The notes beneath the pieces are model-generated. The model searched no databases. It was given only the letters and a program-made list of their open reading frames with translations, and had not been told where the DNA came from. This document shows, one piece after another, positions 1-26,490 of a DNA stretch of 26,490 nucleotides. The stretch lies in IMG/VR virus record IMGVR_UViG_3300025137_000241, positions 1 to 26,490 of that record, one strand, 5' to 3'. The stretch comes from a virus. Both the position numbers and the translations under genes were made by a program. Each line of letters begins with the position of its first letter. Within the stretch, counting starts at the first letter, position 1.

Positions 1-264
1 ATGTTTGAGTTTAGAATCTCAAATACAAACAGTGGCAGTGGAGATTACACATTAGCATTACCTTTCGCCATGATGGATGGTGGATACGCAGTAGGGGGAT
101 TAAGAATTTACGCTGGAGCGGTTGCTGGTGGTGAATTTTTAGGTCTACATCAAAACTCATCCACTTTAGTATTTAATAGAAATAGAAATAATACTAGTAC
201 AATTTCAATTACCCCAACAGTTAATGCTTACTATTATGGCAGTATCACATACAGAACAACATAA
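1..264 (+). CDS. C-terminal part of a probable virion (tail fibre-like) protein
   Basis: An open frame runs from the first base of the window to TAA at 262-264 (87 codons). It begins with ATG at base 1, but because this is the window edge the gene may extend upstream, so treat it as possibly partial. The product is rich in Gly, Ser, Thr, Asn and aromatic residues with short alternating hydrophobic stretches. That composition suits a beta-structured fibre or adhesin tip, and it ends with a Thr/Tyr-rich segment. No specific family is recognised. Its position just upstream of a small conserved protein and the terminase suits the end of a tail or neck structural block. Virion role is inference from composition and location. 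Confidence 0.45.
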   Translation: MFEFRISNTNSGSGDYTLALPFAMMDGGYAVGGLRIYAGAVAGGEFLGLHQNSSTLVFNRNRNNTSTISITPTVNAYYYGSITYRTT

Positions 265-278
265 CATAATTTTAAATT

Positions 279-326
279 ATCTTCATCTGTATTGGGTGAA
301 GATGGACAGGTGACACGCTAAGTCAC
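279..326 (+). other. Two adjacent stem-loops in the 84-nt spacer before the next gene
   Basis: ATCTTCA (279-285) can pair with TGAAGAT (297-303) around an 11-nt loop. Directly after it, GTGAC (310-314) can pair with GTCAC (322-326) around a 7-nt loop. Neither is followed by a run of T, so they do not look like a classical intrinsic terminator. They may be an RNA processing or mRNA 3'-end stabilising element between two structural transcripts. The ribosome binding site AAGGAG (335-340) of the next gene lies just outside the second hairpin. Confidence 0.35.
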
Positions 327-347
327 AATAAATCAAGGAGAAAAAAA

Positions 348-602
348 ATGGCTATTACGAAAAGAACAGAACAGGATAAAATTGAAGTGGTTGGAACATT
401 CAAGCACATTCAAGTGAGAACTGCTACTATTATTGAAGAAGATAGTGTAGAACTTTCAAGAAGTTTTTCACGCCATGTTGTTGCACCAGACTCAGATTCA
501 TCTAAGGAAAGTGCAGATGTAAAAGCAATGGTTGCACAGTTTCACACTGATGCAGTCAAAACTGCTTATGCAAAACATATAGAGGATAATAAACCAGATT
601 AG
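348..602 (+). CDS. Small conserved hypothetical protein upstream of terminase
   Basis: An 84-residue, soluble, highly charged protein. The start ATG follows a strong AAGGAG with a 7-nt A-rich spacer. The N-terminal half alternates polar and hydrophobic residues in a way that suggests beta-strands (segments around I12-V15, I21-T25 and I28-S36). The C-terminal half (about K49-D84) looks helical and is rich in Ala, Lys and Asp. I recall similar small proteins next to structural genes in marine T4-like phages, with no known function. It occupies the place where gp16 (small terminase) lies in T4, but has neither the length nor the helix-turn-helix and central oligomerisation pattern of gp16, so I do not call it that. 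No membrane segment or signal peptide. Confidence 0.7.
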   Translation: MAITKRTEQDKIEVVGTFKHIQVRTATIIEEDSVELSRSFSRHVVAPDSDSSKESADVKAMVAQFHTDAVKTAYAKHIEDNKPD

Positions 603-616
603 TAAATGAGTATTAT

Positions 617-2263
617 ATGTCAGATTATGAACACTATCTTGGAAACCCTCTACTAAAGAAATCTAATGTTGCTGTAGAATGGAATGAAGAACAAATTCTT
701 GAATACCAAAAGTGTATGCAAGATCCATTATACTTTATTCAGAACTACATTAAGATTGTATCTTTAGATGAGGGTTTAGTACCCTTTTCAATGTTCCCAT
801 TCCAAAAGGACATGGTGGGAACTATTCACAACAATCGTTTTACTATTTGTAGAATGCCGAGACAGTCTGGTAAGTCCACGACTATGGTTTCGTATATCCT
901 ACATTATGTTCTATTCAATCCAAGTATGAATGTTGCAATTCTTGCTAACAAAGCATCGACAGCAAGAGATATTCTTGGTAGACTTCAACTTGCTTATGAG
1001 AACCTACCCAAATGGTTACAGCAAGGAGTAATGTCTTGGAATAAGGGTTCTCTGGAACTAGAGAACGGCTCTAAGATTGTTGCTTCATCTACATCTTCCA
1101 GTGCAGTTCGTGGTGGTTCATTCAACATGATCTTTCTAGACGAATTTGCATTCGTTCCAACAAACGTAGCAGAGGACTTCTTCAGTTCTGTATATCCTAC
1201 AATTTCATCTGGTAAGTCTACTAAGGTGATTATTGTTTCTACACCTAACGGTATGAATCTGTTCTATAAACTATGGACAGACGCAGAGAACGAAAGAAAC
1301 TCTTATAATATTATTGATGTGCATTGGTCAGAAGTGCCAGGCAGAGATGAGAAGTGGAAAGCAGAAACTATTGCAAATACCTCACAAGAACAATTCAATC
1401 GGGAATTTGAATGTGAGTTCTTAGGGTCAATCAATACACTTATTCACCCAACTAAAATTAAATCAATGGCATTTACCAATCCACTCACAACAAATGCTGG
1501 ACTACAGGTATACAAAAAACCAGTAAAAGGACGCACATACGCCCTCGTAGCTGACGTTGCAAGGGGGGTAGAGAACGATTACAGTGCATTCCTAGTCTTT
1601 GATGTCAGTGAAGTACCTTATACTATTCATGCAAAATATCGTAGTAATGAAATTAAACCTTTACTATTTCCAAGTATAATCTACGATGTTGCAAAAGCAT
1701 ATAATGGTTCATATGTAATGGTTGAGGTAAATGATATTGGTGAACAGGTTGCTTCTGCATTACAATTTGATATGGAATATGATAACTTGATTATGGCATC
1801 AATGAGAGGTCGTGCTGGACAGGTACTTGGTACAGGATTTAGTGGTGGTAAGGTACAACTTGGAGTCAGAACAACTAAAGCAGTTAAAACTCTTGGGTGT
1901 TCTAATCTTAAACAACTTATAGAAACAGATAAACTAATTATTAATGATTATGATTTAATCAACGAATTTTCAACATTTATCAGACATGGACAATCATTTC
2001 AAGCAGAAGAAGGTCATTCAGATGACCTTGCAATGTGTTGTGTGTTGTTTGCATGGATGACAAATCAAACGTATTTCAAAGAACTAACAAACGTAGATAT
2101 AAGACAGAAGATGTTTCAAGAGAACCAATGGCAACTAGAACAGGACATGGCTCCTTTTGGTTTTGTGGATAATGGTGTGGATGACCCAATAGAATCAGTA
2201 ACAGTAGATGAATATGGTACTAGATGGTCACCTGTTGTGAGAACATCTGATACAAATTGGTAA
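617..2263 (+). CDS. 17: Large terminase subunit gp17 (DNA packaging ATPase/nuclease)
   Basis: 548 residues, compared with 610 in T4. It docks on the portal and pumps the concatemeric genome into the prohead, cutting it before and after filling. N-terminal ATPase domain: a Walker A-like MPRQSGKST at 80-88, Walker B MIFLDE at 171-176, and the coupling motif STPNG at 208-212. C-terminal RNase H-fold nuclease: acidic residues D313 (in VADVARG), E370 (in MVEVND) and D469/D470 (in GHSDDLAM) match the catalytic triad pattern of T4 gp17. The start ATG lies 15 nt after the previous stop and has only a weak ribosome binding site, which suggests translation coupled to the upstream gene. It is followed by a gene on the opposite strand, so its transcript must end or run antisense to that gene. 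Assignment is secure. Confidence 0.97.
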   Translation: MSDYEHYLGNPLLKKSNVAVEWNEEQILEYQKCMQDPLYFIQNYIKIVSLDEGLVPFSMFPFQKDMVGTIHNNRFTICRMPRQSGKSTTMVSYILHYVLFNPSMNVAILANKASTARDILGRLQLAYENLPKWLQQGVMSWNKGSLELENGSKIVASSTSSSAVRGGSFNMIFLDEFAFVPTNVAEDFFSSVYPTISSGKSTKVIIVSTPNGMNLFYKLWTDAENERNSYNIIDVHWSEVPGRDEKWKAETIANTSQEQFNREFECEFLGSINTLIHPTKIKSMAFTNPLTTNAGLQVYKKPVKGRTYALVADVARGVENDYSAFLVFDVSEVPYTIHAKYRSNEIKPLLFPSIIYDVAKAYNGSYVMVEVNDIGEQVASALQFDMEYDNLIMASMRGRAGQVLGTGFSGGKVQLGVRTTKAVKTLGCSNLKQLIETDKLIINDYDLINEFSTFIRHGQSFQAEEGHSDDLAMCCVLFAWMTNQTYFKELTNVDIRQKMFQENQWQLEQDMAPFGFVDNGVDDPIESVTVDEYGTRWSPVVRTSDTNW

Positions 2264-2267
2264 AACA

Positions 2268-2555
2268 CTATATACAATCGTTATCTATTTTTAAGTAACA
2301 GTTAGAACAAACAACTTTAGACTCTTCTATTAATTCAATAATATCCTGTCTAGATTCTTCGTTCAAACCTTTTCTTTTAGACAGAGAACGTATTTTCTGG
2401 TCGTGAGGATGAAATCTAAGACAAACCGTTTCACTTTCACCACAATGAATACAGAACTTTTCAGATAGGAATTCGTTAACCCATATAATGCGTTTGCGAT
2501 AATGCCTCTTAGAAACCTCTTTGATGGTAGTTGCGTATTTCTTATAAAAGTCCAT
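2268..2555 (-). CDS. Small zinc-binding HNH-like protein, antisense-oriented
   Basis: 95 residues if started at the ATG at 2555. The frame extends upstream to a TTG at 2606, but that TTG is part of a -35-like TTGACT and a late promoter octamer lies inside the extension, so 2555 is preferred. The N-terminal half is very basic (for example KRHYRKR at 16-22). Then come C35-x2-C38-G, an H49-P-H51-D pattern, and a second pair C83-x2-C86. This is the layout of small HNH/zinc-ribbon proteins (CxxCG ... HHxD ... CxNCH). The final His of the HNH pattern is replaced by Tyr87, so nuclease activity is doubtful; DNA or RNA binding is equally possible. It is the only minus-strand gene in the window and separates terminase from tail sheath, ending 4 nt from the terminase stop. 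Zinc binding is well supported; function is inference. Confidence 0.72.
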   Translation of the reverse strand: MDFYKKYATTIKEVSKRHYRKRIIWVNEFLSEKFCIHCGESETVCLRFHPHDQKIRSLSKRKGLNEESRQDIIELIEESKVVCSNCYLKIDNDCI

Positions 2556-2560
2556 GTATC

Positions 2561-2568
2561 TATTTATA
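2561..2568 (-). promoter_or_regulatory. Late promoter (TATAAATA) for the minus-strand gene
   Basis: The plus strand reads TATTTATA, giving a perfect T4-type late promoter octamer on the minus strand. The ATG at 2555 follows after exactly 5 nt. In T4 the octamer sits at about -13 to -6, so the predicted first transcribed base is the A of the ATG and the mRNA would be leaderless. Confidence 0.65.
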
Positions 2569-2578
2569 TGCCTCTGTG

Positions 2579-2606
2579 CATATAAAAATGAGGTTTGTAA
2601 AGTCAA
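2579..2606 (-). promoter_or_regulatory. Possible sigma70-like promoter upstream of the minus-strand gene
   Basis: On the minus strand TTGACT (2606-2601) is followed after 16 nt by TATATG (2584-2579). The -35 is identical to that of the early promoters in the right half of the window, but the -10 is poor and the spacer one base short. If active it would give the minus-strand gene both early and late transcription. Confidence 0.3.
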
Positions 2607-2611
2607 GAATT

Positions 2612-2619
2612 ACTAAATA
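2612..2619 (+). promoter_or_regulatory. Variant late promoter for tail sheath gene
   Basis: ACTAAATA, two mismatches from the TATAAATA octamer, lies 49 nt before the gp18 start, in the only short non-coding stretch between the divergent minus-strand gene and gp18. The gp20 leader contains the same ACTAAATA. A strong ribosome binding site (TAGGAG) precedes gp18. Confidence 0.4.
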
Positions 2620-2668
2620 TAAGAACAAAAGATGTTAACTTAGTATAACGAAAATAGGAGAAAAAAAC

Positions 2669-4666
2669 ATGGCATTTCAAGTATCGCCTGGCGTTCTCGT
2701 TAAGGAAGTTGACCTAACTAACGTAGTTCCTGCCGTATCAACAAGTATTGGTGCAGTAGTTATTACGGCTGAAAAGGGGCCTGTTGGTGCAATGACATCA
2801 ATTGGTTCGGAAACAGAGTTGGTCAAAGTCTTTGGAAAACCCAACGCATCTAACTATGAAACATGGTTTACAGCTGCAAACTTTTTGCAGTATGGAAATG
2901 CTCTAAGAGTTGTTCGTGCAACTAGTGGTGTCACAAATGCTGACGCTGCTGGTACTGGAACACTTATTAGAGATACAGACCATTATTTAACAAGCTATTC
3001 TGCTGGACAAGGTTCAGTTGGAGAGTGGGCATCCAGATCTGCTGGTACATGGGGAAATTCAATTAGAGTTTCAGTTTGTGCTGGTGCTCTTGGATTTAAC
3101 CAACACTTAGCATCATCTAACCAAACAGTTGGTGAAGACGCTGCTGGTGCAACAGTCATTAAAGTAGATGCTGGAACAGCATTTAGTGTTGGTGATATGA
3201 TTGCATTTTCATCTGCTGATGCATCTGCTGATGCAACTGCATTTGCTCATCTTGCTGGTGATGAAGGTAATGAATATGAAATTACTGGAATCGCTACACA
3301 TGACCTAACAGTCAAATTAAAAGATGATCCAAATGGTGCTGGTGTAAAAGTAGTCATTCCAGACAATACGTTTATTCGTAGACGCTGGAGATTTGCTGAC
3401 TTGTTTTCAAGTGCTCCTGGCACATCTGCTTGGGCAGCTGCAAACGGACAAGCTAATGACGAACTTCACATTGTTGTATACGATGGTTCTGGTTCAATTA
3501 CTGGTTCTAAGGATACAGTGAATGCTCAAAGAACACAATCTGTTATTGAAACATATGAGTTCTTATCAAAAGACCCTAAATCAAAAACTGCTTCTGGTGC
3601 AACTAACTATTACCCAGATGTTATCTACAAATCTTCCGAATTTGTTTTCTGGATGGATCATCCATCTGTAGGATCAAATTGGGGAACTACTGGAACTGCT
3701 TCTTTTGCAGTCGGTACTGGTACTACTGGTATCATTACGGATACACTTTCTGGTGGTACAGATGACTATGCAGTCACACTTGGCGAATTAGACCTTGCAT
3801 ATGATGTGTTTGCTGATGCAGATACAGTTGATGTAAACCTAATTATGGCTGGTACTGCTCCTGCTGGTGCAAATGGGGTAACTCATGCTCAAAACCTAGT
3901 TGACCTTGGTGAAAAAAGAAAAGACGTTGTTGTCTTTATCTCACCTAGAAATGCTGATGTTGTAAACATTGTTTCAAGTATCACACAAACTGCAAATGTT
4001 AAGGCTTACTACAGTTCAATCTCTAGTTCTTCTTATGCAGTATTTGATAGTGGTTATAAGTATATGTACGACAAGTATAACGATGTTTATCGCTATGTAC
4101 CGTTGAACGGAGATATTGCTGGATTGTGTGCTCACACAGATACAGTTGCAGATCCATTCTTCTCGCCTGGCGGTTATAACAGAGGACAAATCAGAGGTGC
4201 AGTCAAACTTGCGTTTAACCCAACTAAGTCTCAAAGAGATGAACTTTATCCTGCTAGAATTAACCCAGTGGTTACATTCCCAGGCCAAGGAACAGTACTC
4301 TTCGGTGACAAAACTGGTTTAACAAAACCAAGTGCATTTGACCGTATTAATGTTCGTAGATTGTTTATTCTTCTTGAAAAGGCAATTGCTACTGCTGCTA
4401 AATATCAACTGTTTGAATTCAACGATGCATTCACACAGGCACAATTTAGGAACTTAGTAGAACCTTTCTTGAGAGATATTCAAGGACGTAGAGGTATTAC
4501 AGATTTCTCAGTAGTCGCTGATGGAACTAATAATACAGGGGAAGTTATTGATAGAAATGAGTTTGTTGCAGATATCTACATCAAACCAGCTCGTTCAATT
4601 AACTTTATTCAACTTAACTTTATCGCTGTGAGAACAGGGGTAGCGTTTTCAGAGATAGGGGGATAA
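2669..4666 (+). CDS. 18: Tail sheath protein gp18
   Basis: 665 residues, close to the 659 of T4 gp18. It polymerises around the tail tube and contracts to drive the tube through the host envelope. The N-terminus (VSPGVLVKEVDLT) and the C-terminal part, with a conserved sheath-core domain ending in DIYIKPARSINFIQLNF, are typical of phage sheath proteins. The termini form the inter-subunit handshake that keeps the contracted lattice together. The middle (about residues 95-400) is Gly/Ala/Ser/Thr-rich and is the outward-facing variable insertion; it contains a short duplicated SADA unit encoded by a 12-bp direct repeat near 3209-3232. AGGAG precedes the start. The stop is 4 nt before the tail tube gene, so the two are translated from one message. 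Assignment secure. Confidence 0.96.
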   Translation: MAFQVSPGVLVKEVDLTNVVPAVSTSIGAVVITAEKGPVGAMTSIGSETELVKVFGKPNASNYETWFTAANFLQYGNALRVVRATSGVTNADAAGTGTLIRDTDHYLTSYSAGQGSVGEWASRSAGTWGNSIRVSVCAGALGFNQHLASSNQTVGEDAAGATVIKVDAGTAFSVGDMIAFSSADASADATAFAHLAGDEGNEYEITGIATHDLTVKLKDDPNGAGVKVVIPDNTFIRRRWRFADLFSSAPGTSAWAAANGQANDELHIVVYDGSGSITGSKDTVNAQRTQSVIETYEFLSKDPKSKTASGATNYYPDVIYKSSEFVFWMDHPSVGSNWGTTGTASFAVGTGTTGIITDTLSGGTDDYAVTLGELDLAYDVFADADTVDVNLIMAGTAPAGANGVTHAQNLVDLGEKRKDVVVFISPRNADVVNIVSSITQTANVKAYYSSISSSSYAVFDSGYKYMYDKYNDVYRYVPLNGDIAGLCAHTDTVADPFFSPGGYNRGQIRGAVKLAFNPTKSQRDELYPARINPVVTFPGQGTVLFGDKTGLTKPSAFDRINVRRLFILLEKAIATAAKYQLFEFNDAFTQAQFRNLVEPFLRDIQGRRGITDFSVVADGTNNTGEVIDRNEFVADIYIKPARSINFIQLNFIAVRTGVAFSEIGG

Positions 4667-4670
4667 TTAG

Positions 4671-5201
4671 ATGGCAACTATTGATGAATTTAAAGCACAA
4701 CTTACAGGTGGTGGTGCTAGAGCTAACCAGTTCAGAGTTACATTTAACACGCCAGGCGCAATTGCTACTGGTCTAGATTCAAGAAGGGCTTCCTTCTTAA
4801 TCAAGGCTGCTGCTTTGCCAGGGCAAACGATAACAGAAGTCGCTATTCCGTTTAGGGGTAGAAACTTGTACATCGCTGGAGACAGAGAATTTGAAACTTG
4901 GGAAACTACAGTTATCAATGATACTGACTTCATGGTAAGAAATGCTATTGAAAGATGGATGAATGCCATCAACGATACAGCAACCAATACTGGACTTGTT
5001 TCAGTAGGTGATTATCAAGCAGACCTAGTTGTTGAACAACTTGATAGAGATGACACAGTTCTGAAGTCATATATCCTTCGTGGATGTTGGCCTACTGCAA
5101 CTGCTGCTATCGAATTGAGTTACGAAACAGCAAGTGCGATTGAAGAGTTCGGAGTAACTTGGAGATATCACCACTTTGAAGCCTCAGCAGTTAACTTCTA
5201 G
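4671..5201 (+). CDS. 19: Tail tube protein gp19
   Basis: 176 residues (163 in T4). Hexamers of this protein stack to form the rigid inner tube through which DNA passes. It has the family signatures: an N-terminal FRVTF strand, KAAALPGQTI near residue 45, a polar YIAGDREFETWETTVIND segment, an RWMNAIND helix, and a closing LSYETASAIEEFGVTWRYHHF stretch. Only 4 nt separate it from the sheath gene, with an AGGGGG ribosome binding site inside the end of gp18, so sheath and tube are co-translated as expected for parts made in equal numbers. A second tube-like protein is encoded at 11004-11591. Confidence 0.93.
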   Translation: MATIDEFKAQLTGGGARANQFRVTFNTPGAIATGLDSRRASFLIKAAALPGQTITEVAIPFRGRNLYIAGDREFETWETTVINDTDFMVRNAIERWMNAINDTATNTGLVSVGDYQADLVVEQLDRDDTVLKSYILRGCWPTATAAIELSYETASAIEEFGVTWRYHHFEASAVNF

Positions 5202-5205
5202 AAAC

Positions 5206-5219
5206 CTACTAAATAGTAG
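5206..5219 (+). promoter_or_regulatory. Palindrome CTACTAAATAGTAG before portal gene; variant late promoter
   Basis: A perfect 14-bp palindrome sits 5 nt after the tail tube stop. Its core ACTAAATA (5208-5215) is the same variant octamer found before gp18. It could act as a late promoter for gp20, as an RNA stem-loop (CTACT/AGTAG, 4-nt loop), or both. TAGGAG follows at about 5230, before the gp20 start. Confidence 0.4.
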
Positions 5220-5240
5220 TAGATAAAATTAGGAGTTATT

Positions 5241-6713
5241 ATGGCTGAGTTATTTGGTTTCAAAATCTCAAGAGCAAAAGAAGGGGGAGATACATTCACT
5301 CTCCCTTCTGTTGATGACGGAACAATAGAGGTCGCCGGTGGCGGCTTCTATAGTTCTACTATTGATCTTGAAGGTAGAGAAAGAAGTGAAAGTGATTTAA
5401 TTAGAAGATATCGTGACATTGCAGTTCAACCCGAAGCGGATTCTGCAATTGAAGATATTGTTAGTGAGGGAATTGCATCTAATGAATATGATGCACCAGT
5501 TGCTGTTCGTTTGGACAGAATGGATGTTTCCCCAAAAGTAAAGAAAAGAATACAAGAAGAGTTCGATAGAGTTCTTCAACTCTTATCATTTAATGAAAAA
5601 GGACATGACATCTTTAGAAGATGGTATGTTGATGGTAGAGTTTACTATCATAAAGTAATTGATAAGAAAGACCCTAGAAAGGGTATTACCGAATTAAGGT
5701 ATATTGACCCACGCAAAATCCGTAAGGTGCGTGAAGTTTCCAAAGGTAGAACAGACCCAACAACAGGTGTACCAGTTGACCAAAAAATGGAAGACTATTA
5801 CGTTTACCAAGAAAAGGGTATTGGAACAGGCGGTCAAACTGGTTTAAAAATAACTAATGATTCAATTGCGTATTGTCCTTCTGGTTTGGTTGACCAAAAC
5901 AAAGGTACTGTTTTGTCGTTTCTACACAAAGCAATTAAACCTGTAAATCAACTTCGTATGATTGAGGATGCAGTAGTTATCTATCGTATCTCAAGGGCTC
6001 CAGAAAGACGTATCTTTTATATTGATGTTGGTAATCTACCAAAGATTAAAGCAGAACAATATCTAAAAGATGTAATGAATCGTTATCGTAACAAACTGGT
6101 ATATGATGCATCTACTGGTGAAATCAGAGATGACAGAAATCATATGTCAATGTTGGAAGACTTCTGGTTACCTCGTAGAGAAGGTGGTCGTGGAACAGAG
6201 ATTACAACTTTGCCGGGCGGTTCAAACCTTGGTGAGATTGATGATATTATTTACTTCCAAAGAAAACTATATCGTTCTCTTAATGTTCCTATTTCAAGAA
6301 TGGAAGCAGAACAGAACTTTTCTATAGGTCGTTCTACAGAAATTACAAGAGACGAACTGAAGTTTACTAAATTTGTACAGAGACTTCGTAAGAAATTCTC
6401 AGTGCTATTCCATGATGTTCTCAAAACACAATTAATTCTTACTGGTGTTATTGCAGAAGAAGAGTGGGATAAACTAAAAGAACATATCCAATATGATTAT
6501 CTACAGGATGGACATTTTGCAGAATTGCGTGATGCAGAAATCCTTAGAGAAAGAATTGATATGCTAGGTCAATTAGAACCATTTGTTGGACAGTTCTTCT
6601 CAAAAGCATGGGTACAGAAAAATGTACTTAGACAGACTGAAGAAGAAATTGAAGAAATAAATAACGAAATGGCTTCAGAGGGCGGTGGAGAAGAAGAAAA
6701 TGACGAATTCTAG
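5241..6713 (+). CDS. 20: Portal vertex protein gp20
   Basis: 490 residues (524 in T4). A dodecamer at one capsid vertex that nucleates prohead assembly, binds the terminase and later the neck, and forms the DNA channel. Recognisable portal features are the early RYRDIAVQPEADSAIEDIV segment, DGRVYYHKVID, RYIDPRKIRKVREV, the DAVVIYRISRAPERRIFYID block and the LEDFWLPRREGGRGTEI stretch, followed by NFSIGRSTEITRDELKF. The C-terminus is an acidic, Glu-rich tail (about 465-490). ATG follows TTAGGAG. The last 14 nt overlap the start of a Cys-rich small gene in another frame. This is the classical marker gene for marine T4-like phages; assignment secure. Confidence 0.97.
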   Translation: MAELFGFKISRAKEGGDTFTLPSVDDGTIEVAGGGFYSSTIDLEGRERSESDLIRRYRDIAVQPEADSAIEDIVSEGIASNEYDAPVAVRLDRMDVSPKVKKRIQEEFDRVLQLLSFNEKGHDIFRRWYVDGRVYYHKVIDKKDPRKGITELRYIDPRKIRKVREVSKGRTDPTTGVPVDQKMEDYYVYQEKGIGTGGQTGLKITNDSIAYCPSGLVDQNKGTVLSFLHKAIKPVNQLRMIEDAVVIYRISRAPERRIFYIDVGNLPKIKAEQYLKDVMNRYRNKLVYDASTGEIRDDRNHMSMLEDFWLPRREGGRGTEITTLPGGSNLGEIDDIIYFQRKLYRSLNVPISRMEAEQNFSIGRSTEITRDELKFTKFVQRLRKKFSVLFHDVLKTQLILTGVIAEEEWDKLKEHIQYDYLQDGHFAELRDAEILRERIDMLGQLEPFVGQFFSKAWVQKNVLRQTEEEIEEINNEMASEGGGEEENDEF

Positions 6714-6825
6714 TACTTGCGAACTATGTGGTTGCGAACCCCACTGTGATGAAATTTGTTTAAAATGTTCAGATGGTGGTATAGTTTGTGAAAACTGTGA
6801 ATGTGAAAAATGTAATGGAGAATAA
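6700..6825 (+). CDS. Cys-rich 41-residue zinc-binding microprotein
   Basis: This frame is short but convincing. ATG at 6700 overlaps the end of gp20 by 14 nt, GGAG lies about 10 nt upstream (within gp20), and TAA (6823-6825) is 2 nt before the next start. The 41 residues contain ten Cys, at 7, 10, 12, 16, 20, 23, 30, 33, 35 and 38, plus His15. They are arranged as CxxCxC, CxxC, then CxxCxCxxC. This pattern could bind two or three zinc ions, like a metallothionein or a double zinc knuckle. Neighbours on both sides are prohead assembly genes, so it is probably made late at prohead assembly. No family recognised. Function unknown; the regular Cys spacing and tight spacing to neighbours argue it is a real gene. 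Confidence 0.7.
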   Translation: MTNSSTCELCGCEPHCDEICLKCSDGGIVCENCECEKCNGE

Positions 6826-6827
6826 AT

Positions 6828-7007
6828 ATGAGTAAAGAAATGATTAATGCAATTGCACAAGGTGATAACCTTGCTGCCGAAAACGAATTCAAGAATGCTT
6901 TATCTGCAAAAGTTGGAGATAGTCTTGAACTAAAAAGAAAAGAAGTTGCCGGAACTATGGTAACTCAACATATCCCAGAGGTAAGTGGAGAAGATGAAGA
7001 AGTTTAG
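6828..7007 (+). CDS. 67: Small prohead core protein, gp67-like
   Basis: A 59-residue protein starting MSKEMINAIAQGD. GGAG precedes the ATG by 7 nt and TAG is at 7005-7007. It is predicted mostly helical with an acidic C-terminal tail (SGEDEEV). Size, position immediately after the portal region and before the protease, and the pattern of a short helical N-terminus followed by LELKR-x-VA match the small prohead-core protein called gp67 in marine T4-like phages. In T4, gp67 is an abundant core component that is cut up by the gp21 protease and affects head shape. Identification rests on synteny and short similarity, so the symbol is tentative. The end overlaps the next gene by 14 nt. Confidence 0.7.
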   Translation: MSKEMINAIAQGDNLAAENEFKNALSAKVGDSLELKRKEVAGTMVTQHIPEVSGEDEEV

Positions 7008-7239
7008 TGAAATCGTGATGCCCATCCAAGAAAAGGATGAACATAAAAAGACTAAGATTTACAAAGCACTTTCGCCTAAGTTGAAAGATGCAGTAGATGA
7101 GATCTTTCGTATCATGGACGCTAAGCCACAAGACTTCCTAAATACTTTTGAAAAAACAATTAAACTAGCTTCAAAGAAGTTCAAAGTCAAAGAAAAAGAC
7201 CTTATGGGGTACTTTGAAAATGAAATGCTAGGTATATAG
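6994..7239 (+). CDS. 68: Small prohead core protein, gp68-like
   Basis: 81 residues from ATG 6994; an in-frame GTG at 6985 would add three residues but overlaps the only good ribosome binding site (GTGGAG, 6985-6990). Very basic (many Lys) and helical: MKKFSEIVMPI, then a Lys-rich middle and LMGYFENEML near the end. It lies between gp67-like and the head genes, overlapping the former by 14 nt, which is where gp68 is found in T4-like genomes. In T4, gp68 is a prohead core component involved in head shape. Assignment is from synteny, size and the recurring MKKFSE... start seen in marine relatives; moderate confidence. Confidence 0.65.
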   Translation: MKKFSEIVMPIQEKDEHKKTKIYKALSPKLKDAVDEIFRIMDAKPQDFLNTFEKTIKLASKKFKVKEKDLMGYFENEMLGI

Positions 7240-7248
7240 GAGAGAATT

Positions 7249-7638
7249 ATGGCTTTGGTCTTGCAAACATTAAAAGACAGTAGTTACGAACACGTTGTTA
7301 AGATTACTACATCTGGAACAAACTCTGCCACAGCAGTTGTAGATGCTTCCGAATTAGAAGGTGCTGCTACAAACCCAAGATTAAGTATTGTTGCTTGTCA
7401 GTGGTCAGTAGGTTCACAAACGGATGTTTTGTTTAATGCAACTACTGATGTTGTCGCTTTGTCGTTAAACGGAAGTGGTTCATGGAATTGTGGTAGTCAA
7501 TCATTACCAACAATACCAAATAACGGTGGAACAGGTGTTAATGGTGACGTTAATATCTTAAACGGCAGTGCAAGTGCTGGATTTATTATTCTGAAACTCA
7601 GAAAAGTTTCTGGATTTGCTAATACAGGTACAGCATAA
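7249..7638 (+). CDS. Beta-rich conserved hypothetical, candidate virion protein
   Basis: 129 residues with AGGAG before the ATG. The protein is low in charge, rich in Gly, Ser, Thr, Val and Asn, and made of short alternating strands. These include HVVKITTSGTNSATAVVDASEL, LSIVACQWSV, VVALSLNGSG and SAGFIILKLRKVSGF, which together suggest a beta-sandwich. It has two Cys and no membrane segment. T4 has no equivalent between gp68 and gp21; I recall similar proteins at this locus in marine T4-like phages. Position inside the prohead block and beta-sandwich character make a capsid decoration or vertex protein a reasonable guess, but that is inference. Confidence 0.65.
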   Translation: MALVLQTLKDSSYEHVVKITTSGTNSATAVVDASELEGAATNPRLSIVACQWSVGSQTDVLFNATTDVVALSLNGSGSWNCGSQSLPTIPNNGGTGVNGDVNILNGSASAGFIILKLRKVSGFANTGTA

Positions 7639-7649
7639 GGGGAATGAAT

Positions 7650-8300
7650 ATGAAACTCATATCAGAACAGGTTGCTGACGTAGAATATATCACAGAGGCT
7701 GCTGAAAACGGAAAAGACAAAAGTTATAAAATTAAAGGTATCTTCCTACAGGGAGATATCAAAAACAGAAATGGTAGAGTATATCCGTTTGAAGTTCTTG
7801 AAAAGGAAGTCAAAAGATATACTGAAGAATTTATCAAACCTAATCGTGCATACGGTGAACTTGGACATCCAGAAGGCCCAACGGTCAATCTGGAAAGAGT
7901 GTCACACATGATTACGGATATGTACCCAGACGGTAAAAACTTCATTGGTGAGGCAAAGATCATGTCTACTCCGATGGGGAAAATCGTTAGTAATATTATG
8001 GATGATGGTGGGAAACTCGCTGTGTCCTCAAGGGGCATGGGTAGTTTGCAACAAAAGAACGGTGCAAACTATGTTGGAAAGGATTTCTATTTGGCAACTG
8101 CTGCTGATATTGTCGCAGATCCATCTGCTCCACAGGCCTTCGTTGAAGGTATTATGGAGGGGAAAGAATGGATTTGGGATAATGGTCTACTGAAAGAGGT
8201 AGAAGTGGCGGATATCAAAGAAGGAATTGAACGAAATATTCGTTCAAAAACTGCGAATTACCAAGCATTGGCCTTCGCAAAGTTTCTCAAATCGTTGTAA
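7650..8300 (+). CDS. 21: Prohead core protein protease gp21
   Basis: 216 residues from ATG 7650, preceded by AAGGGG at the right distance (7 nt). An in-frame ATG at 7644 is only 1 nt from that site and adds two residues. It is a serine protease packed inside the prohead that trims capsid and core proteins before DNA entry and digests itself. Family motifs: KIKGIFLQGDIKNRNGRVYP, the catalytic His in GELGHP (residue 73 from this start) and the catalytic Ser in AVSSRGMGSL (about 126-127), as in T4 gp21. Near-identical length to T4 (212). Likely targets with the L-x-E cleavage signal are visible in the capsid protein (FLNE before AAPA) and in the scaffold. Confidence 0.95.
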   Translation: MKLISEQVADVEYITEAAENGKDKSYKIKGIFLQGDIKNRNGRVYPFEVLEKEVKRYTEEFIKPNRAYGELGHPEGPTVNLERVSHMITDMYPDGKNFIGEAKIMSTPMGKIVSNIMDDGGKLAVSSRGMGSLQQKNGANYVGKDFYLATAADIVADPSAPQAFVEGIMEGKEWIWDNGLLKEVEVADIKEGIERNIRSKTANYQALAFAKFLKSL

Positions 8301-8311
8301 ATTTAAAGTAT

Positions 8312-8319
8312 TATAAATA
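8312..8319 (+). promoter_or_regulatory. Late promoter (TATAAATA) for scaffold gene
   Basis: Exact TATAAATA in the 60-nt gap between the protease and scaffold genes. Predicted start of transcription is near 8325, leaving a leader of about 36 nt with TTAGGAG before the ATG at 8361. Perfect match to the T4 gp55-dependent late consensus. Confidence 0.8.
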
Positions 8320-8360
8320 TATAACAATAGAGATAATTTAAACATTAGGAGAAAACCCAA

Positions 8361-9599
8361 ATGTCAGAACTAGACAAGACAATTGAGGACTTGGAAAATG
8401 AAGTACTTGCTGATTTGGACGAACAGTCTAAAGAAGTAGTTGCTGAAAAGGCAAAAGTCGTTGAGGGTGATGTTGAAGATCTTGGCGCTCCAGTAGTTAA
8501 AGGTGATGAGAAATCTGGGCCAGACGCTGCTAAGAAAGTTAAGAAAGACACCACAATCAAGGGAAAGCCTGCTGACCAAGCACCCCAAAAGTTAAAAGAA
8601 GAAGACGAGGACGAGTCTGACGATTCCGATAAGGAAGAAGATGATGAGTCTGAAGAAGATGTAGTAGAAATGGAAATGCCAAAGACTAAGGCCGCTGCTA
8701 TGGAAACTATGATTACTGCAATGAAAAAGATGTCTGCTGATGAAGCAAAAGAACTATGCGCTTCATACATGAAGAACAGTTATCACACAGAGAAAAAAGT
8801 TGCGAAAGAAGAAGTTGAAGAATCAACTTTGGATGCTCGTATCTCAGAGATTGATGTTCAAGCAGATGTTGCTGCTCTTGTTAAAGATGAAAATCTTTCA
8901 GAAGAGTTTACTACAAAAGCATCTACAATTTTTGAAGCCGCTGTTAAGAGTAAAATCCGTTCAGAAGTTGAACGTATTGAATCTGCAAAGGTACAAGAAG
9001 TTGCTGAAGAAGTTGAGTCATTTAAAGATGAGTTGACTGAAAAAGTTAACACATATCTCGACTATGTTGTTAAAGAATGGATGACCGAAAACGAACTTGC
9101 TATTGAACGTGGTTTAAAAGGTGAGATCGCTGAGGACTTCATTTCTGGAATGAAAGCACTCTTTGAAGAACATTACATTGATGTTCCAGATGAGAAGTAT
9201 GACGTTCTAGAAGCACAAGCATCAAAGATTGATGAACTAGAAAGTAAGTTGAACGAAACTATTGATAAAATGACTGATATTAATAGTAAGAACAACGCAC
9301 TTGTTCGTGAATCCGTGATTTCTGCTGTTGCGTTTGACCTCGCTGATACCGAATCAGAGAAGTTTAATTCTTTAGTGGAAGATGTTGAGTTTACAGATGA
9401 ACAGTCGTTCAAAAATAAACTTGATACTCTAAAGGAAAACTATTTTCCAAAATCGACTCCATCTCAATCTTTGACTGAAGAGTCAGAGGGTGGTATGGAT
9501 GAAGTTGACGTTAGTGGAGCAATGGCTGCATATATGTCCGCTATCAAACAGTCTAAACCATATGAGGCGGAAAAGTTGCCCCTCTTAAAATCTAAATAA
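8361..9599 (+). CDS. 22: Prohead scaffold/core protein gp22
   Basis: 412 residues, longer than the 269 of T4 gp22 mainly because of an N-terminal extension. It forms the core on which the capsid shell assembles and is then degraded by gp21. Residues 1-110 are low complexity: a helical start, a Lys/Ala region, and an intensely acidic block of Glu, Asp and Ser at about 80-103. The rest is predicted coiled-coil or long helix (for example 150-240 and 280-310). The C-terminus, with SLTEESEGGMDEVDVSG and an AYMSAIKQ segment, resembles the conserved end of marine gp22. L-x-E triplets such as SLTE are likely protease sites. Its own late promoter lies upstream. It directly precedes the capsid gene, as in T4. 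Confidence 0.92.
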   Translation: MSELDKTIEDLENEVLADLDEQSKEVVAEKAKVVEGDVEDLGAPVVKGDEKSGPDAAKKVKKDTTIKGKPADQAPQKLKEEDEDESDDSDKEEDDESEEDVVEMEMPKTKAAAMETMITAMKKMSADEAKELCASYMKNSYHTEKKVAKEEVEESTLDARISEIDVQADVAALVKDENLSEEFTTKASTIFEAAVKSKIRSEVERIESAKVQEVAEEVESFKDELTEKVNTYLDYVVKEWMTENELAIERGLKGEIAEDFISGMKALFEEHYIDVPDEKYDVLEAQASKIDELESKLNETIDKMTDINSKNNALVRESVISAVAFDLADTESEKFNSLVEDVEFTDEQSFKNKLDTLKENYFPKSTPSQSLTEESEGGMDEVDVSGAMAAYMSAIKQSKPYEAEKLPLLKSK

Positions 9600-9600
9600 T

Positions 9601-9608
9601 GATAAATA
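9601..9608 (+). promoter_or_regulatory. Variant late promoter for capsid gene
   Basis: GATAAATA, one mismatch from TATAAATA, starts 1 nt after the scaffold stop. It predicts transcription from about 9614 and a 22-nt leader carrying TAGGAG. A separate promoter for the most abundant virion protein is expected. Confidence 0.55.
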
Positions 9609-9635
9609 TAAGTAATAACATAGGAGAGAACTAAA

Positions 9636-10934
9636 ATGTTCAAATCAGAAAACTTACAGGAAAAGTGGCAGCCAGTCCTAGAACACCCAGATCTTCCAGA
9701 GATCAAGGATTCTTATAAGCGAGCCGTCACTTCTGTCATCTTGGAAAACCAAGAAAAAGCACTAAGAGAAGACGCTGCCTTCTTAAATGAAGCAGCACCT
9801 GCTAACAACGTAGCCGGTACAGGAAATTGGGATCCAATTCTAATTTCACTAGTAAGGCGTGCCATGCCAAACCTTATCGCATATGATATCTGTGCAGTTC
9901 AGCCAATGACTGGCCCAACTGGACTTATCTTTGCAATGAAGTCACGCTTTGGTACAGCCGGTGGTACAGAAGCACTATTTAACGAACCAAATGCTGGTAT
10001 ATCTAACGATGATGCTGCTGGTGACTTAACTAGTTCTGCAATGACTGGATCTAATCCAGAAGTACTTAACGATGGTGGAACTTACACATCTGGTGGTACT
10101 GGAATGACTACTGCACAAGCAGAAGCATTGGGTGACGCATCTGCTAACTCATTCGCTGAAATGGCTTTCTCAATTGAGAAGTCAACTGTGACTGCAAAAT
10201 CAAGAGCTCTTAAAGCAGAATACACAATGGAACTTGCACAAGACCTTAAAGCAATTCACGGTCTTGACGCAGAAACAGAATTATCAAACATCCTTTCTAC
10301 TGAAATCCTTGCTGAAATCAATAGAGAAGTTGTTCGTTCAATTTACATTGCTGCTAAACCAGGCGCACAAGTTAACACAACTGCTGCTGGTACTTTCGAC
10401 ATGGACACCGACTCAAATGGTCGTTGGTCAGTTGAGAAGTTCAAAGGCTTGATGTTCCAAATCGAGAGAGATGCTAACGCTATTGGTCAAGAAACTCGTA
10501 GAGGAAAAGGTAACATGATTATCTGTTCTGCTGACGTTGCTTCTGCACTTCAAATGGCTGGTGTTCTTGATTACACTCCTGCTCTTAACAACAACTTGAA
10601 CGTAGACGATTCTTCTTCTACTTTCGCTGGTGTTATGAACGGAAGATATAAAGTGTACATCGACCCATACTCAGCAAACGTGAACGCAGATCAGTTCTAC
10701 GTTGTTGGATATAAAGGTACTTCACCTTACGATGCTGGTGTATTCTACTGTCCGTATGTTCCATTACAAATGGTTCGTGCAGTTGGTGAAAACACTTTCC
10801 AACCAAAAATTGGATTTAAGACTCGTTACGGTCTTGCTCAGAACCCATTCGCAACTGCTGATGCTACTGACAATACTTTGGGTACTAATGACAACACTTA
10901 CTACAGAAGAGTTAGAGTTACTAACCTTATGTAA
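9636..10934 (+). CDS. 23: Major capsid protein gp23
   Basis: 432 residues (521 in T4). HK97-fold shell protein. The N-terminal delta region (1-52) ends in FLNE|AAPA, a good L-x-E site for gp21, predicting mature capsid protein from A53. Downstream are the markers of T4-like gp23: WDPILISLVRRAMPNLIAYD, the VQPMTGPTGLIFAMKSRF stretch used as a barcode for marine myoviruses, EMAFSIEKSTVTAKSRALKAEYTMELAQDL, and a C-terminal YCPYVPLQMVRAVGENTFQPKIGFKTRYG. TAGGAG precedes the start. Two stops in tandem (TAA TAG) close the gene, followed by a strong terminator. No separate vertex protein gp24 is present in the window. Assignment secure. Confidence 0.98.
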   Translation: MFKSENLQEKWQPVLEHPDLPEIKDSYKRAVTSVILENQEKALREDAAFLNEAAPANNVAGTGNWDPILISLVRRAMPNLIAYDICAVQPMTGPTGLIFAMKSRFGTAGGTEALFNEPNAGISNDDAAGDLTSSAMTGSNPEVLNDGGTYTSGGTGMTTAQAEALGDASANSFAEMAFSIEKSTVTAKSRALKAEYTMELAQDLKAIHGLDAETELSNILSTEILAEINREVVRSIYIAAKPGAQVNTTAAGTFDMDTDSNGRWSVEKFKGLMFQIERDANAIGQETRRGKGNMIICSADVASALQMAGVLDYTPALNNNLNVDDSSSTFAGVMNGRYKVYIDPYSANVNADQFYVVGYKGTSPYDAGVFYCPYVPLQMVRAVGENTFQPKIGFKTRYGLAQNPFATADATDNTLGTNDNTYYRRVRVTNLM

Positions 10935-10954
10935 TAGTTGGTTATACCAATTTG

Positions 10955-10986
10955 AAAAGGGGGTTCTTCGGAACTCCCTTTTTTTT
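10955..10986 (+). terminator. Strong intrinsic terminator with UUCG tetraloop after capsid gene
   Basis: A 12-bp stem (10955-10966 with 10971-10982, one G-T pair) is capped by C(TTCG)G, one of the most stable RNA tetraloops, and runs into eight T (10979-10986). A textbook rho-independent terminator 20 nt after the capsid stop. A new late promoter starts 4 nt later, so the two transcripts are cleanly separated. Confidence 0.93.
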
Positions 10987-10990
10987 GTCT

Positions 10991-10998
10991 TATAAATA
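10991..10998 (+). promoter_or_regulatory. Late promoter (TATAAATA) 5 nt before an ATG
   Basis: Exact octamer between the terminator and the next gene. The ATG at 11004 follows after 5 nt, so the T4 rule for the start site places +1 on the A of that ATG. No ribosome binding site fits between promoter and ATG. Predicted leaderless mRNA. Confidence 0.8.
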
Positions 10999-11003
10999 TA
11001 TGC

Positions 11004-11591
11004 ATGACAGAGATTAATGCACTTAACAGACAACCAACTGAACTAGACTACGCAGACCCTACAAAGTTTAAGTTCACTATTAACAAGTTACCAACCGTAG
11101 AGTTTTTTACGTTTGCTGCTAACGTGCCTGGCGTAACGCTAGGTGACGCTATATTCCCAACTCCATTCAAAGCAATCCCAATTCAAGGTGATGACCTTAC
11201 CTTTGATAACCTTGAAATTACTTTCTTAGTTGATGAACAACTCAACAACTATAAAGAACTACATCAATGGTTAGTCGGAATAGGATTCCCCAAATCAAGA
11301 ACACAGTTCTCATCTTTCAGAACAGCTGCATCAGATACCTTCCCAACACCTTCTGGTGATAAAGGTGAGGCAACAAAACCAGGCATCGCTACACCAAATA
11401 ATGCAATGTTCGGTGATGCAATATTAACAATAATGACTAGTAAAAATAACCCTGTGGTTGAAGTGAGGTTCGCTGACTTGTTCCCTGTAGCACTAAGTGG
11501 ATTAGCATACAATCAACAGGAAACAGATATAACATATTTAACTGCAACTTGTACGTTCAGTTATCAATTATACGAAATCTTTTCAGTATAA
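11004..11591 (+). CDS. Tail-tube-like structural protein in the gp3 position
   Basis: 195 residues. Motifs FKFTINKLPTVEFFTFAANVPG, TPFKAIPIQGDDLTFDNLEITFLVDE, NYKELHQWLVGIGFP and a closing TATCTFSYQLYEIF alternate strands in the manner of tail-tube folds. The LVDE...NY..LH.WL block parallels the tube/hub family to which gp19, gp48 and gp54 belong. In marine T4-like genomes the gene between gp23 and uvsY is usually annotated gp3 (tail completion and sheath stabiliser), which fits the position. Sequence alone does not let me decide between gp3 and a gp19 paralogue. Start chosen at 11004; the upstream out-of-frame ATG at 11000 lies inside the promoter region. The stop overlaps the next late promoter. 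Confidence 0.8.
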   Translation: MTEINALNRQPTELDYADPTKFKFTINKLPTVEFFTFAANVPGVTLGDAIFPTPFKAIPIQGDDLTFDNLEITFLVDEQLNNYKELHQWLVGIGFPKSRTQFSSFRTAASDTFPTPSGDKGEATKPGIATPNNAMFGDAILTIMTSKNNPVVEVRFADLFPVALSGLAYNQQETDITYLTATCTFSYQLYEIFSV

Positions 11592-11594
11592 ATA
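11587..11594 (+). promoter_or_regulatory. Late promoter (TATAAATA) overlapping a stop codon, driving the uvsY leader
   Basis: Exact octamer whose TAA (11589-11591) is the stop codon of the preceding gene. Predicted +1 is G11600, which is also the first base of the long RNA stem described next. The first downstream gene is uvsY at 11708. Confidence 0.78.
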
Positions 11595-11599
11595 GTACT

Positions 11600-11683
11600 G
11601 TGTGAGGGTCACACCTTGACCAAAAAGTATTTTTCGGATTGTCATAATCCAATATAAGAAATGCAAGAGTAGTACCCTCACAC
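11600..11683 (+). ncRNA. Candidate structured RNA: uvsY leader element with alternative pairings
   Basis: No open frame covers this 116-nt gap (11592-11707). GTGTGAGGGT (11600-11609) pairs perfectly with ACCCTCACAC (11674-11683), closing the element from the predicted first base. Inside are three local hairpins: GGTCA/TGACC (11607-11621, 5-nt loop), AAAAA/TTTTT (11622-11634, 3-nt loop) and GGATT/AATCC (11636-11650, 5-nt loop). A competing hairpin forms at the very 5' end, GTGTGA-GGG-TCACAC (11600-11614), because TCACAC occurs twice. The leader can therefore choose between a local and a long-range pairing. The AAGGA of uvsY (11696-11700) lies 13 nt beyond the closing stem. Not a tRNA: loop sizes and lack of a T-arm exclude it. 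Role (attenuator, stability element or independent small RNA) is inference. Confidence 0.55.
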
Positions 11684-11707
11684 TATTTGAATTAACAAGG
11701 ATATATT

Positions 11708-12136
11708 ATGGACTTACAAGAGTTACAATTACAAGCAGAAAAAGACCTCAAAATAGACGATACCATTCTGGATATCGAATCTCTCAAAACACCAGAACTT
11801 TACGGCAAATATCTTCAACTTAATATAAGATGGAGTTTGTTGTTAAAACAAGCAGAATCTAACCATAGAATCTTACTTAGAAAGAAGTGGGAATATTATG
11901 GTGGGAAATCTGAACCCCAAGTGTATAGAGACAAACCCTTTGAATTAAAAATATTAAAACAAGATATTCAACTGTACCTTGATTCTGATGAGGAGATAAT
12001 TGAATCTTCTCACAAAGTTGAGTACCACAAAGCAATTGTGGATTACACAGACAAGTTGTGTCGAATGATAAACAATCGTGGATTTCAAATTAAGAACGCT
12101 ATTGATTGGAAAAGATTTATGGATGGGTCAATCTAG
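11708..12136 (+). CDS. uvsY: UvsY recombination mediator
   Basis: 142 residues (137 in T4). In T4, UvsY loads the UvsX recombinase onto gp32-coated single-stranded DNA during recombination-dependent replication and repair. The protein is helical and charged. Aligned features with T4 UvsY are the MDLQELQLQAEKDLKIDDT start, the LYGKYLQLNIRWSLLLKQAE helix, KKWEYYGGKS in place of the T4 LDYYSGRG segment, and the C-terminal INNRGFQIKNAIDWKRF (T4 IKSRGFAIKHIQDMRAF). It sits directly before uvsW, as in marine relatives. AAGGA precedes the ATG. The stop TAG overlaps the uvsW GTG by one base, coupling the two. UvsX and gp32 are not in this window. Confidence 0.93.
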   Translation: MDLQELQLQAEKDLKIDDTILDIESLKTPELYGKYLQLNIRWSLLLKQAESNHRILLRKKWEYYGGKSEPQVYRDKPFELKILKQDIQLYLDSDEEIIESSHKVEYHKAIVDYTDKLCRMINNRGFQIKNAIDWKRFMDGSI

Positions 12137-13602
12137 TGCATATCACTAAAATCAATGAAGTATATTTACACATAAAAGTAGACCAAGGCGTTGCAAGGGA
12201 GTTATCAGACTTTTTTACATTTGAAGTTCCTGGCGCTAAGTTTATGCCCCAATACAGAAGTCGTATGTGGGATGGAAAGATAAGACTATTCTCTATAATG
12301 ACAGGTGAAATATATGTTGGTTTGCTGTCATATATTGAAGAGTTTGCAAAACGAAATGAAATAGAACCAACTTATGGAGAAGGAGTTAAGGATGGAGCCA
12401 CAACCAAACCCGATGATATACGAAAATTTATTCAAAGAGTTAGACCAAGATCGAGAGGATTGGATATACAAGTTCGTGACTATCAATTTGATGCCATTCA
12501 GCACGCTATTGGAACACACCGTTCTCTTCTTGTCAGTCCTACTGCTTCGGGTAAGTCTTTAATAATCTATCTTTTATCTGTCTGGTACACATTACTACTA
12601 GATGATAAAAAGGTTCTAATACTTGTTCCAACAACATCACTGGTAGAACAGATGTATGGCGATTTTGTAGATTATGGATTTAGTGAAGAACATCTACAAA
12701 AAATATATCAAGGATATACCAAAGATATTGACAAAACTATTGTTATCTCTACATGGCAATCTGTATACAAACAACAAAAGAAATGGTTTGACCAGTTTGG
12801 TGCAGTATTCGGAGATGAAGCACATTTATTCAAAGCAAAGTCGTTAACTGGTATTATGACTAAATTAGTGAATTGCAAGTATAGACATGGACTAACTGGA
12901 ACACTAGACGGTACACAGACGCACCAATTGGTCTTAGAGGGGGTGTTTGGGAAGGCAAACAAGGTAGTTAGCACTAAAGAACTTATGGACTCAAATACAG
13001 TAGCCCAGTTAAATGTTAAGTGTATTGTACTAGATTATCCAGACGCAGACAAGAAATATATGAAAAACTTGAACTATCAAGAAGAAGTAGATCTAATAGT
13101 AAAAGATACCAGAAGAAATAATTTCATAATTAACTTGACATCTCACCTAAAAGGTAATACACTAGTATTATTTCAATTTGTAGAAAAACATGGTTTGGAA
13201 CTATTTGCTGATATGGAGAAAACTTTAACTAATAGAAAGGTGTTTAACATCTATGGTGGAACAGACACTAAGTATAGGGAAGATGTACGAAATATCACAG
13301 AAAAAGAATCTGACGCAGTTATCGTGGCATCTTATGGTACGTTTTCTACAGGGATTAATATTCGTAACCTTCATAACATCGTGTTCGCTTCGCCTTCCAA
13401 AAGTAGAATTAGGGTCTTGCAATCAATCGGGAGAACTTTGCGGCTTGGTGACAATAAAGATTCCGCTACCGTCTACGACATCGCCGATGACTTCTCCTAC
13501 AAAGGAAAACAGAATTTCACCCTAAGACACTTTCAAGAACGAATAAATATATACAACCAAGAAGAGTTCGATTACCAAATAGATAAGGTTAATATAAAAT
13601 GA
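12136..13602 (+). CDS. uvsW: UvsW superfamily 2 DNA helicase
   Basis: 488 residues from GTG 12136, which overlaps the uvsY TAG as TAGTG; T4 UvsW has about 500. A TTG further upstream (12106) lies inside uvsY and is unlikely. In T4, UvsW unwinds branched DNA and R-loops, ending origin-dependent replication and favouring recombination-dependent replication. N-terminal substrate-binding domain: FFTFEVPGAKFMPQYRSRMWDGKIRLF (about 26-52). Helicase motifs: I SPTASGKS (134-141), Ia LVPTTSLVEQ, II GDEAH (226-230), III GLTGT, V SYGTFSTGINI and VI QSIGRTLRLG. Late promoter 11587 and early readthrough are both possible. A strong minus-strand promoter lies just beyond the following gene and points back across this one. 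Confidence 0.96.
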   Translation: MHITKINEVYLHIKVDQGVARELSDFFTFEVPGAKFMPQYRSRMWDGKIRLFSIMTGEIYVGLLSYIEEFAKRNEIEPTYGEGVKDGATTKPDDIRKFIQRVRPRSRGLDIQVRDYQFDAIQHAIGTHRSLLVSPTASGKSLIIYLLSVWYTLLLDDKKVLILVPTTSLVEQMYGDFVDYGFSEEHLQKIYQGYTKDIDKTIVISTWQSVYKQQKKWFDQFGAVFGDEAHLFKAKSLTGIMTKLVNCKYRHGLTGTLDGTQTHQLVLEGVFGKANKVVSTKELMDSNTVAQLNVKCIVLDYPDADKKYMKNLNYQEEVDLIVKDTRRNNFIINLTSHLKGNTLVLFQFVEKHGLELFADMEKTLTNRKVFNIYGGTDTKYREDVRNITEKESDAVIVASYGTFSTGINIRNLHNIVFASPSKSRIRVLQSIGRTLRLGDNKDSATVYDIADDFSYKGKQNFTLRHFQERINIYNQEEFDYQIDKVNIK

Positions 13603-13979
13603 CAAATACTACTAAAATATTAAAACTATCTAGTGGAGAAGAGATAGTTGCATCAATCACTTTTGATGATGATGGTAAAGGTATCAAGGTTCTTTCCCCT
13701 CTTAAAATGCATTCAGTACCAAAGATGACAGACCGTGGACTAGATGAAGCAATGGCTCTAATGCCTTGGGTTCATTTTGGTGAAGATAAAGACTTTAATA
13801 TTAATAATTCTAATATTATTACAATGACAGATGCATCAATTGGATTAACTCGTTTCTACGAATATTGTCTTCGTAAGTTAAATAAGTTAGATGCAATATA
13901 TGAAGATGAGTTTATAGATGATGAATATGATTATGATGAAGATACAATTCCAGAACCATATACTAAAACATTACACTGA
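13599..13979 (+). CDS. Small acidic conserved protein, possibly Sm-like
   Basis: 126 residues; its ATG overlaps the uvsW TGA (ATGA), so it is translationally coupled. The N-terminal 60 residues form short strands: TKILKLSSGEEIVASITFDDDGKG, then IKVLSPLKMHSVP. The LSSGEEIVASI pattern resembles the first strands of Sm/LSm barrels. The C-terminal part is helical and ends in a strongly acidic tail (about 101-119, Asp/Glu/Tyr). I recall similar proteins in this position in marine T4-like phages, sometimes labelled LSM-domain; I cannot confirm the fold here. An RNA-binding helper next to a helicase would make sense but is speculation. Confidence 0.75.
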   Translation: MTNTTKILKLSSGEEIVASITFDDDGKGIKVLSPLKMHSVPKMTDRGLDEAMALMPWVHFGEDKDFNINNSNIITMTDASIGLTRFYEYCLRKLNKLDAIYEDEFIDDEYDYDEDTIPEPYTKTLH

Positions 13980-14011
13980 TCTAGATCTATTCCCCCCAAC
14001 CCTACATAGGG

Positions 14012-14040
14012 AGTATACCATGCGCTGAGCGTATTGTCAA
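14012..14040 (-). promoter_or_regulatory. Near-consensus sigma70 promoter facing left, antisense to the uvsW cluster
   Basis: On the minus strand: perfect -35 TTGACA (14040-14035), 17-nt spacer, -10 TATACT (14017-14012) with a TG extension. This is the best sigma70 match in the window, yet no convincing minus-strand gene lies downstream. Predicted start is near 14005, inside a palindrome CCCTACATAGGG (14000-14011). The spacer contains a 9-bp palindrome CGCTGAGCG (14023-14031, plus-strand reading). Transcription would be antisense to 13599-13979 and then to uvsW. Confidence 0.65.
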
Positions 14041-14080
14041 GGGGAAAATCAAATTAACTATAAATTAATTTTCCCTTGAC
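14036..14080. repeat. Large inverted repeat joining two divergent -35 boxes
   Basis: GTCAAGGG (14036-14043) and CCCTTGAC (14073-14080) are perfect inverted arms; AAATTAA (14051-14057) and TTAATTT (14065-14071) can pair inside them. Alternatively the arms extend to 13 bp (GTCAAGGG-AAAAT) with one bulged G. Each outer arm contains the -35 box of a promoter pointing away from the repeat: TTGACA on the minus strand, TTGACT on the plus strand. It may be an operator for both promoters. Confidence 0.7.
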
Positions 14081-14104
14081 TTAGGTGACTTACTATGGTA
14101 TTAT
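14076..14104 (+). promoter_or_regulatory. Sigma70-type promoter for gp55 operon
   Basis: TTGACT (14076-14081), 17-nt spacer, TATTAT (14099-14104) with TGG directly before the -10 (extended -10). A direct repeat of TGACTTA (14077-14083 and 14086-14092) and a perfect 15-nt palindrome TTATAGT-A-ACTATAA (14101-14115) overlap the -35, spacer, -10 and start region, so it looks regulated. It lies 25 nt before the gp55 start. Confidence 0.82.
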
Positions 14105-14128
14105 AGTAACTATAAATGAGGATTAATT

Positions 14129-14701
14129 ATGGCAATAAAACCAAAGAATAAACCACACTATGTAAATAATAAAGAATTCCTTCAAGCAATGATGGAATGG
14201 AAGGAACAGTGTCGTGTAGCAGAAGAGGCAGGAAAAGGACAACCACAAATAAGTAATTACATTGGTGAGTGTTTTTTGAAGATTGCTAATCATCTGTCTT
14301 ACAGACCAAACTTTATTAATTATACTTACAGAGAAGAAATGATTTCTGATGGTATTGAAAACTGTCTACAGTATGTACATAACTTCAATCCAGAGAAATC
14401 AAACAACCCATTTGCTTATTTCACGCAAATAATATATTATGCGTTTCTTAGACGTATCCAAAAGGAAAAGAAACAATCTCATGTGAAAAACAAGATTATT
14501 GAAAATATGAATGTAGATACCTTTCTAATACAAGAAGGTGATGATTCTCCACAAGCAAATCATTATGTAGATTACTTACAGAAGAATTTCTTACCAGCAG
14601 AAGATGTTTACAAACCGAAAAAGAAGAAGCCCCAACCTAAAGGGTTAGAATTATTTTATGATGGAGACGAAAAAATAGATGAAGATAGCACTAATAACTG
14701 A
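14129..14701 (+). CDS. 55: Late sigma factor gp55
   Basis: 190 residues (185 in T4). A minimal sigma factor that redirects host RNA polymerase to TATAAATA promoters, working with gp33 and the gp45 clamp. Similar to T4 gp55 along most of its length: PHYVNNKEFLQAMMEWK near the N-terminus, NYTYREEMISDGIENCLQYVHNFNPEKSNNPFAYFTQIIYYAFLRRIQKEKK (residues about 68-121), which corresponds to sigma region 2, and a C-terminal LELFYDGDE segment like the T4 SLDFLYEAND. The late octamers found in this window are its expected targets. It has its own early-type promoter and GAGG before the ATG. Its last 23 nt overlap gp47. Confidence 0.95.
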   Translation: MAIKPKNKPHYVNNKEFLQAMMEWKEQCRVAEEAGKGQPQISNYIGECFLKIANHLSYRPNFINYTYREEMISDGIENCLQYVHNFNPEKSNNPFAYFTQIIYYAFLRRIQKEKKQSHVKNKIIENMNVDTFLIQEGDDSPQANHYVDYLQKNFLPAEDVYKPKKKKPQPKGLELFYDGDEKIDEDSTNN

Positions 14702-15740
14702 TACACATTTTGGTGCAAGAAACGATAGCCTAGCATTCAACGAATACTTTTACAAGTTTTGGGAAGACGTATTTTTCCCATATATCAAGGAAAATAATAT
14801 AGATACCGTTATCCATTTGGGTGACGTTATGGATAGACGTAAGTTTGTTTCATATAAGATATCTAGTGATTTTCGGAAGAGATTTGTAAAACCATTTGTT
14901 GACATGGGTATTAACTTGCATATTATGGTAGGTAATCACGATACATATTGGAAGAATACCAACGAGATTAATTCAGTTGATGAATTGCTTGGTGATAGAC
15001 ATTCTAATATACATATGTATTCTGAAGCCGAAACTGTTGAGTTTGATGGATTACCAATTCATTTTATTCCTTGGATTAATGCTGAGAACTATCAAAGTAC
15101 TATTGATGGTATAAAGAATACCAAAGCAGATATGGCAATGGGTCACCTAGAAATCAATGGATTTGAAATGCACGCTGGACACTTTTCTGAAAGTGGATAT
15201 CCAGCACAGATGTTCAGAAAGTTTGATAGTGTTTTCTCTGGACATTTTCATAAGAAGTCAGATGACGGACATATCTATTATCTTGGTAACACATACCAAA
15301 TGACTTGGAGTGATGATAACTGCCCTAAAGGTTTCCATGTATTCGATACCTCTACCAGAGAGATTGAACGTATTATTAATCCGTATACAATCTTCAAAAA
15401 GATTTACTATGATGATACATCTAGAGATTGGTCAAAAGAAGATGTTGAACAATATGCTGGAAAGTTTATTAAACTAATTGTTGTTAACAAGAAAGACTTG
15501 TATCAGTTTGATAGGTTTGTCGATAGGTTGTTATCAGTACAAACACATGAAGTAAAGATTGTAGAAGACTTTTCAGATTTGGATGCATCTAATGTGTCTG
15601 ATGAAATTATGGAGAATGCAGAAGATACAACAACTCTACTAGAAAGATATGTAGATGAGTTGGATGTTGACCTAAACAAAGATAGGTTAAAGTCAACGAT
15701 GAAATCACTGTATTTGGAGGCAAGTGACTTAGAATTATGA
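14679..15740 (+). CDS. 47: Recombination nuclease subunit gp47 (Mre11/SbcD-like)
   Basis: 353 residues (339 in T4). Metal-dependent nuclease that with gp46 resects DNA ends for recombination-dependent replication and degrades host DNA. Calcineurin-type phosphoesterase motifs are complete: DTH (8-10), GDVMDR (48-53), GNHD (85-88), GH (155-156) and SGHFH (187-191), the ligands for two Mn ions. The C-terminal 100 residues form the capping and gp46-binding part. It starts inside the end of gp55 and ends in an ATGA overlap with gp46, so gp55, gp47 and gp46 form one coupled unit. Assignment secure. Confidence 0.96.
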   Translation: MKIALITDTHFGARNDSLAFNEYFYKFWEDVFFPYIKENNIDTVIHLGDVMDRRKFVSYKISSDFRKRFVKPFVDMGINLHIMVGNHDTYWKNTNEINSVDELLGDRHSNIHMYSEAETVEFDGLPIHFIPWINAENYQSTIDGIKNTKADMAMGHLEINGFEMHAGHFSESGYPAQMFRKFDSVFSGHFHKKSDDGHIYYLGNTYQMTWSDDNCPKGFHVFDTSTREIERIINPYTIFKKIYYDDTSRDWSKEDVEQYAGKFIKLIVVNKKDLYQFDRFVDRLLSVQTHEVKIVEDFSDLDASNVSDEIMENAEDTTTLLERYVDELDVDLNKDRLKSTMKSLYLEASDLEL

Positions 15741-17446
15741 TAACATTTAAAAACGTGAGATGGAAGAATTTTCTTTCAACAGGCAATACTTTTACTAATG
15801 TAGAATTAGATAGAAATCCATCAACACTGATTGTTGGTGAAAATGGTGCTGGTAAGTCTACTATTCTTGATGCATTGTGTTTTGGATTATTTGGTAAGCC
15901 CTTTCGTACTATTAGTAAGAACCAACTAATCAATTCAATCAACGGCAGAGATTCGGTGGTTGAGGTTGAATTTGAAACACAGAACAAAAAAGTAAAAGTG
16001 GTTCGTGGTATCAAACCAAATATCTTTGAGGTTTATGTTGATGGGGTACTTATTAATCAAAATGCGAATGCAAGGGATTATCAAAAGCATCTAGAACAAC
16101 AAGTTTTAAAACTAAACTACCGTTCATTCACACAGGTAGTTATATTAGGAAGCTCTACTTTTATACCATTTATGCAATTGAGTTCTAAGAATAGAAGGGA
16201 AGTCGTTGAGGATATTCTAGACATTAAGATTTTCTCTCTGATGAACTTTGTTCTTAAAACAAAAGTGAAGACATTAAATACTGATATTGGTGAGGTTAAC
16301 TATGACCATGATATTTGTGAAAACAAAATAGAGTTACAGGAGAAGTACGTTGCAGATGTTAAACGCAATAAGAACACTCTTCTTTCTCAAAAGAACAGTG
16401 CTAAGGATGCTAATGAAGAAGAAATCTTTTCCAGACAGAAGGAAGTCAACAGGCTACAGGAAGAGAACACGACCCTTTTAGGTAAGATGGTTGGTGAAGA
16501 AAAGTATCAGTCTAAATCAATTGAGTATAGAGGTATTACTCATACACTAAAAGAAAAACATAATGCTTGTAGTAAACACATCAAATTCTTTGATGAGAAT
16601 GATGACTGTCCTGTTTGTCAACAACACATTGATGAGAAGTTTAAATTAGATATTGTCACAGAGAAAAAGAATCAATTAGAAAAGTATCAGAACGGACTAA
16701 ATGAATTAAGTGATGAAGTTAAAAAGACTAACGATAAAATTGCAGAATATAGAGAAATTGCAAAAGTACTTAGAGATAATGAAGTAGAAGTTGCAACAAT
16801 AAATTCTACAATTATTCAGTTAGAGAAGTTTAATTCTACTTTAGAAGTTGAAATCAAACAACTCAATGAGGGTGATATTACAAATAGTGATATGGAAAAA
16901 CTTCAAGAACTACAGAAGAAACTTGAAGGTTTTAACGCTCAAAAAACTAAACTGAAAGAAGATATGTTTTACTATGATGTTGCCCGTAATCTTTTACAAG
17001 ACACAGGCATCAAGACAAAGATTGTAAAACAGTATCTACCTATAATGAATAAGTTAGTTAATACCTACTTATCATCTATGGATTTCTTTGTGAACTTTAA
17101 TCTTGATGAAAACTTTAATGAAACAATCAAGTCACGGTTCAGAGATGAATTCTCTTATGCGAATTTCTCTGAAGGTGAGAAGATGAGAATAGACCTTGCA
17201 CTCTTATTTACTTGGAGAGCAATTGCAAAGATGAAGAATTCTACCAATACCAATCTACTCATTTTAGATGAAATCTTTGATTCCTCGTTAGATGGTTCTG
17301 GTACAGATGACTTCCTTAAAATCCTTAATACATTTACAGATGAGAATGTATTCGTGATATCTCATAAGCAGGATATACTATTTGATAAGTTCAGAAGTAC
17401 CCTACGATTTGAGAAAGTAAAAAACTTTAGTAAACTAGCAATATAG
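15737..17446 (+). CDS. 46: Recombination nuclease ATPase subunit gp46 (Rad50/SbcC-like)
   Basis: 569 residues (560 in T4). SMC-family ATPase partner of gp47. Walker A GENGAGKST at 34-42 follows VRWKNFLSTGNTFT. Long coiled-coil arms (about 170-285 and 300-400) flank a zinc hook C291-P-V-C294. The C-terminal half carries the signature ANFSEGEKMRIDLAL and Walker B LLILDEIFDSSLDG, then the switch segment VISHK. The coiled coils are short, as in other phage gp46 proteins. ATGA overlap with gp47 keeps the subunits together. It is followed within 13 nt by a small gene with its own GAGGAG. Confidence 0.96.
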   Translation: MITFKNVRWKNFLSTGNTFTNVELDRNPSTLIVGENGAGKSTILDALCFGLFGKPFRTISKNQLINSINGRDSVVEVEFETQNKKVKVVRGIKPNIFEVYVDGVLINQNANARDYQKHLEQQVLKLNYRSFTQVVILGSSTFIPFMQLSSKNRREVVEDILDIKIFSLMNFVLKTKVKTLNTDIGEVNYDHDICENKIELQEKYVADVKRNKNTLLSQKNSAKDANEEEIFSRQKEVNRLQEENTTLLGKMVGEEKYQSKSIEYRGITHTLKEKHNACSKHIKFFDENDDCPVCQQHIDEKFKLDIVTEKKNQLEKYQNGLNELSDEVKKTNDKIAEYREIAKVLRDNEVEVATINSTIIQLEKFNSTLEVEIKQLNEGDITNSDMEKLQELQKKLEGFNAQKTKLKEDMFYYDVARNLLQDTGIKTKIVKQYLPIMNKLVNTYLSSMDFFVNFNLDENFNETIKSRFRDEFSYANFSEGEKMRIDLALLFTWRAIAKMKNSTNTNLLILDEIFDSSLDGSGTDDFLKILNTFTDENVFVISHKQDILFDKFRSTLRFEKVKNFSKLAI

Positions 17447-17458
17447 AGGAGCTACATT

Positions 17459-17617
17459 ATGAGTACTAATTTAAAATATTCAAAGTCTGTAATTAAAGAT
17501 TTTGAAGAGTTAAGTGAAGGTAGAAAGAATTATATTAGAAAAAGAGCTGTCAAAAAATCATTAGAAGTTGAAGGTTATTTGAAACTAAAATATGGAGTAA
17601 GTGATGAAACAGAGTGA
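17459..17617 (+). CDS. 52-residue basic hypothetical protein
   Basis: A short frame with a strong AGGAG 7 nt before the ATG, starting 12 nt after gp46 and overlapping the next gene by 14 nt. The product is very basic and helical, with Lys/Arg clusters (GRKNYIRKRAVKKS at 21-34) preceded by an acidic-amphipathic stretch. It has no Cys and no membrane segment. The tight fit between neighbours and the good ribosome binding site support a real gene. Basic charge suggests nucleic acid or protein binding; no family is recognised. Confidence 0.65.
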   Translation: MSTNLKYSKSVIKDFEELSEGRKNYIRKRAVKKSLEVEGYLKLKYGVSDETE

Positions 17618-17918
17618 AAGATTTTATGAGTTATTGGAAGAAATGAAGAAAACTCACGATGCAAAGCGACATGACTATGCAAGTACAGAAGATGTGTTTG
17701 CAAACTTTAGACACTGTGAGATTGCTGGTATCCCAGCATGGAAGGGTGTATGTGTCCGTATTAGCGACAAATTCAGTCGTATCATGGGGTTCGCAAGGAA
17801 AGAGAAATTAAAGGTCAAGGATGAGAGTATTAAGGACACTCTAGTCGATATGGCTAACTATGCTCTTATTGCACTAATTCTTTATGAAGAAGATGCAAAA
17901 AAAGATACAAAAAAGTGA
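17604..17918 (+). CDS. DUF1599-like (Nmad1-type, MazG-like) small protein
   Basis: 104 residues from ATG 17604, with GGAG (17594-17597) upstream; a GTG at 17601 is in frame but less well placed. All-helical, with the pattern K-R-H-D-Y-A ... NF ... VCVRISDKFSRIMGF ... DESIKDTLVDMANYALIALILYEE. This is the signature of a widespread phage family (recalled as DUF1599, also called nucleotide-modification-associated domain 1) related in layout to MazG-type NTP pyrophosphatases. The His/Glu/Asp residues in HDY, CEIAG and DESIKDTLVD could bind metal. A role in clearing or altering the nucleotide pool is plausible, but no activity can be read from the sequence. Confidence 0.7.
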   Translation: MKQSERFYELLEEMKKTHDAKRHDYASTEDVFANFRHCEIAGIPAWKGVCVRISDKFSRIMGFARKEKLKVKDESIKDTLVDMANYALIALILYEEDAKKDTKK

Positions 17919-17927
17919 AAAAAACAC

Positions 17928-17956
17928 TTGACTTTGTTATGATAACATGGTATATT
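17928..17956 (+). promoter_or_regulatory. Sigma70-type promoter for the small membrane protein gene
   Basis: TTGACT (17928-17933), 17-nt spacer, TATATT (17951-17956) with TGG just upstream. The spacer contains a perfect 13-nt palindrome TGTTAT-G-ATAACA (17935-17947), and TTGATCAA (17955-17962) spans the -10 end. A second dyad AAGTG-A7-CACTT (17913-17929) abuts the -35. Operator-like. Confidence 0.8.
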
Positions 17957-17989
17957 GATCAAGTAAGATGAAAAAAGAGAGGTTTTACT

Positions 17990-18160
17990 ATGATTAGAAT
18001 GGGTTTAGCGATAGTTTGTTTAATACTTGCAGTTGGTTGTATTGACGGCCCAACAGGGTATGAAAGCGATAATTGGACAGGAATGTTCATGTTTGCAATT
18101 GCTGGTATTGTTTTGGGTCTTTGGGGAATCAAAGATGTAAATAAAAATGAAGATTGTTAA
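17990..18160 (+). CDS. 56-residue membrane protein or lipoprotein
   Basis: A short frame between two promoters; GAGAGG lies upstream of the ATG. Residues 5-16 form a hydrophobic N-terminal segment ending in LILAVGC17, which fits a loose lipobox with Arg3 as the n-region charge. Residues 31-47 (GMFMFAIAGIVLGLWG) form a second hydrophobic segment, followed by a charged tail KDVNKNED. It is therefore either a small two-helix inner-membrane protein or a lipoprotein with one membrane helix. It is expressed from its own early-type promoter. Small early membrane proteins in T4-like phages often act in superinfection exclusion or lysis control, but nothing here shows which. Confidence 0.65.
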   Translation: MIRMGLAIVCLILAVGCIDGPTGYESDNWTGMFMFAIAGIVLGLWGIKDVNKNEDC

Positions 18161-18168
18161 AAAAGTCC

Positions 18169-18197
18169 TTGACTTTTGTTCTAAAAACAAGTATACT
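18169..18197 (+). promoter_or_regulatory. Sigma70-type promoter for the DUF932 gene
   Basis: TTGACT (18169-18174), 17-nt spacer, TATACT (18192-18197); no TG extension. The -35 lies in a perfect dyad AAAAGTC-CTT-GACTTTT (18161-18177) that starts on the base after the previous stop codon. A second dyad TTGTT-N5-AACAA fills the spacer. The -35 dyad could double as a weak terminator for the preceding gene. Confidence 0.82.
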
Positions 18198-18231
18198 GTA
18201 TAAGTAAAGTGAAAAAAATGGAGAATATATT

Positions 18232-19191
18232 ATGTCACATGAAGTAGAAATTATTGATGGTCGTGCTCAAATGGCTTATGTTGGGGAATTACCTTGGCAT
18301 GGTTTGGGTACTAAGGTGGAAGATGAACTAACACCAGATCAATTCCAAAAGGTTGCTGGTCTTGATTGGTCAGTAGAAAAACAACCGCTTGTAACTGCAA
18401 GTGGTGTGCCTATCAAAAACAAAGAGGCACTTGTTCGTACCTCAGATAACACTGTTCTAGATGTTGTCGGAACTGGTTGGAATCCAGTTCAGAACTCAGA
18501 AGCGTTTGAGTTCTTCCATGAATATGTAATGGCAGGGGATATGGAAATGCATACCGCTGGTTCATTAAAAGATGGACAAATGGTTTGGGCACTTGCCAAA
18601 ACTAAAGAGTCTTTTGAATTATTCAATGGTGATGTTACGGACAATTACTTTTTGTTCACTAACCCACATCAGTTTGGTAAGGCGATTAATATTCGTATGA
18701 CACCAATTCGTGTGGTATGTAACAATACTCTAACACTGTCTCTATCACAGAATGCAGATAAGATGCTTACAGTTAATCACCGTAAGGCATTTGATGCTTC
18801 AGAAGTGAAAGAACAGATGGGTATCGCTCGTGAAAAAATGGAACAGTACAAGTCAATGGCTGCGTTCCTTGGTTCAAAACCAGCAACCGGCGACAACGTA
18901 ATCCAATATTTCAATGAAGTATTTGGTGCGCCTGCAAAAGAGAAAGTGGAAGGTGTTCTACCGTTCACAACTCGTAATGCAAAACTTGCCCATGAAAACT
19001 TGAATGTCCAGCCTGGTGCTGAGTTCGCTCAAGGAACATGGTGGACTGCATTCAACTCTGTTACTAACATGACAGACCACTTACAAGGTCGTTCAAACGA
19101 TGGTCGATTAGTTTCGTCATGGTATGGACGTAACCGTAAGGTGAAGTTGAATGCTCTTGATAAGGCGCTTGAGTACGCTGAGGCGGCTTAA
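18232..19191 (+). CDS. DUF932 family phage/plasmid-like protein
   Basis: 319 residues. Clear DUF932 features: an N-terminal LPWHGLGTKV (about 20-29), a strand-rich middle with VGTGWNPVQNSEAFEFF, DNYFLFTNPHQFGKAINIRMTPIRVVCNNTLTLSL (about 135-170), and a C-terminal helical part ending NRKVKLNALDKALEYAE. Proteins of this family occur in many phages and plasmids and have no settled function. ATG follows GGAG at about 9 nt. It stands as a single-gene unit: its own promoter upstream and a terminator hairpin directly after it. That suggests separate, probably early, control and high expression. Confidence 0.85.
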   Translation: MSHEVEIIDGRAQMAYVGELPWHGLGTKVEDELTPDQFQKVAGLDWSVEKQPLVTASGVPIKNKEALVRTSDNTVLDVVGTGWNPVQNSEAFEFFHEYVMAGDMEMHTAGSLKDGQMVWALAKTKESFELFNGDVTDNYFLFTNPHQFGKAINIRMTPIRVVCNNTLTLSLSQNADKMLTVNHRKAFDASEVKEQMGIAREKMEQYKSMAAFLGSKPATGDNVIQYFNEVFGAPAKEKVEGVLPFTTRNAKLAHENLNVQPGAEFAQGTWWTAFNSVTNMTDHLQGRSNDGRLVSSWYGRNRKVKLNALDKALEYAEAA

Positions 19192-19201
19192 AAAAGTTGA
19201 G

Positions 19202-19225
19202 AAGGGGGGTTGAAATGCCCCTCTT
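19202..19225 (+). terminator. Probable intrinsic terminator after the DUF932 gene
   Basis: AAGGGGGG (19202-19209) pairs with CCCCTCTT (19218-19225), with one G-T pair, around an 8-nt loop. The 3' side runs into TTTAATACTT, so the T-tract is weak but present. It lies 10 nt after the stop and just before a late promoter. Confidence 0.72.
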
Positions 19226-19234
19226 TAATACTTA

Positions 19235-19242
19235 TATAAATA
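19235..19242 (+). promoter_or_regulatory. Late promoter (TATAAATA) for Hsp20 gene
   Basis: Exact octamer, 9 nt after the terminator stem. Predicted +1 is A19248, within the first base pairs of the hairpin below. The leader is about 58 nt, with AAGGAG before the ATG at 19306. Confidence 0.78.
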
Positions 19243-19246
19243 AAGG

Positions 19247-19276
19247 TACGATATGCCGAATTGGTCGGGTATCGTA
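19247..19276 (+). other. 5'-terminal stem-loop of the Hsp20 late transcript
   Basis: TACGATA (19247-19253) pairs perfectly with TATCGTA (19270-19276). Inside, CCGA (19256-19259) pairs with TCGG (19265-19268) around a 5-nt loop, separated by a small internal loop. The outer stem starts within a base of the predicted late start. 5'-terminal hairpins are known to protect bacterial mRNAs from RNase E, so mRNA stability is a likely role. Confidence 0.6.
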
Positions 19277-19305
19277 TTTAATCTTGCTTTATAAGGAGAA
19301 CTATT

Positions 19306-19746
19306 ATGGTTAATACAAAAGCATTGTCACTTTTTGACAACTTCAATCAACTCACCCCATATGCCGTAGGCTTTGAAAGACAATTTGATCGTCTAAACGA
19401 TTATATTCGACATCAACAGCAATCTACAGGCTTTCCACCTTACAATATCCAAAAGATAGAAGATTTCAAATTTGAAATCGAAATGGCACTTGCTGGTTTC
19501 AGTAAGAAGGATATTCAGATGGAAGTTGCAGATGGAGTTCTTACAGTACGTTCTGTAAAAGAGAATGATACAGATGATGAGTGGACACTACACAGAGGAA
19601 TCTCATATCGTAAGTTTGATAGAAAATTTACACTTGCAGATGATGTTGTAGTAAACGAAGCAAAACTTGAAAATGGACTTCTAACAATTTCTCTAGAACA
19701 AATCGTTCCAGAAGAAAAGAAGCCTCGTACAATTAAAATAAATTAA
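19306..19746 (+). CDS. hsp20: Hsp20/alpha-crystallin small heat shock protein
   Basis: 146 residues, IbpA-like. ATP-independent holdase that binds unfolding proteins; common in marine T4-like phages. N-terminal arm with LFDNFNQLTPYAVGFERQFDRL, then an alpha-crystallin domain (about 45-135). Its hallmarks are FKFEIEMALAGFSKKDIQMEVADGVLTVRS, the ISYRKFDRKFTLADDV strand and the closing A-x-LENGLLTISL motif. The C-terminal extension ends in RTIKIN, containing the I-x-I motif that docks between subunits. Transcribed from a perfect late promoter, so it is probably made when virion proteins accumulate and folding load is highest. Confidence 0.93.
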   Translation: MVNTKALSLFDNFNQLTPYAVGFERQFDRLNDYIRHQQQSTGFPPYNIQKIEDFKFEIEMALAGFSKKDIQMEVADGVLTVRSVKENDTDDEWTLHRGISYRKFDRKFTLADDVVVNEAKLENGLLTISLEQIVPEEKKPRTIKIN

Positions 19747-19770
19747 TTTACGTTCTAGGGGGGAAAGTCA

Positions 19771-19799
19771 TTGACTTTCCTCTCTTATTATGTTATTAT
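19771..19799 (+). promoter_or_regulatory. Sigma70-type promoter upstream of the replication block
   Basis: TTGACT (19771-19776), 17-nt spacer, TATTAT (19794-19799) with TG one base before the -10. The -35 lies in a dyad GGAAAGTCA-T-TGACTTTCC (19762-19780) that extends outward with G-C and G-T pairs to 19758-19784. AAAGTC-n-TTGACTTT is shared with the DUF932 promoter. It reads into the DUF3310-type gene and gp45. Confidence 0.8.
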
Positions 19800-19827
19800 A
19801 AACAAAATGATACAACTTATAGGATGA

Positions 19828-20121
19828 ATGCTAGTGAATATAGACTACAAATATAGCGAAGATGTTATTCTTGATGAACTCAAAGAATATATAAACAAAA
19901 CTTATCAATCACACTACTCGCAGAGTAAATTTCAAGCGACAGAATTTATCATGGACAATGGACATGGTGAAGGTTTCTGTATCGGGAATATTATGAAATA
20001 TTCACAAAGGTATGGAAAAAAAGAAGGCAAGAACAGAAATGACTTGTTAAAAGTAATACATTATGGTATAATGGCATTACACAATCACGACACAAACGAA
20101 GAAAACGGAGAAAATATATAA
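19828..20121 (+). CDS. DUF3310-like protein (T7 gp1.7-type family)
   Basis: 97 residues from ATG 19828; GTG 19834 is in frame and better spaced from AGGA (19821-19824), so the exact start is open. The C-terminal half has the family core FCIGNIMKYSQRYGKKEGKNRNDLLKVIHYGIMAL (about 51-85), that is G-N-x-x-K-Y-x-x-R-x-x-K-x-G-x-x-D-L-x-K. This is typical of the short DUF3310 proteins found in many phages; a T7 relative (gp1.7) has nucleotide kinase activity. An enzyme activity is not demonstrable here. It ends in a TAATG overlap with the clamp gene, and a promoter for the clamp lies within its 3' part. Confidence 0.75.
   Translation: MLVNIDYKYSEDVILDELKEYINKTYQSHYSQSKFQATEFIMDNGHGEGFCIGNIMKYSQRYGKKEGKNRNDLLKVIHYGIMALHNHDTNEENGENI
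20044..20072 (+). promoter_or_regulatory. Internal sigma70-type promoter for sliding clamp
   Basis: TTGTTA (20044-20049), 17-nt spacer, perfect TATAAT (20067-20072) preceded by ATGG, the same extended -10 context as the other early promoters. It lies inside the DUF3310-type gene, 48 nt before the gp45 start, and would boost clamp-to-gp62 transcription. Confidence 0.6.
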
Positions 20122-20774
20122 TGAAACTTAGTAATGAAACAAGGGAAGTATTGAAGAACTACAGTACTATCAATTCAAACCTTTTAGTGAAAGCGGGCAA
20201 TACGATTGCCACAATGTCTCAAATGAAAAACATTGTTGCAACTGCAACTGTTCCAGACACCTTTGAAACGGAATTTGCAATTTATGATTTGAATGAATTC
20301 TTATCTGCAATGTCTTTGTTTACAGACCCAGAGTTAACTTTTAATGACCAATCTGTCAGAATGTCACAAGGTTCAACTGACCTTACATACTTCTATTCAG
20401 ATCCATCGGTTGTTACTACACCAAAAACTGAAGTGGTAATGCCATCGGTGAATGCATCATTTACTCTAACACAGTCAACCTTTACACAAGTACAAAAGGC
20501 GGCTGCTGTTCTAGGTGTACCAGATATGGTACTTGAAGTTGGACATGATGGTATTATGGACTTGAGGGTTTCTGACCGTAAGAATGATACATCCAACAAT
20601 TTCAGTATTGAAGTTGGTGAAGGTGGAAGTCCAAATCAAAAGTTCTACTTTAAAGTTGAAAATCTTAAATTGTTAAACGGCGATTATAATGTCGAAGTAT
20701 CTGACAAGGGTATTAGTAAGTTTACTAATCTAACTAAAAAAGTCGAATACTTTATTGCACTAGAAGCTGCTTAA
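20121..20774 (+). CDS. 45: DNA polymerase sliding clamp gp45
   Basis: 217 residues (228 in T4). Trimeric ring that holds the polymerase on DNA and also activates late transcription through gp55 and gp33. Alignable with T4 gp45 in order: MKLSNETREVLKNYSTINSNLLVKAGN, the IYDLNEFLSAMSLF segment, and the C-terminal FKVENLKLLNGDYNVEVSDKGISKFTN...VEYFIALE, which forms the last strands of the second clamp domain. It overlaps the stop of the preceding gene (TAATG). The order gp45-gp44-gp62-regA-gp43 is the classical T4 replication cluster. Assignment secure. Confidence 0.95.
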   Translation: MKLSNETREVLKNYSTINSNLLVKAGNTIATMSQMKNIVATATVPDTFETEFAIYDLNEFLSAMSLFTDPELTFNDQSVRMSQGSTDLTYFYSDPSVVTTPKTEVVMPSVNASFTLTQSTFTQVQKAAAVLGVPDMVLEVGHDGIMDLRVSDRKNDTSNNFSIEVGEGGSPNQKFYFKVENLKLLNGDYNVEVSDKGISKFTNLTKKVEYFIALEAA

Positions 20775-20793
20775 ACAATTTAAGGATTATATT

Positions 20794-21729
20794 ATGGATG
20801 AAATATTATGGGTGGAGAAATACCGTCCTCAGACTATTGAGGATTGTATTCTTCCAAGTGAACTGAAACAGACGTTTCAACAATTTATAGACAATGGTGA
20901 TATTCCAAATCTATTATTAACAGGCACTGCTGGTGTTGGTAAAACAACAGTTGCAAAAGCAATGCTAGAAGAAGTGAATGCAACATACATGATTATCAAC
21001 GGTTCGGAAGAGTCTGGTATTGATGTTCTAAGAACAAAGATTAAGAACTTTGCTTCTACGGTATCAATGGATGGTAATCGAAAGTATGTTATTCTTGATG
21101 AAGCAGACTATCTAAATCCACAATCAACACAACCAGCATTGCGTGGTTTTATTGAAGAGTTCAGTAAGAACTGTGGATTTATTCTTACTTGTAACTTCAA
21201 GAACCGTATCATTGAACCACTACATAGTAGATGTAGTACTGTGGAGTTTCGTATTCCAAGCAGTGAGAAGCCTCAACTTGCTTGTGCATTTATGAAACGT
21301 GTACAGTTTATTCTAGATAAGGAAGGAATTGAAGGACATGATAAAGTTATTGCAACGCTTATCAATAAGTTTTTCCCAGATTGGAGAAGGACTCTTAATG
21401 AACTTCAAAGATATTCTTCATCGGGTAAGATTGACGCTGGTATTCTTGTCGATTTATCTGAAAACAATATCAATGAACTTTTGGGATTCCTTAAAAACAA
21501 AGAGTTTACCAATACTAGGAAATGGATTGTCAACAATCTTGATAATGATCCAAGTCGTATTTATCGTAGGATTTACGATTCCCTTTATGATCATTTGGAT
21601 GGTGCTACTATCCCCCATTGCGTGTGCATTATTGCTGACTACTCATACAAGTCCGCCTTTGTGGCAGACCAAGAAATAAATATGCTCGCCTGCATGACTG
21701 AAATCATGGCACAGGTGAAGTTCAAATGA
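20794..21729 (+). CDS. 44: Clamp loader large subunit gp44
   Basis: 311 residues (319 in T4). AAA+ ATPase; four copies with one gp62 open and load the gp45 clamp. Motifs: N-terminal WVEKYRPQTIEDCILP (RFC box), Walker A GTAGVGKT (44-51), Walker B/DEAD box LDEAD (101-105), and the arginine finger SRC (145-147) within HSRC. Then come the lid and collar domains, including FFPDWRRTLNELQRY. AAGGA precedes the ATG. The end overlaps gp62 (ATGA). The start region (ATTATATTATGG) resembles sequences bound by RegA in T4, which represses gp44 translation there. Confidence 0.96.
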   Translation: MDEILWVEKYRPQTIEDCILPSELKQTFQQFIDNGDIPNLLLTGTAGVGKTTVAKAMLEEVNATYMIINGSEESGIDVLRTKIKNFASTVSMDGNRKYVILDEADYLNPQSTQPALRGFIEEFSKNCGFILTCNFKNRIIEPLHSRCSTVEFRIPSSEKPQLACAFMKRVQFILDKEGIEGHDKVIATLINKFFPDWRRTLNELQRYSSSGKIDAGILVDLSENNINELLGFLKNKEFTNTRKWIVNNLDNDPSRIYRRIYDSLYDHLDGATIPHCVCIIADYSYKSAFVADQEINMLACMTEIMAQVKFK

Positions 21730-22118
21730 GTTATGAGTTAAAAGAATATCTCAAAGCAATCAACGAAACCAAAGAACCATTGATGGATGGCGAAGATGTG
21801 ATGTGGGAAAAGAAGTACTATCCCTTTATCATTAATAAGTGTGTTGCCCCATTTAATGATACTATCATGTTAGTTAATGAGATGAACCAAAGACATCATC
21901 TTGACACAAAACTACAATTTGACTTTTTACTAAATAGTTTAAGGAGTAAAAAAAGATATGCTCCTTGGATGAAGGCGAGTAAGAGTAAGAATTTAGAATA
22001 TGTCAAAGAATACTTTGGTTATAGTAATGCAAAAGCAAAATCAGCACTCAAGATTCTAAATGATGACCAACTTGCCACTATAAAGAATAAACTTAATAAA
22101 GGTGGTAAAAATGGATGA
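21726..22118 (+). CDS. 62: Clamp loader small subunit gp62
   Basis: 130 residues, shorter than T4 gp62 (187) but typical of marine relatives. It completes the gp44(4)-gp62(1) clamp loader. Weakly conserved along its length; recognisable parts are VNEMNQRHHLDTKLQFDFLLNSLRSKKRYAPWMK, parallel to the T4 segment ending GKRYGKWAK, and the helical Lys-rich C-terminus. ATGA overlap with gp44 couples synthesis. Position between gp44 and regA supports the call more than similarity does. Confidence 0.88.
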   Translation: MSYELKEYLKAINETKEPLMDGEDVMWEKKYYPFIINKCVAPFNDTIMLVNEMNQRHHLDTKLQFDFLLNSLRSKKRYAPWMKASKSKNLEYVKEYFGYSNAKAKSALKILNDDQLATIKNKLNKGGKNG

Positions 22119-22518
22119 AATATCATGGAAGCCCGAGCATATGCTTGAGGTCGTTCTAAAAGAACCAGATGATTTTTTGAAGGTGAGAGAAACACTAAGT
22201 CGTATAGGTGTCGCTTCTCGCAAAGATAAAACTCTATTTCAGTCTTGCCATATTTTACACAAACAAGGAAAATACTATATTGTCCACTTCAAAGAACTAT
22301 TTGCTTTGGATGGTAAAACTACGAACTTGTCTGAAAATGATATAGCAAGAAGGAATACAATTGCTAAACTACTTAGTGATTGGGGATTAATAGATGTTAT
22401 GGGAACAATGGAAATTGAACCAGCGCCTCTATCCCAAATCAAGGTTATTAGTTTTAAGGAGAAAAGTGATTGGACTCTTGAAACTAAATATAACATTGGA
22501 AAAAAACGAGAAGAATAA
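22111..22518 (+). CDS. regA: RegA translational repressor
   Basis: 135 residues from ATG 22111, preceded by AAAGGTGG at good spacing; an upstream GTG at 22102 is part of that site. T4 RegA has 122 residues. It binds the start regions of early phage mRNAs, including gp44 and its own, and blocks translation. Strong match to T4: KEPDDFLKVRETLSRIGVASRKDKTLFQSCHILHKQGKYYIVHFKE, then a basic/acidic loop, RRNTIAKLLSDWGLIDV and the closing KVISFKEKSDWTLETKYNIG. It overlaps the gp62 end by 8 nt. Several genes here start in a similar A/T-rich context (ATATTATG at uvsY, DUF932 and gp44) that could be its targets. Confidence 0.95.
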   Translation: MDEISWKPEHMLEVVLKEPDDFLKVRETLSRIGVASRKDKTLFQSCHILHKQGKYYIVHFKELFALDGKTTNLSENDIARRNTIAKLLSDWGLIDVMGTMEIEPAPLSQIKVISFKEKSDWTLETKYNIGKKREE

Positions 22519-22544
22519 TATAATGTTACGAAAGGAAAACTTGA

Positions 22545-22820
22545 ATGCGAAATATTATAATAGATGCTGCTATGGCCCACGCCGAGGGCGAAATTCAACT
22601 ACATAAAGCTAATGTTGAAGTGTATCTTAAAAACCCTACTGGTATTGGCGAGCACTCCGATATCATGGAAGCAATTCAATGCGAACTAGATAAAATGGCA
22701 ACTGCTGACGATAGATTAGAAATGCTTAGTAAGTATTTCTCTGATACGCCAGAGAAGACTTTGTTTGAACAAGGAAGTCAACAACAACTTGACGAAGGAC
22801 AAGGTTCTCTATTTAAATAA
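22545..22820 (+). CDS. Small conserved hypothetical protein between regA and gp43
   Basis: 91 residues, AGGA about 9 nt before the ATG. All-helical and acidic; the core AMAHAEGEIQLHKANVEVYLKNPTGIGEHSDIMEAIQCELDKMA recurs, as I recall it, in marine T4-like phages at this locus. There is a Gln-rich linker (GSQQQLDEGQ) and a C-terminal GSLFK that may be a short clamp-binding or partner-docking tail. No known domain. Location within the replication cluster suggests an accessory replication role; that is inference only. Confidence 0.75.
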   Translation: MRNIIIDAAMAHAEGEIQLHKANVEVYLKNPTGIGEHSDIMEAIQCELDKMATADDRLEMLSKYFSDTPEKTLFEQGSQQQLDEGQGSLFK

Positions 22821-22830
22821 AATAAAAGAC

Positions 22831-22859
22831 TTGACTTTAACCCATTAAGGTGGTATTAT
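22831..22859 (+). promoter_or_regulatory. Sigma70-type promoter immediately before DNA polymerase
   Basis: TTGACT (22831-22836), 17-nt spacer, TATTAT (22854-22859) with TGG just before. The gp43 ATG (22866) is 6 nt after the -10, so the predicted start of transcription falls on or next to the start codon. TTAA-CCCA-TTAA forms a small dyad in the spacer. The only SD-like AAGGTGG (22847-22853) lies inside the promoter and would be absent from its transcript. Confidence 0.78.
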
Positions 22860-22865
22860 TACATA

Positions 22866-25379
22866 ATGAGATTCTATACAAATGTCCAACAATGGGGCAA
22901 CCAAATCCTTGTTCGTGAATATAAGAATGGAGAAAGACTTAACCACAAAGTTAAGTATTCTCCTACCTTATATGTTCCTGTTCAAAAAGAAACTAAATTC
23001 AAATCCTTAGATGGTAGACCTGTCACTCCTATGAAGTTTGACACTATCAAAGAGGCGAAAGAATTTATTTCTCAATATCAAAATCAATCACATCTCGTTC
23101 ATGGACTTGACCGATATGCATATACCTATGTGTCTGATGCTTATCCTAATGAAGTTGATTGGGATATGGAGAAGTTGCTTATTGCAACTATTGATATTGA
23201 GACACAATGTGAGAACGGTTTCCCAGACCCAACTCTTGCAGAAGAAGAGATGCTTTCTATCACTATCAAAAATCATACAACAAAGAATATTGTTGTGTGG
23301 GGTATTGGTGAGTTTAAGAACGAAAGAGAAGATGTAACATACATCAACTGTTCTAATGAGAATGAACTCCTTGCAGAGTTTATGAACTTTTGGGTAAAAC
23401 ATTATCCAGATGTTATCACGGGCTGGAATACAACTTTCTTTGATATTCCCTATCTAGTAAATCGTATTACAAAAGTACTTGGTGAAGACCGAGCAAAAGA
23501 GATGTCACCTTGGGGTATTGTCAATGCTCGTAAGGTATTCAATCATGGTCGTGACCAACAAGTATATGATGTTATGGGTGTTGCAAATCTTGACTATCTT
23601 GAATTGTATCGTAAATTTACATACTCAAACCAAGAGTCATATCGTCTTGACCATATCGCATTTGTCGAGTTAGGTGAGGCGAAGAACAAAAATCCATACG
23701 ATACATTTCGTGATTGGTATACAAAAGATTATCAGTCTTTCGTAGAATACAACATCGTTGACGTTGAGTTGGTTGACCGTCTTGAAGATAAGATGAAGTT
23801 GATTGAACTTCTATTGACTATGGCTTATGATGCTAAGGTCAACTATGAAGATATATTCGGTACTGTGAAGTATTGGGATATTATGATACACAACTATCTC
23901 AAGAAGAAAAACATTGTCGTACCATCCAAGACACGTTCTGAAAACAAGTCTGAGAAGTTTGAAGGTGCATATGTCAAAGACCCACAGGTTGGACAACATA
24001 AATGGGTTCTATCTTTCGACTTGAACTCTTTGTATCCTCACTTGATTATGCAGTACAACTTGTCACCAGAAACTTTGGTACAACGTGATTACATTAAAGG
24101 TTTGACTGTTGACAGAATGCTCAGTCAAGAGAAACTAGACATTCCAGATGGTGCTTGTATTACACCAAACGGTGCTTTGTTTAGAAAAGATATAAAAGGT
24201 TTTCTTCCAGAGATGATGGAAACAATTTACAATGACCGTACCATCTACAAGAAAAAGATGTTACAGGCAAAACAAGATTACGAAAATACTGGTGACCCCA
24301 AATATAAAAAGTATATCAGTCGATATAACAACAAGCAGATGGCTCAGAAGATTTCACTGAACTCTGCTTATGGTGCGATTGGTAATCAATGGTTTAGATA
24401 TTATGACCTTGCAATTGCAGAAGGAATTACTACTGCTGGTCAATTATCTATTAGATGGATTGAACGAGAATTAAATGGATACCTTAACAAAATACTTAAA
24501 ACTACAGAAGTTGACTACGTTATTGCAAGTGATACGGATTCAGTATACATTACTTTTGACAAACTTGTTAATATGGTGTTTACTAAAGAACAACTACAAG
24601 ATAAGGATAGTATACAAAAAGTGGTATCATTCCTTGATACCATCGCTAGGGAAAAGGTTGAACCTTTTATTGATAAGAGTTATCAGAATCTTGCTTCGTA
24701 TGTAAGTGCATATGACCAGAAGATGCAGATGAAACGTGAGGTTATTGCAGACAAAGGTATCTGGACTGCAAAGAAACGATACATCTTAAATGCATGGGAT
24801 GTCGAAGGTGTTCGATATAAAGAACCCCAACTCAAGATTATGGGTATTGAGGCAGTCAAGTCAAGTACGCCCGGCCCATGTCGTGAAAAGATTAAGGAAG
24901 CACTCAAGATTATCATGCGAGGTGATGAGAAAGAACTTAACTCATTCTTACAACAGTTTCGTGAAGAGTTTATGAAAATGCCTGTTGAAGATGTTTCTTT
25001 CCCACGTTCTGTTAATGGTATCAGAAAGTTTGGTTCTTCTCATTCTATTAGTAAGAAGGGAACACCTATGCATACAAAGGGAGCCTTACTTTATAATCAC
25101 CTTATCAAACAAAACAAACTTGGTGGTCGCTATCCTTTTATTCAAGAAGGGGATAAGATCAAATTTATTCAGTTACGTCAACCAAATCCTTTTGGACAAA
25201 ACGTGATATCTTTTATTACTGATGTTCCAAAAGAACTTGACATTCACCGATATATCGACTATGATCTACAATATGAGAAGAGTTTCATTGAACCGTTAAT
25301 CTTTATTACCGACAAAATTGGTATTCGCATTGACCGTTCTTATGGAACGCAAACAACCTTGGAGAGTTTCTTTACATGA
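22866..25379 (+). CDS. 43: DNA polymerase gp43 (family B)
   Basis: 837 residues (898 in T4). Replicative polymerase with 3'-5' proofreading. Exonuclease motifs: ExoI IDIE with D110 and E112, ExoII GWNTTFFDIPYL (about 187-198), ExoIII YNIVDVELVDRL. Polymerase motifs: A SFDLNSLYPHLI with D385, B KISLNSAYGAIGN, C ASDTDSVY with D556 and D558. The C-terminus ends QTTLESFFT, a full Q-x-x-L-x-x-F-F clamp-binding (PIP) box at 829-836, consistent with docking on gp45. It has its own early promoter. The stop overlaps the next ATG. Assignment secure. Confidence 0.98.
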   Translation: MRFYTNVQQWGNQILVREYKNGERLNHKVKYSPTLYVPVQKETKFKSLDGRPVTPMKFDTIKEAKEFISQYQNQSHLVHGLDRYAYTYVSDAYPNEVDWDMEKLLIATIDIETQCENGFPDPTLAEEEMLSITIKNHTTKNIVVWGIGEFKNEREDVTYINCSNENELLAEFMNFWVKHYPDVITGWNTTFFDIPYLVNRITKVLGEDRAKEMSPWGIVNARKVFNHGRDQQVYDVMGVANLDYLELYRKFTYSNQESYRLDHIAFVELGEAKNKNPYDTFRDWYTKDYQSFVEYNIVDVELVDRLEDKMKLIELLLTMAYDAKVNYEDIFGTVKYWDIMIHNYLKKKNIVVPSKTRSENKSEKFEGAYVKDPQVGQHKWVLSFDLNSLYPHLIMQYNLSPETLVQRDYIKGLTVDRMLSQEKLDIPDGACITPNGALFRKDIKGFLPEMMETIYNDRTIYKKKMLQAKQDYENTGDPKYKKYISRYNNKQMAQKISLNSAYGAIGNQWFRYYDLAIAEGITTAGQLSIRWIERELNGYLNKILKTTEVDYVIASDTDSVYITFDKLVNMVFTKEQLQDKDSIQKVVSFLDTIAREKVEPFIDKSYQNLASYVSAYDQKMQMKREVIADKGIWTAKKRYILNAWDVEGVRYKEPQLKIMGIEAVKSSTPGPCREKIKEALKIIMRGDEKELNSFLQQFREEFMKMPVEDVSFPRSVNGIRKFGSSHSISKKGTPMHTKGALLYNHLIKQNKLGGRYPFIQEGDKIKFIQLRQPNPFGQNVISFITDVPKELDIHRYIDYDLQYEKSFIEPLIFITDKIGIRIDRSYGTQTTLESFFT

Positions 25380-26488
25380 TATTAAACAAACAAGATTCCG
25401 TATATGCCGCTACGAAACTAATGATGTACTTCAAAGACTTTGGACGTATTGATGATTACTTTCGGGCTCGGAAGATTGAGCGTGTAAAGAATATTCCTGC
25501 TCCATTGCCTGGCATGGGGTTAGAAGATGATATGTTCCAATCATATGATATGCATCCAGAAGATATGGACTTCAAGATTGTACAGATGCAGACACAAACA
25601 TTTGATACTATGTTGGAAAAGGTTGCATCATTCTCACCAGACAATGCGCCTGGCAAAGAGATGAAACTTGTTGTTATGGAAACAACTACTAATACTATTG
25701 TTGGATTTATCAAACTAGGTTCTCCACTAATCAACTCTAAACCAAGAAATGATTATTTGGGTGGTGTTCCAGATTTACCTATCTTCAACAAACGTGCCAT
25801 TATGGGTTTCAATATTGTTCCTGTACAACCATTTGGATATAACTATCTTGGTGGTAAACTGATGGCTGCAATCTGTAACTGTCATGCAGTTCGTAGAATG
25901 CTTGACGAAAAGTATAGTACAGAGTTTTGTCTATTTGAAACAACATCACTTTATGGTAACATCAAGGGTTCATCCATGTATGATGGAATGCGTCCATTCT
26001 TACGATATAAAGGTGATACTCAATCTAAGTTTCTATTGACACTTGGAGAAGAAATCTACTTTGAAATGCGTGATTGGTTTACTGAAAAGAATGGTGGTGA
26101 AGACTTAATACACAAAGGTGCATCATCTAGAAAACTAAAGATGCAAACTAAGATGGTAGGTGTTATCAAAGCAAGTCTGAAAGAACATGATACAAAAGCG
26201 TATGAAATGTTTACGAGTGAGATTGCAAAGGCTGGAGATGTAACAACCCAGAAGAGATTTTATATGGGTGAGTATGGTTACTCCAATTCAAAAGATGTTC
26301 TATTGGGCAAAACAAATACCTTGACAAAAGCAGAAAACTATGATAGATTTGAACTAGAAGGTGTAATTGCATGGTGGAGAAAACTTGCAATTAAAAGATA
26401 TAACAAGATGATTGCAGAGAACAAGGTTCGTACAAAACTAGAAGTTTGGAATGCTGAGTCTATGAATGAGATTGATATTATTAGATGA
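25376..26488 (+). CDS. DUF4338/DruA-like protein
   Basis: 370 residues, ATGA overlap with gp43. The middle resembles DUF4338, the family that includes DruA of Druantia defence systems. VGFIKLGSPLINSKPRNDYLGG (about 109-130) matches its G-F-x-x-x-x-S-x-x-x-x-x-R-D-x-x-I-G pattern. AIMGFNIVPVQPFGYNYLGGKL (141-162) matches the x-x-R-F-L-I-x-P-x-x-x-x-x-x-L-A-S pattern, and EKYSTEFCLFETTSLYGN (178-195) the DWxxRYGxxPVLLETFVD pattern. The N-terminal 95 residues and the basic C-terminal 150 are phage-specific. The family's biochemical activity is not settled. The stop is part of another ATGA (26485-26488), so a further coupled gene probably starts at 26485 and leaves the window. Family match is from memory of patterns. 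Confidence 0.6.
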   Translation: MILNKQDSVYAATKLMMYFKDFGRIDDYFRARKIERVKNIPAPLPGMGLEDDMFQSYDMHPEDMDFKIVQMQTQTFDTMLEKVASFSPDNAPGKEMKLVVMETTTNTIVGFIKLGSPLINSKPRNDYLGGVPDLPIFNKRAIMGFNIVPVQPFGYNYLGGKLMAAICNCHAVRRMLDEKYSTEFCLFETTSLYGNIKGSSMYDGMRPFLRYKGDTQSKFLLTLGEEIYFEMRDWFTEKNGGEDLIHKGASSRKLKMQTKMVGVIKASLKEHDTKAYEMFTSEIAKAGDVTTQKRFYMGEYGYSNSKDVLLGKTNTLTKAENYDRFELEGVIAWWRKLAIKRYNKMIAENKVRTKLEVWNAESMNEIDIIR

Positions 26489-26490
26489 TT

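Follow-up and report, generated by a model that had tools for sequence, protein, structure and literature searches.

A conserved RNA fold upstream of uvsY in marine and related T4-like phages, very probably an undescribed regulatory RNA family

What occupies the gap in front of uvsY in this phage DNA, and is it a switch? The window, meaning the whole 26,490-nucleotide stretch analyzed, derives, by gene content, from a marine T4-like phage, of which it is one fragment; its genes run terminase, portal, major capsid protein, tail tube, uvsY, uvsW, and then replication genes. Nearest to its capsid protein are that of Methylophilales phage Melnitz (75%) and those of the Pelagibacter phages HTVC008M and Mosig (73%). 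Recombination-dependent replication holds a central place in the biology of T4-like phages. An earlier note, written from the letters of the window, had read the gap as a switch-like structured leader that begins at the +1 predicted for a late transcript. Its structured leader at the predicted +1, with compensatory changes and no known family, stood up to analysis; its two-state switch did not. Comparison of relatives establishes that an RNA fold located in cis to uvsY, where the transcript is predicted to begin, has been conserved, and from such comparisons we conclude that 11600-11683 almost certainly represents a new structured RNA family in marine and related T4-like phages.

A predicted late promoter and a long closing stem

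Octamer TATAAATA does lie where the earlier note had placed a late promoter, and its bias toward the coding strand of related genomes (coding versus opposite strand counts of 22 to 3 in Melnitz, 20 to 1 in HTVC008M, and 27 to 3 in Mosig) supports this reading. The position of the octamer would put +1 at G11600. The gene preceding the leader is that for the tail tube rather than gp23, which corrects the gp23-uvsY spacer named earlier, and the gap is indeed devoid of a substantial open frame, the longest between tail tube and uvsY being at most 13 codons. A strong intrinsic terminator is present at 10954-10983 (+ strand), after the major capsid gene and before that for the tail tube; none was found on the + strand between tail tube and uvsY. 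The features of the locus are as follows.

11004-11591: tail tube gene, stop codon TAA at 11589-11591
11587-11594, + strand: predicted late promoter octamer TATAAATA, overlapping the tail-tube stop codon
11600-11609, + strand: 5' arm of P1, GTGTGAGGGT, beginning at the predicted +1; 10 of 10 bp with 11674-11683
11615-11618, + strand: 5' arm of P2, CTTG; CTT invariant, flanking pairs covarying across groups
11619-11622, + strand: unpaired conserved strand ACCA (AACA in most relatives), from alignments
11636-11650, + strand: P3 hairpin GGATT-GTCAT-AATCC; every group has a hairpin here, built of different letters
11651-11661, + strand: conserved strand AATATAAGAAA, directly 3' of P3, from alignments
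11664-11667, + strand: 3' arm of P2, CAAG, partner of 11615-11618 by covariation
11674-11683, + strand: 3' arm of P1, ACCCTCACAC; 10 of 10 bp with 11600-11609
11684-11707, + strand: tail free of structure, bearing the ribosome binding site AAGGAT and a conserved TTGAATT
11708-12136, + strand: uvsY, by position the regulated gene (PHROG 231, E 1.8e-46)

The closing stem claimed to run from +1 is present in full, its arms separated by 64 nt, and 24 nt lie between the end of the 3' arm and the uvsY ATG. The leader folds at -28.4 kcal/mol (z of -3.84), a stability equaled by 0 of 200 shuffles. Three local hairpins had been described inside the stem; the one at 11636-11650, P3, is kept in relatives, and the other two are not. 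The ribosome binding site of uvsY, placed by the earlier note just past the closing stem, falls outside P1 in every group of relatives described below.

A general rule that late leaders open with long stems was considered and rejected, as uvsY is exceptional among TATAAATA sites. The stem at the uvsY +1 has the top score among the 96 such sites that the window and six records of related phages contain, scoring 26 where a score of 24 is reached by 0.2% of random positions. Other late leaders of these phages begin with short hairpins, and the long form occurs only at uvsY.

Conservation and distribution of the leader

Relatives were sampled from 80 uvsY loci in IMG/VR, later extended with more, and the leader is present in four groups: that of the window (C), A, B, and D. 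UvsY identity is about 70% for group A and about 66% for group B, while group D comprises Melnitz-like phages (methylophages) and a divergent clade whose UvsY is 44 to 47% identical to that of Melnitz. The 5' letters of P1 are wholly different (GUGUGAGGGU, GGAUGAGGUU, GGUGGUGGAU, GGGUAAGGUAC, GAGCAG, and GUGAACAGGG), each with its own matching 3' arm. P1 starts 4 to 6 nt past the octamer in A and D and 2 to 5 nt past a variant octamer in most of B; in the Melnitz record (MZ577097) its first bases lie at about position 129850. Common to all groups, with small departures in some rows, is the order P1, N-CUU-N, A(A/C)CA, P3, AAUAUA, CAAG, P1', forming a closed domain of about 84 nt that ends at a nearly constant 21 to 25 nt before the ATG. 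The strand 3' of P3 reads AAUAUA(R)GAA in the window, B, and D and AAUAUAUCUAA in A, and the tail motif TTGAATTGAGGA/TTGAATTGAAGGA occurs in A and B and is absent from D. The window carries the features that define the family: the octamer followed within a few nucleotides by P1, a P2 of the form CUUN/N'AAG, P3, and AAUAUA, all directly upstream of uvsY.

Compensatory changes, proposed by the earlier note as the check on its fold, occur in P1, P2, and P3. In P1, nine of 11 alignment pairs show two-sided changes; among the 32 distinct leaders of A, B, and the window, 92.6% of P1 cells are paired, two-sided changes number 72 compared with 26.8 in shuffles, and pairing drops to 35 to 52% when the partner is slid by 1 to 3 columns. 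Because a MAFFT alignment of all groups misplaced P2 of group A, P2 was assessed group by group and through anchored comparison. One of its pairs in group D is G-C in 15 leaders, U-A in 10, A-U in 3, and U-G in 1, with none broken, and the opposite flanking pair is U-A in B, A-U in D, and C-G in A. Compensatory two-sided changes are also found in P3 within group D. Since the fold is kept despite complete replacement of the stem letters, and always before uvsY, the leader is very probably no chance hairpin but a regulatory RNA family not described before.

Across three alignments with partly shared sequences, G-U cells outnumber A-C cells by 69 to 2, which argues that selection acts on the uvsY-sense RNA. 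The same count weighs against an element acting as DNA, such as an inverted repeat within an origin like T4 ori(uvsY)/oriF. UvsW unwinds R-loops in T4, and uvsW is the next gene here; the position is also the same as that of T4 oriF (PMC3016281). However, these phages retain a late-type octamer and stems rich in G+C, unlike T4 oriF, and we consider a DNA-level role very improbable.

A simpler reading of the RNA is that P1 does nothing but base-pair the 5' end of the late uvsY mRNA, protecting it passively, with the core left unbound. P1 sits at the predicted +1 in all groups with its letters free to change, stems at the 5' end have a known effect in Escherichia coli, and the short hairpins that open other late leaders of these phages fit the same idea. 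Such a stabilizer, however, needs no unpaired core, and CUU-AACA and AAUAUA(R)GAA are kept where the P1 letters are fully replaced; the restriction of the long form to uvsY also counts against it. We judge this reading rather unlikely, if the strongest of the alternatives.

Homology searches returned the leader from models built without it. A covariance model from group B only, with the window excluded (R1), matched the window at 11601-11705 (52.8 bits, E 1.7e-7) and nowhere else in its 26 kb, and its best matches among group A were the leaders at their proper places. The best 14 matches of a model from group D (R2) were B and A leaders (E 8e-4 to 3). R2 did not find the leader of the window; the link from the window to group D goes via group B. 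No second copy was found in about 570 kb of phage genomes (Melnitz, HTVC008M, and four other records), where weak model matches at other places (E 0.7 to 3) were dismissed, one in HTVC008M lying in a neck protein gene and the other three being without leader features. Pattern scans of all IMG/VR contigs placed every model-confirmed viral copy directly before uvsY. Eight pattern matches in bacterial genomes were rejected, just one having a weak model match (E 0.05), at a different place. An A+T-rich stem following TATAAATG before uvsY in HTVC008M was likewise discarded, as it gave no model match and is missing in the relatives of HTVC008M.

This invariable linkage bears on the idea of a separate trans-acting small RNA, cut from the uvsY message or terminated before it. 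A compact closed domain of about 84 nt ending short of the ATG would suit such a molecule, but the leader is always tied to uvsY at near-constant spacing and no + strand terminator follows it, making this origin another long shot. The proposal that no known phage RNA family fits was borne out: Rfam 15 gave 0 matches at or above the gathering threshold for the window and 11 relatives, and a permissive scan of 171 nt returned an unrelated family as its best match (E 1.8).

On the UvsY tree, leaderless phages are nested in leader clades and at least three gains or losses are needed. Within the clade of the window itself there were at least two losses of the leader, which is thus not essential. 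In close relatives that have lost it (L028, L034, L042, and L102-L106), a TATAAA-type promoter abuts the uvsY ATG. The divergent clade of group D (L444) retains RNA matches of 86 to 116 bits although its UvsY is about 44% identical; either the RNA is more strongly conserved there than the neighboring protein, or it moved with recombination.

Alternative pairings and the question of a switch

The switch was first proposed because GTGTGA could pair locally with TCACAC (11609-11614) instead of closing P1. The letters are there, but the pairing has an equilibrium probability of 0 and is kept in no other group; when forced, it yields -17.5 versus -28.4 kcal/mol, about 11 kcal/mol worse. It may arise transiently while the RNA is being transcribed. 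The intrinsic terminator that would be expected of a transcription attenuator is absent from the + strand of the leader. Nor do two conserved, mutually exclusive folds of the kind that mark a riboswitch appear, the named alternative being unstable and others specific to groups, and no pseudoknot with the tail is common to all groups, whereas a gene 32-type operator would have a conserved H-type pseudoknot.

Several other pairings could nevertheless let the CUUG strand or the 5' arm of P1 re-pair, with the fold at the ribosome binding site set to ON or OFF by a ligand or protein. A P1a pairing, GGUCA/UGACC in the window, corresponds in position to GUUCAA/UUGAAC in group A. A hairpin possible in A and D, P4, competes with P2 or places CAAG in its loop. 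Over 5 bp, CCUUG of the window can pair with the CAAGG that belongs to the ribosome binding site, and A and part of B have versions of 4 to 7 bp; as CUU always matches AGG, this pairing is not independent evidence. None of these alternatives is common to all groups, and taken with the instability of the named fold and the lack of a + strand terminator, we regard a riboswitch-like or pseudoknot operator as distinctly unlikely.

The extra P4 hairpin is seen in L230, L324-L403, and L444-L465, with CAAG in or beside its loop. A P4-loop CAAG could contact CUUG loop to loop, and the two strands change in matched fashion (CUUG/CAAG, CUUU/AAAG, and CUUA/UAAG).

It is unlikely, though slightly more credible than such an operator, that the core binds a metabolite or a protein (UvsY or another operon product) and that CUUG re-pairs between CAAG and the ribosome binding site. 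If true, CUUG re-pairing would set recombination capacity late in infection.

A proposed role and known systems

We favor, at about even odds, a leader that acts in cis at the 5' terminus of the late uvsY mRNA, seals this end, and presents its core to a factor that tunes expression. The phage late polymerase would transcribe the leader as part of a uvsY-uvsW mRNA, whose 5' end is predicted from octamer spacing to be base-paired. P1 would close this end and hinder removal of pyrophosphate and 5'-end-dependent decay. Pairing at the 5' end stabilizes mRNA in E. coli, where RppH and RNase E require a single-stranded 5' end (PMC3997798); by analogy, the same protection may operate here, in different hosts (SAR11 and OM43). 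Since P1 leaves the ribosome binding site free, the default state would be ON. A putative protein of phage or host would then bind the core, AACA and AAUAUA(R)GAA, and adjust how long the operon mRNA lasts or how well it is translated late in infection, although the conserved core could serve folding alone. Candidate binding factors are UvsY itself and an Sm-like protein encoded after uvsW. The gene in that place (13599-13979, + strand) matches Pfam PF16243 below its cut-off (E 3.3e-5), and its product is possibly an RNA-binding protein of the same operon.

With an RNA family tied to uvsY in phages of abundant marine bacteria, its position set by the late promoter, and with a cultured pair available in Melnitz and OM43, post-transcriptional control of phage recombination can be put directly to the test. 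A glutamine riboswitch also sits at the tmRNA gene of Melnitz, and a T4 review states that T4 had yielded no functionally characterized riboswitch. In the main texts of the non-subscription papers searched, we found no description of a uvsY leader RNA and no structured RNA controlling T4-like recombination-replication genes. Elsewhere in the window, the leader of a phage HSP20 gene (19247-19311, + strand; open reading frame 19306-19746) resembles the ROSE_3 RNA thermometer RF02523 at 36.5 bits (E 1.2e-6), below the gathering score of 43, and Melnitz, HTVC008M, and two phages from IMG/VR have similar +1 hairpins with U(U/C)GCU...AGGAG.

Among known systems, manA (RF01745) and wcaG (RF01761) are likewise structured RNAs in 5' untranslated regions of marine T4-like phages, with ligand or partner unknown (PMC2864571), but they precede metabolic, chaperone, or exopolysaccharide genes, whereas the uvsY leader has no Rfam match. 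Stabilizing stems of the E. coli ompA/papA type pair the mRNA 5' end, as is predicted for the uvsY transcript, and leave the ribosome binding site free; in contrast to these, the uvsY stem closes over a long range (64 nt), encloses a conserved core, and belongs to one phage gene. The pseudoknot operator of T4 gene 32 is a structured leader of a T4-type DNA-metabolism gene, but of a different one, and the uvsY leader has no tail pseudoknot shared among groups. In the inhibitory hairpins of T4 genes e and soc, octamer TATAAATA also lies near mRNA structure; there the late promoter is inside the structure and late transcripts hence escape the hairpin (PMC3014915), whereas the late uvsY transcript is predicted to begin with the structure. 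Finally, at T4 oriF a transcript starting just upstream of uvsY, from a middle promoter, forms the priming R-loop at an A+T-rich unwinding element of nonspecific sequence (PMC3016281). In the window a transcript is likewise predicted to start just upstream of uvsY, but there, unlike at oriF, the octamer is of late type and the RNA fold covaries.
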